A stretch of 64,000 nucleotides of DNA. Source: Rickettsiales bacterium (GTDB lineage: Bacteria; Pseudomonadota; Alphaproteobacteria; Rickettsiales; UBA3002). Below are positions 1 to 64,000 of this stretch, one piece after another (position 1 is the stretch's first letter; every line of letters starts with the position of its first letter). The notes beneath the pieces were generated by a model. The model saw only the letters and a list, made by a program, of their open reading frames with translations, did not search any database and was not told where the DNA came from. The stretch is taken from assembly GCA_028281385.1 (NCBI GenBank), contig JANQJY010000049.1, forward strand, positions 1 to 64,000. Direction: 5' to 3'. The position numbers were made by a program, and so were the translations under genes.

Positions 1-34
1 GAGTGTATTCTTATTTTTGGAACAGGGTTTTAAT

Positions 35-136
35 ATGAATCACGGATTTTCCCTCGTTGAACTCTCCATCGTCCTGGTCATCCTCGGCCTGCTCACCGGT
101 GGTTGTTTAGAACCGAATAATTTATCATATAAGTAA
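35..136 (+). pseudogene. Orphan prepilin N-terminal fragment (type IV pilin-like signal, then premature end)
   Basis: Translates to MNHGFSLVELSIVLVILGLLTGGCLEPNNLSYK*; matches the N-terminus of the pilin at 40483..41274 (MHHGFSLVELSIVLVILGLLTGG) and then diverges and stops. Confidence 0.6.
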
Positions 137-332
137 AACCGTTTTCTTTCGTCGAATATTCTGTTTACCCTGGCTTTTGGCAGCTTTCACCCTGTGTATG
201 CTATCACCACATAATGACAAACAATCCCTTGCAATTGCAATGGATAGCACTAGATTACACCATATCTGAGTAAATTAATTGGTTTTTACTCAGGAAGTGA
301 TTGAGTGTGTTTTGTTGAAAGGAGAAAACTCT

Positions 333-935
333 ATGGGAGTATTAGTCGGCAAAAAAGCCCCGGATTTTACAGCCGCCGCCGTCATGCCGGACGGTAGCAT
401 TAATGAAGAATTCAATCTGAAGGAGTATCTTGGCGGAAAGATCGGCGTGCTGTTTTTCTGGCCGCTGGATTTCACCTTTGTCTGCCCGTCAGAGATTATC
501 GCTTTCGACAATCGCGTCGAGGAATTCAAACAGCGCGGTGCGGAACTGATCGGTGTGAGCGTTGATTCACATTTCACCCATGCGGCCTGGCGCAACACGC
601 CGGTGAATAAAGGTGGTATCGGCGAAGTCAAATTCCCGATGGTCGCTGACATTACCAAAGCCATCGCGCGCGATTATGATGTCCTGCTGAATGATTCGGT
701 CGCTTACCGCGGCACCTTCATGATCGACGGCAACGGCATCGTGCGTCATCAGATCGTCAATGATCTGCCACTCGGCCGTAACGTCGAGGAAGCAATCCGT
801 ATGATCGATGCGCTGCAATTCACCGAAGAGCATGGCGAAGTCTGCCCGGCGGGATGGCAGAAAGGCGAGACCGGCATGAAACCGACAGCGGAAGGCGTGG
901 CCTCTTACCTTGCTGAGAACGCCGCCAATCTGTAA
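333..935 (+). CDS. ahpC: Peroxiredoxin, AhpC/2-Cys type
   Basis: FFWPLDFTFVCPSEI and EVCPAGWQKG motifs; ATG at 333 preceded by AAAGGAG RBS (track ORF starts at 279). Confidence 0.9.
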   Translation: MGVLVGKKAPDFTAAAVMPDGSINEEFNLKEYLGGKIGVLFFWPLDFTFVCPSEIIAFDNRVEEFKQRGAELIGVSVDSHFTHAAWRNTPVNKGGIGEVKFPMVADITKAIARDYDVLLNDSVAYRGTFMIDGNGIVRHQIVNDLPLGRNVEEAIRMIDALQFTEEHGEVCPAGWQKGETGMKPTAEGVASYLAENAANL

Positions 936-959
936 TCACCCTTATTTCGGAGCAGGATC

Positions 960-1937
960 ATGGCCAAAGAGCCGCAGACTCATAACAGTAAAGTCCTGAT
1001 TATCGGCTCAGGCTCTGCTGGCTGTACGGCGGCGATTTATGCTGCACGCGCCGGTCTTTCTCCGATTATGGTGCATGGCATGCAGCCGGGCGGTCAACTG
1101 ACTATTACCACCGAGGTCGAGAATTATCCCGGCTTTGCCGAAGTGATTCAGGGTCCGTGGTTGATGGAACAGATGGAAGCACAGGCTAAGAATGTCGGCA
1201 CAGAGATTATCCATGATGTCATTACATCGGTTGACCTATCAAAACGGCCTTTTGTCGCCAAAGGTGATTCGGGTGACAGCTATGTCGGTGATACACTGAT
1301 TATTGCCACCGGTGCCTCAGCGCGCTGGCTCGGACTTGACAGCGAAAGCAACTTCCAGAATTTCGGTGTCTCCGCCTGTGCCACCTGCGATGGGTTTTTC
1401 TTCAAGGATAAGGAAGTCGTGGTGATCGGCGGTGGCAACACTGCGGTCGAAGAAGCGCTGTTCATGGCCAATCTGGCTTCGAAAGTGACATTGATTCATC
1501 GTCGCGATTCCCTGCGTGCGGAAAAGATTCTGCAGGAGCGATTATTCAAGAATGACAAGATTTCCGTGTTATGGGATCATGTCGTTGAAGAATTTTTGGG
1601 TGAGAATGACCCGCCGAATCTGACCGGCGTGCGTGTGAAGCATGTTAAAACCGACGAGACATCTGAATTGAAAACCGACGGCGCCTTCGTCGCCATCGGT
1701 CATGACCCCAATAGCAATGTCTTCAAAAATACTGAGTTGGAAATGGATAAAGAGGGCTATCTTATCGTTACACCTGGTACAACCGCAACGAATATTCCCG
1801 GCGTTTATGCCGCTGGCGATATTCAAGATAAGATCTATCGCCAGGCTGTTACTGCCGCCGGTATGGGATGCATGGCCGCACTGGAGGCCGAAAAATTCCT
1901 TGCCGAACATGAGGATGCATCCAGCGCTGCGGCCTAA
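960..1937 (+). CDS. trxB: Thioredoxin reductase
   Basis: FAD GSGSAGCTAAIYAARA, redox CATCDG, NADPH GGGNTAVEEA motifs. Confidence 0.95.
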   Translation: MAKEPQTHNSKVLIIGSGSAGCTAAIYAARAGLSPIMVHGMQPGGQLTITTEVENYPGFAEVIQGPWLMEQMEAQAKNVGTEIIHDVITSVDLSKRPFVAKGDSGDSYVGDTLIIATGASARWLGLDSESNFQNFGVSACATCDGFFFKDKEVVVIGGGNTAVEEALFMANLASKVTLIHRRDSLRAEKILQERLFKNDKISVLWDHVVEEFLGENDPPNLTGVRVKHVKTDETSELKTDGAFVAIGHDPNSNVFKNTELEMDKEGYLIVTPGTTATNIPGVYAAGDIQDKIYRQAVTAAGMGCMAALEAEKFLAEHEDASSAAA

Positions 1938-2013
1938 CCCTAGGGTTGCAAAAAAATCATAGCTTGGCTTTTTCCTGAAATGCTTCTATAGTGCGCTGCA
2001 ACATTATCATAAT

Positions 2014-2925
2014 ATGATCGGCACGCAGAAGATGGATTGGGACAAACTCAGAACCTTTTATACCGTCGCACAATCAAAAAGCCTGACCAAGGCGGCTGAG
2101 TCCCTGTCGATCAGCCAGTCTGCCATCAGCCGTCAGATCAGCGCCGTGGAATCCGATGTCGGCGTTACCTTGTTCCACCGCCACGCACGCGGATTATTGC
2201 TGACCGAACAGGGCGAAATCCTGTTCCGCACGGTCGCAGAAGTAGTCAACAAGCTACAAACCACCCAGAGCATTCTCGCCGAAACGTCCGAACGCCCACG
2301 CGGGCCGTTTCATATTACCGCTCCGGCAGCGATCGGCACTATCTGGCTCACGACAGTGATGAAGGAATTCACCAGCCTGTATCCTGATATTGAAGTCACG
2401 CTTTTCTGCGAAGACGAAGAGAGAGACCTGTCGATGCGTGAAGCCGATGTCGCCATCCGGTTATACCCGTCCAAACATCCCGATTTGGTGCAGAAAAAAC
2501 TCGTCTCGCTGTCGAACAGCCTTTACGCATCGAATGATTACCTACATGAATACGGCACGCCGACCAGCATCGAAGCATTAAAAAGCCATCGAATTATCAG
2601 TTTCAGCAAATCATCTCAACTCCCCTTTCCGGAAGTAAACTGGCTGCTCAATCTGCCAGAAGTAAAGAAGCTGAAAATAAAACCAATCTTTCAAACCAAC
2701 AGCTTAAACAGCATGCGCCGCGCCGTAAAAACAGGTATCGGCATTGCTGCCCTGCCGGACTATCTGATGTATCGTGCCCGTCATATCAGCCGATTGCTGC
2801 CTGATTTAAAAGCGCCGGAAACAAATGCTTATTTCGTCTATCCCGTTGAGTTAAAGAATTCCCGTCGTATTGCCGTTTTTAAAAATTTCATCACACGCAA
2901 ATTGGCCGAATATAATTTTCATTGA
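2014..2925 (+). CDS. LysR family transcriptional regulator
   Basis: N-terminal LysR HTH (LRTFYTVAQSKSLTKAAESLSISQSAISRQI) and substrate-binding domain. Confidence 0.92.
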   Translation: MIGTQKMDWDKLRTFYTVAQSKSLTKAAESLSISQSAISRQISAVESDVGVTLFHRHARGLLLTEQGEILFRTVAEVVNKLQTTQSILAETSERPRGPFHITAPAAIGTIWLTTVMKEFTSLYPDIEVTLFCEDEERDLSMREADVAIRLYPSKHPDLVQKKLVSLSNSLYASNDYLHEYGTPTSIEALKSHRIISFSKSSQLPFPEVNWLLNLPEVKKLKIKPIFQTNSLNSMRRAVKTGIGIAALPDYLMYRARHISRLLPDLKAPETNAYFVYPVELKNSRRIAVFKNFITRKLAEYNFH

Positions 2926-2994
2926 AATACAAAGATTTGAGAGGTCTTCGCCAAGATATGCATTTTTTGCAATTCACATAGATGCATTTTTCCA

Positions 2995-3022
2995 TTGAAA
3001 AGTTAATTTAAATTAATAATAT
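2995..3022 (+). promoter_or_regulatory. Predicted sigma70-like promoter for ncRNA candidate (TTGAAA-N16-TAATAT)
   Basis: -35 TTGAAA 2995-3000, -10 TAATAT 3017-3022. Confidence 0.5.
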
Positions 3023-3028
3023 GCCGCT

Positions 3029-3193
3029 TCCAAATCACTTAGTCATAGCATGATATGTTGATTTGGTGCCAGCCTTACCGGGCTGGCCCCCGGGCCGTTT
3101 CGGCCCATTACTGCCCGATAACGCAATGTTATCGTGGCGAGTAGCCTCCCTGTTAATCTCGCCGGGCTTTGTTAAAAAGTCCGGTATTTTTTT
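3029..3193 (+). ncRNA. Structured small RNA candidate with intrinsic terminator
   Basis: Serial stems CCAAATCA/TGATTTGG, GCCAGCC/GGCTGGC, GGGCCG/CGGCCC, GATAAC/GTTATC, GGCGAG/CTCGCC, then terminator; no ORF. Confidence 0.55.
3162..3193 (+). terminator. Rho-independent terminator
   Basis: CCGGGCTTT-GTTAA-AAAGTCCGG then TATTTTTTT. Confidence 0.75.
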
Positions 3194-3222
3194 ACTTAAA
3201 AAGAATGTTTAGCTTTTAACCT

Positions 3223-4425
3223 TTAGCTTAACGCTGCGCAGGCTTCGGCAATACGCTCACAGGCTGTCTTAAGCGCTTCATCCGAGGTAGCATAGGAAAT
3301 GCGGAAAAAACCATCCATTCCAAAGGCGCTGCCGGCAACGGTACCAACCAACGCTTGTTCCAGCAGATAGCTGCTGAAGGCAATGCTGTCGGCAATGGTC
3401 TCTCCCAAGGGTGTTTTTTTGCCGATAAAGGCGGAACAATCGGGAAACACATAAAAAGCGCCATCCGGTTTGGCACAATGGATGCCGTCAATGGCATTCA
3501 GCTTTTCTATCACCAGATCCTGGCGTTTTTTGAATGCCGGAATCCAGTCCTTCAGAAAATCACGCGAACCGGTCAGCCCGGCCACCGCCGCTGCCTGCGA
3601 AATGGAACAGGCATTCGATGTGCTGTGCGACTGAATCGAACTGATAGCTTTAATCAGCCATTGCGGCCCAGCACCATAACCAATACGCCAGCCTGTCATG
3701 GAATAGGCTTTCGAGACGCCATTAACTGTCAGCGTTCTGTCATATAGCTCTGGCTCCACCTGCGCCGGAGTGACAAATTCAAACTCGTCATAGACCAGAT
3801 ATTCATAAATATCATCAGCCATGATCAGCACCTGCGGGTGTTGTTTCAACACATCGGTCAGTGCTTTCATTTCATCACATGTATAGCCGGCACCGGTCGG
3901 GTTGGAAGGTGAATTCAAAATTACCCAGCGGGTTTTTTCGGTGATAGCGGCTTCCAGCGCTTCCGGCTGCAGTTTAAATCCATTCTTCGCCGAAGATTCG
4001 ACAAAAACCGGTGTCCCTTCGGCAATGATCACCATATCCGGATAGGACACCCAGTAAGGCACCGGAATGATCACCTCATCACCGGGATTGACCGTTGCCA
4101 GCAACGCATTGAACAACACCTGTTTGGCACCATTGCCCACGACAATCTGTGATGGAGCATAATCCAGCCCGTTATCCGTCTTGAATTTGGCACAGACTGC
4201 CTCTTTCAGTTCCGGTGTACCTGCCGCTGCGGTATATTTGGTTTTACCATCGTGAATTGCCTTGATCGCCGCTTCCTTGATATGATCCGGCGTATCGAAA
4301 TCCGGCTCACCGGCAGCCAGCCCGATCACATCCTTTCCCGCAGCGCGCAATTCTGCCGCCTTGGCTGTTACCGCCATCGTCGGTGACGGTTTAATCGCGC
4401 TCAGGCGCTTTGCAATATCACTCAT
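3223..4425 (-). CDS. aspC: Pyridoxal phosphate-dependent aspartate aminotransferase
   Basis: GAAGEPDFDTP-like, NSPSNPTGAGY, SKAYSMTGWRIGY motifs. Confidence 0.93.
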   Translation of the reverse strand: MSDIAKRLSAIKPSPTMAVTAKAAELRAAGKDVIGLAAGEPDFDTPDHIKEAAIKAIHDGKTKYTAAAGTPELKEAVCAKFKTDNGLDYAPSQIVVGNGAKQVLFNALLATVNPGDEVIIPVPYWVSYPDMVIIAEGTPVFVESSAKNGFKLQPEALEAAITEKTRWVILNSPSNPTGAGYTCDEMKALTDVLKQHPQVLIMADDIYEYLVYDEFEFVTPAQVEPELYDRTLTVNGVSKAYSMTGWRIGYGAGPQWLIKAISSIQSHSTSNACSISQAAAVAGLTGSRDFLKDWIPAFKKRQDLVIEKLNAIDGIHCAKPDGAFYVFPDCSAFIGKKTPLGETIADSIAFSSYLLEQALVGTVAGSAFGMDGFFRISYATSDEALKTACERIAEACAALS

Positions 4426-5434
4426 CCAATCCTCCCGTTTCCGTGGTGATAGTTATGTCATTCTCCAGCATGTCTTCGATGACCTGATCCAGGAGGACAT
4501 CATCCACCTGTTCTTCTGTGTAGGGTATCCGCAGCAGTTCGACAATGGCAATTTCATCTCTGGGGAAAGGCAGGCCGGAATCTGTATCATTCTGATAACT
4601 CGGGGGGATCATCAATCGCCGGGCTTCCTGATATTTCATTCCGAATAATCCGCGGTCGATGCCATGACCGAATTCACCCTGACCAACCGTTGTGACAAAC
4701 GGTCCGCCTTGTACTTGCGAATCATAAAGCAACACTCCGGCGGCATTATAAAGGCGCAGGAGAAAAGCGATCTCATCCCCGCAACTGGCATGAACATGCA
4801 GACCCCGATATGGCTCGATACCTTTTACTATGGTTTCCGAAGAAAACCGCAATGTCTCATTGGCCCTCGGCGAAAGGTCTTTCAGTTCAAACAGGAATGG
4901 GACCATCGGTGCATCGACATCATCAAATTCCTTATGCGGCCAGACCAGTTTCGGCCCAAATGCAAGGAAGCGTGTGCCGCCCAGCTTCATGCCGCGCACT
5001 CCAAGTTGCCAGCTTTCACGTGTTGTCCCGTCGCCAATGATAAAGGTGATTGGTTCTTCCGGCGCCTCCGGCGACATTTGGTAATAGTCCTCAATTCCCT
5101 CTTCTCGCGCCCGCTTTTCCAAATAGGTGATTTTTACCGTGACCTGCTGACCGCACATGGCGATGTCACCAGTTCCTTCACGTATTTCTTCATAATCCAC
5201 ATCGGAAGCGAATTCCGGATCAATCACTCGATGCCAGCGGTCGATACTGAAAAACTCTTTTATTTCCGGATAGTTTTTAAGGCCGAGATCTTCTTCCTCT
5301 CCGGCGGGGGAAATACTATCCGGTGTTTTATCCTTTTCTTCCACATAACCGACAAATACCATGTAAAGAAGAAACAATCCTACCAGCCAACGTACCCAGT
5401 CCGGTGTATGTGGATCTTTTTTAAACAGTGCCAT
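4418..5434 (-). CDS. Membrane-anchored FKBP-type peptidyl-prolyl isomerase-like protein
   Basis: N-terminal TM segment; two FKBP-like stretches (GVRGMKLGGTRFLAFGP and GIDRGLFGMKYQEARRLMIPPSY). Confidence 0.65.
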   Translation of the reverse strand: MALFKKDPHTPDWVRWLVGLFLLYMVFVGYVEEKDKTPDSISPAGEEEDLGLKNYPEIKEFFSIDRWHRVIDPEFASDVDYEEIREGTGDIAMCGQQVTVKITYLEKRAREEGIEDYYQMSPEAPEEPITFIIGDGTTRESWQLGVRGMKLGGTRFLAFGPKLVWPHKEFDDVDAPMVPFLFELKDLSPRANETLRFSSETIVKGIEPYRGLHVHASCGDEIAFLLRLYNAAGVLLYDSQVQGGPFVTTVGQGEFGHGIDRGLFGMKYQEARRLMIPPSYQNDTDSGLPFPRDEIAIVELLRIPYTEEQVDDVLLDQVIEDMLENDITITTETGGLDE

Positions 5435-5464
5435 AGAAGCACTATACCTGATGGTCGACAGAAG

Positions 5465-6565
5465 TTAAACATTGAAGCGGAAATGAAAGATATCGCCATC
5501 CCGCACTTCATACTCCTTACCTTCAAGACGCAGTTTCCCGGTTTCCTTCGCCCCGCCTTCGCCGCCACAGGCGATATATTCTTCATAGGCAACCGTTTCG
5601 GCACGAATAAAACCTTTTTCAAAATCGGTATGGATTACGCCTGCCGCTTCCGGCGCTTTTGCGCCTTTGCGTACCGTCCAGGCGCGTGCCTCCTTCGGCC
5701 CGGCAGTAAAGAAAGTGAGCAGATCAAGTAACCCATATCCTTCACGGATAATGCGCGTCAGCCCGGTTTCCTTCAATCCCAGACTTTCCAGATATTCCTG
5801 TTTTTCCTGGTCTTCCAGCCCGGCCAGTTCTTCTTCGATTTTAGCGGAAATGATTACTACCGGCGCCTGCTTTTCCGCCACCATGGCCGCCACTTTCTCA
5901 GACAACGCATTACCGCCTGCCGCAGCATCCTCCTCGACATTGCACACATACATGGCCGGTTTACTGCTCAGCAGTTGCAGCATCCTGACCTGTTTTGCCG
6001 CAAACGCATCCTTCGCCTGATAGTGATAAGCCGGTGTGCCTTCTTCCAGCAAATGGCATATCGCCTCGACAATCGGCATCAACGCCTTGGCTTCCTTATC
6101 CTGACCGCGAATCTTTTTTTCCAGATTGGCTTTGCGTTTCTCAAGGCTCTCCAGATCAGCAAGAATCAGCTCGGTCTCAATAATCTCCGCATCGCGCAAC
6201 GGATCGACCGATCCTTCCACATGCGTAATATCATCATCTTCAAAACAACGCAGCATATAGATAATCGCATCAACTTCGCGGATATGGCTCAGAAATTGAT
6301 TGCCCAGCCCTTCTCCTTTACTGGCACCGCGCACCAGCCCGGCAATATCGACAAATTCAAGCTGCGTCGGCAGAATCGCTGCCGATTTGGCCAGCACGGC
6401 AATCTTATCCAGACGCTCATCCGGCACGGCAACCCGCCCGACATTCGGCTCAATCGTACAGAAAGGATAATTCGCCGCTTCGGCCGATTGTTGCGACAGC
6501 AACGCGTTGAACAGAGTTGATTTGCCGACGTTTGGCAGACCAACAATACCACAATTAAATCCCAT
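5465..6565 (-). CDS. ychF: Redox-regulated ATPase YchF (Obg family)
   Basis: GLPNVGKSTLFNAL, DIAGLVRGASKGEGLGN, C-terminal TGS-like domain. Confidence 0.96.
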   Translation of the reverse strand: MGFNCGIVGLPNVGKSTLFNALLSQQSAEAANYPFCTIEPNVGRVAVPDERLDKIAVLAKSAAILPTQLEFVDIAGLVRGASKGEGLGNQFLSHIREVDAIIYMLRCFEDDDITHVEGSVDPLRDAEIIETELILADLESLEKRKANLEKKIRGQDKEAKALMPIVEAICHLLEEGTPAYHYQAKDAFAAKQVRMLQLLSSKPAMYVCNVEEDAAAGGNALSEKVAAMVAEKQAPVVIISAKIEEELAGLEDQEKQEYLESLGLKETGLTRIIREGYGLLDLLTFFTAGPKEARAWTVRKGAKAPEAAGVIHTDFEKGFIRAETVAYEEYIACGGEGGAKETGKLRLEGKEYEVRDGDIFHFRFNV

Positions 6566-7138
6566 TTATTTCCCTCCCGACAGCAGCGCTATCTTGCTCA
6601 TAAAGGCTTCCGGCCCATCGGTAAAAAACAGCTTGATCTGCCGTGCAATATCGTCCAGCAACGGATCAATGAGGTTCCGGTCCGCTTTGGAAAAATCACT
6701 CAACACATAATTGCTGACCTGATCCTTGTCGCCGGGGTGATCGATACCGATACGCAATCGCCAATAATCCTTGCCGATATGGCAATCAATATCACGCAGT
6801 CCATTATGGCCACCATGGCCACCGCCCTGCTTTATCCGAAGTTTGCCTGTCGGCAGATCCAGTTCATCATGCATCACCAGTATTTGCTCTGGCGGAATAT
6901 CATAATAAGACGCCATTTGCCCCACTGCCCTGCCGGAGTGATTCATAAATGTTGCCGGTTTGGCAAGAAGCATTTTGTCTCCAGCCAGACGGATATCGGT
7001 ATGCTCAGCAGAAAATTTTTTCCGCCAGCCCGCATCGCCATAGCCCTCGGCCAGACGGTCCGCCAGCATAAACCCTACATTATGACGATGGTGTTGATAT
7101 TGTTTCCCGGGATTGCCAAGCCCTACCAAAAGCCACAT
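6566..7138 (-). CDS. pth: Peptidyl-tRNA hydrolase
   Basis: VGLGNPGKQYQHHRHNVGF, HDELDLPTGKLRIKQGGGHGGHNGLRD. Confidence 0.96.
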   Translation of the reverse strand: MWLLVGLGNPGKQYQHHRHNVGFMLADRLAEGYGDAGWRKKFSAEHTDIRLAGDKMLLAKPATFMNHSGRAVGQMASYYDIPPEQILVMHDELDLPTGKLRIKQGGGHGGHNGLRDIDCHIGKDYWRLRIGIDHPGDKDQVSNYVLSDFSKADRNLIDPLLDDIARQIKLFFTDGPEAFMSKIALLSGGK

Positions 7139-7162
7139 GGCAAACCTCTTCCCGCAAAGGCG

Positions 7163-7822
7163 TTACTCGGCCTTTTTCTCTTCTTTCTTCTCACCTTTCG
7201 TCGCTGATTCCTCACCAGCCTCAGCACCTTCTGCTGCTGCAGTCTCTTCCTCATCCTTCTTACCGCGGCCGGTAATGGCTGCCAGCGTAAAGTCACGGTC
7301 AATCGACGATTTTACGCCTTCAGGAAGGGTGACGCTGCTGATATGAACCGAATCGCCGATATTCACTTCCAACAAATCCACTTCGAGGAAAGACGGGATA
7401 TGATTGACGTTACAGACCAACTCGACATCGTGGCGGACAATATTCAGCGCACCACCGCGTTTGATGCCTTTCGAACGTTCACGGTTAATGTAACGCACCG
7501 GTACTTTCACCGTCACCGTTGATTCATCAGTAACCTTGAGGAAATCGACATGTTCCACCTTGTCCGATACCGGATGCAACTGAACATCGCGCGGCAGGAC
7601 ATGATAGCTCTCACTTCCCAGTTTGACTTCCACCAGCTTGTTGAAAAAGCCGCCTTTGAAATATTCGCGGACAACGTCTTTTTCTTCGATCGCAATCGAG
7701 ACGTTCTCTTTCAATTCACCATAGACAATCGCAGGTACTTTACCGGCACGGCGCAATGCGCGTGCAGAACCCTTGCCTGCTGTTTCCCGTTTTGCCGCTT
7801 CAAACGTAATGGCCGCTTGCAT
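7163..7822 (-). CDS. rplY: 50S ribosomal protein L25/general stress protein Ctc
   Basis: ARALRRAGKVPAIVYG, HVDFLKV motifs; acidic/low complexity tail. Confidence 0.93.
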   Translation of the reverse strand: MQAAITFEAAKRETAGKGSARALRRAGKVPAIVYGELKENVSIAIEEKDVVREYFKGGFFNKLVEVKLGSESYHVLPRDVQLHPVSDKVEHVDFLKVTDESTVTVKVPVRYINRERSKGIKRGGALNIVRHDVELVCNVNHIPSFLEVDLLEVNIGDSVHISSVTLPEGVKSSIDRDFTLAAITGRGKKDEEETAAAEGAEAGEESATKGEKKEEKKAE

Positions 7823-7910
7823 GTTTCATTCTCCATTTTTTCAGAAAGGGCCGCATCTATAGCGGTTTGGCACCTATTAGTCAAATGCTAAGTGAAGGAT
7901 TTATTTACGT

Positions 7911-8846
7911 TTAATCAAACAGGCTTGAAACTGAGGTTTCGCTGCTGATGCGCTGGACTGCTTCCGCCAGCAGGGGCGCTACCGACACGACCCTGATATT
8001 CTTACATTTCCTGGTTTTTTCCGCAGGGTTGATCGTATCACTGATCACCAGCGACGACAGTTTGGAATTGGTCACTCGCTCAACCGCATTGCCTGACAGC
8101 ACCCCATGTGTGACATAAGCCGAAACACTGGAGGCTCCTCTGGACACCAGTTCCTCCGCCGCATTGCATAATGTGCCGGCGGAATCGACAATATCATCAA
8201 ACAGAATACAATGACGTCCGTCGACATCGCCGATAATATGCATCACTTCCGACACACCAGCGCGTTCGCGGCGCTTATCGACAATTGCTAGGTCGGCATT
8301 GAGACGGCTCGCCAACGCTCTAGCCCGCACCACTCCGCCAACATCGGGCGAGACAATGACCAGCTCATCCGTCTTATCAAACTGTTCTTTTATATCGGCA
8401 ATGATCACTGGCCTGGCATAAAGATGATCGAGCGGAATATCGAAAAACCCCTGAATCTGTCCGGCATGCAAGTCGATCGTCAACACCCGGTCGGCACCAG
8501 CCGAAGTAATGATATTGGCAATCAGTTTCGCGGAGATCGGCGTTCTTGGTCCGGGTTTACGGTCCTGTCTGGCATAGCCGTAATAGGGAATCACCGCCGT
8601 CACGCGCTGTGCCGAGGCACGTTTAAGCGCATCCAGACAGACCAGCAATTCCATGATATTGTCATTGGACGGATAGGAGGTGGATTGAATCAGGAACACG
8701 TCCTCTCCGCGCACATTCTCCTGAATCTCGACAAATACCTCGTCATCAGAAAAGCGGCGAATCGCTGCATTCGACAGGGGTTTGTCCAAATACACTCCCA
8801 TCGCTTCGGCAAGCGGGCGGTTACTGTTACCGGAAATAAGCTTCAT
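7911..8846 (-). CDS. prs: Ribose-phosphate pyrophosphokinase
   Basis: [38 protein letters not shown] motifs; internal ATG ([13 protein letters not shown]) preferred over the track start at 8921. Confidence 0.94.
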
Positions 8847-9069
8847 AGAAATACTCTGAATATTGTCAAACCTGCTCTTAGCATGATCCTGTGAAATGTA
8901 AATGCTCATCCGCAGGAACAAGCATGCCTGTCAGACATATTGTTTTTAGTCGTAGATGAAATAAGCAGATTAAATTTCTGAAACTCATTTATTATTTCAA
9001 AAGACATTTTAATCTGTCTTTGTTAAATTGTTGTTCACAGACCGTGCCCATGTGACAGACATGCAACAA

Positions 9070-9090
9070 GCTATGCATTTTTTGCATAGC
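9070..9090. repeat. Perfect 8-bp inverted repeat GCTATGCA-TTTTT-TGCATAGC
   Basis: Direct reading in prs/uvrC intergenic region. Confidence 0.75.
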
Positions 9091-9231
9091 ACAATTGCAT
9101 ATTCCTGATATGGAACATAGCAGACATCTGTAAAAACAATGGGTTATCTTGTCTGCCCAAAAATTGGGCAAATGACTTTTTCTGTGCTTTGTCTGGCAGA
9201 TAAATCACAGGGGTTGTTTTTATATACAGAG

Positions 9232-9240
9232 TTATCCACA
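9232..9240 (+). promoter_or_regulatory. Consensus DnaA box TTATCCACA
   Basis: Exact match to DnaA box consensus upstream of uvrC. Confidence 0.5.
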
Positions 9241-9310
9241 GCTTTCGGGGATAGATTTGTGAGTCTTTGTATTTCTTCATTTTTATATTCATTCCCTTTA
9301 GACCATCTTT

Positions 9311-11161
9311 ATGAGCACAACACAAAAAACCGGACCGGAAGTCATTAAGGCCGCATTAGCTACCATGCCGAGCAGACCCGGTGTGTACCGTATGCTGAAC
9401 GAGGCTGGCGATGTGCTGTATGTCGGCAAGGCCAAGCACCTGAAAAATCGGGTTGCCAGCTACACCTCTTCACGGCAGCTGACGACGCGCATTCTGCAAA
9501 TGATATCGCAGACTGCCAGGCTGGAGATCGTCACCACCGAGAGCGAGGCCGAGGCACTGCTGCTGGAAGCGAATATGATCAAATCGCTTCAGCCCAAATA
9601 TAATATTCTGCTCAAGGATGATAAATCCTTTCCCCATATTCATATCGGCGCAGATCACGATTTTCCGCGTATTGAAAAACATCGCGGCGCCCGGAAAAAG
9701 AAAGGTGATTATTTCGGACCGTTCGCCTCTGTCGGCGCGGTGAATCAAACGCTGGCGATTTTGCAGAAGGCATTTCTGCTGCGTCCCTGTAGCGATACGG
9801 TATTCAGGAATCGTTCGCGCCCCTGCCTGCAATATCAGATCAAGCGCTGCTCGGCTCCCTGTGTCGGGTATATCGGTAAGGAAGACTATGCCGCACTGCT
9901 GGGTCAGGCACGGAATTTTCTCCGTGGCAAGAACCGTGAAATACAGCAGCAATTCGCCGAACAGATGCAGCGTTACAGCGATGCCATGGAATATGAAAAA
10001 GCCGCGGCGATGCGTGATCGCATTAAAGCGCTGACGCATGTGCAGCAGGAACAGGATGTGCATGCCGCCGGGCTGAAGGATGCCGATATGATCGCCTATC
10101 ACCGCGAGGGCGGATACAGTGTGGTGACGATTTTCTTTTTCCGCAGCGGCATGCATTTCGGTCATCAGTCACACTTCCCCCGCCATGCGAAGGACGCAAT
10201 GGCGGAAGATATTCTCACCGCCTTTCTCGGTCAGTTTTACCAAAATCATACCCCGCCAAAGGAGATACTGATCAATCTCGACCTGCCCGAAACGTCCCTG
10301 CTCGAAGAGGCGCTATCCCTACATCAGACATACCGCGTTACCATTCATACCCCCAAACGCGGCGATAAACATGATCTGATGCGTCAGGCCGAGGCCAATG
10401 CCAAAGCGGCTCTGCATCGCCATATTCAGGAGCGGATGACACATGACAAGCAGCTTGGGCAACTAGTGGAGATCTTTGCACTGAACGAGACTCCATCGCG
10501 CATCGAGGTCTATGACAACAGCCACCTCATGGGCCGGCATGCGCTCGGCGCGATGATCGTCGCCGGACCGGAAGGCTTTGTGAAAAAAGCCTATCGCAAA
10601 TTCAACATCAAGGATGCTTCGATCGAGCCGGGCGATGATTACGGCATGATGCGCGAAGTCTTCCGGCGGCGGTTTATCCGTCTGCAAAAGGACGATCCGG
10701 ACCATCAGAGCAGTGACTGGCCGGATCTGGTATTGATCGACGGCGGGATGGGACAACTCAATGCCGTCCGCCAGGTGTTCGAAGATCTGGGTATCACTGA
10801 TATTCCTTATGTCGCCATCGCCAAAGGGCCGGAGCGCAACGCCGGACGTGAACGTTTCTTCATGTCGGACAGACCATCTTTTCACCTACCGCCCAGTCAT
10901 CCGGCGCTCTATTACCTGCAGCAACTGCGCGACGAAGCACATCGTTTTGCTGTCGGCTCGCACCGTAAAAAACGCGCAACACATCTGAGCAAATCGTCGC
11001 TGGACGAGATTCCCGGCATCGGCCCGGCCCGCAAGCGCGCCCTGCTGCATCACTTCGGTTCCGCCGACGGCGTAGAAAAAGCTGGCCTTCACGAGCTGGA
11101 AAAGGTAGCAGGTATCAGCAGGAAAACCGCACAACAGATTTACGACTTTTATCATTCATGA
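9311..11161 (+). CDS. uvrC: Excinuclease ABC subunit C
   Basis: GIY-YIG N-terminus (PSRPGVYRMLNEAGDVLYVGKAKHLKNRV), EVYDNSHLMG, helix-hairpin-helix C-terminus. Confidence 0.97.
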   Translation: MSTTQKTGPEVIKAALATMPSRPGVYRMLNEAGDVLYVGKAKHLKNRVASYTSSRQLTTRILQMISQTARLEIVTTESEAEALLLEANMIKSLQPKYNILLKDDKSFPHIHIGADHDFPRIEKHRGARKKKGDYFGPFASVGAVNQTLAILQKAFLLRPCSDTVFRNRSRPCLQYQIKRCSAPCVGYIGKEDYAALLGQARNFLRGKNREIQQQFAEQMQRYSDAMEYEKAAAMRDRIKALTHVQQEQDVHAAGLKDADMIAYHREGGYSVVTIFFFRSGMHFGHQSHFPRHAKDAMAEDILTAFLGQFYQNHTPPKEILINLDLPETSLLEEALSLHQTYRVTIHTPKRGDKHDLMRQAEANAKAALHRHIQERMTHDKQLGQLVEIFALNETPSRIEVYDNSHLMGRHALGAMIVAGPEGFVKKAYRKFNIKDASIEPGDDYGMMREVFRRRFIRLQKDDPDHQSSDWPDLVLIDGGMGQLNAVRQVFEDLGITDIPYVAIAKGPERNAGRERFFMSDRPSFHLPPSHPALYYLQQLRDEAHRFAVGSHRKKRATHLSKSSLDEIPGIGPARKRALLHHFGSADGVEKAGLHELEKVAGISRKTAQQIYDFYHS

Positions 11162-11700
11162 TCGCCAGAAAACATATCCCCAACCTGCTCACCTGGTCAC
11201 GTGTGGCTGTCATCCCGCTGATGGTGACGGTATGGCTGACAGCGTATGACTGTCTTGCCTTGGCACCGTTGATATTATTTGCCTATGCCGCTTTAAGCGA
11301 TTTTCTCGATGGCTATCTGGCGCGCAAATGGCAGGTTGAATCGGCCATCGGCCGTATGCTCGATCCGATTGCCGACAAATTGCTGGTCGCCACCGCCCTT
11401 ATTTTATTGCTCAGCAGCGGCCATGCCGAACTTATTCCCATCATCTGCATCATCTTTCGCGAAATATTCATCTCCGGGGTGCGCGAAGCGGTGGCGGATA
11501 AAAACGTTATTCTGCATGTCACCTTCCTCGCCAAATGCAAAACCGCAACACAGATGCTGGCCTGTTTCATTCTGCTGTTCGCCTATGGCTACGGGGATGG
11601 AACCATCACGATGATCGGCAATGGCGTATTATGGATCGCTACGGCGCTGACGCTTATTACCGGCTGGCAGTATTTCAGGGCCGCATTGAAATCACTTTAA
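11158..11700 (+). CDS. pgsA: CDP-diacylglycerol-glycerol-3-phosphate 3-phosphatidyltransferase
   Basis: CDP-alcohol phosphotransferase signature ALSDFLDGYLARKWQVESAIGRMLDPIADK. Confidence 0.93.
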   Translation: MIARKHIPNLLTWSRVAVIPLMVTVWLTAYDCLALAPLILFAYAALSDFLDGYLARKWQVESAIGRMLDPIADKLLVATALILLLSSGHAELIPIICIIFREIFISGVREAVADKNVILHVTFLAKCKTATQMLACFILLFAYGYGDGTITMIGNGVLWIATALTLITGWQYFRAALKSL

Positions 11701-11701
11701 C

Positions 11702-12571
11702 CTATTGATGCACCAGATCGTGATAATCGGCCATGAGCTGTCTGGTGATATCACCGACGGCAAAAACATGTTCATCAACGGCACGTACCGGTGTGATCTC
11801 CGCCGCAGTGCCGGTGAGGAAAATTTCTGAGGCACGACTGACTTCTTCGGGTTTGATATGGCGCTCGACTATCCGGATATCACGCTTCCGCGCCAGTTCG
11901 ATAACGGTCTGCCGGGTAATGCCGTTGAGGAAACAATCGGGCGTGGGGGTATGTAGTTCGCCGTCAAACACCAGGAAAATATTGGCGCCGGTGGCCTCGG
12001 CAACATAGCCGCGCCAGTCGAGCATCAGCGCATCGTTGTAGCCTTCGCGTTCCGCAGCATGTTTGCTCATGGTGCAGATCATATAGAGTCCGGCCGCCTT
12101 GCTCTGACAGGGCGCGGTTTCCGGTGACGGGCGTTTCCACGAGGCGGTTTTCAGGCGGATGCCCTCCTCTTTGCTCTTGCCGTACATATTCGGCCATTCC
12201 CATGAAGCAATGGCGACATGAATGGTGTTATGCTGAGCCGAAATCGCCATCATCTCGCTGCCGCTCCAGGCAAAACGGCGAAGATAGCCGTTTTTCACGC
12301 CCTGTTTCGCTACGACTTCCAACGCTGCCTTATTCAGTTCCTCAACGCTGTAGGGAATTTTGAAATCAAGCAGTTCGGCTGACTTCACCAAACGCTCACC
12401 ATGTGCTTCGATTTTGAATACCTTGCCATTATACACACGCTCGCCCTCAAACACACAGCGACCGTAATGCAATCCGTGGCTTAGAACATGGGTCCTGGCA
12501 TCCTGCCATTCCACCATCTCGCCATTCATCCAGATGACGCCGTCGCGCTGATCAAACGGTATGATCTCCAT
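11702..12571 (-). CDS. ilvE: Branched-chain amino acid aminotransferase
   Basis: HYGRCVFEGERVY, YMICTMSKHAAEREGYNDALMLDWRGYVAEATGANIF. Confidence 0.93.
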   Translation of the reverse strand: MEIIPFDQRDGVIWMNGEMVEWQDARTHVLSHGLHYGRCVFEGERVYNGKVFKIEAHGERLVKSAELLDFKIPYSVEELNKAALEVVAKQGVKNGYLRRFAWSGSEMMAISAQHNTIHVAIASWEWPNMYGKSKEEGIRLKTASWKRPSPETAPCQSKAAGLYMICTMSKHAAEREGYNDALMLDWRGYVAEATGANIFLVFDGELHTPTPDCFLNGITRQTVIELARKRDIRIVERHIKPEEVSRASEIFLTGTAAEITPVRAVDEHVFAVGDITRQLMADYHDLVHQ

Positions 12572-12586
12572 GTTACTGTTCCTATC

Positions 12587-13351
12587 TTACTCTTTTTCCT
12601 TCAGCATAATCGCCGATATCTGCCGCCCGTAATCTGCCTCGCCGCGATGCGTTGCGCGGCGATAGCTGAAAAACCGGGCCTCATCATGATAGCTATCCAT
12701 AGCAAGCAGCTCGACATCCTGCAAGCCGGATTGTGTGAGGCGATGGCGAATAAATCTTGCCAGGTCGAACAGGTAATGATCGGATTTTTGCGACGGCGTG
12801 AAGAAAGTGCCATAAAGCGTATTTTGCCCGATGAACTGCTGATAAAATTCCGGCCCGACTTCGTAACTTTCCTGCGCAATGCATGGGCCAATCGCCGCAT
12901 GGATGGCTTTCCTCTGCGCTCCAAGTGTTTCCATCGCCTCTATCGTGTTGTCCAGCACCCCACTGATCGCGCCCTTCCAGCCGGCATGGGCGACAGCAAC
13001 CACTCCTGCCCGTTCATCGGCAAACAATACCGGCCCGCAATCGGCCGTCAGCACTCCCAAAATAATGCCAGGGCGATTCGTCACCATCGCATCGGCCTGC
13101 GGCGGATCACGCATGTCCCATGTCTTATCGACGGTTATCACCTGCGGCGAATGAATCTGATAGAGTGTGACCAGCCCGGCATCGTTACCGAAATACGCCG
13201 CAACGCGTCGCCGGTTTTCCCGCACCGCCTGCGGATCGTCCGCTGATCCCGGCCCGCAATTAAGCGAGGCATAGATCCCTTCACTCACCCCGCCTTCACG
13301 GGTAAAAAAGCCGTGAGGTATGGATAGGTTCTGAGCAGTTACCGGTGTCAT
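12587..13351 (-). CDS. pgeF: Peptidoglycan editing factor/polyphenol oxidase family protein (YfiH/LACC1)
   Basis: HGFFTREGGVSEGIYASLNCG, LTADCGPVLF, AVAHAGWKGAISGVL, IGPCIAQESYEVG. Confidence 0.92.
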   Translation of the reverse strand: MTPVTAQNLSIPHGFFTREGGVSEGIYASLNCGPGSADDPQAVRENRRRVAAYFGNDAGLVTLYQIHSPQVITVDKTWDMRDPPQADAMVTNRPGIILGVLTADCGPVLFADERAGVVAVAHAGWKGAISGVLDNTIEAMETLGAQRKAIHAAIGPCIAQESYEVGPEFYQQFIGQNTLYGTFFTPSQKSDHYLFDLARFIRHRLTQSGLQDVELLAMDSYHDEARFFSYRRATHRGEADYGRQISAIMLKEKE

Positions 13352-14418
13352 TAAAAGCCTGCCGGTACCATCTGTTTATCTGCCGTGACGGCCATCACTT
13401 TGAACAAATCGCCCATCTGCGCCGGATCAATCAGCCGTTTCAGCCCGCTGATGATTTGCGTGGCCTGATCCTCTGTTGCCGACTGCAGCAATTTATGCGC
13501 ACGCATTTCCGCACCGAGCCGTGTCAGGAATTTCCCCTGCTCCACCAGCCCATGCACACCGGCACCAGCATCAGCGGCCACCTCCATCAGGCTGGTAAAA
13601 TCGACATGCGCGGTGATATCGGCCTGGCCCGGCTCCTGAAGCACCGGATGAAACAGATGATTCTTCACCGCCTGCAGCGTATCTTTATGGCCCTCGCCGA
13701 GATAGCCGTAATCGATAATGATCGCGGCACCGCCATGCGTTTTGATATGGGTAGCCAACGTGTGCATGATCTGCTTCGCCACCGCACAGCTTTCCATCAC
13801 CGTGCCTACCTCTATGGTGCCATCACCAGTTGCCAGCGATGGGCCGCTCACCTCTTGCACAAAAACCAACCCTCCCTTTTCCTCATCCCAGTTAATCAGC
13901 CGCTCTTTCAACCCTTCTTCGGTCTGCACATGCTGACGGATCGGCAGCGCATCGAAAAACTCGTTGGCAATCACAAATAACGGTTTTCCCGGTAGTTGCT
14001 CAACCGATTCAATCCACTCAATACGTGCATGTTCATGGCGCAACCGGTGATATTGCACATTCTGCAGAGTTGGGCTGGTCTCGACCATATGGATGGTGAG
14101 ATGATCCTGAAACTCGCCGAGGCCTTGCGTTGCGCGTAGCGCATCCTGCATCAGCGTGCCGCGCCCCGGACCCAGCTCGACCAGCGCCGCCGGCCCGCCG
14201 CCGCTCTGCGCCCACATATCGGCGCACCACAGCCCCAGCAACTCACCGAATATCTGGCTGATCTCCGGTGCGGTGGTAAAATCACCCGCGACACCGAACG
14301 GGTCCCGCCTCGTATAATAGCCATGTTCGGGATGACCCAGACATAGCTCCATATAGGCGGCGACCGAGATTGGGCCGCTTTCCTTAATCCTGTCTCTTAT
14401 GATATCCAGCAAACTCAT
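13351..14418 (-). CDS. Class I SAM-dependent methyltransferase, NDUFAF7/MidA family
   Basis: YYTRRDPFGVAGDFTTAPEISQIFGELLG, LVELGPGRGTLMQDALR, IANEFFDALPIRQ. Confidence 0.9.
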   Translation of the reverse strand: MSLLDIIRDRIKESGPISVAAYMELCLGHPEHGYYTRRDPFGVAGDFTTAPEISQIFGELLGLWCADMWAQSGGGPAALVELGPGRGTLMQDALRATQGLGEFQDHLTIHMVETSPTLQNVQYHRLRHEHARIEWIESVEQLPGKPLFVIANEFFDALPIRQHVQTEEGLKERLINWDEEKGGLVFVQEVSGPSLATGDGTIEVGTVMESCAVAKQIMHTLATHIKTHGGAAIIIDYGYLGEGHKDTLQAVKNHLFHPVLQEPGQADITAHVDFTSLMEVAADAGAGVHGLVEQGKFLTRLGAEMRAHKLLQSATEDQATQIISGLKRLIDPAQMGDLFKVMAVTADKQMVPAGF

Positions 14419-15233
14419 CGTGATGTTATATCAGGGTTCCGAGCCGCAAATACAAGATAGCCTCCCACCAGCAGCATCGGCACGCACAGCAGTTGCCCCA
14501 TGGTCAACGGTCCGAGAATAAAACCCAGATGCGCATCCGGCTCGCGGAACAACTCGACAAAGGCACGCGATGCACCATAGCCGATGAGAAACACGCCGCT
14601 TAACAACCCTGGCTTTTGTGCGGCATGGGTGAATTTTATCAAACCGTATAATACTGTAAACAGCAACGCCCCTTCCAGCAACGCTTCATAGAGCTGACTC
14701 GGATGACGCGGCCGCCCGTCCGTATAAGGAAAGATCACCGCCCAGGGCACATCGCTTACCCGGCCGTACAGCTCGGCATTGATGAAATTGGCCATCCGCC
14801 CGAAAAATAGCCCGACCGGCGCAGCACAGGCCACTAAATCCATCAGTTTCAAATAGCCAACCTTCTGCCAGCGCGAAAAGACATAAAATGCTCCTATCAC
14901 TCCGAGCAGCCCGCCATGAAACGACATACCACCCTTCCAGATCGCAATAATATCCTGCGGATGCGCCAGATAATAATCAGGCTTGTAAAACAATACATAG
15001 CCGAGCCTGCCACCGATAATAATGCCGATCACCGCCCACATCATCATATCTTCCAGCTGCTTCGGCGTAAGCAACGGCTCGGATTGCCGTGCGTTAAGAT
15101 GTTTGATAAAAAAATAGCCCAGAACAATTCCGCTGATATAGGCCAGCGCATACCAGCGGATCGCCACCGGCCCGATATTGACAAGCACCGGGTCAATCTC
15201 CGGAAATACAATTGCTGAAACAGACAGCACCAT
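14415..15233 (-). CDS. lgt: Prolipoprotein diacylglyceryl transferase
   Basis: GGRLGYVLFY, GGMSFHGGLLG, RMANFINAELYGR, HPSQLYEALLEG. Confidence 0.96.
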   Translation of the reverse strand: MVLSVSAIVFPEIDPVLVNIGPVAIRWYALAYISGIVLGYFFIKHLNARQSEPLLTPKQLEDMMMWAVIGIIIGGRLGYVLFYKPDYYLAHPQDIIAIWKGGMSFHGGLLGVIGAFYVFSRWQKVGYLKLMDLVACAAPVGLFFGRMANFINAELYGRVSDVPWAVIFPYTDGRPRHPSQLYEALLEGALLFTVLYGLIKFTHAAQKPGLLSGVFLIGYGASRAFVELFREPDAHLGFILGPLTMGQLLCVPMLLVGGYLVFAARNPDITSR

Positions 15234-15239
15234 CAGAAC

Positions 15240-16232
15240 CTAATAATACGGGTCTTCCTTACTCAGATAATTCTGAATATAATCCTTCACCCCGTCTTCC
15301 AGTGATGTAAACTTGTCCTTGTAGCCGGCATCGCGCAGCTTCTTTATATTGGCCTTCGTGTAATACTGATATTTATCCTTCACCCCTTCGGGCATGTCGA
15401 TATAATTGATTGCCACATCTTTATCCAGCGCGCTAAAGGCAGCGTTGGCAAGATCCTCGAAACTCCGGCCCTCCCCCGTACCGAGATTGAACAGCCCCGA
15501 GACATCCGCATGATCTAAGAACCACTGGATCACCTTGACGCAATCCTTCACATAGATGAAGTCACGGATCTGAGCGCCGTCGGCATAGTCATCCCGATAG
15601 GATTTGAACAGCCGCACCGGCAGACCGGCACTGGCATGCGGATAAATTTGGCTTAGCACACTTTTCTGATCCTCTTTATGATATTCGTTCGGCCCGTAGA
15701 CATTGAAAAATTTCAATCCAACCCATTGCGGCGGCAGCTGCTCATTTTTTTCCACCACGGAAGACACAAAGCGGTCAAACAGCTGTTTGCTCCAGCCATA
15801 GGCATTTAGCGGCACCAGCTTATTGAGATAGTCCTTGGACAGATCATCATCAAATCCGGCGGAACCCTCACCATAGGTGGCCGCAGAGGATGCATAAATA
15901 AAAGGGATGTCGCGTTCGGAACACCATTGCCATAATTGTTTGGAGACGGAAAAATTATTCTCCAGAATCAAATCGACATTGGTCTCAGTGGTGGAGGAAG
16001 TTGCCCCCATATGGATCACGGCCTTTAGCCTGTCAGCGTTGGACTCCAGCCAGTAAAACATATCCATCGGCGCGATGATTTCTGAGATATGGTGTTTGCA
16101 CAGATTGCGCCACTTTTCCGTCTTACCGAAAATATCGCATACCACCGCCCGGTATTCGCCCTTATCAGCAATATGCCCGGCAATATTTGAGCCGATAAAC
16201 CCGGCCCCCCCCGTAATCAAAACGCGTTTCAT
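15240..16232 (-). CDS. hldD: ADP-L-glycero-D-manno-heptose-6-epimerase
   Basis: TGGAGFIGSNIAGHI, FNVYGPNEYHKEDQKS, NLGTGEGRSFEDLA. Confidence 0.9.
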   Translation of the reverse strand: MKRVLITGGAGFIGSNIAGHIADKGEYRAVVCDIFGKTEKWRNLCKHHISEIIAPMDMFYWLESNADRLKAVIHMGATSSTTETNVDLILENNFSVSKQLWQWCSERDIPFIYASSAATYGEGSAGFDDDLSKDYLNKLVPLNAYGWSKQLFDRFVSSVVEKNEQLPPQWVGLKFFNVYGPNEYHKEDQKSVLSQIYPHASAGLPVRLFKSYRDDYADGAQIRDFIYVKDCVKVIQWFLDHADVSGLFNLGTGEGRSFEDLANAAFSALDKDVAINYIDMPEGVKDKYQYYTKANIKKLRDAGYKDKFTSLEDGVKDYIQNYLSKEDPYY

Positions 16233-16341
16233 CTTACCCTCGTCACATCAAATGTTCCTATGAAGAATTGCTTGTAGTTTGCTCCAAAACCGCGTAATCG
16301 ACAAGTGCCGTTTATATGGATGTGACTATAAGGATAATAGA

Positions 16342-16647
16342 ATGAAAAAAGAAAACAGTTTTTTTGACGATTTTTCCAAGCTTATGTCCTCCGCCTCTGG
16401 GGCAATGATGGACATGAAACGCGAGATCGAGACCATTATCCACACCCAGATGGAAAGCTGGATGGATAAAATGCAACTGGTCACCCGCGAAGAGTTCGAG
16501 GCGGTAAAGGCGATGGCGGAAAAAGCACGCAAGGAAAATGTTGCACTGGCCAAACGACTGGACACGCTGGAAGGCAAAACACCTGCCAGAGCGAAGAAAC
16601 CGGCAGCGAAAAAGACAGGGCCTACTAAAGGCAAAGCAAAATCATAA
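16342..16647 (+). CDS. ubiK: Accessory factor UbiK/BMFP domain protein
   Basis: Short coiled-coil protein, VTREEFEAVKAMAEKARKENVALAKRLDTLE; start moved to ATG at 16342. Confidence 0.75.
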   Translation: MKKENSFFDDFSKLMSSASGAMMDMKREIETIIHTQMESWMDKMQLVTREEFEAVKAMAEKARKENVALAKRLDTLEGKTPARAKKPAAKKTGPTKGKAKS

Positions 16648-16799
16648 ATGTTGCGTCTTTTTCATCATACATACACAATATTTTGAAAAATTATCTATCG
16701 CATCTGCGAAAAAGATTAGATGTTGCGTCGCAAATATGTTGTAATCTAATTGAGCCGATCAGGCTTTTATCCATCCCACTTTCCAAAGGGAGCCATAAT

Positions 16800-17306
16800 A
16801 TGACTGCTACGCATTTTGATTCCTCTACATTTACCCATACCAACCCGATCGATCTCGCAGAAGAGTTGATCGAATCACGTGACTGGCTGTGTGACCGTCC
16901 TGTGGATGAAGAGTTACTGGCCGAAGTGTCCGGCGCCTGGTGTAATTACCGTATCTGGTTTACCTGGCAACCAGAATTTGAAGTGTTAAGTTTCTCCTGC
17001 GCTTTCGACACTAAATTGCCGGAAAGAAACCGTAAGCCAGTCTATCCCATGCTGGCAACCATCAATGAAAAATTGTGGCTTGGGCATTTCGATATCTGTT
17101 CGGAAGAAGGCATTATCACTTTCCGTCATTCGTCATTGCTGCGGGGCAATGCCGGTGCCAGTATTGAACAGCTGGAAGATCTGATCGACATCGCCATTGC
17201 TGAATGCGATCGCTTCTTTCCGGCTTTCCAATCGGTCATCTGGGGTGGGAACAGCTGTGAACAGGCACTGGAAATCGCTCTGATGGAGCCCGCCGGCGAA
17301 GCATGA
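16800..17306 (+). CDS. YbjN domain-containing protein
   Basis: GAWCNYRIWFTWQPEFEVLSFSCAFDTKLP...; ATG at 16800 after AAAGGGAGC. Confidence 0.8.
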   Translation: MTATHFDSSTFTHTNPIDLAEELIESRDWLCDRPVDEELLAEVSGAWCNYRIWFTWQPEFEVLSFSCAFDTKLPERNRKPVYPMLATINEKLWLGHFDICSEEGIITFRHSSLLRGNAGASIEQLEDLIDIAIAECDRFFPAFQSVIWGGNSCEQALEIALMEPAGEA

Positions 17307-18133
17307 TTTCCAAAGACCGTCCTATACTGCTCATCGGATGCGGCAATATGGGCAAGGCTCTGGTGACGGGGTGGTGTGAGTCTTATATCACCCCATCGCA
17401 TATCCATGCACTTGTCAGCAGTGAAAAAACCGCACAGGCTCTGACACAGGATATCGGTATTCACGCCTATGGTGCTTTGGAAATTATTCCGGATATCACG
17501 CCGTCCATCATTATTATTGCTGTCAAACCCGATCAGATCGCCTCTGTCGTGCCGGACATTTTCTCACGCTGGTCAGATACATCAATTCCCTATGCCTCGC
17601 TTGCTGCAGGCAAACCGCTGTCCTTTTATGAAACAATGATCGGAAAAAATCATTCGATCATTCGCATCATGCCAAATATCGCCTGCCGTATTCAACAGAG
17701 TATGAGTGTCTGTATCGAAAATCTGGCATGCCGGTTCGAGCATAAGGAACTGGTGCATCAGCTCATGTCCGCTGTCGGTAAGGTTGCCTGGCTGGACAAT
17801 GAAACGCAGATGCATGCTGCCACCGCACTGGCCGGAAGCGGTCCAGCCTTTGTCTATTATTTTGCCGAATGCCTGATAGAGGCAGGACTGAAACACGGAT
17901 TATCTCCCAAACTCTCCCAAAACATTGTCAGGCATATGCTGGCAGGCACCACCGCTCTTTCTGAGTACTCAGAAGAAGGTTTTTCGCAATTGCGAGATAG
18001 CATTACCAGCAAGGGTGGCACCACGGAAGCCGGATTGACTATATCAAAAACCCTAGGAAACCACGAGTTTTCGACAATGGTGGATGCGATGATTGATGCG
18101 TCCGTATCACGCTCGAAAGAATTTTCCACCTGA
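17303..18133 (+). CDS. proC: Pyrroline-5-carboxylate reductase
   Basis: IGCGNMGKALVTGW, AVKPDQIASV, ALAGSGPAFVYYFAE, SKGGTTEAGL. Confidence 0.94.
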   Translation: MISKDRPILLIGCGNMGKALVTGWCESYITPSHIHALVSSEKTAQALTQDIGIHAYGALEIIPDITPSIIIIAVKPDQIASVVPDIFSRWSDTSIPYASLAAGKPLSFYETMIGKNHSIIRIMPNIACRIQQSMSVCIENLACRFEHKELVHQLMSAVGKVAWLDNETQMHAATALAGSGPAFVYYFAECLIEAGLKHGLSPKLSQNIVRHMLAGTTALSEYSEEGFSQLRDSITSKGGTTEAGLTISKTLGNHEFSTMVDAMIDASVSRSKEFST

Positions 18134-18238
18134 TCTTTTTGCACCGCACAAAAGCCTTGACTCCCTTTTTATTTCTTCCTATATTGCATTGCAGCACGCT
18201 TGTGTGATGAGAAATTTTTTGTAAATGGAGATGAATAA

Positions 18239-18697
18239 ATGACTACGAAAAATCCTTACGCTGACTATATGAAGATGTTTTCTGACTATAAGATGCCTGG
18301 TTTTGACTACAGCAAAGTAATGGCTGATTTCAAAGCCCCTGCAGTTGATTTTAACAAGGCGTTTTCCATGCAGCGCCGCAATATCGAGGCCTTCTCTGCT
18401 GCTAACCAGGCAATGACAGAGGGCGCACAAGCCATGTCCCGTCGTCAGGCAGAACTGGTTCGCCTGAATGTGGAGAAAATGCTCAAAGCCACCAAAGATA
18501 TGATGGTGAGCGGTTCACCTGAAATCAATACGTCCAAGCAGGCTGAACTGACGAATACTTTGCTTAAAAGCTCGCTGGATAGTCTGCGTGAGTTGTCCGA
18601 AATGGCGGCGAAGTCAGGTTTCGAAGCATTTGACGTGATCAATAAGCGTACCGCTGAAAGCATTGAAGAAATCAGCAGCATGACAAAAGCGGCGTAA
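18239..18697 (+). CDS. Phasin family protein
   Basis: RNIEAFSAANQAMTEGAQAMSRRQAELVRLNVE, helical phasin pattern. Confidence 0.85.
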   Translation: MTTKNPYADYMKMFSDYKMPGFDYSKVMADFKAPAVDFNKAFSMQRRNIEAFSAANQAMTEGAQAMSRRQAELVRLNVEKMLKATKDMMVSGSPEINTSKQAELTNTLLKSSLDSLRELSEMAAKSGFEAFDVINKRTAESIEEISSMTKAA

Positions 18698-18724
18698 TTT
18701 CTTTTTTGCATACTGGTAATAAAA

Positions 18725-18748
18725 GGGCGCTTTTTCGGCGCCCTTTTT
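18725..18748 (+). terminator. Rho-independent terminator after phasin gene
   Basis: GGGCGC-loop-GCGCCC then TTTTT. Confidence 0.85.
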
Positions 18749-18761
18749 CGTTAGAATTGTT

Positions 18762-20129
18762 TTATAACACCGGTTCGTAATGTTCGGCCTGTTTCGGCAA
18801 ATGAATCACTACCCGTAATCCTTCAATCTTATTCTCTCCACGATTGATCAATTCTATCCGCCCGCCATGCGCCAGCACGACATCGCGTGCTACACTCAAT
18901 CCCAGACCCGCGCCACCGGTATCTGTGTTACGTGACGGATCAAGCCGTTTGAACGGGCGAAACACTTCCTCGTTATATTCTTCGGGGATGCCTTCTCCAT
19001 AATCATCAACAATAATATCAATGCCCTTTTTGTTTTCCCTGACAGATAATTCCGCCCGTCTGCCGTAACGAATCGCATTATCGATAATATTCTGCAAACA
19101 ACGGCGCATGGCTTTGGGACGTATGAGAATGACCGCATCTGCCTCTCCAATGATTTCTACCGCCTGGTCCTGTCTACGGTAATTTTCGACGATTGCCTTG
19201 AGATATTCCGCCAATCTGACTTCTTCTGTCGGCTCACTCCCCTCCCCCCGGGCAAAATCGAGATATTCATTAATCATATGTTCCATTTCCTCAATATCAC
19301 CCTGCATGGCCCGAAGGTCTTTTTCAGGCAATTTTGCAATGGCCAGCTGCAGTTTAAGCCGCGTCAGAGGAGTGCGTAAATCATGCGAAATACCGGCCAG
19401 CATTTCCGTGCGTGTGGCAATCTGGCGCTTGATGCGGTCCTTCATTACCATAAACGCCCGGCCTGCCTGACGAACTTCACTAGCGCCGCGCGGTCTGAAC
19501 CCCGGTATGTCCTGGCCCATGCCGAATTTCTCCGCTGCCGCCGCCAGCGAAACAATCGGCTTGATCTGATTGCGCAGAAATAGTACAGCAATCAGCATGA
19601 CGATCGCACCGGCACCGGCTATCCACATAATGAAAATATAGGTAGTCGAACTGACCAGGCGCTTTTTGGTGGTAATGAAGTGCAGCACGGCATCCTCCGC
19701 CAGTACCGAAACGCGAATATCCCGCTCTACCCCGACACGCTGAATCATAAAGGGTTCATGCAGCCGCTTTTTTAAATGATTAAAAAATTCCGGGTACGAT
19801 TCCTTGCCTTCTCCTTCTACAAATATGCTGGAGCGCGATGTATCAATCATCACCTCAATACCCATGGTGTTGCCAAATTTTTTCAGTTCCGACAGCTGAT
19901 CCGGATGCCGTCGATAGTGTGTCACCAGTAAATCAACCTCACCGGCAAAGGCGTTCGACATGTTACGCAATACGCTATCCCAGTGCCGTTCATAAAAAAT
20001 ATAAATCGCCACCAGCTGTACCAGCACGATCGGCAACACCAGAATCAGAAATGCCCGGCCAAACAGATTGGTCGGCAGAAACCGCCTGTTTTTCGGCGGG
20101 CGATCACTCTCTGGTATCATATCAGTCAT
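18762..20129 (-). CDS. Sensor histidine kinase, EnvZ-like (HAMP, HisKA, HATPase)
   Basis: ISHDLRTPLTRLKLQL H-box, NIIDNAIRYG N-box, GGAGLGLSVARDVVLAHGG G-box. Confidence 0.93.
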   Translation of the reverse strand: MTDMIPESDRPPKNRRFLPTNLFGRAFLILVLPIVLVQLVAIYIFYERHWDSVLRNMSNAFAGEVDLLVTHYRRHPDQLSELKKFGNTMGIEVMIDTSRSSIFVEGEGKESYPEFFNHLKKRLHEPFMIQRVGVERDIRVSVLAEDAVLHFITTKKRLVSSTTYIFIMWIAGAGAIVMLIAVLFLRNQIKPIVSLAAAAEKFGMGQDIPGFRPRGASEVRQAGRAFMVMKDRIKRQIATRTEMLAGISHDLRTPLTRLKLQLAIAKLPEKDLRAMQGDIEEMEHMINEYLDFARGEGSEPTEEVRLAEYLKAIVENYRRQDQAVEIIGEADAVILIRPKAMRRCLQNIIDNAIRYGRRAELSVRENKKGIDIIVDDYGEGIPEEYNEEVFRPFKRLDPSRNTDTGGAGLGLSVARDVVLAHGGRIELINRGENKIEGLRVVIHLPKQAEHYEPVL

Positions 20130-20131
20130 GG

Positions 20132-20827
20132 TCAGCCGATGGCATCCGGCTGCAACACATACCCGGCATTGCGAATAGTTTTAATGTTACGCGGCCTGCC
20201 CGGTACCTCTTCTATTTTCTTGCGCAAGCGGTTGATCTGCACATCAACACTACGTTCATTCGTCTTGCCCGCCGTAGATGTCATGCTCGCCAGTTTCTCA
20301 CGCGAAATCGGCTCACCCGATTGCTCTGCCAGAATTTTGAGCAGTTGCGCTTCGCCCGAGGTCAGATATATTTGTTCCCCAGCCTGTGTCAGCTCATTAT
20401 TGGAAAGATCGAAAACGAACTCCCCGAATATAATGCGCAGTTTTGGCACCGGCCTGTTTTCCGAGCGTTTCAGAATATTCTGTATACGCAATATCAGTTC
20501 ACGCGGCTCAAATGGTTTGACCAGATAATCCTGCGCACCGGCTTCCAGTCCGGCAATGCGGTCTTCCGCTTCGCCCATCGCGGTTAACAGCAAAATCGGC
20601 GGTTTCGGATTAGGTAAGGATGCCGCCAGCTCGAGCCCGCTTTCTCCCGGCATCATAATATCTAACACAATCAGATCAAACGTTACCATAGACAGCTTTT
20701 TGCGGGCATCCGCCGCGTTTTCCGCCATAGCGACAAAAAAACCCTGCTCCGACAGATACTGATTCAACAGTTCCCTCAGACGAACATCATCATCGACAAC
20801 AAGTATGTGTGATTGTTCCTGTTCCAT
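20132..20827 (-). CDS. Response regulator, OmpR family
   Basis: VVDDDVRLRELL, DLIVLDIMMPGESG, C-terminal winged helix. Confidence 0.95.
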   Translation of the reverse strand: MEQEQSHILVVDDDVRLRELLNQYLSEQGFFVAMAENAADARKKLSMVTFDLIVLDIMMPGESGLELAASLPNPKPPILLLTAMGEAEDRIAGLEAGAQDYLVKPFEPRELILRIQNILKRSENRPVPKLRIIFGEFVFDLSNNELTQAGEQIYLTSGEAQLLKILAEQSGEPISREKLASMTSTAGKTNERSVDVQINRLRKKIEEVPGRPRNIKTIRNAGYVLQPDAIG

Positions 20828-20833
20828 ATATCA

Positions 20834-21373
20834 CTATATCAGCGCCGTTTTTTTCAATAAAATATAAAACGCCCCATCGCCTCCATCTTTAGGCGCAGCC
20901 TGATCAAAAGCAAGAATAAAAGGGCGCAGAACTGGTTCATTCAGCCAGTGAGAAAATTGCTGCCTGAGGGCGCCCTGATTATTCTTTCCCTTGCCGGTAA
21001 TCACATGCAGCACGCGCTTTTCTCTCTGCAGGGCATCATGCATAAATTCCATCAGCGCTTCAAACGCTTCTTCCTGGGTCATACCGTGAAGGTCTATTAC
21101 TGCATCAATAGCGAGTTTTCCTTTTTTCAATCGTTCGGCCTGACGCTTTTCAACCCCGGCAAATTTCCCCTTCTCCAGCGGCGGCAGTGGTGATGGCGAG
21201 CGTTTCGGCTCCCTGTCAGGCAAGCAGGTTTCTTCTATCTTCTGCAACTGGTCGTCAGCATAGATATCTACATCGAACAGGATGTCTTCTTTCGAGATAT
21301 TATACACCGTATCGCGGCGGGTAATGAACTGCCACAGCGTCTTTTCACTTTTTGTTATGTTACGTTTGGTCAT
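20834..21373 (-). CDS. Smr/MutS2-type domain protein
   Basis: IDLHGMTQEEAFEAL, HVITGKGKNNQGALRQ. Confidence 0.9.
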   Translation of the reverse strand: MTKRNITKSEKTLWQFITRRDTVYNISKEDILFDVDIYADDQLQKIEETCLPDREPKRSPSPLPPLEKGKFAGVEKRQAERLKKGKLAIDAVIDLHGMTQEEAFEALMEFMHDALQREKRVLHVITGKGKNNQGALRQQFSHWLNEPVLRPFILAFDQAAPKDGGDGAFYILLKKTALI

Positions 21374-22428
21374 TTTTCCTCCGGCAGTAACACATACCAG
21401 CTCCCTTTTGCATCCTGCCCGCCAGCAAGATAGGCGGCTCTCTCTCCTGCACCGAAAAAGATATCACCGCGCAGGGTTCCCCTGATAGCACCCCCTGTAT
21501 CCAACGCAAAAAAGAGCCGGGAAAGCGCTACATCATCTACCGTTCTGGTATCAAGATATACTGGCAGCCCATAAGGCAATAATCTATTATCTACCGCCAC
21601 TGACCGATCTGGAAATAACGGAAATCCAGCAGCACCTTTTGGCATGGAATCCGCTTGTTCCAGCGTAAAAAAGACATAGGAATCATTCTGCCACATAATA
21701 TCCTTTGCCTGCTCAGGATTGGCATATAACCATTTTTTGATACTCTGCATCGTCACATTTTCCGGATCAATCCATTCCTTTTCCTTCAATATCCTTCCAA
21801 TAGACGTGTAAGGCTGTCCGTTTTTTCCGGCATATTGCAATTGCCTGACCGATCCGTCCACAAGGCGTACTCGCCCAGACCCCTGAATATGTAAAAAGAA
21901 TAAGGCAACCGGATCATCCACCCATAACAAAATATCCGCCTTGTCTTTGATAGCTCCGGTCTCTATCCGTGCACGGGCCATATAAGGCTCGTCTTCTTTC
22001 ATATCTTTGGGAAGACCGTAAACGGGAATATTATAGAGGGGCGTTTTGACAAGCGAACCACGGATTTCCGGAATAAAATACCCCGTCAACAATCCCTTTT
22101 CTTTATAGCTGCTGGTAAGTTCGTAAGGAGTAAAATGTGCCTCTATCCACTGTCTTGCATCTACAGAAGTGGAGAGCTCTTTTGCTTCCTGACAACGTGA
22201 TGTCCATACAATTTCCGAAATGGGTATACCTGCAATATCCGTTGTTTTCAGCAGATGACAGCTTTGCGAAAATAATTGGATGATTTCTTCATGCTGTTCC
22301 TCTTGCCAGCGCGGCAACTGATCATAAGAAATCTGATTAAGCACCAGTTTATCGGGAAATAATACCGTACAGCTACATAGAAAAAACAGACCGGGCAGGT
22401 ATAGACATCGTATTACCCGCCGCATCAT
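21370..22428 (-). CDS. mltA: Membrane-bound lytic murein transglycosylase A
   Basis: LLTGYFIPEIRGS, FFLHIQGSGRVRL, SYVFF, ALDTGGAIRGTLRGDIFFG. Confidence 0.93.
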   Translation of the reverse strand: MMRRVIRCLYLPGLFFLCSCTVLFPDKLVLNQISYDQLPRWQEEQHEEIIQLFSQSCHLLKTTDIAGIPISEIVWTSRCQEAKELSTSVDARQWIEAHFTPYELTSSYKEKGLLTGYFIPEIRGSLVKTPLYNIPVYGLPKDMKEDEPYMARARIETGAIKDKADILLWVDDPVALFFLHIQGSGRVRLVDGSVRQLQYAGKNGQPYTSIGRILKEKEWIDPENVTMQSIKKWLYANPEQAKDIMWQNDSYVFFTLEQADSMPKGAAGFPLFPDRSVAVDNRLLPYGLPVYLDTRTVDDVALSRLFFALDTGGAIRGTLRGDIFFGAGERAAYLAGGQDAKGSWYVLLPEEK

Positions 22429-22430
22429 CT

Positions 22431-23105
22431 TTATGTTTCAACGATAGTCCAGTTGGGGTTGCGGGACTTCATGTCACGTTCAAACACCCAGTCATCTTCG
22501 ATGGTTTGCGTAGCAGACGCCTGGTCTGGCAGCGTATTGCCATCCTTATCTTTTTTCACCTGCATTTGCTCACTGACAAATTTAACTGTGACTCTTGCGG
22601 TAGAACGCTTTAACTCCGCATCGCTGATTTCGGCTGACTCAACCGCCACCAGGACATTTTCAACATATTCATCCGCCTCTTCGCGTTCTTCGATCACCTG
22701 CCTGAAGGACTCAAACACCTCTTTCGACAGAAGCATTTTCAGTGTATCTCTGTCACGCTTGTTAAAGGCTTCGATGACCATGTCAAATGCCGCTTTTGCG
22801 CCTTCGAGAAATTCCTGGAAGCTGAATTGCGGATCAATCGCCTTCATTTTTCCCAACGTCTCTGCCAACCTGTCATTGTCAGAAAAGCTTGCCAGTTCGA
22901 TATCATCATCCTTTTTCTGCACCGGCGTTTTACGATCCGGCAATTGAATGACGCGCTCATTATCCGCCGCACTGCCGGTCATGTTTCTTTTTTGCGAAAA
23001 GTCATGTCCGGTTTTCTGACCCAGAATATTCCGGTAGCGCAGTAAAATAAAAATCGCGATCGCAGCAATGACGATCAAATCTCCAAAGGGTATGTTTTCC
23101 GGCAT
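22431..23105 (-). CDS. Tim44/TimA family protein
   Basis: FQEFLEGAKAAFDMVIEAFNKRDRDTLKMLLSKEVFESF Tim44-like domain, N-terminal TM. Confidence 0.88.
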   Translation of the reverse strand: MPENIPFGDLIVIAAIAIFILLRYRNILGQKTGHDFSQKRNMTGSAADNERVIQLPDRKTPVQKKDDDIELASFSDNDRLAETLGKMKAIDPQFSFQEFLEGAKAAFDMVIEAFNKRDRDTLKMLLSKEVFESFRQVIEEREEADEYVENVLVAVESAEISDAELKRSTARVTVKFVSEQMQVKKDKDGNTLPDQASATQTIEDDWVFERDMKSRNPNWTIVET

Positions 23106-23245
23106 TTTCCGTCCTTATCACTTCTAACGTCTAACAGTAACCTAACTATATCCGATTGTTAACAGCTTTTCTGTTTTTTCTTGGGATTCCGCCACTGCTT
23201 CTGTTAAATGAGCACGTAAATCAACCGAACAGGCAGGAACATAGG

Positions 23246-23725
23246 ATGAATGATATAGAGAATCAAGCCCAGGCGAAAAAAATGCTTTCTCTGAAAGGCC
23301 AGTATATCAAGGACTTGTCGTTTGAAAATCCCCGCGCACCTCAAAGTCTGATTGAACTGACGCAACCTCCGGGGATTGACATTAATGTTGATTTGAATGC
23401 CCAGCGGCTGCAAGAAGCCATGTTTGAGCTGACGATTTCCGTATCCGCCCGTGCTGTATATGAGAAATCAACGATCTTTCTGACCGATATTTCCTATGGT
23501 GGAATTTTTGAAGTCAGCGGCTATGCCGAAGACATGTTGGAAAGAGCGGTTTTAGTTGATTGTGCCTATTTGCTCTTCCCCTTTGCCCGCCGTGTCGTTG
23601 CAGATATTACACGTGATGGCGGATTTCCGCCACTGCAGCTTGAGCCGATCGATTTTGCCGCGCTCTATGAGCAAAATAAGGGCAATGTCGTCCGTGGCGC
23701 ACCGGAAGAGAAAAAAGTAAATTAA
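23246..23725 (+). CDS. secB: Protein-export chaperone SecB
   Basis: QYIKDLSFENPRAPQSL, LLFPFARRVVADITRDGGFPPLQLEPIDFAALY. Confidence 0.96.
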   Translation: MNDIENQAQAKKMLSLKGQYIKDLSFENPRAPQSLIELTQPPGIDINVDLNAQRLQEAMFELTISVSARAVYEKSTIFLTDISYGGIFEVSGYAEDMLERAVLVDCAYLLFPFARRVVADITRDGGFPPLQLEPIDFAALYEQNKGNVVRGAPEEKKVN

Positions 23726-24411
23726 GCTGTTTTTTCCCACAGCGGTTCGGTTAATTCCGACAACATCTGTGTATGTAGTTTGATCTCGTCTTCGGTGGGA
23801 GGAAAGCTGCGTGCTGGAATCGTCTGTTCCTGGTGGGAAGGAAGCTCTGCCGTTATTTTTTTCTCGGTTTTTTGTTCCAGCCCCAGCCCGGTTTGACGAC
23901 CACCACGTAACTCCAGATAAACGTCTGCCAGCAGTTCCGCATCCAGCAAAGCGCCATGTTTTACCCGCGCTGACGCATCTACATTAAATTGTCGGCATAG
24001 AGCATCGAGATTGGCCGGTTGACCGGGGAACTTTCGACGTGCCATCTGCACCGTATCCAGCGCACGCTTCATCGGAATCACCGGATATCCCAGCCGCCCT
24101 AATTCCGCGTTAATGAATTTCATATCGAACTGCGCATTATGAATGACCAGTGTCGAATCCTGCAGAAATTCTAAAAAAGCATCGGCAACAGACCGGAATA
24201 ATGGTTTGTCTTTTAAAAACTCCATCGATAGCCCATGGATTTTTTCCGCCTCCTGCGGCATGTCACGTTCAGGATTGAGATAAACATGAAAATGATTCTG
24301 CGTAGCAATATGATTAATCATCTCCACACAACCAATTTCAACGATACGGTGTCCCGAATCCGGATCGAGTCCGGTGGTTTCCGTATCCAGCGATATTTCG
24401 CGTAGCGCCAT
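23722..24411 (-). CDS. dnaQ: DNA polymerase III subunit epsilon
   Basis: LDTETTGLDPDSGHRIVEIGCVEM, HNAQFDMKFIN, KHGALLDAELLADVYLEL. Confidence 0.95.
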   Translation of the reverse strand: MALREISLDTETTGLDPDSGHRIVEIGCVEMINHIATQNHFHVYLNPERDMPQEAEKIHGLSMEFLKDKPLFRSVADAFLEFLQDSTLVIHNAQFDMKFINAELGRLGYPVIPMKRALDTVQMARRKFPGQPANLDALCRQFNVDASARVKHGALLDAELLADVYLELRGGRQTGLGLEQKTEKKITAELPSHQEQTIPARSFPPTEDEIKLHTQMLSELTEPLWEKTA

Positions 24412-24418
24412 GAAATGA

Positions 24419-25000
24419 CTATAGCGATAAGAGAAGGGTTTTCACAAGCTGCATACTATGGTTTTTCCCCAGACTTGTCGGAATAACCTTATCCGCACGG
24501 CTGTTTCGTTCCTGTGCCGTCATCTGAGAGGAACAAATCCGTCTGAACTTTTCCTCATTCATATGCTCCCGTTTTTTGGCACGTTGCCATTGCATCCATT
24601 CCGGGCAGAAAACCGCAACCGTCACATCACATAGCCTGTCTGCTCCCGTTTCAAAAAGCAGCGGAATATCCATAACCACTACCCGTCGTCTTTGCATTTG
24701 TTCCTTTCGAAGAAATAGCGTTTCCTCCTCGCGTACTTTGGGGTGAAGAATGAATTCCAACTGCTGTAATTTTTTCGGATCCTCAAAAACAATTTTTCCC
24801 AATATTTTCCGATTGATACAATCACCACCTTTTGCTTGGGGAAATAGTTCGGCAACGTCTTTTACAGCACCACCTTTCGAGCCAAGCAGTTGATGCACAC
24901 AGCAATCCGCATCAAATACCGCCGCGCCATGAAACGCAAATTGCTTTGCTACGGTGGTTTTCCCCATCGCCAGACCACCGGTCAGACCAATCACAATCAT
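24419..25000 (-). CDS. coaE: Dephospho-CoA kinase
   Basis: IGLTGGLAMGKTTVAKQF, DIPLLFETGAD. Confidence 0.94.
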   Translation of the reverse strand: MIVIGLTGGLAMGKTTVAKQFAFHGAAVFDADCCVHQLLGSKGGAVKDVAELFPQAKGGDCINRKILGKIVFEDPKKLQQLEFILHPKVREEETLFLRKEQMQRRRVVVMDIPLLFETGADRLCDVTVAVFCPEWMQWQRAKKREHMNEEKFRRICSSQMTAQERNSRADKVIPTSLGKNHSMQLVKTLLLSL

Positions 25001-25839
25001 GCTGCCGCCTTTTCCATTATTTGCTTTACCAGCGTGTCATCGACTTGCGGCCTGATACCAAACCAGGCCTCAAATGCCGGTACGGCCTGATGTAGCAACA
25101 TGCCGATACCTGTGACGATCGGATTGCCGCACGCCTGTGCGTCTTTCAATAAATCTGTCATCAACGGCACATAGACGATATCACTCACCAGAGCATTCGC
25201 AGGCAAATATTCAAGCGACAGTTCCAATGGTGATTTTCCTGTCATCCCCAGTGATGTGGTATTAACAAGCAAGGTAGTACTTTCCAATAGCTCATGTCTG
25301 TTTTGCCAATTGCCAATTTCAATATTTTCTCCCATATCTTGTGCCAAGGCAGTGGCTTTTTCCACTGTGCGGTTGGTAAGAACAATCTGTTTCACCCCTT
25401 CTTTTTTTAACGCATAAACAATTGCCCTAGCAGCGCCACCGGCTCCCAGCACCACAGCTTTTTCCATATAAGGAGAAATATCTTTTACCGATGATTTCAG
25501 ATTCTGCATGAACCCTTGTGCATCGGTATTATCACCGAATAATGTTTTATCTTCTCTTACACTGACGGTATTTATCGCACCGATTTTCCGGGCGCTTTCA
25601 CTCAGTTCATCCATTAGTGGCAATACCGATTCTTTATGTGGAATGGTAACATTCACACCAGAAAATCTACTTGTCGCAAGAGATGTGATATAATCTTTCA
25701 ATTTTTCCGGCGGCACATCTTCTGCCATATATTCACCAGCAATGTTGTATGTATCAAGCCAGTAACGGTGAATCACAGGAGAAAGCGAATGAGCGACCGG
25801 ATGGCCGATCACTGCTGCTCTTTTTCTCTCATTAACCAT
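24997..25839 (-). CDS. aroE: Shikimate dehydrogenase
   Basis: IGHPVAHSLSPVIHRYWL, GVNVTIPHKESV, GAGGAARAIVYAL. Confidence 0.94.
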   Translation of the reverse strand: MVNERKRAAVIGHPVAHSLSPVIHRYWLDTYNIAGEYMAEDVPPEKLKDYITSLATSRFSGVNVTIPHKESVLPLMDELSESARKIGAINTVSVREDKTLFGDNTDAQGFMQNLKSSVKDISPYMEKAVVLGAGGAARAIVYALKKEGVKQIVLTNRTVEKATALAQDMGENIEIGNWQNRHELLESTTLLVNTTSLGMTGKSPLELSLEYLPANALVSDIVYVPLMTDLLKDAQACGNPIVTGIGMLLHQAVPAFEAWFGIRPQVDDTLVKQIMEKAAA

Positions 25840-26663
25840 TATGTCTGTTCTCTTTTTTCCAGCTGTCTCTGACGATGCTGAATAATCATCGCAGCAGTTT
25901 CTTCCACTGACCGGCGCGTTACATCAATCATTGGCCAGCCATATTGCCGGTAGAGTTTTTTTGATGCATCGATTTCCGCCTCCACGGCATCCATATCAAT
26001 ATAATTGGTTTCCTCCTCCTGACGAAGGGCCAATAACCGCGAACGGCGAATTTCCAGCAGGCGATCCAGACTGATGGTCAATCCGATAATCAATGGCTGT
26101 TTCAAATTAAGAAGACTTTCCGGCAAGGGACAGTTCGCAACAAATGGCACATTGGCTGCCTTATAGCCCCGGTTTGCCAGATAGACACACGTAGGCGATT
26201 TGGACGTGCGCGATACGCCGACCAGCACGATATCTGCTTCTTCCAGCTCCCAATGTGCCTGCCCGTCATCATGTGTCAGAGTAAAGTCAATCGCTTCAAC
26301 ACGATGAAAATAATCTTCCGACAAATCATGCTGACTACCCGGACGATTATGTGCTTCTTCATTCAGAAAAGATGACAGTTCCCTGATGACTGGTCCCAAC
26401 ACCGGTATACAGGGAAGATTACGCTTCTGACATTCTCTACGCAGCGTTTCACGTATGGACTTATCGACCAGTGTATACATCACTACACCCGGAAACTCAT
26501 CGAGCGCAGCAATCATTTTTTCCAATTGCCCTTTGGTCCGCACCAGCGACCAGACATGTTCATGCACATTTATTTCCTCGAACTGAGCTAATGCAGCACG
26601 TGAGACACTGCTTACCGTTTCTCCCGTCGAGTCGGACACCAGATGCAGATGAAGCTGTTTCAC
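25839..26663 (-). CDS. ppsR: Pyruvate, phosphate dikinase regulatory protein (DUF299 family)
   Basis: LVSDSTGETVSSVSRAALAQF, LVGVSRTSKSPTCVYLANRG. Confidence 0.92.
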   Translation of the reverse strand: MKQLHLHLVSDSTGETVSSVSRAALAQFEEINVHEHVWSLVRTKGQLEKMIAALDEFPGVVMYTLVDKSIRETLRRECQKRNLPCIPVLGPVIRELSSFLNEEAHNRPGSQHDLSEDYFHRVEAIDFTLTHDDGQAHWELEEADIVLVGVSRTSKSPTCVYLANRGYKAANVPFVANCPLPESLLNLKQPLIIGLTISLDRLLEIRRSRLLALRQEEETNYIDMDAVEAEIDASKKLYRQYGWPMIDVTRRSVEETAAMIIQHRQRQLEKREQT

Positions 26664-27044
26664 TCAAAAACCCTCTCTGTGTATAGCTTGCTTATAACAC
26701 AGGATAAACAGAGGGTGTAAACAGGAATCCGTTTTTTCCTCCCCTTTCATCATCTCTTCGTCCTTTAACTTATCCACCTGTGTGAAAACGGATAATCTGT
26801 TCAGATAACAGAGAGGATATTTTCCAATCTGGAAAACTGTCTGCCTATTTATCCCTAAACGCTTTTCATCATTAACCAATAGGTTGAAAAAGCTATGCTG
26901 CCTATGTGAATGATATGTTACACAATCTGAAGATATGTGAACAGATAGAGGTATGATTTTTAATCCTCGTTACACCTAGCACCAAAATCAAATACAACCC
27001 TTTTATATTTTTTATTTATTTATTTTGATGTATGACTTCCTGCC
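26664..27044. other. oriC: Putative chromosomal origin of replication (oriC)
   Basis: Intergenic between ppsR and hemE; TTATCCACC (26770-26778,+), TTATCCCTA (26849-26857,+), TTATCCTGT (26699-26707,-), TTATCCG (26789-26795,-); AT-rich TTTTATATTTTTTATTTATTTATTTT at 27001. Confidence 0.65.
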
Positions 27045-28085
27045 ATGTCGGATACAGTTTTTCTCAAAACTCTCAATAAAGAGCTGACCAGCCATATTCC
27101 TTTCTGGTTCATGCGTCAGGCAGGTCGTTACTTGCCGGAATATCAGAAAATCCGTCAGCGATTTCCGTCATTTCTGGAGTTCTGTTATTCACCGAAAGAG
27201 GCCTGTAAGGTAACCTTACAACCGATCCGCAGATTTGATATGGATGCTGCCATTCTGTTTTCCGACATACTGGTTATTCCTGATGCATTGGGACAAAAAG
27301 TTTCTTTTGTCAAAGGAGAGGGGCCACAGCTCGATGCATTGAAACATCCGAAACAGATTGAGATATTAGATGTCGATAAAGTTGAAGCACATCTTGAACC
27401 TGTCTTTGAAACGGTAAGTTTGATTCGATCTTCTCTAGATAATAAAAAAAGCCTGATTGGATTTGCCGGTGCTCCCTGGACGGTGGCATGCTATATGCTG
27501 GAAGGAAAGGGCAGCAAGGAATTTGCCGAAGCCAGAGCATTCGCTTACCTGTATCCGGATGCGTTTCAGCAGTTATTGGACAGGTTGGTGGAGGCAACAA
27601 GCCGATACCTTGTCAAACAGGTTGATGCCGGAGCTGATGCGCTGCAATTATTTGACAGCTGGGCCGGATTGGTGCCGGAACATTTATTTTCACAAGCCGT
27701 AATACAACCGACCAAAGCAATTGTGCAGCATGTTAAGTCCGTTCATCCGAAAGTGTCTGTGATTGGTTTTGCCAAGGGTGCAGGAATTCGACTGACGGAA
27801 TATGCAAAAAAGACGGGGGTGGATGCCGTTGCTATTGATGCCCAAACGCCGCGTGATTGGGCAATAGAAAATCTGGGAGGAGTCTACTGTCTGCAGGGAA
27901 ATATCGATAATGTACTGCTTGGCTGTGATAAGCAGAAAGTGATAGAAGATACACAAGCGCTTCTTGAAAAGTGGAAAGACATTCCTTTTATTGCCAATCT
28001 CGGACATGGTATCCTGCCGCATACGCCGATAGAGAATGTCGAGGCGGTGAGTGATGTGATTAGAAACTACAGAAGAGCAGTATGA
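27045..28085 (+). CDS. hemE: Uroporphyrinogen decarboxylase
   Basis: PFWFMRQAGRYLPEYQKIR, GFAGAPWTVACYMLEGKGSK. Confidence 0.97.
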   Translation: MSDTVFLKTLNKELTSHIPFWFMRQAGRYLPEYQKIRQRFPSFLEFCYSPKEACKVTLQPIRRFDMDAAILFSDILVIPDALGQKVSFVKGEGPQLDALKHPKQIEILDVDKVEAHLEPVFETVSLIRSSLDNKKSLIGFAGAPWTVACYMLEGKGSKEFAEARAFAYLYPDAFQQLLDRLVEATSRYLVKQVDAGADALQLFDSWAGLVPEHLFSQAVIQPTKAIVQHVKSVHPKVSVIGFAKGAGIRLTEYAKKTGVDAVAIDAQTPRDWAIENLGGVYCLQGNIDNVLLGCDKQKVIEDTQALLEKWKDIPFIANLGHGILPHTPIENVEAVSDVIRNYRRAV

Positions 28086-29164
28086 GTGTAATTTCCAGTA
28101 ATAGTAAAACGGCTATTGTGTTGTTTAATCTTGGCGGGCCGGACAGTCCGGAGGCGGTAAAGCCGTTTCTGTTTAACCTGTTTAACGATAAGGCGATTAT
28201 TGGTGCGCTAAATCCGATTCGTTATATGCTGGCCAGATGGATTTCAGCCAAGCGTGCACCGATTGCGCAGGAAATCTATGCCCATATGGGTGGAAAATCA
28301 CCAATTCTGCAAAATACGCAGGCGCAGGCAGATGCATTGCGGGAGCGACTGTCAGAATGTGGGGAATGTCGTGTATTTATCTGTATGCGTTACTGGCATC
28401 CGATGAGTGATGAAGTGGTGAAGCAGGTAAAGGAGTATGCTCCGGATCACATTATTCTGTTACCGCTTTACCCGCAATTTTCAACCACGACTACAGGATC
28501 ATCACTTACGGATTGGTGCCGTGCGGCAAAACAGACAGAACTTGATATACCGACCACGACAATTTGTTGTTATCCCGTTGAAGAGGGATTCATTACGGCA
28601 GAAGCAGACTTGATTACTGAGGCCTATGAAAAAGCAAAACAGTCAGGGCCGGTCCGCCTTTTATTCTCTGCGCATGGTTTGCCGGAAAAGATTGTGAAAA
28701 AGGGTGATCCTTATCAGAAGGAAGTTGAAGCGACAACGCAGGCAATTGTTCAAAAACTGGCAATAGAAAATCTGGATTATGTCAATTGTTATCAAAGCCG
28801 GGTGGGACCGCTGAAATGGATCGGACCGTCTACCGAGGATGAAATTGCCCGTGCCGGTAAGGATGGTGTGAATATCGTATTGATACCGGTTGCCTTTGTT
28901 TCAGAACATTCTGAGACATTGGTAGAGCTGGATATTGAATATAAAGAACTAGCAGAAGAGTGTGGGGTAAAAAATTATGTCCGGGTTCCGACGGTATCGA
29001 TACATCCGGCATTTATTCAGGGACTGACTGGCCTTTGTTTGTCCATTACGGAGAAAGGATTCTACTGTCCATGGGAAGATGGCGATCAATGTGTCAAAGA
29101 TGAAACCTTGATCACCCCGAAAACACAACCTACTTCTCCTGAAAAGAAAAAGGTGGCGGCATGA
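28082..29164 (+). CDS. hemH: Ferrochelatase
   Basis: LFNLGGPDSPEAVKPFLFNLFND, FSAHGLPEKIV, YQSRVGPLKWIGPSTE. Confidence 0.96.
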   Translation: MSVISSNSKTAIVLFNLGGPDSPEAVKPFLFNLFNDKAIIGALNPIRYMLARWISAKRAPIAQEIYAHMGGKSPILQNTQAQADALRERLSECGECRVFICMRYWHPMSDEVVKQVKEYAPDHIILLPLYPQFSTTTTGSSLTDWCRAAKQTELDIPTTTICCYPVEEGFITAEADLITEAYEKAKQSGPVRLLFSAHGLPEKIVKKGDPYQKEVEATTQAIVQKLAIENLDYVNCYQSRVGPLKWIGPSTEDEIARAGKDGVNIVLIPVAFVSEHSETLVELDIEYKELAEECGVKNYVRVPTVSIHPAFIQGLTGLCLSITEKGFYCPWEDGDQCVKDETLITPKTQPTSPEKKKVAA

Positions 29165-29595
29165 GTTACGAAATCGTCAAGGCATTGCATATTGTTTCCT
29201 TTATTTCCTGGATGGCAGGCATGCTTTACCTGCCGCGACTGTTTGTCTATCACGCCGGTGTGGAGGCAACCTCTGAAATGTCTGAAACCTTCAAAGTGAT
29301 GGAGCATAAGCTACTTCGTTTGATTATGACGCCGGCGATGATTGCCACCTGGATTTTCGGTATCTGGCTGATTGTAATCACGGGATATGGTGCACCCGGA
29401 ACGGGTGGATGGATTCATGTGAAGATCGTATTAGCGCTTATCCTGTCCGGCATGCACGGCATGATGGCGAAATACCGCAAAGATTTTGAACGGAATGAAA
29501 ATACAAAATCAGCGCGTTATTTCAAATGGTTCAATGAGATTCCGACGATAGTTATGGTCGCCATCGTGTTTCTTGCGGTTTTAAAGCCATTCTAA
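29161..29595 (+). CDS. hemJ: Protoporphyrinogen oxidase HemJ
   Basis: ALHIVSFISWMAGMLYLPRLFVYH, heme gene context. Confidence 0.92.
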   Translation: MSYEIVKALHIVSFISWMAGMLYLPRLFVYHAGVEATSEMSETFKVMEHKLLRLIMTPAMIATWIFGIWLIVITGYGAPGTGGWIHVKIVLALILSGMHGMMAKYRKDFERNENTKSARYFKWFNEIPTIVMVAIVFLAVLKPF

Positions 29596-29746
29596 ATCAT
29601 GATGTTACATAAAAAAACTTGTTGACCTTTTTGATAAATAAGCTAAAGTTTTAATCAGCCTTCGGTCAGAAAGACCGCGTCAATGGATAATTCCAACCAT
29701 TATTCAACACATTAATTTCACTCCAACAAATAAATAGGCAGTCCCC

Positions 29747-31003
29747 ATGCGACTTAGAGAATTAAAGCAGAAAAAGCCCGATGAATTACTGACCATTGCT
29801 GAAGAGCATGAAATTGAAAATGCCAGTTCCATGCTCAAGCAGGAGATGATCTTCGCTATTCTCAAGGCCATGGCCGAGAAGGATCAGGAGATTATCGGTG
29901 AAGGAGTCATCGATGTGCTGCAGGACGGGTTTGGCTTTCTGCGCTCACCAGAAGCGAATTATCTCGCCGGACCGGATGATATTTATGTCTCTCCCAGCCA
30001 GATCAAGAAGTTCGGTCTGCGTACCGGTGATACCATCGAAGGCGAAGTCCGTGCGCCGAAGGATGGTGAGCGTTATTTTGCTTTGGTCAAAGTCACCTCC
30101 ATCAACTTCGACGAGCCGGAAAAAGCCAAGCATAAGGTCGCCTTTGACAATCTCACCCCACTCTATCCGGAAGATAAGATCATCATGGAAAAGGATGATC
30201 CGACCGATAAGGATTTATCGGCACGGGTGATTGATCTGATTGCTCCGCAGGGAAACGGCCAGCGCACCCTGATCGTCGCGCCGCCACGCACCGGTAAGAC
30301 GGTGATGTTGCAGAATATCGCCCATTCGATTACTGCCAATCACCCCGAAGCGATATTGATCGTATTGCTGATTGACGAACGCCCGGAAGAAGTCACCGAT
30401 ATGGCGCGTTCAGTAAAAGGTGAAGTCGTCAGCTCGACTTTTGACGAGCCGGCACAGCGTCATGTGCAGCTGGCGGAAATGGTGATCGAAAAAGCCAAGC
30501 GCCTAGTCGAGCATAAAAAGGATGTGGTCATTCTGCTTGATTCGATTACGCGTCTGGCGCGCGCCTATAACACGGTGGTGCCGTCTTCGGGCAAGGTCTT
30601 GACCGGCGGAGTGGATGCCAATGCATTGCAGCGGCCGAAACGCTTTTTTGGTGCGGCGCGCAATATCGAGAACGGCGGATCGCTGACGATTATCGGCACC
30701 GCGCTGGTTGAGACCGGCAGCCGTATGGATGAAGTGATCTTTGAAGAATTCAAAGGTACCGGTAACTCTGAAATTATTCTTGATCGCAAACTCGCCGACA
30801 AGCGTGTGTGGCCGGCGATCGATATTACCCGTTCCGGCACGCGTAAGGAAGACATGCTCTATGATGAAGGGCAATATACCAAGGTCATGGTGCTGCGCCG
30901 CATCCTCAACCCGATGGGCACGATGGATGCGATGGAATTCCTGCTTGATAAGATGAAGGATACCAAGACCAACGACGAATTCTTCGAGCGGATGAATCGT
31001 TAA
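29747..31003 (+). CDS. rho: Transcription termination factor Rho
   Basis: [52 protein letters not shown]. Confidence 0.98.
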
Positions 31004-31227
31004 CGGTCTTTATTTCTTAGAGATAACAAGCCATTCTCGAATATCCCCAAAAAGCATCCATCCGCCGATAATGATAAATCTGGTAAGGTTAATGGCGCAA
31101 TAGATGGTCATAATGATAAAAAGAGCCTCCATCTGTTCTCTTATAAAAAGCAACCCACATAAGCAATATCTATTGCAGCAATAGTAATTGCGTAGTGAAT
31201 TTTCGTCAATTCCATAATTTTATGATT

Positions 31228-31470
31228 ATGGATAAAAAGGAAAAGGAAGCGTTCATCCGGGCATTTATTGACACGCTGATAGAAGAGCGCAAGAAGCGTA
31301 ATTTGAGTCATGAAAAACTGGCGCAGAAAGCCGGACTGACTCGTCAAGCGATTGGAAGGCTGGAGAGTGATGTGAGTTCACCGACGCTGGTAACCTGTTA
31401 TAAACTGGCAAAAGCAATGGACCTTAAGCTGTCGGGTTTGATGCTGAAAATAGAAGAGAAACTGGGTTAG
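31228..31470 (+). CDS. XRE family helix-turn-helix protein
   Basis: EKLAQKAGLTRQAIGRLESDVSSPTLVTCYKLAKAM. Confidence 0.85.
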   Translation: MDKKEKEAFIRAFIDTLIEERKKRNLSHEKLAQKAGLTRQAIGRLESDVSSPTLVTCYKLAKAMDLKLSGLMLKIEEKLG

Positions 31471-31474
31471 CAAA

Positions 31475-31687
31475 ATAGATACAATAAAAAACGTTAAAAA
31501 ACGGCTTGGAGCAAATATCCGAAAGCTGCGAAAGCAAAGGGGATTTTCTCAGGAATCTTTCTCATTCGAGTGCGGGTTGCATCGTACTTATACCGGTGCG
31601 ATAGAACGTGGCGAACAGAATGTGTCGATCGAAAATATTGTCAAAATCGCCAATGCCCTTGACGTGGATATTGTCGAATTATTCTGA
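31475..31687 (+). CDS. Second XRE-like HTH ORF lacking a canonical start codon
   Basis: IDTIKNVKKRLGANIRKLRKQRGFSQESFSFECGLHRTYTGAIERGEQNVSIENIVKIANALDVDIVELF*; no in-frame ATG/GTG/TTG before the domain. Confidence 0.55.
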   Translation: MDTIKNVKKRLGANIRKLRKQRGFSQESFSFECGLHRTYTGAIERGEQNVSIENIVKIANALDVDIVELF

Positions 31688-31783
31688 TTCTTTCCGGAAA
31701 AGCCGGAAAAGAATGCATCTTTTTGTCCCATTTGCCTAATCATTAAAGTCCTTTCTTGAGTTTTTGTTTTGGCTTGCGTATAA

Positions 31784-32764
<981 letters not shown>

Positions 32765-32774
32765 GTGGAATGGT

Positions 32775-33950
32775 ATGAATATTCATGAATATCAGGCGAA
32801 GACGATTTTAAGCAAATACGGAGTAGCGGTCCCGCGCGGCGGGGTGGCCTTTACCCCGGCCGAAGCGGAGAAAGCGGCACAGGAACTGGGCGGCACCTTA
32901 TGGGTGGTCAAAGCGCAGATTCATGCGGGTGGCCGTGGTAAGGGCGGAGGTGTGAAGCTCGCCAAATCGCTCGATGAGGTGGGACAGCTTGCCAAGGAAA
33001 TGCTGGGCATGACGCTGGTGACGCACCAGACCGGACCGGAAGGAAAAGAGGTCAAACGCATCTATGTCGAGGAAGGCTCGGACATTGGCAAGGAACTTTA
33101 TTTGTCTGTGATTATCGACCGGGCAACCAGTCGCATTACTTTTATGGCGTCATCCGAAGGCGGCATGGATATTGAAGAGGTGGCGGCCAAAACGCCGGAA
33201 AAGATTATTACCACAACGATTGATCCGGCAACGGGTATTCAGCCGTTCCATGTGCGCGTGTTAGCGAAAGGGCTGGGTGTCGGCAAAGATCTGGCAAAAG
33301 ATTTCCATAATTTCGTGACAGGGCTTTATAAGGCGTTTGTCGACACCGATGCCTCGCAGATCGAAATCAATCCGCTGGTGATTACCAAGCAGAATCAGTT
33401 GCTGGCGCTTGATGCCAAATTCAATTTTGATGATAACGCGCTCTATCGCCATCCGGATATTATGGATATGCGTGATGAAGATGAAGAAGATCCGCTCGAA
33501 TTGAAAGCCGGAAAATTCGGTCTGTCTTACGTGAAGATGGACGGCAATATCGGTTGCATGGTCAACGGAGCCGGACTGGCGATGGCGACGATGGATATCA
33601 TCAAGCTCTATGGCGGTGAGCCGGCGAATTTCCTTGATGTCGGCGGTGGCGCCAATAAGGAGAAGGTGACAGAGGCTTTCAAGCTGATTCTGTCTGATCC
33701 GGCGGTGGAAGGCATCTTGGTCAATATTTTCGGTGGTATCATGCGCTGCGACATTATTGCCGAAGGCGTGATCGGTGCGGCAAAGGAAGTCAATCTGGCG
33801 ATTCCGCTAGTGGTGCGTCTGGCGGGCACCAATGTCGAGCTGGGCAAGAAGATGCTGGCAAATTCCGGCCTGTCGATCATCCCGGCGGATGATCTGGCAG
33901 ATGCCGCGGAAAAAATTGTTGGATCAGTGAAGAATAAGGAGGCAGCGTAA
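32775..33950 (+). CDS. sucC: Succinyl-CoA synthetase subunit beta
   Basis: [39 protein letters not shown]. Confidence 0.97.
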
Positions 33951-34825
33951 TGGCGATCATGGTCACGAAAAAAACGAAAGTCGTCTGTCAGGGGTTTACT
34001 GGGCGAGAAGGCACCTATCATTCCGAACAGGCGATTGCTTACGGCACCAACATGGTCGGCGGCGTGACGCCGGGCAAGGGAGGAACGACGCATTTGGAAC
34101 TACCGGTTTTCGATACGGTGCATGAAGCCAGAGATAAAACCGGCGCCAATGCTTCCGTTATTTACGTGCCGCCGCCCTTTGCTGCCGATGCGATTCTGGA
34201 AGCTGTAGATGCTGAAATGGAGTTGGTGATTTGCATTACTGAAGGCATTCCCGTGCTCGATATGGTGAAGGTGAAACGTGCGCTGTCCAATTCCAAAACG
34301 CGTCTGGTCGGGCCGAACTGCCCGGGAGTGATTACGCCGGAGGAATGCAAGATTGGGATTATGCCGGGCCATATTCACAAAAAGGGGCGTATCGGCATTT
34401 TGTCACGTTCTGGTACATTAACTTATGAGGCGGTGGCACAAACCACAGCGGAGGGAATGGGGCAATCAACCTGTGTCGGTATCGGTGGTGATCCGGTCAA
34501 TGGCACGAATTTTACCGATGTGCTGGAAATGTTTCTGGCTGATGAAGAGACCGATGCGATTATTATGATCGGTGAGATCGGGGGCTCTGCCGAAGAGGAA
34601 GCGGCTGATTTCCTTAAATCCTCGAAAGTGAAAAAGCCGGTAGTCGGCTTTGTGGCCGGGCGCACTGCGCCTCCAGGGCGCCGTATGGGTCATGCCGGAG
34701 CGATTGTTTCCGGCGGCAAGGGCGGTGCGGAAGACAAGATCGAAGCCATGCGCTCTGCTGGAATCCATGTGGCGGATTCTCCGGCGGCGCTGGGCAAAAC
34801 CATGGCGGAAGCACTGGCGGCGTAG
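33950..34825 (+). CDS. sucD: Succinyl-CoA synthetase subunit alpha
   Basis: [54 protein letters not shown]. Confidence 0.97.
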
Positions 34826-34900
34826 CGATTTTACTTGGCTTTCGCCGAGAGCTCCGCTACACACGGTCAAAAGAAGAATATACAGGGACGGTTAGTCTTT

Positions 34901-37783
34901 ATGGCCAACGAAACGGAACAAACCTCGTATCTTTACGGCGCTAACAGCGTGTTCGTGGAAGAGTTGTTTCAGCGCTATCTAGCCAATCCTTCCTCGGTTG
35001 ACCCAAGCTGGCAGCGCTTTTTTTCCGATATGGACGGTAGTGCACAGGAAAAGGCCAGCTGGGCGAAAGAAATCAGTGCCGTTGTCGGTCAGCATGACGT
35101 TGAGGCGTTGGAAGCTTCTCAAAAAGCGGCGAATAAGGGTGTAGCACCTGTATCCGGCGTGACACAGGATAGTGTGCGTGCGCTGATGTTGATTCATGCG
35201 CATCGTGTGCGCGGGCATCTGATGGCCGAGCTGGACCCACTGCAACTGAAAGAAAAAGACCCGCATCCGGAACTGGATCCGGCCAATTACGGCTTTACCG
35301 AGGCCGATCTGGATAAGGAAATCTTCCTTGACGGGGTGTTGGGGCTTGAAAAAGCGACGTTACGCGAGATTATTCAGATCGTACGCCAGACCTATTGTCA
35401 TCATATTGGTGTAGAATTCATGCATATTCAGTATCCGGAACAGAAAAGCTGGATACAGGAACGCGTCGAAGGCATGAGAGGTCAGCCAACGTTGACGGAC
35501 AGAGAAAAGAAAAGCCTGTTGCATTGGTTGATCGAAGTAGAGGCATTTGAAGATTTTCTACAGGTAAAATATCCCGGTATGAAACGCTTTTCCATCCAGG
35601 GAGGAGATTCAACTATTCCCGGACTGGAGGTGATTTTAGAAGTTGCTTCAGATATCGGGGTGGAGGAGATTGTCATCGGCATGCCGCATCGCGGGCGCAT
35701 GAATGTGCTGACGACAATCATGGGCAAGCCTTATTCCGAATTACTGTCGATTTTCCACGGCAATCTCGATTTTCCGGAATCTGTCGGCAGTTCCGGGGAT
35801 GTGAAATATCATCTGGGCGCATCGCAGGATCGCACCATGCCCAACGGCAAGAACATGCATCTGTCGCTGACGGCCAACCCGTCACATCTCGAGGCAGTCA
35901 ATCCGGTGGTGTGTGGCAAGGTGCGTGCCAAGCAGGACCAGTTGGGAGATGAAACGAAATCAAAGGTCATGGGGTTGACGCTGCATGGCGATGCTGCTTT
36001 TGCCGGACAGGGCTCAGTGGCGGAAACGCTGGCGCTGAGCGAGTTGCGCGGGCATCGCACCGGTGGGACGGTGCATGTGATTGTCAATAATCAGATCGGT
36101 TTTACCACCAGTCCGCATTTCTCGCGTTTTACGCCCTACCCGTCTGATGTGGCGAAAATGGTGCAGGCGCCGATCTTTCACGTCAATGGCGATGATGTCG
36201 AAGCGGTGGCGACCTGTTGTCGCTTGGCGACGCAGTTCCGTCAACAGTTCAAACGCGATGTGGTGGTGGATATTTTTTGTTACCGTAAATATGGTCATAA
36301 TGAAGGCGATGAGCCGATGTTCACCCAGCCGAAAATGTATAAGGCCATCGCGAAACATGACTCTCCGGCACGTATTTATGCGAAAAAACTGATTGCGGAA
36401 GGATTGGTCAATCAGGCTCATGTCGATGCTGAATATAAAAAATTCAATGATCATTTTGAAGAAGCGTTTGGTGAAGGGGAGAATTTCATTCCCAATAAGG
36501 CCAACTGGCTAGAGGGCAAATGGTCAAGCATCAGCCGGCCGGAACAGGGAGTAAAGCCCGATGTCGATACTGGTGTTCCGTTGAAAAAGCTTAAGGAACT
36601 GGGCGATGCTATTACGGAAATTCCGCAGGGATTTACGGCAAATCGCAAACTGGTGCGCATTTTTAAAGCCAAGCGTGAGGCGATTCAGTCTGGCAAAGAG
36701 TTGGATTGGTCGGCGGCTGAGGGGCTGGCCTTTGCGTCTCTTTTGAAAGAAGGGTTTCCGGTGCGTCTTGCCGGGCAGGATTCCGAGCGCGGGACGTTCG
36801 CGCACCGCCATTCGGTGCTGACCGATCAGGAGACGGATGAGCGTTATACGCCGCTGAATCACCTTGGTGGTGAGCAGGCACACTATGAAGTCATCAACAG
36901 CGCCTTGTCGGAACTGGCGATTCTAGGATTTGAATATGGCTATTCGCTGGCCGAGCCCAATGCGCTGGTCATTTGGGAAGCGCAGTTTGGCGATTTTGCC
37001 AATGGCGCGCAGATGATCATTGATCAGTTTGTTTCTTCCGGTGAAATCAAATGGCTGCGTATGTCGGGACTGGTGATGCTGTTGCCGCATGGCTATGAAG
37101 GCCAGGGCCCCGAACATAGCTCGGCACGGCTGGAGCGCTTCCTGCAGCTGTGTGGAGAAGATAACATGCAAGTAGTCAATTGCACGACACCGGCCAATAT
37201 ATTTCATGTGTTGCGCCGTCAGCTATGCCGTAATTTCCGCAAACCGCTGATTGTCATGACGCCGAAGTCGCTGCTGCGCCACCGTTTATGCAAATCTGAT
37301 CTGAAGGAACTTGGACCGAAAACCAGTTTCAAACGCGTGATTCCGGAGATAGATAAACTGGAAGCGGATGACAAGATCAAACGCGTGATTCTGACCAGCG
37401 GAAAGGTCTATTATGATCTACTCGAAGCGCGCCGTGAGAAAAAAATGAAAGATATCGCGATTGTACGGTTGGAGCAATATTATCCATTCCCGGAAGCGGA
37501 AATAAAAGAACAGCTGAAGCGCTATAAAAATGCGGAAGTGGTGTGGGTGCAGGAAGAACCGAAAAATATGGGCGCGTGGAGTTTTGTACGTTCCTACATC
37601 GAAGTCATTATGGACGAGCTGGGCCGCGGACAGGAGCGTATTCATTATGTCGGACGGGTGAATGCAGCATCTCCGGCGGCAGGTTACCTGAGAATTCATG
37701 AAAAAGAACAGAAAGATGTGGTTAATAATGCGCTGGCGTTCAGGAAACAAAGAGCGAAGCAGCCAAAAAGAAAAGCCTCTTAG
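34901..37783 (+). CDS. sucA: 2-oxoglutarate dehydrogenase E1 component
   Basis: SLYGANSVFVEELF-like start, GMPHRGRMNVLTTIMGKPY, YRKYGHNEGDEPMFTQPKMY; ATG at 34901 (MANETEQTSYLYG). Confidence 0.96.
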   Translation: MANETEQTSYLYGANSVFVEELFQRYLANPSSVDPSWQRFFSDMDGSAQEKASWAKEISAVVGQHDVEALEASQKAANKGVAPVSGVTQDSVRALMLIHAHRVRGHLMAELDPLQLKEKDPHPELDPANYGFTEADLDKEIFLDGVLGLEKATLREIIQIVRQTYCHHIGVEFMHIQYPEQKSWIQERVEGMRGQPTLTDREKKSLLHWLIEVEAFEDFLQVKYPGMKRFSIQGGDSTIPGLEVILEVASDIGVEEIVIGMPHRGRMNVLTTIMGKPYSELLSIFHGNLDFPESVGSSGDVKYHLGASQDRTMPNGKNMHLSLTANPSHLEAVNPVVCGKVRAKQDQLGDETKSKVMGLTLHGDAAFAGQGSVAETLALSELRGHRTGGTVHVIVNNQIGFTTSPHFSRFTPYPSDVAKMVQAPIFHVNGDDVEAVATCCRLATQFRQQFKRDVVVDIFCYRKYGHNEGDEPMFTQPKMYKAIAKHDSPARIYAKKLIAEGLVNQAHVDAEYKKFNDHFEEAFGEGENFIPNKANWLEGKWSSISRPEQGVKPDVDTGVPLKKLKELGDAITEIPQGFTANRKLVRIFKAKREAIQSGKELDWSAAEGLAFASLLKEGFPVRLAGQDSERGTFAHRHSVLTDQETDERYTPLNHLGGEQAHYEVINSALSELAILGFEYGYSLAEPNALVIWEAQFGDFANGAQMIIDQFVSSGEIKWLRMSGLVMLLPHGYEGQGPEHSSARLERFLQLCGEDNMQVVNCTTPANIFHVLRRQLCRNFRKPLIVMTPKSLLRHRLCKSDLKELGPKTSFKRVIPEIDKLEADDKIKRVILTSGKVYYDLLEARREKKMKDIAIVRLEQYYPFPEAEIKEQLKRYKNAEVVWVQEEPKNMGAWSFVRSYIEVIMDELGRGQERIHYVGRVNAASPAAGYLRIHEKEQKDVVNNALAFRKQRAKQPKRKAS

Positions 37784-37801
37784 CACGACAGGAGAAGAGT
37801 T

Positions 37802-38986
37802 ATGTCAGGAGAGATTATTGTTCCATCATTAGGTGAATCGGTCAGTGAAGCGACGGTTGCCAAATGGTTCAAACAGCCCGGCGATTCGGTGGACAAGGAT
37901 GAACCGATTGTCGAGTTGGAAACGGACAAAGTAACGTTGGAAGTCAATGCGCCGGAAGCGGGAGCGTTGAAGGAAATCGCCGTTAAGGTGGATGAGACGG
38001 TGGAAGTCGGTGCTGTATTGGGTAAGATTGATGTCGGAGCATCCGGCAAGGCATCGGCAGCTAAGAAAGCTTCTAAGCCTGAGAAAGCGACTTCGTCAGC
38101 GCCAGTTCCGCAACCGGCCAGCGGTAAACAGCCCGGCCCGGCAGCGGCGAAGTTACTGGCAGAGAACTCCAAGCTCAACCCTGCAACGATTCCGGCGACC
38201 GGCAAGGATGGACGCCTGACCAAGGGAGATGTGCTCAAAGCTATCGAAGGTGGTGATGGCATGGCAACGGTGCCGGCGGCTGGTCCGCGTGAAGAGCGGG
38301 TAAAAATGTCCAAACTGCGTCAGGTGATAGCCAAGCGCCTGAAGGAATCACAAAATACTGCGGCGATTCTCACCACCTTCAATGAAATCGACATGTCGAA
38401 CGTCATGGCGCTGCGTAAAGAGTATAAAGAAGATTTTGAGAAAAAGCACGGCGTACGGCTGGGCTTCATGGGCTTTTTTGTCAAGGCGGCTGTTAATGCG
38501 CTTAAGCAGATTCCCGAGGTGAACGCCTCGATTGAAGGCGATGAAATCATCTACAAGAATTATTACGATATCGGTGTCGCGGTGGGAACGCCCCAAGGGT
38601 TGGTCGTGCCGGTGATCCGTGATTGTGACCGCAAATCGCTGGCTGAGATTGAAAATGAGATTACCGAAAAAGCCATGAAGGCTCGCGAAGGCAGTTTGTC
38701 GATGGAAGAGCTGACCGGCGGATCATTTACTGTTTCGAATGGTGGGGTCTATGGTTCGCTCATGTCCACACCAATCATCAACCCGCCGCAATCGGGTATT
38801 CTCGGTATGCATAAGACCGAACAACGCCCGATCGTACTGCCGTCCGGCGAAATTGCCGCACGGCCAATGATGTATGTCGCGCTGTCTTACGATCACCGAA
38901 TTATTGACGGGCGTGAGTCGGTGACTTTCCTCGTCAAGGTCAAGGAAGCGATTGAAGATCCACGGCGTTTGTTGCTGGGACTGTAA
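37802..38986 (+). CDS. sucB: Dihydrolipoyl succinyltransferase (E2)
   Basis: Lipoyl [12 protein letters not shown]3-binding and catalytic [13 protein letters not shown]. Confidence 0.95.
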
Positions 38987-39001
38987 TATAAGGGGATCAA
39001 T

Positions 39002-40384
39002 ATGGATTATGATCTGATTGTCATTGGCGGCGGGCCGGGCGGTTATGTCGGAGCGATTCGTGCGGCGCAGCTGGGTATGAAAGTCGCCTGTGTGGAAAAA
39101 CGCGGCGCACTGGGCGGTACCTGTTTGAATGTCGGTTGTATCCCTTCCAAGGCCCTGCTGGAATCGTCGCATCATTATGAGGCGGCGAATCATGAGTTCG
39201 GGCAGCACGGCATTGAGGTGACGACCAAACTCAATCTCAAGCAGATGATGAAAAATAAGGATGAGATTGTGAAAGGACTCACCGGCGGCATCGAAATGCT
39301 GTTTCAGAAAAACAAGGTGGAATATGTCAAAGGCCATGGCACGATTACTGGTGCGAACGAAGTGACGGTCGGGAAAAAGAAACTCTCGACCAAACATATT
39401 ATGATCGCCACCGGCTCGGATGTGATGCCGCTGCCGGGCGTGAAGATTGATGAAAAGCAGATAGTCTCTTCCACTGGTGCGCTGGAGCTGAGCAAAGTGC
39501 CCAAACATCTGATCATGATCGGCGGTGGTGTCATCGGGCTGGAGCTTGGTTCGGTCTGGCGGCGTCTGGGCGCGAAAGTCACCGTGATTGAATTTATGGA
39601 CCGTATCACCCCGGGAATGGATGCAGGACTGACCAAAGAATTCCATAAGCTGCTTGAGAAACAGGGATTTGAATTCAAACTCAGCACCAAGGTTACCGGT
39701 GCAAAAAAAGATGCCAAAGGCGTCACCCTGACGATGGAACCTGCCAGCGGCGGCAAAAGGGAAACGATGAAGGCCGATGTGGTGCTGGTCTCGATCGGAC
39801 GCAGGCCGTATACGGATAAGCTGGGGCTGGATAAGGTCGGGATTGAGACCGATAAGCGCGGCTTTATTCCGGTCAATGAGCAGTGGCAGACCTCGGTGCC
39901 GGGTATTTACGCCATCGGCGATGTGATTGTCGGGCCGATGCTGGCGCATAAGGCCGAAGAAGAAGGCGTGGCCGTTGCCGAGATACTCGCCGGACAGCAT
40001 GGCCATGTGAATTACAATGTTATTCCGAGTGTGATCTATACCTGGCCGGAGGTGGCGTCCGTCGGGCAGACCGAGGAACAACTGAAAGAGGCCGGTATCG
40101 ATTACAAGGCCGGAAAATTTAGTTTCATGGCGAATTCACGCGCACGTGCAACGTTGCAGACGGATGGTTTTGTGAAAATTCTGTCCGATAAAATCACCGA
40201 TCAGGTGCTGGGTGTGCATATTATCGGTCCGCAGGCCGGCGATCTGATCCATGAATGCTGCGTTGCGATGGAGTTTGGCGCCAGCGCCGAGGATATTGCG
40301 CGCACCTGTCATGCCCATCCGACCCTGAGCGAGGCGGTCAAAGAGGCGGCGCTGGCCGTCGATAAACGCCAGATTCACAGTTGA
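39002..40384 (+). CDS. lpd: Dihydrolipoyl dehydrogenase (E3)
   Basis: [48 protein letters not shown]. Confidence 0.96.
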
Positions 40385-40460
40385 CGGGTTCGAGTTAAGG
40401 CGCATCGCGCCTTTACGAACCCGTCATCCTCGGGCGAACGCAGTGAGGCCCGGGAATCTT
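40383..40460. repeat. Intergenic palindromic element downstream of lpd
   Basis: GACGGGTTCG(40383-40392)/CGAACCCGTC(40416-40425) with inner AAGGCGC/GCGCCTT, then GTCATCCTCGGGCGAACGCAGTGAGGCCCGGGAATC. Confidence 0.7.
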
Positions 40461-40482
40461 GTGCCACTTGCCGGAACATTTA

Positions 40483-41274
40483 TTAGAATCCGCCATTGAA
40501 GAAAATCGGGCACGCTCTAGCGTTTAAGTCCAAATTATAAAGTGACGTGACAGGGTCATTTGTGGTGGTGCAGTCGGGCGCAAGGATCCATCCCTGCTTT
40601 GGCGCGGTGACCTTGCCGGTGGCCGGATTGCCGTCATCAAGCTTGCTATCGATATTCCACGCTTCCTGAGGGGTTAAAATGTCCCGTACCGGCTCCGGGG
40701 GGCTATCGAAATCGCGGGTCAGTTCTATCAGGTGCCACTCACCCAGTGTGAACCAGCCAGGATGAGCGACCGTCATGTTTAACCAGGCGACATTAAAATG
40801 GGTATTTGCCAGTTTGCCGGCCAGTGCATTTTCACCGCCAATACGATTGTTATTGCCAGAGATTACGTGTGTGCCGGTATAGCTGCCTTCCACCAGCCCG
40901 GCATTGGCTAGATGCTGCCACAACCGGCCCCGTTCGTGGGGTCCGGTACCGGTGTATCCTTTGTGGATATCGCCATCTCCGTTGCCGTTGCAGGTTGGCT
41001 TGCCGGAGGATTCGCTTAAATAGCAGGTATCGTCATTCCCGGTGGTGCCTGCCTCAATACCCCAGAAATCGGTGGCATTGGGCATATCGCCGGGCAGGGC
41101 GAGATATCTATCGCGGAAGGTATGAATAGCAGTTTGGATTTGGGTAAGCTGGGTCGTCACACTACGTAATTCGGCAGCGCGTATGAGGTTTTGTCCTGTC
41201 AGAATGCCGCCTGTGAGCAGTCCCAGGATGACGAGCACAATGCTTAGCTCGACCAGTGAAAATCCATGATGCAT
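40483..41274 (-). CDS. Prepilin-type N-terminal cleavage/methylation domain protein (pilin-like)
   Basis: GFSLVELSIVLVILGLLTGGILTGQNLIRAAELRSV. Confidence 0.9.
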   Translation of the reverse strand: MHHGFSLVELSIVLVILGLLTGGILTGQNLIRAAELRSVTTQLTQIQTAIHTFRDRYLALPGDMPNATDFWGIEAGTTGNDDTCYLSESSGKPTCNGNGDGDIHKGYTGTGPHERGRLWQHLANAGLVEGSYTGTHVISGNNNRIGGENALAGKLANTHFNVAWLNMTVAHPGWFTLGEWHLIELTRDFDSPPEPVRDILTPQEAWNIDSKLDDGNPATGKVTAPKQGWILAPDCTTTNDPVTSLYNLDLNARACPIFFNGGF

Positions 41275-41298
41275 GGTAAAACCCTCCTCGATAAATGG

Positions 41299-41478
41299 TG
41301 ATCGGGGAGTTCGAAAAACCCACTATAGGAAGGTTCCCGCTGGTCTTTAGGGCAAGCCTTGGACATGCACCAACGGCTCCCCGACCATACGAACAGTCGA
41401 GGAGTACGGATAACGGTGTACTAACCGCCTATAATGAGAGGTTTCGACGCCCCAAAATGACTCTTGTCATTTCAGGGG
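41299..41478 (-). ncRNA. Structured 5' leader candidate of the pilin-like gene
   Basis: Minus strand: long-range stem GGTCGGGGAG (41377-41386) / CTCCCCGATC (41300-41309); upstream hairpin CCCCTGAAATGAC/GTCATTTTGGGG (41450-41478). Confidence 0.45.
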
Positions 41479-41799
41479 AAAGTGTAGCAAAAAAATGTAG
41501 ACGATACAAGCAGCCTTACGGTTGAAGAGGCAGGTTTGTTACTGCAGTAAACGACGGGTAGTGAGCAGAATACTGTTTCCAGGCTTTTTCATGCTTGTTG
41601 CATTGCGTCATAGTCTCGCGTTGCGAATTCGCGCCGCACCTAATCTAAGCTATTGTCTTATATATAAAAGAATGTTGCTGCATCTGCGAGGTGCAATTGC
41701 AGCATGCGCATGTTGCGCTGCCGTAAAAATGCCAGCTTTTACAAGGGCCTGCACCGGCTGCATGGTATAATGAGAGGGTAACAACAAAGGAGACTTGTT

Positions 41800-42006
41800 A
41801 TGAAACTTTTTCACATTATGAGCTTACTGCTGGTGTTGATCGGCGGTATTAACTGGGGCCTGGTGGGTCTGGTGGACCTTAACCTTGTTGGCACCATGTT
41901 TGGCGACGGTATTTTGACGACCATCGTTTATCTGTTGGTCACCATATCGACGCTGTATCATGTATTCCCAATGATAATCAATCACTTCTCGGATACGGTA
42001 TCCTAG
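41800..42006 (+). CDS. DUF378 family small membrane protein
   Basis: MSLLLVLIGGINWGLVGLVDLNLVGTMFG. Confidence 0.85.
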   Translation: MKLFHIMSLLLVLIGGINWGLVGLVDLNLVGTMFGDGILTTIVYLLVTISTLYHVFPMIINHFSDTVS

Positions 42007-42020
42007 AAGAACAACTTTGA

Positions 42021-42047
42021 AAGCCTCCGATTCGGAGGCTTTTTTTT
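42021..42047. terminator. Rho-independent terminator
   Basis: AAGCCTCCGATTCGGAGGCTTTTTTTT. Confidence 0.85.
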
Positions 42048-42059
42048 GGCGTCAATATA

Positions 42060-43289
42060 TCACGCCGCGTCTTTCAGGCCCATTTCCTTACGCAGCGCAT
42101 CATCGATCTTGTCCATAAAGGCTTCGGTGTTAAGCCAGGGTTGATTATTGCCGACCAGCAGCGCCAGATCCTTGGTCATATGGCCAGCTTCCACCGTCCC
42201 GATAATCGCTTTTTCAAGTATGTTGGCAAAAGCCACGACATCTTCGGTGTTGTCAAACTGACCACGATAGCGCAGCCCCTGTGTCCAGGCGAAAATGGAT
42301 GCGATGGGGTTGGTCGAGGTTTCGTTCCCTTTTTGATGCTCGCGGTAATGGCGCGTCACCGTACCATGTGCGGCCTCGGTCTCGACCGTATGGCCATCCG
42401 GCGTAAGCAGGACGGAGGTCATCAGCCCCAGCGAGCCAAAGCCTTGTGCCACGACATCGGATTGCACGTCACCATCATAATTCTTACAGGCCCAGACAAA
42501 TCCACCCTTGGATTTAATCGCATAGGCGACCAGATCATCGATCAGCCGGTGTTCGTAATAGAGTCCTTTCGCGTCAAATTGCTCCTTGAATTCGTCGTCG
42601 AATATGCGCTGAAACGTATCTTTAAACTTTCCGTCATATTGTTTCATGATGGTATTTTTAGTCGATAAGAAGACCGGGTAATTCTCCTTCAGCCCGTAAT
42701 TGAAGCAGGCGCGGGCGAATCCTTCGATTGATTCGACAAGATTATACATGCCCATTGCCACACCCTCGCCCGGAAAGTCATAAATTTTCTGAGTAATGGA
42801 CGCCGAGCCGTCCTTGGGAGTGAAGGTAAAGGTCAGCGTACCCGGTTTGTCGATGACCATATCCGTTGCACGGTACTGATCACCAAAGGCATGACGACCA
42901 ACGATAATCGGCTTTTCCCAGCCCGGCACGTAACGCGGAATATTGCCGATGATAATAGGCGCGCGGAAAATCGTGCCGCCGAGGATATTGCGGATTGTCC
43001 CATTGGGGGATTTCCACATTTTTTTCAGTTTGAATTCCTCTACCCGTGCCTCGTCAGGTGTAATCGTTGCGCATTTAATACCGACGCCATATGTCTGAAT
43101 CGCATGAGCAGCATCGATGGTGATCTGGTCATCTGTTGCGTCACGTTTTTGAATCGACAGGTCGTAATATTTCAGGTCAATGTCGAGATAAGGCAGGATA
43201 AGCTTGTCTTTGATCATCTGCCAGATGATGCGCGTCATCTCGTCACCATCCAGTTCAACGACCGGAGTTTTTACCTCTATTTTTGTCAT
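42060..43289 (-). CDS. icd: NADP-dependent isocitrate dehydrogenase
   Basis: [34 protein letters not shown], eukaryote-like IDH family. Confidence 0.96.
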
Positions 43290-43393
43290 GAATGCTCCTG
43301 CAGTGAATCACTATTCATTATGCCGGAGAAAGAGAAAAAAAGCCAGCGTAACTCAAGTAAAACTGCGGGATTAGTCGTGCAGTGCAACATAAA

Positions 43394-43421
43394 AAAACCT
43401 GCTTAAAAAAAGCAGGTTTTT
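43394..43421. terminator. Bidirectional intrinsic terminator
   Basis: AAAACCTGCTTAAAAAAAGCAGGTTTTT. Confidence 0.8.
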
Positions 43422-43432
43422 ACATAAAATGC

Positions 43433-43648
43433 TTACGCGGCAGTATCGATCAACTGAATATTGGCAGCGGCTTCTTTGCCACGGCTTTCTTCAATCTCGT
43501 AGCTGACCTTCTGGCCTTCATCTAGCTGTGCAAGGCCAGACTTTTCAATCGCGCTGATATGAACGAATACATCGCTCTGGCCCTCATCGGGGGTGATAAA
43601 TCCATATCCCTTGGTCGGGTTGAACCATTTGACGGTACCTGTTGCCAT
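43433..43648 (-). CDS. cspA: Cold shock protein
   Basis: [34 protein letters not shown]. Confidence 0.95.
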
Positions 43649-43820
43649 TATTAACTCTCCTGGCGTTAGTCTAAAATCTACACTCATACTATCTGGAAGA
43701 TTTTTCTCCTCACAAAAAGCATAAATGCAATGTGGAAGGGTTTTGTAGGTCAGCCGGGCGAAAAAAGCAAATAATTAATTTTGTTGCGATTGAATAGCCG
43801 ATAGATAAGAGTTTGTTCAT

Positions 43821-44756
43821 TTGAGGAATGAAATGAGAAAAGCTACACAATTTCCGGATTTTTTTGTTATCGGCGCGCAGAAATGCGGCACCTCGTCTTT
43901 ATGTGCCATGCTCGAGGCGCATCCGCAAATTGTCTTTTCCGTGCCCAAGGAACCGCTGTTTCTGTCCCGTGATGAAGTGCCACTGCATCCGCATTTTTTC
44001 GCCACCGACCCTTCCGGCTGGGACAGGCATGACTGGCAGGAAAAAGCAGAAGCCCTGCTGGAAGAGTATCGCGCCTGCTTCCCGGAAGCCAAAGAGGGAC
44101 AACAGGTTGGTGAGGGGTCGACCAGCTATTTTCCCTCTCGAGTGGCGCCGATGCGAATTCACCATTACCGGCCCGATGCCAAACTGATTCTGCTGCTGCG
44201 TCATCCGGTCGCACGGGCTTACAGCGCCTATTGGCACCATGTGCGTCATGGCACTGCCATTCATTCCTTTGCGGGTCATTTGCGCTATGAAAATGGCATG
44301 ATACTGGAAATGGGCCATTATGCCGAGCATCTGGCACGCTGGCAGCATTATTTCCCGAAAGAGCAGATGTATGTCGCAAGTTACGAACGATTTGTGCGTG
44401 AACCGTTGGTGGTTTTTAAAGATATCTGTGATTTTTTGACTATTGAATCCACCGAGCCATCTCATATTAGTCACAGCAATCGTGGTTCTGTGCCCCGTTT
44501 TCTGCGATTACAGCTGATGATCAATTGGTTGCGGCGGATGGAGGGAAATCGCATGTCGGCTGTCCGGCATAATGATGATCATCACGTATCTGTTATCCTT
44601 CGGCTACTGAATTGCCTGTCACGGTGGAACCTGTGCGAAACCCCTCCCCCGCCGATGAATACGGCGCTGGAGCAACGGTTGAACCGCTATTTCTGTCAGG
44701 CCAACGCCGGGCTGGATAAATTGGCCGACAAGGAGATGACAAAAGAGTGGTGGTGA
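43821..44756 (+). CDS. Sulfotransferase domain protein
   Basis: FFVIGAQKCGTSSLCAMLEAHPQI PAPS-loop, LILLLRHPVARAYSAYWHHVRHG. Confidence 0.88.
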   Translation: MRNEMRKATQFPDFFVIGAQKCGTSSLCAMLEAHPQIVFSVPKEPLFLSRDEVPLHPHFFATDPSGWDRHDWQEKAEALLEEYRACFPEAKEGQQVGEGSTSYFPSRVAPMRIHHYRPDAKLILLLRHPVARAYSAYWHHVRHGTAIHSFAGHLRYENGMILEMGHYAEHLARWQHYFPKEQMYVASYERFVREPLVVFKDICDFLTIESTEPSHISHSNRGSVPRFLRLQLMINWLRRMEGNRMSAVRHNDDHHVSVILRLLNCLSRWNLCETPPPPMNTALEQRLNRYFCQANAGLDKLADKEMTKEWW

Positions 44757-44781
44757 AGCCGATTTCAATTGCTAATGCTAT

Positions 44782-44885
44782 TTCCACTATTCGATTCTGC
44801 AAATGCTTCCCAGCAACATTACCCGGCGCGAAGTCGTCGCTATCGAAGATTTATACAAAGAAAAGCCTGGTGCTAAAGCTATGGG
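44782..44885 (+). pseudogene. C-terminal remnant of a GIY-YIG protein gene related to 52243..53049
   Basis: FHYSILQMLPSNITRREVVAIEDLYKEKPGAKAMGL vs HFRYSILQTLPSNITKTEIDKIESLYKKKFGSKAHGL; no N-terminal part present. Confidence 0.75.
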
Positions 44886-44892
44886 CTTGATG

Positions 44893-45465
44893 CTACCTGA
44901 GTTTCTTAAGATGCTTTTCGAGTTGCTCTTCTATCTGATAAAGGCGTAGCACAGGTGATTTGAGTTCTTTTGACTCGCGCGCAGCATAGGTACGCAACTC
45001 GGATAAGCACTCTTGAAACATTGCGTTGATGATAAGTTCTAGCTCGACACCAAATTCTTTTTGAAGAGTCGTTTTAATCTGCTCCACATCGCGCAGTTGA
45101 TTATGTTTTGCCCCCGTCCCTTGATTTTTTACAATCGGCGACCACAGCATAAAGTGTTTCTGATAATCGGCGAAGTATGCGTTCGCGTATTGGATGTCTT
45201 TTCTGAACTTTCTGATAAATCGGTCTACATTATCCGGTTGCCTGTTCTTAACGTACTGCAGACCCGTTATGAGGTGAATTGCCACTTCACAGACATAGAC
45301 GATCTTTTCTTTGGCGTTGATACCAACTACATCGATTTCTCCCTGCACATCGGGCGTATATAAATTATACTCCACAAAATCGCAGCCTTTTATAATCTTT
45401 AGGTATTCCCCCGCTATTTCTTCGCCAATATTGTGCATGTTAATCCTAACGTTTGTAATACCCAA
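44893..45465 (-). CDS. PD-(D/E)XK-like endonuclease family hypothetical protein
   Basis: GEEIAGEYLKI...GEIDVVGINAKEKIVYVCEVAIHL resembles Mrr/Holliday-type nuclease core. Confidence 0.5.
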   Translation of the reverse strand: MGITNVRINMHNIGEEIAGEYLKIIKGCDFVEYNLYTPDVQGEIDVVGINAKEKIVYVCEVAIHLITGLQYVKNRQPDNVDRFIRKFRKDIQYANAYFADYQKHFMLWSPIVKNQGTGAKHNQLRDVEQIKTTLQKEFGVELELIINAMFQECLSELRTYAARESKELKSPVLRLYQIEEQLEKHLKKLR

Positions 45466-45468
45466 ATC

Positions 45469-45514
45469 TGGCGTCCCCGAGAGGATTCGAACCTCCGACC
45501 CTCAGATTAGGAAT
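45469..45514 (-). pseudogene. 3' half of split tRNA-Arg(CCU) gene (attL side)
   Basis: Minus strand ATTCCTAATCTGAGGGTCGGAGGTTCGAATCCTCTCGGGGACGCCA: T-arm, acceptor 3' strand and CCA. Confidence 0.85.
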
Positions 45515-45537
45515 GGCCAGCCGGTAGCTATACACGC

Positions 45538-45553
45538 TTATAGCGTCTTTTTA
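45538..45553 (-). repeat. 16-bp inverted repeat copy 1 (TAAAAAGACGCTATAA on minus strand)
   Basis: Exact inverted match to 48834-48849. Confidence 0.8.
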
Positions 45554-45633
45554 AATCCCTCGCAATACCAGGCGGTTTAAAAGATAAGGTTGGCTGCGGG
45601 TTTTACCCGATTATAGGGCCTTTTTAACTCTCG

Positions 45634-45653
45634 ACCTTGCTATCGCCTTGCTA
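45634..45653 (+). repeat. 20-bp direct repeat copy 1, candidate integrase arm site
   Basis: ACCTTGCTATCGCCTTGCTA, exact match to 55125-55144; itself CTTGCTA-TCGC-CTTGCTA. Confidence 0.85.
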
Positions 45654-45714
45654 CCGAGGTTGTTGAAGAAATAGCAGGTGGTAAGATTCCACCCACTACT
45701 CTTTCTGTGCAGGC

Positions 45715-45858
45715 TTATTTCTTTTTGTTTGGCCGCTGCGTTAATGCCGAGGCTGCAGCTGTTTTTGCTGCCTTACTGCTCTTAGGGTTACGCAACACCT
45801 TTGATGCTGCTGTACCAGCTTTCTTGCCTGTTTTTTCGCAACTACGTTTTTTAGTCAT
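45715..45858 (-). CDS. Small basic protein (47 aa)
   Basis: MTKKRSCEKTGKKAGTAASKVLRNPKSSKAAKTAAASALTQRPNKKK*. Confidence 0.6.
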   Translation of the reverse strand: MTKKRSCEKTGKKAGTAASKVLRNPKSSKAAKTAAASALTQRPNKKK

Positions 45859-46127
45859 GATAGTGCTCCTTCCTTAATGATATATTCTTGCCACGGAATT
45901 GCGGCAGGATGAATGTGTGACAGGAATTGGACTATATCCTTCCTGCCATAATATCTGGGACGCCCGCAGCTTTCTGCCATTAGAATGATGGGCATGTACC
46001 CAAATACAGCTTGCAGTGATAAGATCATATCTTCTGCCTGGCGGTTATTATTAAGGATATGCGGTTTAACCACTGCAATGGCAAACGTCACTCCTTGTTC
46101 ACGTATAACGGCACCTTGTATTCTCAT
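45855..46127 (-). CDS. Hypothetical protein
   Basis: MRIQGAVIREQGVTFAIAVVKPHIL...GRKDIVQFLSHIHPAAIPWQEY; overlaps the 47-aa gene start. Confidence 0.6.
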   Translation of the reverse strand: MRIQGAVIREQGVTFAIAVVKPHILNNNRQAEDMILSLQAVFGYMPIILMAESCGRPRYYGRKDIVQFLSHIHPAAIPWQEYIIKEGALS

Positions 46128-46138
46128 GCTATCCTCCT

Positions 46139-46534
46139 CTATCTCGAGCCACATGGCGGGTTAAACTGAGTACGTAAATGTTGTTCAATTCGTAGCCGGT
46201 CTTGCTGGTTCGGAACGTAGATCACGGCAACACCGAGCTGCTTATAGCCCTGTGCCTTCCATTGCGACTTTCTATCGTGATTTTCTACCCTTGACCGAAC
46301 GGCTTGAGATTCACCAACATCAAGAACAATCTCCCAATTCGACGAATTTCGCCCTAAAATGACATACACACCGCTTTGATCGCGGAGGTGTCCAGTGGAT
46401 AAGTATGGTCCCTCACATTTTATGCCAGCAAGGGTAATGGCATCTGACAATATCGTATTCACTACGCTATCCTTTTCTGAAATTAACAGAGGCAAAATTA
46501 ACTTTACCTTCAGACAAGGATTGCTAGAATACAC
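46139..46534 (-). CDS. GIY-YIG-like nuclease domain protein
   Basis: SGVYVILGRNSSNWEIVLDVGESQAVRSRVENHDRKSQW. Confidence 0.6.
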   Translation of the reverse strand: MYSSNPCLKVKLILPLLISEKDSVVNTILSDAITLAGIKCEGPYLSTGHLRDQSGVYVILGRNSSNWEIVLDVGESQAVRSRVENHDRKSQWKAQGYKQLGVAVIYVPNQQDRLRIEQHLRTQFNPPCGSR

Positions 46535-46602
46535 GTGCTAAGGTGAGCGTTCCTTGCGAAGGCTTACAATGGGGAATGTGGCCTCGTCCCATTCCCCATA
46601 AT

Positions 46603-47139
46603 CTAAATATCGTGTTTGATCATAATTTCCCTCCTAATTTCTGCTGCTTCGTAAGATACACCAAAATCATCGCTGATTTCTTCTATGTCATGATACTCTC
46701 GCACCAATTTTGTTGGCATAAGTAGAAAGCTCGCGAACGTGTTTGCCTGCCATTCAGGATCTTTATATGCAGGCACTCGATCTGTTGTTGCCCTGTTTAA
46801 TGCTAGCCGTTCATCTGAATGAAGAATTAAGTGACCTATTTCATGCGTTAAAGTGTAACGATCACGGCCATTGCCAGCGCATGCCCCTTCGTACACATCT
46901 TCTCGTAGGCATATAGTGGGTTCTCCTACTATTTTTCTTCCTTCCTCTCCACGCATCTCCCGTTCAGTTAGTATGCGAAGGTGATAGCCTTCTATAACCT
47001 CTGGCAATACAAACTCTGCAATCTCAACAATCGGCAATCGTGGTTTCTCGCCTACAGGAAGCATTGAACGAAATCGCTCAGTGATCCCTGCTATCTTTGC
47101 ACGACTAAGAGGCAGTGCCTCTAGTGCTAATTTACTCAT
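46603..47139 (-). CDS. ImmA/IrrE family metallo-endopeptidase
   Basis: RYTLTHEIGHLILHSDE zinc motif HEXXH. Confidence 0.88.
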   Translation of the reverse strand: MSKLALEALPLSRAKIAGITERFRSMLPVGEKPRLPIVEIAEFVLPEVIEGYHLRILTEREMRGEEGRKIVGEPTICLREDVYEGACAGNGRDRYTLTHEIGHLILHSDERLALNRATTDRVPAYKDPEWQANTFASFLLMPTKLVREYHDIEEISDDFGVSYEAAEIRREIMIKHDI

Positions 47140-47494
47140 TTTCCTTTTCCTCCCCTCCCAGAATCGTCTTTATCGCATCAAGCTGTTCTGCATTTAATTT
47201 ATCAAACCCACGCGCGAGGGCTGCTATGCACTCTCCATCGTCAAGAGGATTGTGTTTAAGCATCGCCTCGTTTTTCGACATTAAGGCCTTATCTTCGAGT
47301 TTTACTTGCTGATCTTTTGATAATTTATAATGTTTCGTTATTTTCTTTATCAAGTCATCTGGGATGTCGCGCTTACCTGTTTCAATTGCGGATAGGTAAG
47401 ATGATGAAATGTTTGCTGCCTCAGCCATATCCTTTAGAAGAATACCCTCTTCTAATCGCAACCTTCGCAGCTCTTTTCCAAATTCAGTTAACAT
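47132..47494 (-). CDS. XRE family transcriptional regulator
   Basis: MLTEFGKELRRLRLEEGILLKDMAEAANISSSYLSAIETGKRDIP; overlaps the ImmA-like gene. Confidence 0.88.
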   Translation of the reverse strand: MLTEFGKELRRLRLEEGILLKDMAEAANISSSYLSAIETGKRDIPDDLIKKITKHYKLSKDQQVKLEDKALMSKNEAMLKHNPLDDGECIAALARGFDKLNAEQLDAIKTILGGEEKENE

Positions 47495-47654
47495 GGCAGT
47501 ACCTCCCTGATTTTGGATTACAGTAACACAAGCGCCACGGAAGATCAACAAAGATTGAAAAGAAATCAACAAATTTGTGGATCGCAAATTGTTTTCCTTG
47601 CTTTCTCAGAGAGATACGCAATAATTCTTCTTAGAAACAGAAGATTAGAACCCG

Positions 47655-48836
47655 ATGCCGACCATTAAAATTACCAAGCGTGAAGTAGATGCGATACCGT
47701 ATGCCGAATACGACAAGCAGCAATTCTATTGGGATACCGAGCTAAAGGGCTTTGGCCTGCGTGTCGGGCATAAATCCAAAACCTTTATCGTCCAGCGCGA
47801 CATAAATGGCAAAACCAAACGCACCACCATTGGTCGCTTTGACCCATGGACCGTCGAACAAGCGCGCACCGAAGCGCGGGAAATATTAATACAGATGGGC
47901 AAGGGCATCGATATTGCCGCAGAAAAGCGCAAAGCTGCCGCCCAGTCGATCACGCTGACAGAAGCATGGGCGTTGCATAAAGAAGCGATGAAACGGAAAA
48001 ATGCGTCGCCCAACACCATTGCCGATTATGACCGCGCAGTGAACACCCATCTGGCTAAATGGAAGAACCGCAACCTTGTCGATATTACGCGTGCAGAGGT
48101 AAAAGAAATGCACAGCACCATTGGCAAAACAGGTGGCTACGGCGCAAACGGTATTATGCGTTGCTTCCGTGCCATCTATAACACCGCGATGAAGGACAAT
48201 GAGTTTTTGCCACCCAACCCCTGCATCGCCATCCAGTGGTTTAAGGAATATCGCCGGCAGGAACCTATCTCTGATAATAAACTGAAAGATTGGTACAAGC
48301 TGGTGCAAACCATCCCTAACACTGCACGGCGTGACTACCACCTGTTTGTAATTTTTACTGGACTACGCCGTACCGATGCCTGCACCATCAAATGGGCAGA
48401 CATTGATATGAAGGCCGGAACATTGCATCGGCCTAATCCGAAGGGCGGTAAGGAACGTGCCTTTACCATTCCACTACCCGATGTGTGTTTAGAGATATTG
48501 GAGCGGAGAAAGGAAGAAAACGCCATTCTCTACGGTAAGCGCTGTCCGTGGGTATTCGCTACCACAAATCGCAATGGTGAAGTGATTGCCATGCGTGATC
48601 CCAAAGAAACCAAGCGTGGTCTGCCATCGTCACACCGATTGCGCGATACCTATACCACAGCCTGCAACAGCGCTGGCTTGTCGGCTTATGATATTGAGGT
48701 CCTGACCAACCATCGTCCCGCCAACAACAGTGTAACGGCTGGCTATATCAGCCAAAGCATTGACCATTTGCGAAAACAGCAGCAGAAAGTAGCCGATTAT
48801 TTGAAGGGGAAAATGGGCTGGAATAAAACGGTATAA
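47655..48836 (+). CDS. Tyrosine-type site-specific integrase
   Basis: DUF4102-like N-terminus (YYWDTELKGFGLRVGHKSKTFIVQ-like), LFVIFTGLRRTDACTIKWADID, SSHRLRDTYTTAC, GYIS Tyr region. Confidence 0.93.
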   Translation: MPTIKITKREVDAIPYAEYDKQQFYWDTELKGFGLRVGHKSKTFIVQRDINGKTKRTTIGRFDPWTVEQARTEAREILIQMGKGIDIAAEKRKAAAQSITLTEAWALHKEAMKRKNASPNTIADYDRAVNTHLAKWKNRNLVDITRAEVKEMHSTIGKTGGYGANGIMRCFRAIYNTAMKDNEFLPPNPCIAIQWFKEYRRQEPISDNKLKDWYKLVQTIPNTARRDYHLFVIFTGLRRTDACTIKWADIDMKAGTLHRPNPKGGKERAFTIPLPDVCLEILERRKEENAILYGKRCPWVFATTNRNGEVIAMRDPKETKRGLPSSHRLRDTYTTACNSAGLSAYDIEVLTNHRPANNSVTAGYISQSIDHLRKQQQKVADYLKGKMGWNKTV

Positions 48837-48849
48837 AAAGACGCTATAA
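48834..48849 (+). repeat. 16-bp inverted repeat copy 2 overlapping the integrase stop
   Basis: TAAAAAGACGCTATAA, inverted match to 45538-45553. Confidence 0.8.
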
Positions 48850-48897
48850 CAGTTTAGTAACATGCTGTAATATTGAAATTATTATGCTCTATTGCGC

Positions 48898-48926
48898 TTG
48901 ACTTCTCTTGAGTTTATTGGCATATA
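48898..48926 (+). promoter_or_regulatory. Predicted sigma70-like promoter (TTGACT-N17-CATATA)
   Basis: -35 48898-48903, -10 48921-48926, upstream of structured leader. Confidence 0.5.
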
Positions 48927-48932
48927 GATAGG

Positions 48933-49115
48933 GTTGGTAGAGCGATCCACCATTAGGTGTGAGGTGACCATTTGCCCGGTGCAGTCCGGGGGCCAACCGG
49001 TGGGGATTGAAGAGCGTGGGAAATCCCCTTAAAGCAAACGGCACGTGCCATTCTTAGTGATGGTCAGACCCGCCGCCGACACAGTTTTGTTTTATTAAAC
49101 AATGCTAGTGTCGGT
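48933..49115 (+). ncRNA. Structured leader/regulatory RNA candidate upstream of alpA-primase
   Basis: TGACCAT(48965)/ATGGTCA(49060) long-range stem enclosing CCCGG/CCGGG and GGGGATT/AATCCCC hairpins; CCGACAC(49076)/GTGTCGG(49108) hairpin. Confidence 0.5.
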
Positions 49116-49179
49116 GCTTCTCTCAATTAATATGTCTGAATGAACTCCTGATGCTAGCTCTAACTATAAGGAGTTAGTA

Positions 49180-49467
49180 ATGTCTAAGATTAATGACAAC
49201 ATGGCTCATGTCATCGAGCAGTGTATAGATAATGCACTTAAAAAACTTTTCTCTCATGATTTTGCATACCCGGAATACTTTGACACTAAACGGGCTGCTG
49301 CCTACCTCGGCTTGAGCAAGCAACGGTTGGAAATATGGCGAGTTTCTGGAGATGGCCCCCCATACACTAAACTAGCCCAAGCCGTTCGCTACAAACGTAG
49401 CGACCTCGATGTGTTTATGGCCAAGCACCTCCGTAACAACACAACTGAGGGAGGGGCCAATGTCTAG
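49180..49467 (+). CDS. AlpA/excisionase-like helix-turn-helix protein
   Basis: DTKRAAAYLGLSKQRLEIWRVSGDGPPYTKLAQAVRYKRSDLDVFM. Confidence 0.85.
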   Translation: MSKINDNMAHVIEQCIDNALKKLFSHDFAYPEYFDTKRAAAYLGLSKQRLEIWRVSGDGPPYTKLAQAVRYKRSDLDVFMAKHLRNNTTEGGANV

Positions 49468-51676
49468 AGATATTATTGCCGATGCAAAAGCATACACCGA
49501 AGCCGGACTCTCTGTTTTTCCTCTACGAGAACGCAGTAAAGAACCGTTTGGCAAATGGAAAGAGTATGATGCTAAGGCCGATGATTACGGGAGCTTTAAT
49601 AGCGCTAGTAACATCGGCGTTAAATTAGGTGAGCCAAGTGGCGGCTTAATTGATATCGATTGTGACTGGGAGACTTTTAGTCTGCTGGCAAGTAAGTTTT
49701 TAGCACATTTGCCCAGTTTTGGTCGTGCATCCTCTCGCCACAGCCATCGTGTGTTTTTTGCCAATGAATCGGATAATTTTAAAACGGTGCAGTTAAAGCT
49801 CCCGTCTGTATGTAAAGATGACCCGCGGTTGCCTACCGAACACACTCTATGTGTGGCAGAATTTCGGGGGACAGGCGCTTACACCATGTTTCCGCGCTCG
49901 GTGCATCCTAACGGGGAAGAGCTAGCGTGGGAAACACCAGATGGTGCAATGCCGGAAATCCCCACTTTTGCATATGACGCTATTTTAAAGCATGTTCGTG
50001 TCTTGGCGTTTTTATCGGTTATACTGCAATGCTATCCGGGAAAAGGATCGCGTGATGAAATGCACTTTAAATTGGCTGGTGTTTTAGCGCGCGCAGGTGC
50101 CCCTTCCGATGAGATTGATCGCATTAACCTGACATTGGCTAAATTAGCGAAAGACGACGAAGCAGAAATGCGCGCTAAGGGACAAGATGCCGTTGCTCGC
50201 GTAAATGCGGGTGAGCCTGTGGCAAGTATGGCCTCGCTAATTGAAACGTTAGGCCTGCCTGATGCCTGCATCGCCTGCTTTAATGGCTGGCTTGGTATTT
50301 CGGGATCACATGACGATAAGGTGCGTGCACACCCCTCTATGCCATATCCTACTGCCGAACAATTTCGCCAAAGCAAATATCCCGATGCCATGCACCATAA
50401 CGGCAGTTATCTGGTCTATGATGGCGCAAGTTATCGGGAGTATGAGGATGATACCGTTAGGTCGACCCTGTATAAATATCTTGCGAAGGCCGTCTATGAG
50501 CATGACGGGGTCCTTGTACCGTACAATCCGAATGCAGCAAGGGTGAGTAATGTGATTGATTCGTTTAAAGGCATTATGCATCGCTCGACCGGATTATACC
50601 AGCCGCCATGCTGGCTCAAGAGCATGGAAGGTCTACCGCCTGCAAATGAGATCGTCGCCTGCCAGAATGGCTTGCTACATTTGCCTACAGGTGAATTGTT
50701 ACCGCCAACACCTAACTTTTTTACACGTAATGCGCTGGGATTTGATTATGACCCTGGTGCACCGCTACCAAAAAAGTTTAGAGCGTTTCTTGATGACATA
50801 TGGCCTAACGACAGCGATTCGATAGGCGTCTTGCAGGAAATGTTTGGTTATCTGCTGGTAGCAGATACATCGCAGCAGAAGATTTTTCTGATCGTTGGCC
50901 CCCCTAGATCGGGCAAAGGCACGTTAATTCGTGTTCTGACGAAACTTGTGGGCGAGCATAACACCGTGGCACCCAGTCTAAACTCGCTAAGTAGCGATTT
51001 TGGGATGCAAGGGCTGATCGGTAAGCTGATGGCAACGGTGAGCGATGTTCGCATTAGCAACAAAGCAAATGCCACAGCTATATCGGAAAATCTACTGCGC
51101 ATCTCCGGCGAAGATAAGGTCGAGGTAAATCGCAAATATAAGAACGCATGGGAGGGGTATCTGAAAGTGCGTTTTGTGATTATGACCAACGAAGTCCCAC
51201 AATTCGCCGATAACAGTGGTGCATTAGCCAAGCGGTTTGTACCGTTAGTGATGCGCCATAGCTTTTTCGGTAAAGAAAACCCAAACCTGACCAATGAGCT
51301 GCTTGAAGAATTGCCTGGAATCCTGAACTGGGCAATCGAGGGGTGGCGGCGATTAAATGAGCGTGGGCATTTTGTGGTGCCTGAGTCTGCCACTGAATTA
51401 GTCGATAGTTTGACGACACTGGCCTCGCCTATATCGGCATTTGTGGCTGAATGCTGCGAACAGGGAAGCGGCTATACTGTCCGAAAAGAGGCTTTATATG
51501 AGATTTGGTGTAAATGGTGTATAACAGAAGGCGATATGCGTCCCGGCACATCAGCCACCTTCGGTCGCAATTTGATGTCGCTGGGCGGTATCGACACCGA
51601 CCGCGAAACGGGTGGGGAAAGAAAGAACCTCTACACCGGCATTAAACTGAAGGATAATCCTTACGATGCGTCTTAA
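49460..51676 (+). CDS. Phage/plasmid primase-helicase, P4 alpha/bifunctional primase-polymerase type
   Basis: Prim-Pol GLSVFPLRERSKEPFGKWKEYD, GGLIDIDCDW; helicase FLIVGPPRSGKGTLIRVLTKL, RFVIMTNEVPQFADNSGALAKRFVPL. Confidence 0.92.
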   Translation: MSRDIIADAKAYTEAGLSVFPLRERSKEPFGKWKEYDAKADDYGSFNSASNIGVKLGEPSGGLIDIDCDWETFSLLASKFLAHLPSFGRASSRHSHRVFFANESDNFKTVQLKLPSVCKDDPRLPTEHTLCVAEFRGTGAYTMFPRSVHPNGEELAWETPDGAMPEIPTFAYDAILKHVRVLAFLSVILQCYPGKGSRDEMHFKLAGVLARAGAPSDEIDRINLTLAKLAKDDEAEMRAKGQDAVARVNAGEPVASMASLIETLGLPDACIACFNGWLGISGSHDDKVRAHPSMPYPTAEQFRQSKYPDAMHHNGSYLVYDGASYREYEDDTVRSTLYKYLAKAVYEHDGVLVPYNPNAARVSNVIDSFKGIMHRSTGLYQPPCWLKSMEGLPPANEIVACQNGLLHLPTGELLPPTPNFFTRNALGFDYDPGAPLPKKFRAFLDDIWPNDSDSIGVLQEMFGYLLVADTSQQKIFLIVGPPRSGKGTLIRVLTKLVGEHNTVAPSLNSLSSDFGMQGLIGKLMATVSDVRISNKANATAISENLLRISGEDKVEVNRKYKNAWEGYLKVRFVIMTNEVPQFADNSGALAKRFVPLVMRHSFFGKENPNLTNELLEELPGILNWAIEGWRRLNERGHFVVPESATELVDSLTTLASPISAFVAECCEQGSGYTVRKEALYEIWCKWCITEGDMRPGTSATFGRNLMSLGGIDTDRETGGERKNLYTGIKLKDNPYDAS

Positions 51677-52009
51677 TTACCCGTCCTAGTTGTCTTGGTA
51701 AAATGCTTATTGTTTCGATTGCCAATTATGAATGTAATATTCGGTAAAAAGCGAGAGTAGAATAAGAAATTACCGGGACAACTAGGACCCCTCCTTCTTG
51801 CAATTCCAAAGAATGTGATGAATGTGATAATTTTCTTATCGCGCACGGGCGCGATGAGGCGATTTAGAATTGAAACGATTGAAATTTTTATCCTTATGCA
51901 TACGCGCATGTGAAGAACATGAAGATTTCTTCATCACGCGCGGGATGCACGTCTTGTTTTTTTCTACCATCCTGCCCACCCCCGCATCTTCGCGTTGACA
52001 CTCTCCGAT

Positions 52010-52242
52010 ATGAGCGTATCTTTCTAGCTAGAGCTATCGAAGGTAGCTTTGGGGCTTCAAACCTCATCTGGGCGGCTGACATCAGCCGTAATGATGTCGC
52101 CTTTTCGACCTTATGGCCGGGAGGCGACAATGTATGTCCAATGCCTCGCGGCTAAAGATTGTCGCGATCATCCCAGATGATTTTGAACTCCCGGCTACCA
52201 GTCTTAGGGCTGGTGGTCGCTTGTTTAGATACGGAGAAAAGA
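52010..52242 (+). ncRNA. Structured leader candidate upstream of GIY-YIG gene
   Basis: GACATCA/TGATGTC (52078-52098), GTCGCC/GGCGAC (52096-52128), ACCAG/CTGGT (52197-52214). Confidence 0.35.
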
Positions 52243-53049
52243 ATGATCACGCTACAGGAAATACTGAATCTAAAAACTGACCGATTTCACAACGCTAAAG
52301 TAAAGCTAGTGCGACACAAAGACAGTCGCGCCGAATACCGCGATCTGATACGCAACAGGTCGGGACTCCTGGAATATCAACGAGAACAGGCCAAGGCGGT
52401 TTTTAAGGGGTGTAGCTACATTATCGCCTTTGTTGGGCTTGAGAGACGCCGCTCTGTCCTTTTCGGCGTGTTTTCTGTCGATGGCGTGACCCAACGCGAC
52501 GGTATGTATTATTATGACCTGACCCATCTGCCTGAATGCGCTGACCTTGAGAACCGCATCATAATTGATTGGGGTGGTAGTGCACAGGCATGGCACCAAT
52601 GGTATGATGCGCAATCGAAAGAGGTGGTTGAGATATTACCAGCGGGCTACCTCGGCAACTTTCCTGGGCTGCTGGATTTTGTGCTGGATTACGATGAATT
52701 GAAGCGGCTGATCGACAATCCCGAAGCGAACCATGATTGGAAGCATCACCTCTCTGCTGTTAACGGTATCTACCTGATCCTCGATACCCAAACCGGCATG
52801 CAGTATATCGGTTCTGCCAACGGTAAAGAAGGCATCTGGCAGCGCTGGGGCGAGTATGCAGCCAGCAAACATGGTGGCAATAAAGAGTTAATAGCATCGC
52901 TGGAGACTGACCCAAACTATCAGCGACACTTCCGCTATTCGATCCTGCAAACACTTCCCAGTAACATTACAAAAACCGAAATTGATAAGATCGAAAGCCT
53001 TTATAAAAAGAAATTTGGTTCCAAGGCACACGGGCTGAATAGGAATTAA
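52243..53049 (+). CDS. GIY-YIG nuclease family protein
   Basis: NGIYLILDTQTGMQYIGSANGKEGIWQRWGEYAASKHGGNKEL; ATG at 52243 after GGAGAAAAG. Confidence 0.88.
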   Translation: MITLQEILNLKTDRFHNAKVKLVRHKDSRAEYRDLIRNRSGLLEYQREQAKAVFKGCSYIIAFVGLERRRSVLFGVFSVDGVTQRDGMYYYDLTHLPECADLENRIIIDWGGSAQAWHQWYDAQSKEVVEILPAGYLGNFPGLLDFVLDYDELKRLIDNPEANHDWKHHLSAVNGIYLILDTQTGMQYIGSANGKEGIWQRWGEYAASKHGGNKELIASLETDPNYQRHFRYSILQTLPSNITKTEIDKIESLYKKKFGSKAHGLNRN

Positions 53050-53069
53050 TAAGCTCTGGTAGAACTTAT

Positions 53070-53390
53070 TTAATAAGTGCCTGTAGCTTTGCGCGTATCT
53101 ATCTCTTCTGCAGCTATTTTAATTGCCTCATCAAAAACACTGTCTTCAATTGTATCGCCATCAAGTAGTGCATCAACAATTAAGCTCGCAAGTGATTCGC
53201 TTGTGATGGCTCGGTCATGGTCTAAAAAATAATCACCCGCAGCTTTACGCGCATTTATCTCTTCTGCAGCTATCTCAATAGCAAAACTAGCATCTTTGTT
53301 TTTCATCATATCAGCTTCTATAATTCTTTTAATTATCAAACTGGCCAGATTTTCGCTAGAAAGAGGCTTATTTTCTTGATCTTTACTCAT
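53070..53390 (-). CDS. Tandem-repeat small protein, putative immunity protein
   Basis: Two related ~43-aa units: SENLASLIIKRIIEADMMKNKDASFAIEIAAEEINARKAAGDY and SESLASLIVDALLDGDTIEDSVFDEAIKIAAEEIDTRKATGTY; overlaps toxin gene end by 8 nt. Confidence 0.6.
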   Translation of the reverse strand: MSKDQENKPLSSENLASLIIKRIIEADMMKNKDASFAIEIAAEEINARKAAGDYFLDHDRAITSESLASLIVDALLDGDTIEDSVFDEAIKIAAEEIDTRKATGTY

Positions 53391-54972
53391 AGTTCTTTCT
53401 CTGTTTTGGAAATTTTATTTTTCTATACGGCACGCCCTTAACATCTAGATCCACTGCGGGTTCTCCACTTTTTGATTTGGGGCGTTTGCCTACCCAATCA
53501 CCATTTGGCAAACGTTTTCCTTCACCTGGATAATTTTTAGGGGTATCTGGTTTGCCTCTTCCGAACTTGTCATATAGTTCGTCTGCTGCTTTCTGGCCAC
53601 CTTTTTCCTCTCGATATTCAGGACGCCTTCCCGGTCTTCCAATTGGTTTTCCACCCGGAATTATAACATCTTTTGGGTTTGGTGGTTTTCGGAAAATACT
53701 CCCCACTGCAACACCAATCCGCGCGATGCCTCCGACAACGATTCGTCCTAAGGCAGCGACACCGCCGATCAGTGCTTCCGGATAAACCGGTTCAGCGCGG
53801 CCAGATGGGTCGACCTCGCTCGGCAGGCGCGGTAGCTCTGTCAGTGGTTCAGCGTAACAGCGACAATTGAATTCTTCGCCCGGATGGCCGGTGGACGGCG
53901 GCTCATCCCACGCAAAAATTCTATCGTCATTCTCAGCATGACTGCCGCGGACTTTTTCATCATCCATCGACCGCCAGACATAATGCGTCACATCTGCTTC
54001 TCTTTGACGTATCTCACTCAGCTTACCGTTAAAGTGCAGCGCCAGCATTTCAACACGGTCGGGAATGGTCACATCCTGCCAAGTCTGTAACGCATCTTGC
54101 ATATGGTCCACTATTTGCTCACTGTTCCTACCTTGCCTGACGAGTTTATTTAGCTCTTTGTCGATAAATCTCCTTGTGCCGTTCTCGATGATATCAACCG
54201 CCAGATCGGTAAATGCATCGCTAGCTTCCGGCATGACTTCCGATTCGGAGACAATCGATTTATTCCCTAGTAACTGCCCTTGTATTTCGGCATTGATTTG
54301 CTGAATTTCCTCGGCGATGCGTCTGGCATTTTCTTTCAGAGGAAAGGCGATCTCGGGCAGCAGTTCTTCCGTCGTCATCTGGTCAAAACGCTGACGGATC
54401 GGTTGGACAATATAATCGGGCGTGTGAATGTCTGCTGTAGAGATGTTCAGGCTATTTAAAAGAGTTGCCTGCGCTTTTCGTCTGCGTTTGGCTTTATCGC
54501 GCAGCAATTCGTTATCCGTATCGGGAAGCGAGTTATGGAGAATTTCCCACAGCGCATCTTTCAGTTGCTGCTTTGCCAGTACGGTATCACCCTGGCGTTT
54601 TGCCTCAACATACGCATGTATATTGGCATAAAAATCGGTTGTTTCATCGACCAGCGCAGAATCTTCGTAATATAAAAACGCAATCGCCAATCGTTCATTG
54701 AGCAACAAATCATCCCAGATCGCGCCATACAACACCGTTTCTAGTTGGCCGTCATCGCTATCCAGTTCCTGTTTATACTGCTGCTTCTCAGTCGTTTTAG
54801 ACAAGTGCGTGCTGTGCGGCAGAAAACTGATGATTAGTTCATCACGCATCCGGTGGTAGGTTTGTATATCGTGTAATGATGTGCTGGGCTTAAGCTTGCG
54901 GGCCTCTGTCCGTAATTCCCGTATTTGTGTAACGTCATATCTCATGAACGAGAGGATACATTGGAGTTGCAA
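53383..54972 (-). CDS. MuF/SPP1 gp7-type phage head protein fused to polymorphic-toxin-like C-terminal domain
   Basis: MuF signature HYVWRSMDDEKVRGSHAENDDRIFAWDEPPSTGHPGEEFNCRCYAEP; C-terminus RLPNGDWVGKRPKSKSGEPAVDLDVKGVPYRKIKF after a Gly/Pro-rich linker. Confidence 0.75.
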   Translation of the reverse strand: MQLQCILSFMRYDVTQIRELRTEARKLKPSTSLHDIQTYHRMRDELIISFLPHSTHLSKTTEKQQYKQELDSDDGQLETVLYGAIWDDLLLNERLAIAFLYYEDSALVDETTDFYANIHAYVEAKRQGDTVLAKQQLKDALWEILHNSLPDTDNELLRDKAKRRRKAQATLLNSLNISTADIHTPDYIVQPIRQRFDQMTTEELLPEIAFPLKENARRIAEEIQQINAEIQGQLLGNKSIVSESEVMPEASDAFTDLAVDIIENGTRRFIDKELNKLVRQGRNSEQIVDHMQDALQTWQDVTIPDRVEMLALHFNGKLSEIRQREADVTHYVWRSMDDEKVRGSHAENDDRIFAWDEPPSTGHPGEEFNCRCYAEPLTELPRLPSEVDPSGRAEPVYPEALIGGVAALGRIVVGGIARIGVAVGSIFRKPPNPKDVIIPGGKPIGRPGRRPEYREEKGGQKAADELYDKFGRGKPDTPKNYPGEGKRLPNGDWVGKRPKSKSGEPAVDLDVKGVPYRKIKFPKQRKNYE

Positions 54973-55031
54973 CGCTCGGAAGGGGCGGAATGTGACTTTT
55001 GGGGATTTTTATTAAAAGATACGCGTGAAGC

Positions 55032-55108
55032 TGGTGGTCCCGGCGGGATTCGAACCCACGGCTTCCAGATTAGGAATCTGGCACTCTATCCAGCTGAGTT
55101 ACGGGACC
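55032..55108 (-). tRNA. tRNA-Arg(CCU), intact with encoded CCA
   Basis: GGTCCCGTAACTCAGCTGGATAGAGTGCCAGATTCCTAATCTGGAAGCCGTGGGTTCGAATCCCGCCGGGACCACCA; cloverleaf pairs by eye. Confidence 0.95.
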
Positions 55109-55124
55109 AGTTTGTTGCTTCTCT

Positions 55125-55144
55125 ACCTTGCTATCGCCTTGCTA
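55125..55144 (+). repeat. 20-bp direct repeat copy 2, candidate integrase arm site
   Basis: ACCTTGCTATCGCCTTGCTA, exact match to 45634-45653. Confidence 0.85.
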
Positions 55145-55216
55145 TTCCCATTTTTGCGTTTTTTATACTCTTGATTCCTAACCTACATCAAACAGTTCTG
55201 CGGCCCCAACCCTGGC

Positions 55217-55256
55217 ATTAGGAATCTGATGCTCTATCCTGCTGAGCTACGGGGAC
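55217..55256 (-). pseudogene. 5' half of split tRNA-Arg(CCU) gene (attR side)
   Basis: Minus strand GTCCCCGTAGCTCAGCAGGATAGAGCATCAGATTCCTAAT; acceptor and anticodon stems complement the half at 45469-45514. Confidence 0.88.
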
Positions 55257-55436
55257 GTGATCTTTCCGTAATTTCCTCAAGATAATCAGCTATAGCCACA
55301 TCTGCCAACCAATTTAACAGGCGATTGGCTGTGTTTTGTATAATGCATGGTTTCTGTTGCGTGATTGTGAATTTCTTATGTATGTTGCAAATACATAATT
55401 ATTATGCGGTAAAAGAAAGAGCATGAGGTCATTACC

Positions 55437-56285
55437 ATGAAGCCATTGCCTAACCTCAAGGTCGGCATTGCCCAGATCGCACCGGAAAGGATGGACATTG
55501 AGTCCAATATTAAAAAGCATGAAGCCTTTATCAAAAAGGCGGCGAAAGAGGGGGTCGAGCTGCTTATATTTCCGGAACTGTCGCTGACGGGCTATGAATT
55601 TGACCAGAATTTTCCGGATCTCGCGATACCGCATGACAGTGAGCTATTGACCGGTCTTTCCAATATTGCGCCACAGATGCGTATTATCGTCGGTTTTGTC
55701 GAGGAGTCGGATTCCTCCCTGTTTTATAACTCTGCGGCAAAGCTTTACGATGGTGCGGTGGATTTCATTCATCGTAAAATCAATTTACCGACCTATGGAG
55801 ATTTATATGAAGATAAATGGTTTTCAGAAGGACGGAAAATCGAAAGCTTTATCGTCGATCACTGGCGTGCGGGAATATTGATCTGTGCCGATCTGTGGAA
55901 TCCGGCACTGGTGCATCTGGTCGCTCTGCATGGAGCGAAGCTGCTGATTGCTCCGATGAACTCCGCAGATGCAAGCGTGGACTTTGATAATCAAAGTAAC
56001 TGGAGGCGTGCCATGTCCTTTTATTCCTTCATTTACGGGATGCCTTCGATTATGGCAAACCGTGTGGGAACGGAGGGAGATAAAAAATTCTGGGGCCGCT
56101 CCTGTATTTACGGTCCGTATGGTGATTTGCTTGCGGAGGGTGCAAAATATGAAGAGGATCTGGTGATCGGGGAAATTAAATGGTCTGTCGTCAAGCGGGC
56201 CCGATTCAACCTGCCAACCCTGCGCGATGCCAATTTTTCGCTGGTGCTGAGAGAAATGAAACGGCTGGACCAGCTTCTGACATGA
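55437..56285 (+). CDS. Carbon-nitrogen hydrolase (nitrilase superfamily)
   Basis: LLIFPELSLTGYEFD, HRKINLPTYGDLYEDKWFSEG, GILICADLWNPAL: E-K-C triad. Confidence 0.92.
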   Translation: MKPLPNLKVGIAQIAPERMDIESNIKKHEAFIKKAAKEGVELLIFPELSLTGYEFDQNFPDLAIPHDSELLTGLSNIAPQMRIIVGFVEESDSSLFYNSAAKLYDGAVDFIHRKINLPTYGDLYEDKWFSEGRKIESFIVDHWRAGILICADLWNPALVHLVALHGAKLLIAPMNSADASVDFDNQSNWRRAMSFYSFIYGMPSIMANRVGTEGDKKFWGRSCIYGPYGDLLAEGAKYEEDLVIGEIKWSVVKRARFNLPTLRDANFSLVLREMKRLDQLLT

Positions 56286-57781
56286 TGAGATTCGTTCCCG
56301 CATCTCTTAAAAACCTGCTGCGCGCGCCTCAGCTGATTGTTCTGACGGTGGCGGTGCTCGGTGTGTTAATGCCCGATACGCTGGTGCGGGTGGTGGAAGA
56401 GGTGACGCTGACATTCATCGCCCATTTCGACTGGCTGATTCTGCTGGTCTCCAGTTTTTTTCTGTTTCTGTGCGTCTATATCATGTTCAGCCGTTTTGCT
56501 CCGATCACACTCGGTGAAGACGGAGAAGCGCCTCACTATGATACCTTTTCCTGGCTGGCTATGCTGTTCGCTGCCGGTATGGGTTCGGGACTGGTGTTTT
56601 GGGGTGCGGCCGAACCGATACAGCATATGTTCTATCCTCCGGATGCAACAGTGGCGGCGGGCAGCAAGGAAGCCGCTCTTCAGGCACTGCGTGTGATCGG
56701 TCTGCACTGGGCGCTGCATCCGTGGGGCATTTATGCCATGGCTGCGCTGAGCATCGCCTATTTCTGTTTCCGCAAAGACCAGCCCATGCTTCCCAGCGCG
56801 CCGATGCGCGCAGCGAAGGGAAGCAAGTGGCAGTGGCAGGAGCGCACCGTCGATGCCCTGGCGTTGCTGGCAGTGGTGTTCGGTGTTGTCGCATCGCTGG
56901 GCCAGGGGGTCTTGCAGGTGGCCAGCGGCTGGCATATGTGGATGGGGTGGGGTGCTCCGCAATGGCCCAGCTATCTGACGGTAACGGTGATCTTGAGCGG
57001 ATGTTACATGTTGTCGGCCGCTGGCGGTATCGGCAAAGGAATCAAACCGCTGAGTGATCTGAACATGATACTATGTCTGCTGCTGCTGCTGTTTGTGCTG
57101 ATCACCGGCCCGACCGTGCCGTTGTTGCAGACATTCGTGACATCCGTGGGCGACTATCTGACTCATCTTATCCCGCTGTCCTTTACGCTCCGTCAGTGGA
57201 GCGGGGGACTGGAATGGACGCAGCAATGGACCCTGACCTATTTTCTGTGGTGGATTGCCTGGGGACCGTTTGTCGGCGTATTTGTTGCCCGTATCAGTCG
57301 TGGGCGCAGCATTCGGCAGTTTCTGCTTGGTGTATTACTCGTCCCGGCGGTTTTCTCCATTTTCTGGTTTGCCGTATTGGGAGGAAACGCCTTGCTGCTG
57401 GCGATGGGTGGCGATTCGGCATTAGTGCAGACTGCGACCGCGGATTATTCCATGGCAACCTATGCCATGCTGGATCGGCTTCCTCTGGCGGAGTTAACCA
57501 AACCGCTCACGCTGATGCTGGTGTTTATTTTTCTGGTTACCAGTGCTGACAGTGCCTCTTATGTGTTGGGGATGTTCAGCGCACGCGGCGATGCCCATCC
57601 GCCCGCCAGCCTGCGGTTATTCTGGGGAGGTATCATTGCGCTGCTTCTCGGATGGACGCTGTTCACAGGAAAAGGGATTGCCATCATGCGCAGCTTTGCA
57701 GCGCTGGGTGCCATTCCCTTCATGTTTATCATGGTCTGGCAGGCAGGGTGCCTGCTGCGAAGCCTGCAGCAATCCAGGTAG
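56282..57781 (+). CDS. BCCT family betaine/carnitine/choline-type transporter
   Basis: FSWLAMLFAAGMGSGLVFWGAAEPIQH, GLHWALHPWGIYA, WWIAWGPFVGVFVARISRGR; start at 56282. Confidence 0.92.
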   Translation: MMRFVPASLKNLLRAPQLIVLTVAVLGVLMPDTLVRVVEEVTLTFIAHFDWLILLVSSFFLFLCVYIMFSRFAPITLGEDGEAPHYDTFSWLAMLFAAGMGSGLVFWGAAEPIQHMFYPPDATVAAGSKEAALQALRVIGLHWALHPWGIYAMAALSIAYFCFRKDQPMLPSAPMRAAKGSKWQWQERTVDALALLAVVFGVVASLGQGVLQVASGWHMWMGWGAPQWPSYLTVTVILSGCYMLSAAGGIGKGIKPLSDLNMILCLLLLLFVLITGPTVPLLQTFVTSVGDYLTHLIPLSFTLRQWSGGLEWTQQWTLTYFLWWIAWGPFVGVFVARISRGRSIRQFLLGVLLVPAVFSIFWFAVLGGNALLLAMGGDSALVQTATADYSMATYAMLDRLPLAELTKPLTLMLVFIFLVTSADSASYVLGMFSARGDAHPPASLRLFWGGIIALLLGWTLFTGKGIAIMRSFAALGAIPFMFIMVWQAGCLLRSLQQSR

Positions 57782-57787
57782 CATTAT

Positions 57788-59131
57788 TTATGCAAGGCCT
57801 GTGGCGGGGGTACGCTGCATTGCCTGTAAATGCTCCATGACGGCATTGGCGAAGGATGTGTTCCGCTCCCGGCTTTGCTGCGGGTCGGGGCAGCGCTCAC
57901 CGGGAACCTCTTGCTCCAACACCTGCGATATATGCTCGGCAAGTGCTTTTGCTCCGAGCTTCACATCCCCGAACCGCCGGTGAATATAGGTAGCGATGAC
58001 AAATTCCTGATCACCTTTATCCAGCTTAACCAGTTCCGGGTCTTTCACCATCGTCTGTAGTCCATAACCCAGAAAAGTCAGCGTGGTTGCCAGAATCTGT
58101 GTTTTGGCGCTTGCCTGGTGTTTATCGGTCAGGCTGGAGACCAGTAGTCCGAGATTATTCACTATATGCAGCCCGGCCACCGCCTTATGCTTGTTTGGTC
58201 TCAGCCATTCACCGAAACGCGTTGTTACTGCGTTAAAGGAATCCGCTGTCTGTATGAGTGGACGCAGCACAAACTGTCCCGGCAGATTCTCAGCGTTTTC
58301 CTTGATATTCAGAGATGCCATCAGGCTCCTGCCACTCTCCTGCGGCACCAGGGCCTGCAGAGTCGTAGCGGCCACGGCTGCGAGGGCGCTCACCGTACGC
58401 GGCATGGCGCGATGCTTGCCGAACAGGGCCGAGCCTAACAGCGACAACGCCCCGGTAAATTGCATCAGGCCGGCCGCTTCCCACGGGTGACGGCGTAGAA
58501 AATGATCTATCTCGCCGGCAATGTCTTTGAGGGTCTGGCGGTTGGCGTCAAGTTCACCTGGCTCGACAACCCCTTCGCGGACGAGCGAATCCTCTACCGT
58601 ATCGATTAATTGATCTACGGTCTGGTGATACGCCTTGCCTGTGTAAAACATGGTAATAAGGTTGGAAACAAAATATAAGCCGGACAGGCTTAACTTACCG
58701 AAGTCTTTGGTTTGGTGGGCATGGTATGCCTGTAACAGATTGGCGGTTTGCCAGATGGCTCCCGCCGTCGGCCCGGCCATGGCTTGCAACTGGGCTTTGA
58801 TATCTCTTGGTATGTCGGGAATGCGTCCCTTGCCCAGCGGAGTAATGGCCAGCGCATCCCTGGTCGGCAGCAGCAGCTGTCCTTCGCGTGCAAGCATATC
58901 CGTGAGCATGTTGCGGGCTTTTTCGCTGCCTTCGTCTGTTAAAACGGACAGCCGCAATACCGGAACCGTTCCGTCGCGGCGAGTGCCTTCGCGGGCATGA
59001 AACACAGGATATCTCTGCGTGAGTTTCCGGGCATATTCTGCCAGTGCCTGCTGTGTGATGTCGCCGTCCAGTTCAATGACCGCCACATGCACCTTTTGTG
59101 CCTCATTCGAGCCAAAATCGACCTTCCGCAT
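57788..59131 (-). CDS. Hypothetical protein, 447 aa
   Basis: Long ORF on minus strand, no family recognised. Confidence 0.6.
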   Translation of the reverse strand: MRKVDFGSNEAQKVHVAVIELDGDITQQALAEYARKLTQRYPVFHAREGTRRDGTVPVLRLSVLTDEGSEKARNMLTDMLAREGQLLLPTRDALAITPLGKGRIPDIPRDIKAQLQAMAGPTAGAIWQTANLLQAYHAHQTKDFGKLSLSGLYFVSNLITMFYTGKAYHQTVDQLIDTVEDSLVREGVVEPGELDANRQTLKDIAGEIDHFLRRHPWEAAGLMQFTGALSLLGSALFGKHRAMPRTVSALAAVAATTLQALVPQESGRSLMASLNIKENAENLPGQFVLRPLIQTADSFNAVTTRFGEWLRPNKHKAVAGLHIVNNLGLLVSSLTDKHQASAKTQILATTLTFLGYGLQTMVKDPELVKLDKGDQEFVIATYIHRRFGDVKLGAKALAEHISQVLEQEVPGERCPDPQQSRERNTSFANAVMEHLQAMQRTPATGLA

Positions 59132-59341
59132 CAGCCATGGGGATGCACTAGTCGTTATTGCCTGCGTATGTTCAGGAGAATCGATAGCTTTAACCTTTCT
59201 CTATTTCTCAACTCTATCATGCTTGTATGACAATTATGTGACGGTAAAAAAACTTTATTATTCTTTGATTTTTTCCTTGCATCAGGCTGTTAAAGGTGAT
59301 TGCAGTGGGATGAGTTCAATGAAAACGAAAGAGAGAAACCA

Positions 59342-60247
59342 ATGCGTGAGGAAACGGCTTGTTTTTCCAGTGACGGATTTACATTAGACGGAAGTTTTTA
59401 TTTACCGGATGAATCGGTGGCGGCAGATGCACCTGTTGTCATTGTCTGTTCAGGCTTTACCGGGTTGAAAAATATTCATCCAGAGCGTTTCGCGCGGTTT
59501 TTCACCAGACGCGGATATGTATGCTACGGATTCGATTACCGCGGTTTTGCAAAAAGCGAAGGTGAGCGTGAAAAAGTGCTGCTGGAAGAGCAGGAGCGCG
59601 ATATTGCGAATGCCGTGGCATATGTGCGTCATCATGCCTTGGGCAAGGCGCGCCCTGTAGTATTGGCCGGCTGGGGTATGGCTGGAGGCATGATTTTTAA
59701 TGCGGCGCAACTGGTAGAGGGCATTGATGCACTGATTGCCATGAACGGTTTTTACGATGCCAGACGTGTCCAGAAAGCCGTGCGGGGAGATGCCGGCTAT
59801 GCCGAATTTCTCGACTGGATGGAAGAAGAACGCCGGCGGCTGGTCTGTGGGGGAGCGCCTGAGGGAATCGATCCGTTCCACATTTATCCGCTTGATCCGG
59901 TAAGCCGCAAATATGTGGATGAAGAACTGCGCAAAAATCCGGATTACGGCATGACGGCCGATTTCCGTTTTGCCGATTCGCTGTTGTCGTTTCATCCGGA
60001 AGGCAATCTTGAGGCATTTTCCGATATGCCGCTGCTGATTGCCCATGGTGGCGAAAATGCGTTGCATCCTCCGGCGGAGGCGGAATCTCTGCGTGCCAAA
60101 TATCCGGGGCCATGTGAACTATTTTTGCTGGAAGGCGGCGGTCATACCGAATGGATGCTCGATGAAAACCCGTTGTTCAAGATCTTCGCAGGCGCCATTG
60201 CCGAGTGGCTGGAGGGCTGTTCCTTTGCCAGGAACAAGGCAGCATAG
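59342..60247 (+). CDS. Alpha/beta hydrolase
   Basis: CSGFTGLKNIHPERFARFFTRRGYVCYGFDYRGFAKSEGE, LAGWGMAGGM; start at 59342. Confidence 0.85.
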   Translation: MREETACFSSDGFTLDGSFYLPDESVAADAPVVIVCSGFTGLKNIHPERFARFFTRRGYVCYGFDYRGFAKSEGEREKVLLEEQERDIANAVAYVRHHALGKARPVVLAGWGMAGGMIFNAAQLVEGIDALIAMNGFYDARRVQKAVRGDAGYAEFLDWMEEERRRLVCGGAPEGIDPFHIYPLDPVSRKYVDEELRKNPDYGMTADFRFADSLLSFHPEGNLEAFSDMPLLIAHGGENALHPPAEAESLRAKYPGPCELFLLEGGGHTEWMLDENPLFKIFAGAIAEWLEGCSFARNKAA

Positions 60248-60262
60248 GACGTAATAGGACAT

Positions 60263-63247
60263 ATGATTCCCCGGTTAAATCCGGAACAATCCCTGCCCGA
60301 ACAGCTGCAGATGTTTCTGGAGGCAGTGCGCAGTTCCGCTTTCAGCGGAGGCATTGCCGCGGATTACGCAAGCCGGTTGATCAATGCAACGGATAACAGC
60401 ATTTATCAATTATTACCGCAGGCGGTGCTGACGCCGGAAAACCACGCCGATATCGCCATCGTCATGCAATTACTCGGGCAAGAGCGTTTTCGTGATGTTG
60501 CCCTGACACCGCGCGGCGGAGGAACGGGGACCAACGGTCAGGCCCTCAATCACAGTATCATTCTTGACTGCAGCAGGAACATGCGGCGCATTATGCATTT
60601 TGATGTGCAGGCCAGGCAGGTCACGGTCGAGCCGGGCGTGATTCTGGATCAGCTCAACAGATTTCTCAGACCGCACGGCTTGTTTTTCCCACCGACGCTG
60701 TCACCGAGCAACCGGGCGACGCTCGGCGGTATGGTGGCGACGGATGCTTGCGGGAAGGGATCGCGCATTTACGGCAAAACCAGCCATTATATTGAGTCTT
60801 TGAGCCTGTATCTTCCCGGCGGTGAGAAATGGGAAATGGGCCGCTATCCGGCAGGGCAGCAGGCCCAGACATTGCTTGCGCGTGACGACAGGGTGGGAAA
60901 AATCGCCCGGACTCTCCATGACATTGCCACGGATTACCGCGACGAGATTATCGACCGCATTCCCGAGCTTAACCGTGAGTTCAGCGGTTATAACCTCGCC
61001 GCTATTTATGAGGGGGACAGCTTTACCCCCACCAGCATTATTGCCGGTTCGGAAGGAACGCTGGGCGTTATCGCCTCCATCACCCTGCGGCTGCGTCCGA
61101 TTCCTGCCTGCCGCCGGCTGGTCGCGCTGTGCTACAGGGATTTCGATGCGACTCTGCGTGCGGCGTCGCATTTGCTTTCCTTCGATCCTCTGGCGGTAGA
61201 GACGTTCGACGGGACGGTATTCCGCCTTGCCAGGGGCGATGCCGTATGGCACCGCGTGCAGGAGTTCATGCCCGCAGGAGCGCAGGCCGATCAGGTGGGC
61301 GGATGCAATCTGGTGGAATTCGTTAGCGATAATGCGAGGGAGGTTGACGATGCGGTAGCGGCGTTGCAGAAACATCCCGGCGAGGCGTTTCATGTAGCGG
61401 TGGCCGCCTCCCCCGAGGCCATCGACAGCCTGTGGGAGTTACGCAAACGCGGTGTCGGGCTGTTGGGAAATATGGAGGGGGACAAGCGCCCTGTGCCGTT
61501 TGCCGAAGATACCGCCGTACCGCCGGAGCAGCTGGCGGACTATATTGCGGACTATCGAACGTTGCTGGATGCCGAGGCTGTCGATTACGGCATGTTCGGA
61601 CATGTGGATACGGGCTGTCTGCATGTCCGTCCCGCCCTGAATCTCCGTGACCCGAAGGATGAAGCATGTATCAGACGCATCTCCGATCAGGTGGTAGCAC
61701 TGGTGAAACGCTATGGTGGACTGATGTGGGGTGAGCATGGCAAGGGTTTTCGTGCGGAATTCACCCCGGAATTTATCGGTGAGGAACTCTATGACTGCCT
61801 GCGCCGTATCAAGGCGGCATGTGATCCGTACAACCAGCTCAATCCGGGGAAGATTGCCACGGCCGCGGGAACGGAACTGGCATTGCACCGCATAGACGAG
61901 GTTCCCCTGCGGGGGCATTTCGATAAGGACATACAGGAATATGCCATCCGGTTATTTCCCAAATCGGTGGAATGCAACGGCAATGGCGCCTGTTTCAACT
62001 ATGCGCCGGAGGATGCCATGTGTCCTTCCTACAAGGCGACGGGTGACCGACGTTACTCCCCCAAAGGCCGGGCGGGATTGATGCGCGAATGGCTGCGGCA
62101 GCTTTCCCTCGCCCAATATGATTTCGCCGACGGCAATGGCAATATCTCGGCACAGGATGCGAATACAGACCATGACTTCTCGCACGCCGTTTATGACAGC
62201 ATGAAGGAATGCCTGGCCTGTAAGGCCTGTGTCGGTCAGTGTCCGATCAAGGTTGATATTCCGGATATGCGCGCGCGCTTTTTGGAACGGTATCATACGC
62301 GCTATCGCCGCCCGCTTAAGGATTATCTTATCCGCTATAGTGAAGAAGCGGGCCGGATGGCCTCCAGGGCACCGCGGTTATCCGGCCTGTTGCAGTCCCT
62401 CTTGCCCGTGCGGCTGCTTGGCCTGAGCGATCTTCCCACACCTAGCGCTCCGTCCTTTTCTCATATGGTCAAAGGCATGGAGGGTATCCGCTTTGTGGAC
62501 GCTAAGACCTCCCCGGAAGTGATGCCGGAAACAGACGGGCCTGCCGTAATGTTGGTGCAGGACGCCTATACCAGTTTTTACGACGCTTCTGTTGTGCGTG
62601 ACATTGCCTTACTGCTCAGTCATCTGGGAATGCAGGTGAATGTCGCGGCTTTTAACACCAACGGCAAGGCCCGCCATGTCAAAGGTTTTCTGGAGGATTT
62701 TCGCCGGACGGCCGGACGCAATAACGCCTATCTGCGTCATCTGGCCTCTTTTGATATGCCTATGATCGGAGTGGATGCCAGCATGACGCTTACCTATCGT
62801 CAGGAATATCCGCAGATGCTTGAGGAAAGAGGAGACTATCAGGTACAGCTGCTGCAGGAATGGCTGGCGGAACAGATAGCGAGCGGGGCGATGGAGGAAT
62901 GGAAACAATGCATCTCGGGCAGTTATTGCCTTTTCAGCCATTGCACGGAAGCGACCAGCCTGCCGCATTCGCCGAAATTATGGCAACAGATTTTTGCGCA
63001 TTTCGGACTGGAACTGAAAGCGGTTGCCACGGGCTGTTGCGGTATGGCCGGTACCTACGGGCATGAAGCCGAACATCAATCCACAAGCGAAGCACTCTAT
63101 CGCATGAGTTGGGCCGAGCCGATCAGCCGGGCCGGAGACAAAGCGTTGGTGAGCGGATTTTCCTGCCGCTGTCAGGTCAAACGCTTCGGCGGATTTCACC
63201 CGCAACATCCGGCACAGGCCCTGCTATACGCGCTCAAAACCGTATAG
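60263..63247 (+). CDS. FAD-binding and 4Fe-4S oxidoreductase, YdiJ/D-lactate dehydrogenase-like
   Basis: FAD PCMH domain TPRGGGTGTNGQALNHSIILD, ECLACKACVGQCPIKVDIP Fe-S motif, CCG domain ATGCCGMAGTYGH. Confidence 0.9.
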   Translation: MIPRLNPEQSLPEQLQMFLEAVRSSAFSGGIAADYASRLINATDNSIYQLLPQAVLTPENHADIAIVMQLLGQERFRDVALTPRGGGTGTNGQALNHSIILDCSRNMRRIMHFDVQARQVTVEPGVILDQLNRFLRPHGLFFPPTLSPSNRATLGGMVATDACGKGSRIYGKTSHYIESLSLYLPGGEKWEMGRYPAGQQAQTLLARDDRVGKIARTLHDIATDYRDEIIDRIPELNREFSGYNLAAIYEGDSFTPTSIIAGSEGTLGVIASITLRLRPIPACRRLVALCYRDFDATLRAASHLLSFDPLAVETFDGTVFRLARGDAVWHRVQEFMPAGAQADQVGGCNLVEFVSDNAREVDDAVAALQKHPGEAFHVAVAASPEAIDSLWELRKRGVGLLGNMEGDKRPVPFAEDTAVPPEQLADYIADYRTLLDAEAVDYGMFGHVDTGCLHVRPALNLRDPKDEACIRRISDQVVALVKRYGGLMWGEHGKGFRAEFTPEFIGEELYDCLRRIKAACDPYNQLNPGKIATAAGTELALHRIDEVPLRGHFDKDIQEYAIRLFPKSVECNGNGACFNYAPEDAMCPSYKATGDRRYSPKGRAGLMREWLRQLSLAQYDFADGNGNISAQDANTDHDFSHAVYDSMKECLACKACVGQCPIKVDIPDMRARFLERYHTRYRRPLKDYLIRYSEEAGRMASRAPRLSGLLQSLLPVRLLGLSDLPTPSAPSFSHMVKGMEGIRFVDAKTSPEVMPETDGPAVMLVQDAYTSFYDASVVRDIALLLSHLGMQVNVAAFNTNGKARHVKGFLEDFRRTAGRNNAYLRHLASFDMPMIGVDASMTLTYRQEYPQMLEERGDYQVQLLQEWLAEQIASGAMEEWKQCISGSYCLFSHCTEATSLPHSPKLWQQIFAHFGLELKAVATGCCGMAGTYGHEAEHQSTSEALYRMSWAEPISRAGDKALVSGFSCRCQVKRFGGFHPQHPAQALLYALKTV

Positions 63248-64000
63248 TTCCTGCGGATTATCCACCATAATCCGTTGCAAGTTCGCCTTATCCTCCACCC
63301 AGTCGGCGAGCATATCCACCAATGCGCCGTCATTGGGCATTGGCGTGGGAATATGCGGATGCGGCCAGTCGCTCCCCCACAGCATGCGTTGCGGATTAGC
63401 CCTTACCAGAGCGCGGGCAAAGGGGGTAACATCCGTATAGGGCGCATGCTGTTCGCCGGTTATGCGGTACGCTCCGGACAGCTTTACCCAGCACCGTCCG
63501 CTTTCCACCAGCTTCAGCAGTGACGTAAATCCCGGATGGTTCAGTCCTTTATGTGTGGGCATGTGCCCCATATGATCGATCACCGCCTCTGTCGGAAGGC
63601 CGGATAAGCGCTCATACACATCGTCGAATTCGGAAACATCAATGAGATATTGGATATGCCATCCCATCGGTGCCACCCGTGCCGCGAGCCTGTTGATGAT
63701 ATCCGCCTCCACACCGCCTTTGAACAGCAGATTCACGCGAATGCCGCAAAATCCTTCGCCATGCAGTGCCGTTAATTCCTCATCGCTCACAGAAGCGTCC
63801 ACTACCGCCACCCCTCGGGCCTTATCCGTTCCGAGCGCTCTGATCGTATCACGCGTTGCCCGGTTATCCGTACCATACACGCTGGGCTGTACCACTACGC
63901 TGCGTTCAATTCCGACGGCAGCTGCCATGCGCCGGTAATCCGCCAGTAAAGCATCGCTCGGTGTGTAGCTGCGCTGGTCAGTGTAAGCATACTGCGTTTG
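63224..64000 (-). CDS. Amidohydrolase family protein (2-pyrone-4,6-dicarboxylate lactonase-like), truncated by window end
   Basis: VVQPSVYGTDNRATRDTIRALG, DHMGHMPTHKG, WGSDWPHPHIP; frame stays open upstream of the track start at 63928 to the window edge (QRSYTPSDALLADYRRMAAAVG). Confidence 0.82.
   Translation of the reverse strand, partial: QTQYAYTDQRSYTPSDALLADYRRMAAAVGIERSVVVQPSVYGTDNRATRDTIRALGTDKARGVAVVDASVSDEELTALHGEGFCGIRVNLLFKGGVEADIINRLAARVAPMGWHIQYLIDVSEFDDVYERLSGLPTEAVIDHMGHMPTHKGLNHPGFTSLLKLVESGRCWVKLSGAYRITGEQHAPYTDVTPFARALVRANPQRMLWGSDWPHPHIPTPMPNDGALVDMLADWVEDKANLQRIMVDNPQELYGFERV

What the first reader, a model, noticed from the sequence alone, without database searches (positions are those of the whole stretch)
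45506..55225. P4-satellite-like element whose only phage morphogenesis gene is a MuF toxin
The gene set int, AlpA-like, P4-type primase/helicase, XRE/ImmA, GIY-YIG, MuF-toxin plus immunity candidate and a replacement tRNA resembles a phage satellite or integrative replicon. It has no capsid, portal, terminase or conjugation genes. A lone MuF head protein could let the satellite load a toxin into particles of a helper phage. MuF polymorphic toxins are known in temperate phages; a stand-alone copy on a tRNA-replacing satellite would be unusual and possibly undescribed.
Basis: partly seen in the sequence, partly recalled or inferred. Interest (0 to 1): 0.85.

Follow-up and report, generated by a model that had tools for sequence, protein, structure and literature searches.

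The report
Toxin-carrying satellite inside a tRNA
A small P4-like mobile element sits inside, and replaces, a host arginine tRNA gene and carries a likely toxin wearing a phage-head "MuF" tag; relatives of that toxin are scattered singly, away from prophages, through Alphaproteobacteria, mostly in genomes that also encode a gene transfer agent, which could be the particle that delivers them.

Summary
Positions 45506-55225 are a 9.7-kb integrative element with integrase, AlpA, P4-type primase, XRE/ImmA, a UzuA defence gene, a MuF protein with an overlapping immunity candidate, and its own tRNA-Arg(CCT). It has no portal, terminase, capsid or conjugation gene. It splits the host tRNA-Arg(CCT) at a 9-bp core; joining the flanks restores that tRNA. 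This arrangement is known (tRNA-dependent lysogeny).

The MuF gene is not an oddity of one satellite: 10 of 16 genomes of the GTDB family carry MuF genes, mostly single chromosomal ones, and the best 78 loci in GTDB genomes are alphaproteobacterial. Phage structural genes lie near 4 of 50 genomic loci, against 73 of 77 in viral contigs. C-termini vary (colicin-M-like fold, nucleases, muramidases).

The best head-source candidate is the host's gene transfer agent (GTA) rather than a helper phage: GTA genes occur in 14 of 16 family genomes, and two MuF genes elsewhere lie beside GTA-type genes. Loading into GTA particles is unproven, phylogeny confounds the association, and the window protein's own C-terminus has no known relative.

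The parts
45469..45514 (-). 3' half of the split host tRNA-Arg(CCT), with attachment core 45506-45514
   Evidence: joined flanks give an intact tRNA by ARAGORN
45855..46154 (-). 99-aa protein of unknown function
   Evidence: phrog_23950 1.4e-24
46139..46534 (-). 131-aa protein, GIY-YIG-like by eye only
   Evidence: no Pfam hit; weak PADLOC PDC-S14 2e-05
46603..47139 (-). ImmA/IrrE (M78) protein, CapP-like
   Evidence: PF06114 2.7e-14; PADLOC capP 8e-20
47132..47500 (-). XRE regulator, CapH-like
   Evidence: PF13560, PF01381; PADLOC HTH_VI 3.5e-12, capH 2.9e-10
47655..48836 (+). tyrosine integrase
   Evidence: PF13356, PF00589; phrog_1 2.7e-46
49180..49467 (+). AlpA/excisionase-like HTH
   Evidence: PF12728 2.9e-08; phrog_66 3.7e-07
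49460..51676 (+). P4-family primase/helicase
   Evidence: TIGR01613 3.7e-51; Prim-Pol PF09250; phrog_6088 1.8e-68
52246..53049 (+). UzuA, GIY-YIG defence protein (Uzume)
   Evidence: PADLOC UzuA 1.1e-92; PF01541 5e-05
53070..53390 (-). 106-aa immunity candidate; its start overlaps the end of the MuF gene by 8 bp
   Evidence: position; no family of known function
53383..54972 (-). MuF-tagged toxin candidate, 529 aa (an ATG start may lie near 54945)
   Evidence: PF04233 7.1e-15; invariant Y/W/D/R/H..W..P..GP..CRC residues shared with the stand-alone family
55032..55108 (-). replacement tRNA-Arg(CCT)
   Evidence: ARAGORN; only CCT tRNA among the 30 typed
55217..55256 (-). 5' half of the split host tRNA-Arg(CCT), with attachment core 55217-55225

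Best explanation
The region is a P4-like integrative element that inserts into the anticodon loop of tRNA-Arg(CCT), breaks that gene and carries a substitute (shown by sequence). Its cargo is a defence gene (UzuA) and a MuF-tagged toxin candidate with an overlapping immunity candidate. The toxin candidate belongs to a polymorphic family, spread mostly as single genes through Alphaproteobacteria, in which a MuF module is joined to exchangeable C-terminal domains (shown by sequence for the family). Inferred mechanism: the MuF module docks the toxin to the portal or head of particles made elsewhere in the cell, most likely the host's own gene transfer agent or else a prophage; the particle carries the toxin into neighbours, and cells that hold the element survive through the immunity protein. 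Maintenance of the element does not depend on that step, because the substitute tRNA ties the host to the element.
For: Element and tRNA. Stand-alone family: 10/16 family genomes; 178 relatives in GTDB genomes, the best 78 loci labelled alphaproteobacterial or, in a few MAGs, only as Proteobacteria; structural genes near 4/50 genomic loci with at least 5 kb on both sides against 73/77 viral-contig loci with the same detector; 102 neighbour genes of 26 loci show no terminase, portal or capsid among the 25 PHROGs listed. Toxin logic: varied C-termini including GH108, VgrG3-like C, SLT, WHH/colicin DNase and colicin E5; the commonest C-terminus is predicted to have the colicin-M fold (pLDDT 88; top five PDB hits all colicin-M family) and is followed by a membrane-type ORF in 30/40 cases, against 66/293 control genes and 2/12 for other C-termini. 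GTA: GTA_TIM in 14/16 family genomes and 41/50 genomes with MuF loci of this type, against 37/395 in the class sample; MuF gene 212 bp from a GTA-type capsid gene (L138) and MuF-SLT gene beside GTA genes g3.5 to g13 (L146); open, interleaved GTA genes in the host; TssB of T6SS in 0/16.
Against: No particle data. The GTA association is confounded by phylogeny: the class sample was drawn evenly over families, and no GTA count of MuF-negative genomes in the same families was made. 9/50 genomes with the gene lack GTA_TIM, including the isolate KLH11. GTA first-gene regions mostly lack the motifs seen upstream of MuF genes. Copies inside or at the edge of prophages exist (L047, L048, L082, L085, L090, L105, L106). 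The window protein's C-terminus has no recognisable family, PDB or phage/plasmid relative, and its model is poor. The colicin-M fold assignment rests on Foldseek probability with low TM-scores (about 0.3).
Confidence: 0.42

Rival explanations
1. Helper-phage satellite: the element loads its MuF toxin into heads of an infecting helper phage.
For: P4-like gene set without structural genes; MuF proteins are phage head components (PMC5576092); some relatives lie in or beside prophages.
Against: No phage terminase (phrog_2) or HK97 capsid found in the host apart from the GTA's; no P4 capsid-hijacking gene recognised; the toxin family mostly occurs without any satellite.
Confidence: 0.2
2. Moron cargo or addiction module: the MuF pair is carried at the element's edge and kept because loss of the immunity gene harms the cell; MuF no longer serves any particle.
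For: Edge position beside the attachment site; several relatives sit next to integrases (L082, L085, L090, L094, L105-L107); overlapping toxin and immunity genes.
Against: MuF motif residues stay nearly invariant across very diverse carriers, which argues for a kept function of the tag.
Confidence: 0.18
3. Non-particle secretion: the small MuF motif is a trafficking or processing domain for toxins released by another route or by lysis.
For: Short relatives keep only the last part of the MuF domain; domains that act in the periplasm (colicin-M-like, muramidases) are common among relatives.
Against: No T6SS marker in 16 family genomes; no receptor-binding domain recognised in the 260-320-aa proteins; the motif matches phage minor capsid proteins in structure. 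T4SS and T1SS were not tested.
Confidence: 0.15
4. Decayed prophage remnant.
For: MuF is normally a phage head gene (PMC5576092).
Against: Intact boundaries, complete integration and replication set, no other phage gene remnant, and the same gene type is free-standing in many relatives.
Confidence: 0.05

Closest known systems
MuF polymorphic toxins of temperate phages (Jamet 2017, PMC5576092)
   Same: MuF domain followed by a variable C-terminal region and a small downstream ORF
   Different: There described as exclusive to temperate phages and prophages, portal-adjacent, mostly Firmicutes; here mostly single chromosomal genes in Alphaproteobacteria and one on a P4-like element
P4-like phage satellites
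   Same: integrase, AlpA, P4-family primase/helicase, tRNA site, no structural module
   Different: no recognised capsid-hijacking genes, no identified helper, MuF toxin cargo
tRNA-dependent lysogeny of mycobacteriophages (PMC10865867)
   Different: here on a satellite-type element, not a complete phage
RcGTA-type gene transfer agents
   Same: host carries portal, protease, capsid, adaptor, tail and GTA_TIM genes
   Different: genes interleaved with unrelated genes; no toxin cargo of GTAs in the papers found
Colicin M family
   Same: predicted fold of the commonest C-terminal domain in the MuF family
   Different: N-terminal MuF tag in place of translocation and receptor domains; catalytic residues not shown to match; not the window protein's own C-terminus

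Membership tests
MuF polymorphic toxin | MuF (PF04233) domain | tested here: met
   7.1e-15, near full domain
MuF polymorphic toxin | recognised C-terminal toxin domain | tested here: not met
   none in Pfam, NCBIfam, PADLOC, PDB, phages or plasmids for the window protein; met for several relatives
MuF polymorphic toxin | small downstream immunity ORF | tested here: met
   106 aa, overlapping start; function untested
MuF polymorphic toxin | encoded in a prophage beside the portal | tested here: not met
   no portal, terminase or capsid in the element
P4-like satellite | integrase, AlpA and P4-type primase without a structural module | tested here: met
P4-like satellite | helper-exploiting genes and packaging by a helper | tested here: inconclusive
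   no hijacking family recognised; packaging not testable here
tRNA-dependent integration | short core, host tRNA broken, same-isotype tRNA carried | tested here: met
tRNA-dependent integration | carried tRNA needed for viability | not testable with these tools
   Arg(TCT), also present, might read AGG by wobble
RcGTA-type GTA in the host | GTA_TIM, portal, protease, capsid, tail genes | tested here: met
RcGTA-type GTA in the host | carries the MuF protein in its particles | not testable with these tools
   needs particle proteomics
Uzume defence | UzuA protein | tested here: met
   PADLOC 1.1e-92

The most novel reading that the evidence does not exclude
Gene transfer agents of Alphaproteobacteria double as toxin-delivery particles: dispersed MuF-tagged toxins, some moved about by satellites such as this one, are loaded into GTA heads and kill recipients that lack the immunity gene, biasing GTA-mediated DNA exchange towards kin.
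Probability: 0.28. Interest if true: 0.93.

Novelty: new variant of a known kind. Interest (0 to 1): 0.74.

Why it matters
MuF toxins were described as exclusive to temperate phages. A free-standing alphaproteobacterial branch with exchangeable toxins implies that the MuF tag can serve heads made elsewhere. If the head is the GTA's, that would give GTAs an antagonistic or kin-selective function and a testable reason for their long retention. The satellite shows how such toxins could move between genomes.

Tried and rejected
phrog_2 terminase hits at about 1e-5 in nearly all family genomes: PhoH in the two loci read (host and G002), and phrog_2 misses the GTA terminase, which matches phrog_38. 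T6SS delivery: TssB absent in 16/16. Shared promoter with the GTA main cluster: motifs found upstream of MuF genes (CCCTTCC in the own family; GTTAAC mainly in Rhodobacterales; TTATCC in Hyphomicrobiales) are mostly absent upstream of GTA first genes, so co-regulation is not shown. ORF upstream of MuF in L136 as a GTA tail gene: no family match, dropped. Window MuF C-terminus: no homologue found; AlphaFold model poor. Close relatives of the element through integrase or primase: none in viral contigs. A GTDB scan with the window MuF alone found nothing until an alignment was used.

Full report
What is there. The MuF protein carries a nearly complete PF04233 domain at residues 270-373. Its gene and the 106-aa gene overlap by 8 bp. 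The GIY-YIG gene at 52246-53049 is UzuA of the Uzume defence system, and the ImmA/XRE pair resembles CapP/CapH.

The tRNA. The host tRNA-Arg(CCT) is cut in the anticodon loop: 3' half at 45469-45514, 5' half at 55217-55256, sharing the core ATTCCTAAT. Joining them in a script gives an intact tRNA; the element's own tRNA at 55032-55108 differs in sequence. Of 34 tRNA places in the draft genome 30 were typed, and only the element's reads CCT. This matches tRNA-dependent lysogeny (PMC10865867), so the feature is known in kind.

The MuF family. In the 16-genome GTDB family, 10 genomes have MuF hits, 12 places in all. Apart from the window copy most lie among ordinary chromosomal genes with a small ORF downstream; one (L013) sits beside an integrase in a defence-rich region. 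Ten of these proteins were scanned and all match PF04233, nearly all over only the second half of the profile. An alignment that includes them (A1) retrieved 178 GTDB loci; the best 78 are alphaproteobacterial as far as their titles tell. Many share an N-terminal Y..AF..YLR.GTP motif ahead of the MuF motif. With one detector, phage or GTA structural genes lay near 73 of 77 MuF ORFs in viral contigs (58 with a portal hit within 1.5 kb) but near only 4 of 50 genomic loci with at least 5 kb on each side, none portal-adjacent. The genomic set was chosen by likeness to stand-alone copies, so this shows that a stand-alone branch exists, not that most MuF genes stand alone. PHROG scanning of 102 neighbour genes from 26 loci lists no terminase, portal or capsid among the 25 families shown of 63; one member matches head-maturation-protease families.

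Toxin logic. 91 C-termini form one cluster of 59, one of 10 and many small ones. Pfam finds GH108, VgrG3-like C, SLT, WHH/colicin DNase and, in the host's second copy, colicin E5. The commonest C-terminus was modelled within a full protein (pLDDT 88); the five best PDB hits are pectocin M1, pectocin M2 (two chains), syringacin M and colicin M, with low TM-scores of about 0.3. These genes are followed by an ORF with a membrane-type segment in 30 of 40 cases, against 66 of 293 control genes and 2 of 12 for other C-termini. The MuF part matches phage minor capsid models. The window protein's own C-terminus stays unidentified.

The GTA. The host has one HK97-type capsid, in a cluster with portal, protease and adaptors, and GTA_TIM plus tail genes some 16-22 kb away on the same contig. 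GTA_TIM occurs in 14 of 16 family genomes, in 41 of 50 genomes fetched for MuF loci of this type and in 37 of 395 class genomes. Within the class sample 7 of 25 MuF-positive and 30 of 370 other genomes have it (Fisher p 0.005). Both contrasts are confounded by phylogeny. Physical links: in L138 a MuF gene lies 212 bp downstream of a GTA-type capsid gene (phrog_10 3e-74); in L146 a MuF-SLT gene and a small ORF lie beside GTA genes. In L047 and L048 the gene lies inside a prophage with GTA-like tail genes, and in several Rhodobacterales beside an integrase.

Regulation. CCCTTCC precedes 7 of 12 family MuF genes against 8 of 322 background regions; GTTAAC, a possible CtrA half-site, is enriched upstream in the wider set (14 of 47 against 16 of 537). 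Late RcGTA genes are reported to have putative CtrA half-sites (PMC9638019). GTA first-gene regions in the same genomes mostly lack these motifs, so this is a lead only.

Literature. No paper found links MuF or polymorphic toxins to GTAs or satellites (open-access PMC only). Jamet et al. place MuF toxins exclusively in temperate phages and their prophages.

Verdict. Observation confirmed; interpretation partly supported. The element is a new combination of known parts. The wider stand-alone MuF family, and the possibility that GTAs carry it, is the more interesting result.

Noticed in passing
window 52246-53049: The GIY-YIG gene is UzuA of the Uzume anti-phage system (PADLOC 1.1e-92), so the element also carries defence.
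   Followed up: partly
window 46603-47500: ImmA and XRE genes resemble CapP and CapH, regulators linked to CBASS; no CBASS effector genes seen in the element.
   Followed up: no
L022 7866-8912 (G000:C105): Second MuF gene of the same genome, beside tRNA-Lys, with a colicin E5 C-terminus and small downstream ORFs.
   Followed up: partly
L138 335-3548: MuF-toxin gene directly downstream of a GTA-type capsid gene, with housekeeping genes beyond it.
   Followed up: yes
L146 13155-16963: MuF-lytic-transglycosylase gene and small ORF beside GTA genes; a radical-SAM gene lies where a portal might be expected.
   Followed up: partly
L110, L115, L118, L143 (also L111, L116, L120, L134, L137 by eye): MuF motif joined to lysozyme, GH108, VgrG3-like or peptidoglycan-binding domains, mostly in MAGs of Alphaproteobacteria.
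   Followed up: partly
L075 8815-12648: Three YLR-MuF genes in a row in Methyloceanibacter methanicus.
   Followed up: no
L025 5437-5824 (Roseobacter denitrificans pTB4): Unannotated YLR-MuF gene that runs to the end of the record of a 5.8-kb circular plasmid and so probably across its start.
   Followed up: partly
L027 7638-9832 (Pukyongiella litopenaei p3): MuF-HNH/colicin-DNase gene with a SMI1/KNR4 immunity-type gene, beside three recombinases.
   Followed up: partly
L122, L123, L125, L272: GTA genes of this family are interleaved with unrelated genes, yet their frames are open.
   Followed up: partly
upstream of MuF genes in L051, L054, L067, L076, L089, L095, L130: TTATCC-containing, DnaA-box-like sequence upstream, mainly in Hyphomicrobiales; meaning unknown.
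   Followed up: partly

What the first reader, a model, noticed from the sequence alone, without database searches (positions are those of the whole stretch)
53383..54972. MuF head protein with toxin-like C-terminal domain
The central part ends with the MuF signature (KVRGSHAENDD...HPGEEFNCRC). After a Gly/Pro-rich linker the C-terminus RLPNGDWVGKRPKSKSGEPAVDLDVKGVPYRKIKF looks like a polymorphic toxin tip. I cannot assign its enzymatic class.
Basis: partly seen in the sequence, partly recalled or inferred. Interest (0 to 1): 0.7.

Follow-up and report, generated by a model that had tools for sequence, protein, structure and literature searches.

The report
Phage-head-type toxin with immunity gene
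A bacterial gene fuses a phage-head loading module to a swappable toxin tip, followed by its antidote gene, inside a small mobile element; in related bacteria such toxins sit inside the genes for gene transfer agents, which suggests, but does not prove, that these particles carry toxins.

Summary
The gene (53383-54945, likely ATG start, 520 aa) carries a MuF domain (PF04233, E 7e-15). The ~85-aa C-terminal tip recurs on other MuF proteins (40-70% identity), in orphan cassettes, and on an RHS protein in another order. Among the readable tips of the window's own order, each is followed by the same small helical immunity family. The window's copy of that immunity gene (53070-53390) is two fused units and overlaps the toxin stop by 8 bases. 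The nearest relatives share 51-55% identity over the first 368 residues but only 6-24% over the tip. The tip matches no Pfam, NCBIfam or PDB sequence. AlphaFold gives one helix plus four strands, compatible with a BECR-type RNase but not proven. The gene lies in no prophage. It sits in a 9.7-kb tRNA-integrated element with no capsid or terminase gene recognised. The genome's only detected portal belongs to its gene transfer agent (GTA). In four relatives, MuF or same-tip toxins are embedded in or abut GTA genes. GTA delivery is therefore a testable hypothesis (about 0.35); toxicity itself is inferred from genomics only.

The parts
53383..54945 (-). MuF toxin gene, 520 aa from ATG (TTG-started frame reaches 54972)
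   Evidence: start by alignment to two relatives
54238..54945 (-). N-terminal module (residues 10-245 of the 529-aa frame), no known domain; shared with G025 and G055 proteins (E ~1e-71), weaker with G051 and G226
53854..54165 (-). MuF domain (PF04233 / SPP1 gp7-type)
53407..53655 (-). C-terminal toxin tip (residues 440-522), uncharacterised family
   Evidence: model pLDDT 84.7
53070..53390 (-). predicted immunity gene, 106 aa, two fused units (residues 3-54 and 59-106)
45506..45514 (.). left 9-bp repeat ATTAGGAAT of the integration site (attL)
55217..55225 (.). right 9-bp repeat of the integration site (attR); element is 9,711 bp
45469..45514 (-). 3' part of the interrupted host tRNA-Arg(CCT) gene
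   Evidence: flanks joined give an intact 77-nt tRNA
55217..55256 (-). 5' part of the interrupted host tRNA-Arg(CCT) gene
55032..55108 (-). intact tRNA-Arg(CCT) carried by the element
47655..48836 (+). tyrosine integrase
   Evidence: PF13356 + PF00589
49180..49467 (+). HTH_17 (AlpA/excisionase-like) regulator
49409..51676 (+). Prim-Pol / D5-type primase-helicase of the element
52159..53049 (+). UzuA (Uzume defence) GIY-YIG protein
   Evidence: PADLOC E 4e-93
46603..47139 (-). ImmA/IrrE-type peptidase (capP-like)
47132..47587 (-). HTH repressor (capH-like)

Best explanation
It is a MuF-class polymorphic toxin and its immunity gene. Shown by sequence: an N-terminal module and MuF domain shared with relatives, a linker, a swappable ~85-aa tip, and an overlapping immunity gene of two fused units. 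Inferred: the MuF part places the protein in a tailed-phage-type head next to the portal; the particle injects it with DNA; the tip, most likely a small RNase of BECR type, damages RNA in a recipient that lacks the immunity protein, while kin are protected. The particle is not encoded by the element itself and must be supplied by the host's gene transfer agent or by a helper phage.
For: MuF at E 7e-15. Relatives 51-55% identical over residues 1-368 but 6-24% over the last 100. Tip in four other genomes of the order, paired with one immunity family; a lone immunity gene in another MuF toxin locus (L031). Orphan cassettes whose linker DNA is 81-94% identical to the MuF gene upstream. Same tip on an RHS protein whose core is TIGR03696, E 1.6e-21, followed by a different small ORF. 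Other MuF proteins of the order carry named toxins: Colicin_E5 in the same genome (E 3e-6) and Ntox44 (E 5e-14). Model: helix plus four strands, the order of elements that defines BECR (PMC3482391). Precedent: the MuF toxin Bxa kills bacteria and is neutralised by adjacent immunity proteins (PMC11699363).
Against: No toxicity data. No Pfam, NCBIfam or PDB sequence match for the tip, and no fold match above the noise. The gene lacks the usual neighbours of MuF toxins (portal, terminase), so it could be an unused remnant, although its frame is intact.
Confidence: 0.82

Rival explanations
1. Delivery by the host's own gene transfer agent: the toxin is loaded into GTA heads and injected into recipients together with genomic DNA.
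For: The only portal found in this genome belongs to its GTA. Relatives place MuF toxins inside or beside GTA genes at three different sites: between g12 and g13 (G033), after portal-protease-capsid (G341), after g15 (G297); the same tip, without a detected MuF, precedes the GTA terminase in another order (G456). MuF-positive genomes have GTA_TIM in 51 of 58 against 177 of 285 others, Fisher p 1e-4.
Against: The GTA cluster of this genome has no MuF gene. Many MuF toxin genes of the order lie in housekeeping neighbourhoods. The co-occurrence test is confounded by phylogeny and genome reduction, and the Poisson estimate for the embedded genes is weak (about 0.03 for 3 when 0.7 are assumed). MuF is not a described part of RcGTA (own knowledge).
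Confidence: 0.35
2. Delivery by a helper phage: the element is a satellite that is packaged by an incoming phage and arms that phage's heads with its own MuF toxin.
For: Integrase, AlpA-like regulator and Prim-Pol/D5 primase-helicase, with no portal, terminase or capsid gene recognised among the element's ORFs, as in P4-like satellites. MuF toxins known so far are phage-borne (PMC5576092).
Against: No related MuF protein, primase or integrase in IMG/VR by the close-relative scan; the two closest MuF relatives are chromosomal, not in such elements. No helper is present in the genome as held.
Confidence: 0.25
3. The pair acts inside its own cell as a toxin-antitoxin or abortive-infection device that stabilises or protects the element, next to UzuA.
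For: The gene sits beside the defence gene uzuA and, further off, a capP/capH-like pair; a fused double immunity protein could act as an antitoxin.
Against: A long front part with MuF would not be needed; the family carries many different tips with different immunity genes, which is the pattern of exported toxins.
Confidence: 0.15
4. A structural head protein with a harmless C-terminal extension, or a prophage remnant.
For: Proteobacterial MuF proteins often have extensions of unknown function (PMC5576092).
Against: Tip found on an RHS protein and in cassettes, paired with immunity genes; intact frame; no remnant phage packaging genes around it.
Confidence: 0.06

Closest known systems
MuF polymorphic toxins of temperate phages (Jamet 2017, PMC5576092; Zhang 2012, PMC3482391)
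   Same: MuF domain, C-terminal tip, small ORF downstream, swappable tips
   Different: Not in a prophage and no portal or terminase nearby; Rickettsiales-type hosts rather than Firmicutes; tip family not described; cassette arrays in relatives; link to GTA genes in relatives
Bxa / Apk2 MuF toxins (PMC11699363)
   Same: MuF fused to a toxin, immunity genes adjacent, neutralisation by more than one immunity protein
   Different: Those are ADP-ribosyltransferase and (p)ppApp synthetase tips in prophage head operons; this tip shows neither domain
CDI/Rhs CT-immunity modules, including rCRCT/A of Rickettsiales (PMC11077975)
   Same: Exchangeable tip plus immunity cassettes, orphan modules, an RHS carrier of this very tip
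   Different: Here the carrier is MuF, not a large secreted haemagglutinin or RHS protein; that paper's text does not mention MuF
BECR-fold tRNases/RNases (colicin E5/D, CdiA-CT)
   Same: Predicted helix followed by four strands; same size class; one CdiA-CT (5t86) among tied weak fold matches
   Different: No sequence similarity and no assigned catalytic residues
P4-like phage satellites
   Same: tRNA integration, integrase, AlpA-like regulator, primase-helicase, no capsid or terminase gene recognised, defence gene
   Different: Carries a MuF toxin, splits the tRNA and brings a whole replacement tRNA; P4 capsid-hijack genes not tested for

Membership tests
MuF polymorphic toxins | MuF domain | tested here: met
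   PF04233 E 7.1e-15, TIGR01641 E 7.3e-14
MuF polymorphic toxins | C-terminal extension with a known toxin domain | tested here: inconclusive
   No Pfam/NCBIfam hit, but the tip is swapped onto RHS and into cassettes; other MuF proteins of the order have Colicin_E5 and Ntox44 tips
MuF polymorphic toxins | small ORF (<150 aa) directly downstream, immunity | tested here: met
   106 aa, 8-base overlap, family conserved beside the tip
MuF polymorphic toxins | lies in a prophage packaging module (a strong tendency, about 96% in Jamet 2017, not a strict requirement) | tested here: not met
   No portal or terminase in the element; only portal of the genome is on contig C8 in the GTA
MuF polymorphic toxins | toxicity neutralised by the partner | not testable with these tools
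   needs expression
BECR-type RNase tip | helix plus four-stranded meander | tested here: inconclusive
   AlphaFold gives helix + four strands, pLDDT 84.7; no fold match with Z of 5 or more
BECR-type RNase tip | RNase activity and catalytic residues | not testable with these tools
   R15, Y42, R58, S61, D69, K79 (A3 numbering) invariant in 8 sequences, candidates only
GTA-borne toxin | toxin gene within the GTA gene cluster | tested here: not met
   In this genome the GTA cluster has no MuF; met in relatives G033, G341, G297 and, for the tip without a detected MuF, G456
P4-like satellite | integrase, AlpA-like regulator, primase-helicase, no capsid or terminase | tested here: met
P4-like satellite | hijack of a helper capsid | not testable with these tools
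   no known hijack gene recognised; not searched specifically

The most novel reading that the evidence does not exclude
In this alphaproteobacterial order, and at least once outside it, gene transfer agents double as toxin-delivery particles: exchangeable toxins, mostly MuF-fused, are loaded into GTA heads, so that gene transfer is coupled to killing of cells that lack the immunity gene; mobile elements such as this one compete to supply the toxin.
Probability: 0.35. Interest if true: 0.88.

Novelty: new variant of a known kind. Interest (0 to 1): 0.66.

Why it matters
MuF toxins have been described as strictly phage-borne. Here the same toxins are chromosomal or sit on a capsid-less element, in genomes whose only detected portal is often that of a gene transfer agent, and some are embedded in GTA operons. 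If GTAs carry toxins, they would be weapons as well as gene-transfer particles, which bears on the open question of why GTAs are kept. The tip is also an undescribed toxin family with a defined immunity partner, ready for a simple assay.

Tried and rejected
Purely structural C-terminus: rejected because the tip is modular, swapped and paired with immunity genes. Prophage remnant: no packaging genes near. Known toxin class by sequence: Pfam, NCBIfam, PADLOC and PDB-sequence searches gave nothing for the tip. Fold search: Foldseek nothing below E 0.1 in PDB or viral models; VIA-align top rows all tied at Z 4-5, among glyoxalase-like chains and one CdiA-CT, so no class can be read from it. The viral pattern hit L073/L074 is a terminase GpA-like C-terminus, taken as chance. 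No tip in phage records; one plasmid record at E 0.9 only. The first cassette of G077 runs off its contig, so it cannot be called orphan; its second is a broken copy with an intact immunity gene. Pfam hits of the immunity protein (neurotrophin, CPL) are below cut-off and taken as noise. G274 and G035 MuF genes 17-20 kb from a GTA_TIM match the full MuF profile and may belong to prophages, so they were not counted as GTA-linked.

Full report
The observation. The ORF is on the minus strand, 53383..54972. Two close relatives start at the methionine that aligns with residue 10, so the protein is most likely 520 aa from ATG at 54945. PF04233 covers residues 270-373 (E 7.1e-15), and the NCBI SPP1 gp7-type model agrees. 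The next gene, 53070..53390, starts inside the toxin's last codons (8-base overlap).

The tip is a modular toxin domain. A search of 343 genomes of the order found the last ~100 residues in five genomes including this one; records for four of the others are titled Rickettsiales bacterium MAGs. An alignment of the tips has 22 invariant columns in six sequences and 14 in eight. Proteins with the same front half (51-55% identity over residues 1-368) share only 6-24% over the last 100 residues. In G036, a cassette carrying this tip lies downstream of a MuF toxin with a different tip, and its start repeats 75 bases of the linker at 91% DNA identity; in G341 and G025 downstream copies are 94% and 81% identical to the MuF gene over 123-345 bases. 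These are the orphan cassettes known from CDI and Rhs systems. Outside the order, the tip ends an RHS protein (Rhs core TIGR03696, E 1.6e-21) in G460, with an unrelated small ORF after it.

The partner gene. Among the readable tips of the order, each is followed by a member of one family of about 55 aa, judged helical from its sequence. The window's copy is two such units in one chain (residues 3-54 and 59-106). A lone member (E 6e-17, not used to build the profile) lies in another MuF locus, L031, as an orphan immunity gene would. The RHS-borne and G456 tips have other partners (102 and 126 aa), also usual for polymorphic toxins.

What the tip does. No sequence family was found. The second AlphaFold model has mean pLDDT 84.7 and pTM 0.73, with one helix followed by four strands. 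That is the element order Zhang et al. give for the BECR fold (PMC3482391), and BECR toxins are rarely recognisable by sequence (PMC9086364). Fold comparison gave only tied, weak rows (Z 4-4.5); the one toxin among them is CdiA-CT 5t86. I commit to a BECR-type RNase at about 0.5; this is inference.

Where the gene lies. Joining the flanks at a 9-bp repeat restores a normal 77-nt tRNA-Arg(CCT), so 45506-55225 is an inserted element of 9,711 bp. It carries an integrase, an HTH_17 regulator, a Prim-Pol/D5 primase-helicase, an HTH/IrrE pair, UzuA, the toxin pair and its own tRNA-Arg(CCT). No capsid, portal or terminase gene was recognised in it. This looks like a satellite. The two closest MuF relatives are chromosomal, not in such elements.

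Delivery. The genome (95.7% complete) has one detected portal and one GTA_TIM gene, both in one RcGTA-like cluster on contig C8, which contains no MuF. In relatives, MuF toxin genes lie within or next to GTA genes: G033 between g12 (DUF2460) and g13 (DUF2163); G341 directly after portal, protease and capsid; G297, with an Ntox44 tip, directly after g15. In G456, of another order, a protein with this same tip, but no detected MuF domain, lies just upstream of the GTA terminase, portal, protease and capsid. The main GTA proteins of these clusters are 41-68% identical to those of this genome. In G041 a MuF toxin lies about 1.6 kb from a lone g13. The sites differ, which suggests separate arrivals. 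One search finds one portal each in G033, G341 and G297. Co-occurrence of MuF with GTA_TIM is significant by Fisher test (p 1e-4) but confounded by phylogeny; the count of embedded genes alone is only weakly improbable. I therefore give GTA delivery 0.35, a helper phage 0.25, and leave the rest open.

Other MuF proteins. 58 of 343 genomes have MuF. The same genome has a second MuF toxin beside tgt with a Colicin_E5 tip (E 3e-6, over cut-off) and a small ORF after it. By eye, many MuF loci of the order that I read show no packaging genes near; others (for example L056, L059, L062, L063) are phage-like. Jamet et al. found nearly all MuF genes in prophages and MuF toxins mainly in Firmicutes (PMC5576092), so this order departs from that picture.

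Literature. Open-access full-text searches found no paper that links gene transfer agents with MuF or with polymorphic toxins delivered by them; subscription papers were not covered. Toxin/antidote modules are known in Rickettsiales, but on other carriers (PMC11077975).

Verdict. The finding is a new variant of MuF polymorphic toxins, with an undescribed tip, in a capsid-less mobile element, in a lineage where such toxins associate with gene transfer agents. Toxicity, enzymatic class and carrier particle remain to be tested.

Noticed in passing
window 45469-45514 and 55217-55256, 55032-55108: The element splits the host tRNA-Arg(CCT) gene in the anticodon loop and does not rebuild it, but brings its own complete tRNA-Arg(CCT), only partly alike in sequence.
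   Followed up: partly
window 52159-53049 (+): UzuA (Uzume) anti-phage defence gene next to the toxin pair (PADLOC E 4e-93).
   Followed up: no
L022 8186-9232 (own genome, contig C105): A second MuF toxin of the same genome, with a Colicin_E5 RNase tip, beside tgt.
   Followed up: partly
L036 8345-9328; L057 3029-4177; L053 8159-8986; L079 1-762: Toxin genes embedded in or abutting GTA clusters at four different positions.
   Followed up: yes
L041, L044 8545-9177, L060 7354-8034: MuF domain fused behind a LytM/M23-like peptidase in several small genomes, at least two copies close together in L041; function unknown.
   Followed up: no
L015, L019, L061, L057: Recurrent other tip (GHTYVKIQKGNP...DNVRWQ...SLE[SA]HIP) paired with a ~125-aa immunity family in arrays; not matched to a named family here.
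   Followed up: no
L070 and L071 (G226): MuF proteins without a tip, one of them with a detectable match to the same N-terminal module, each beside a similar ~310-aa protein with a signal-like start.
   Followed up: no
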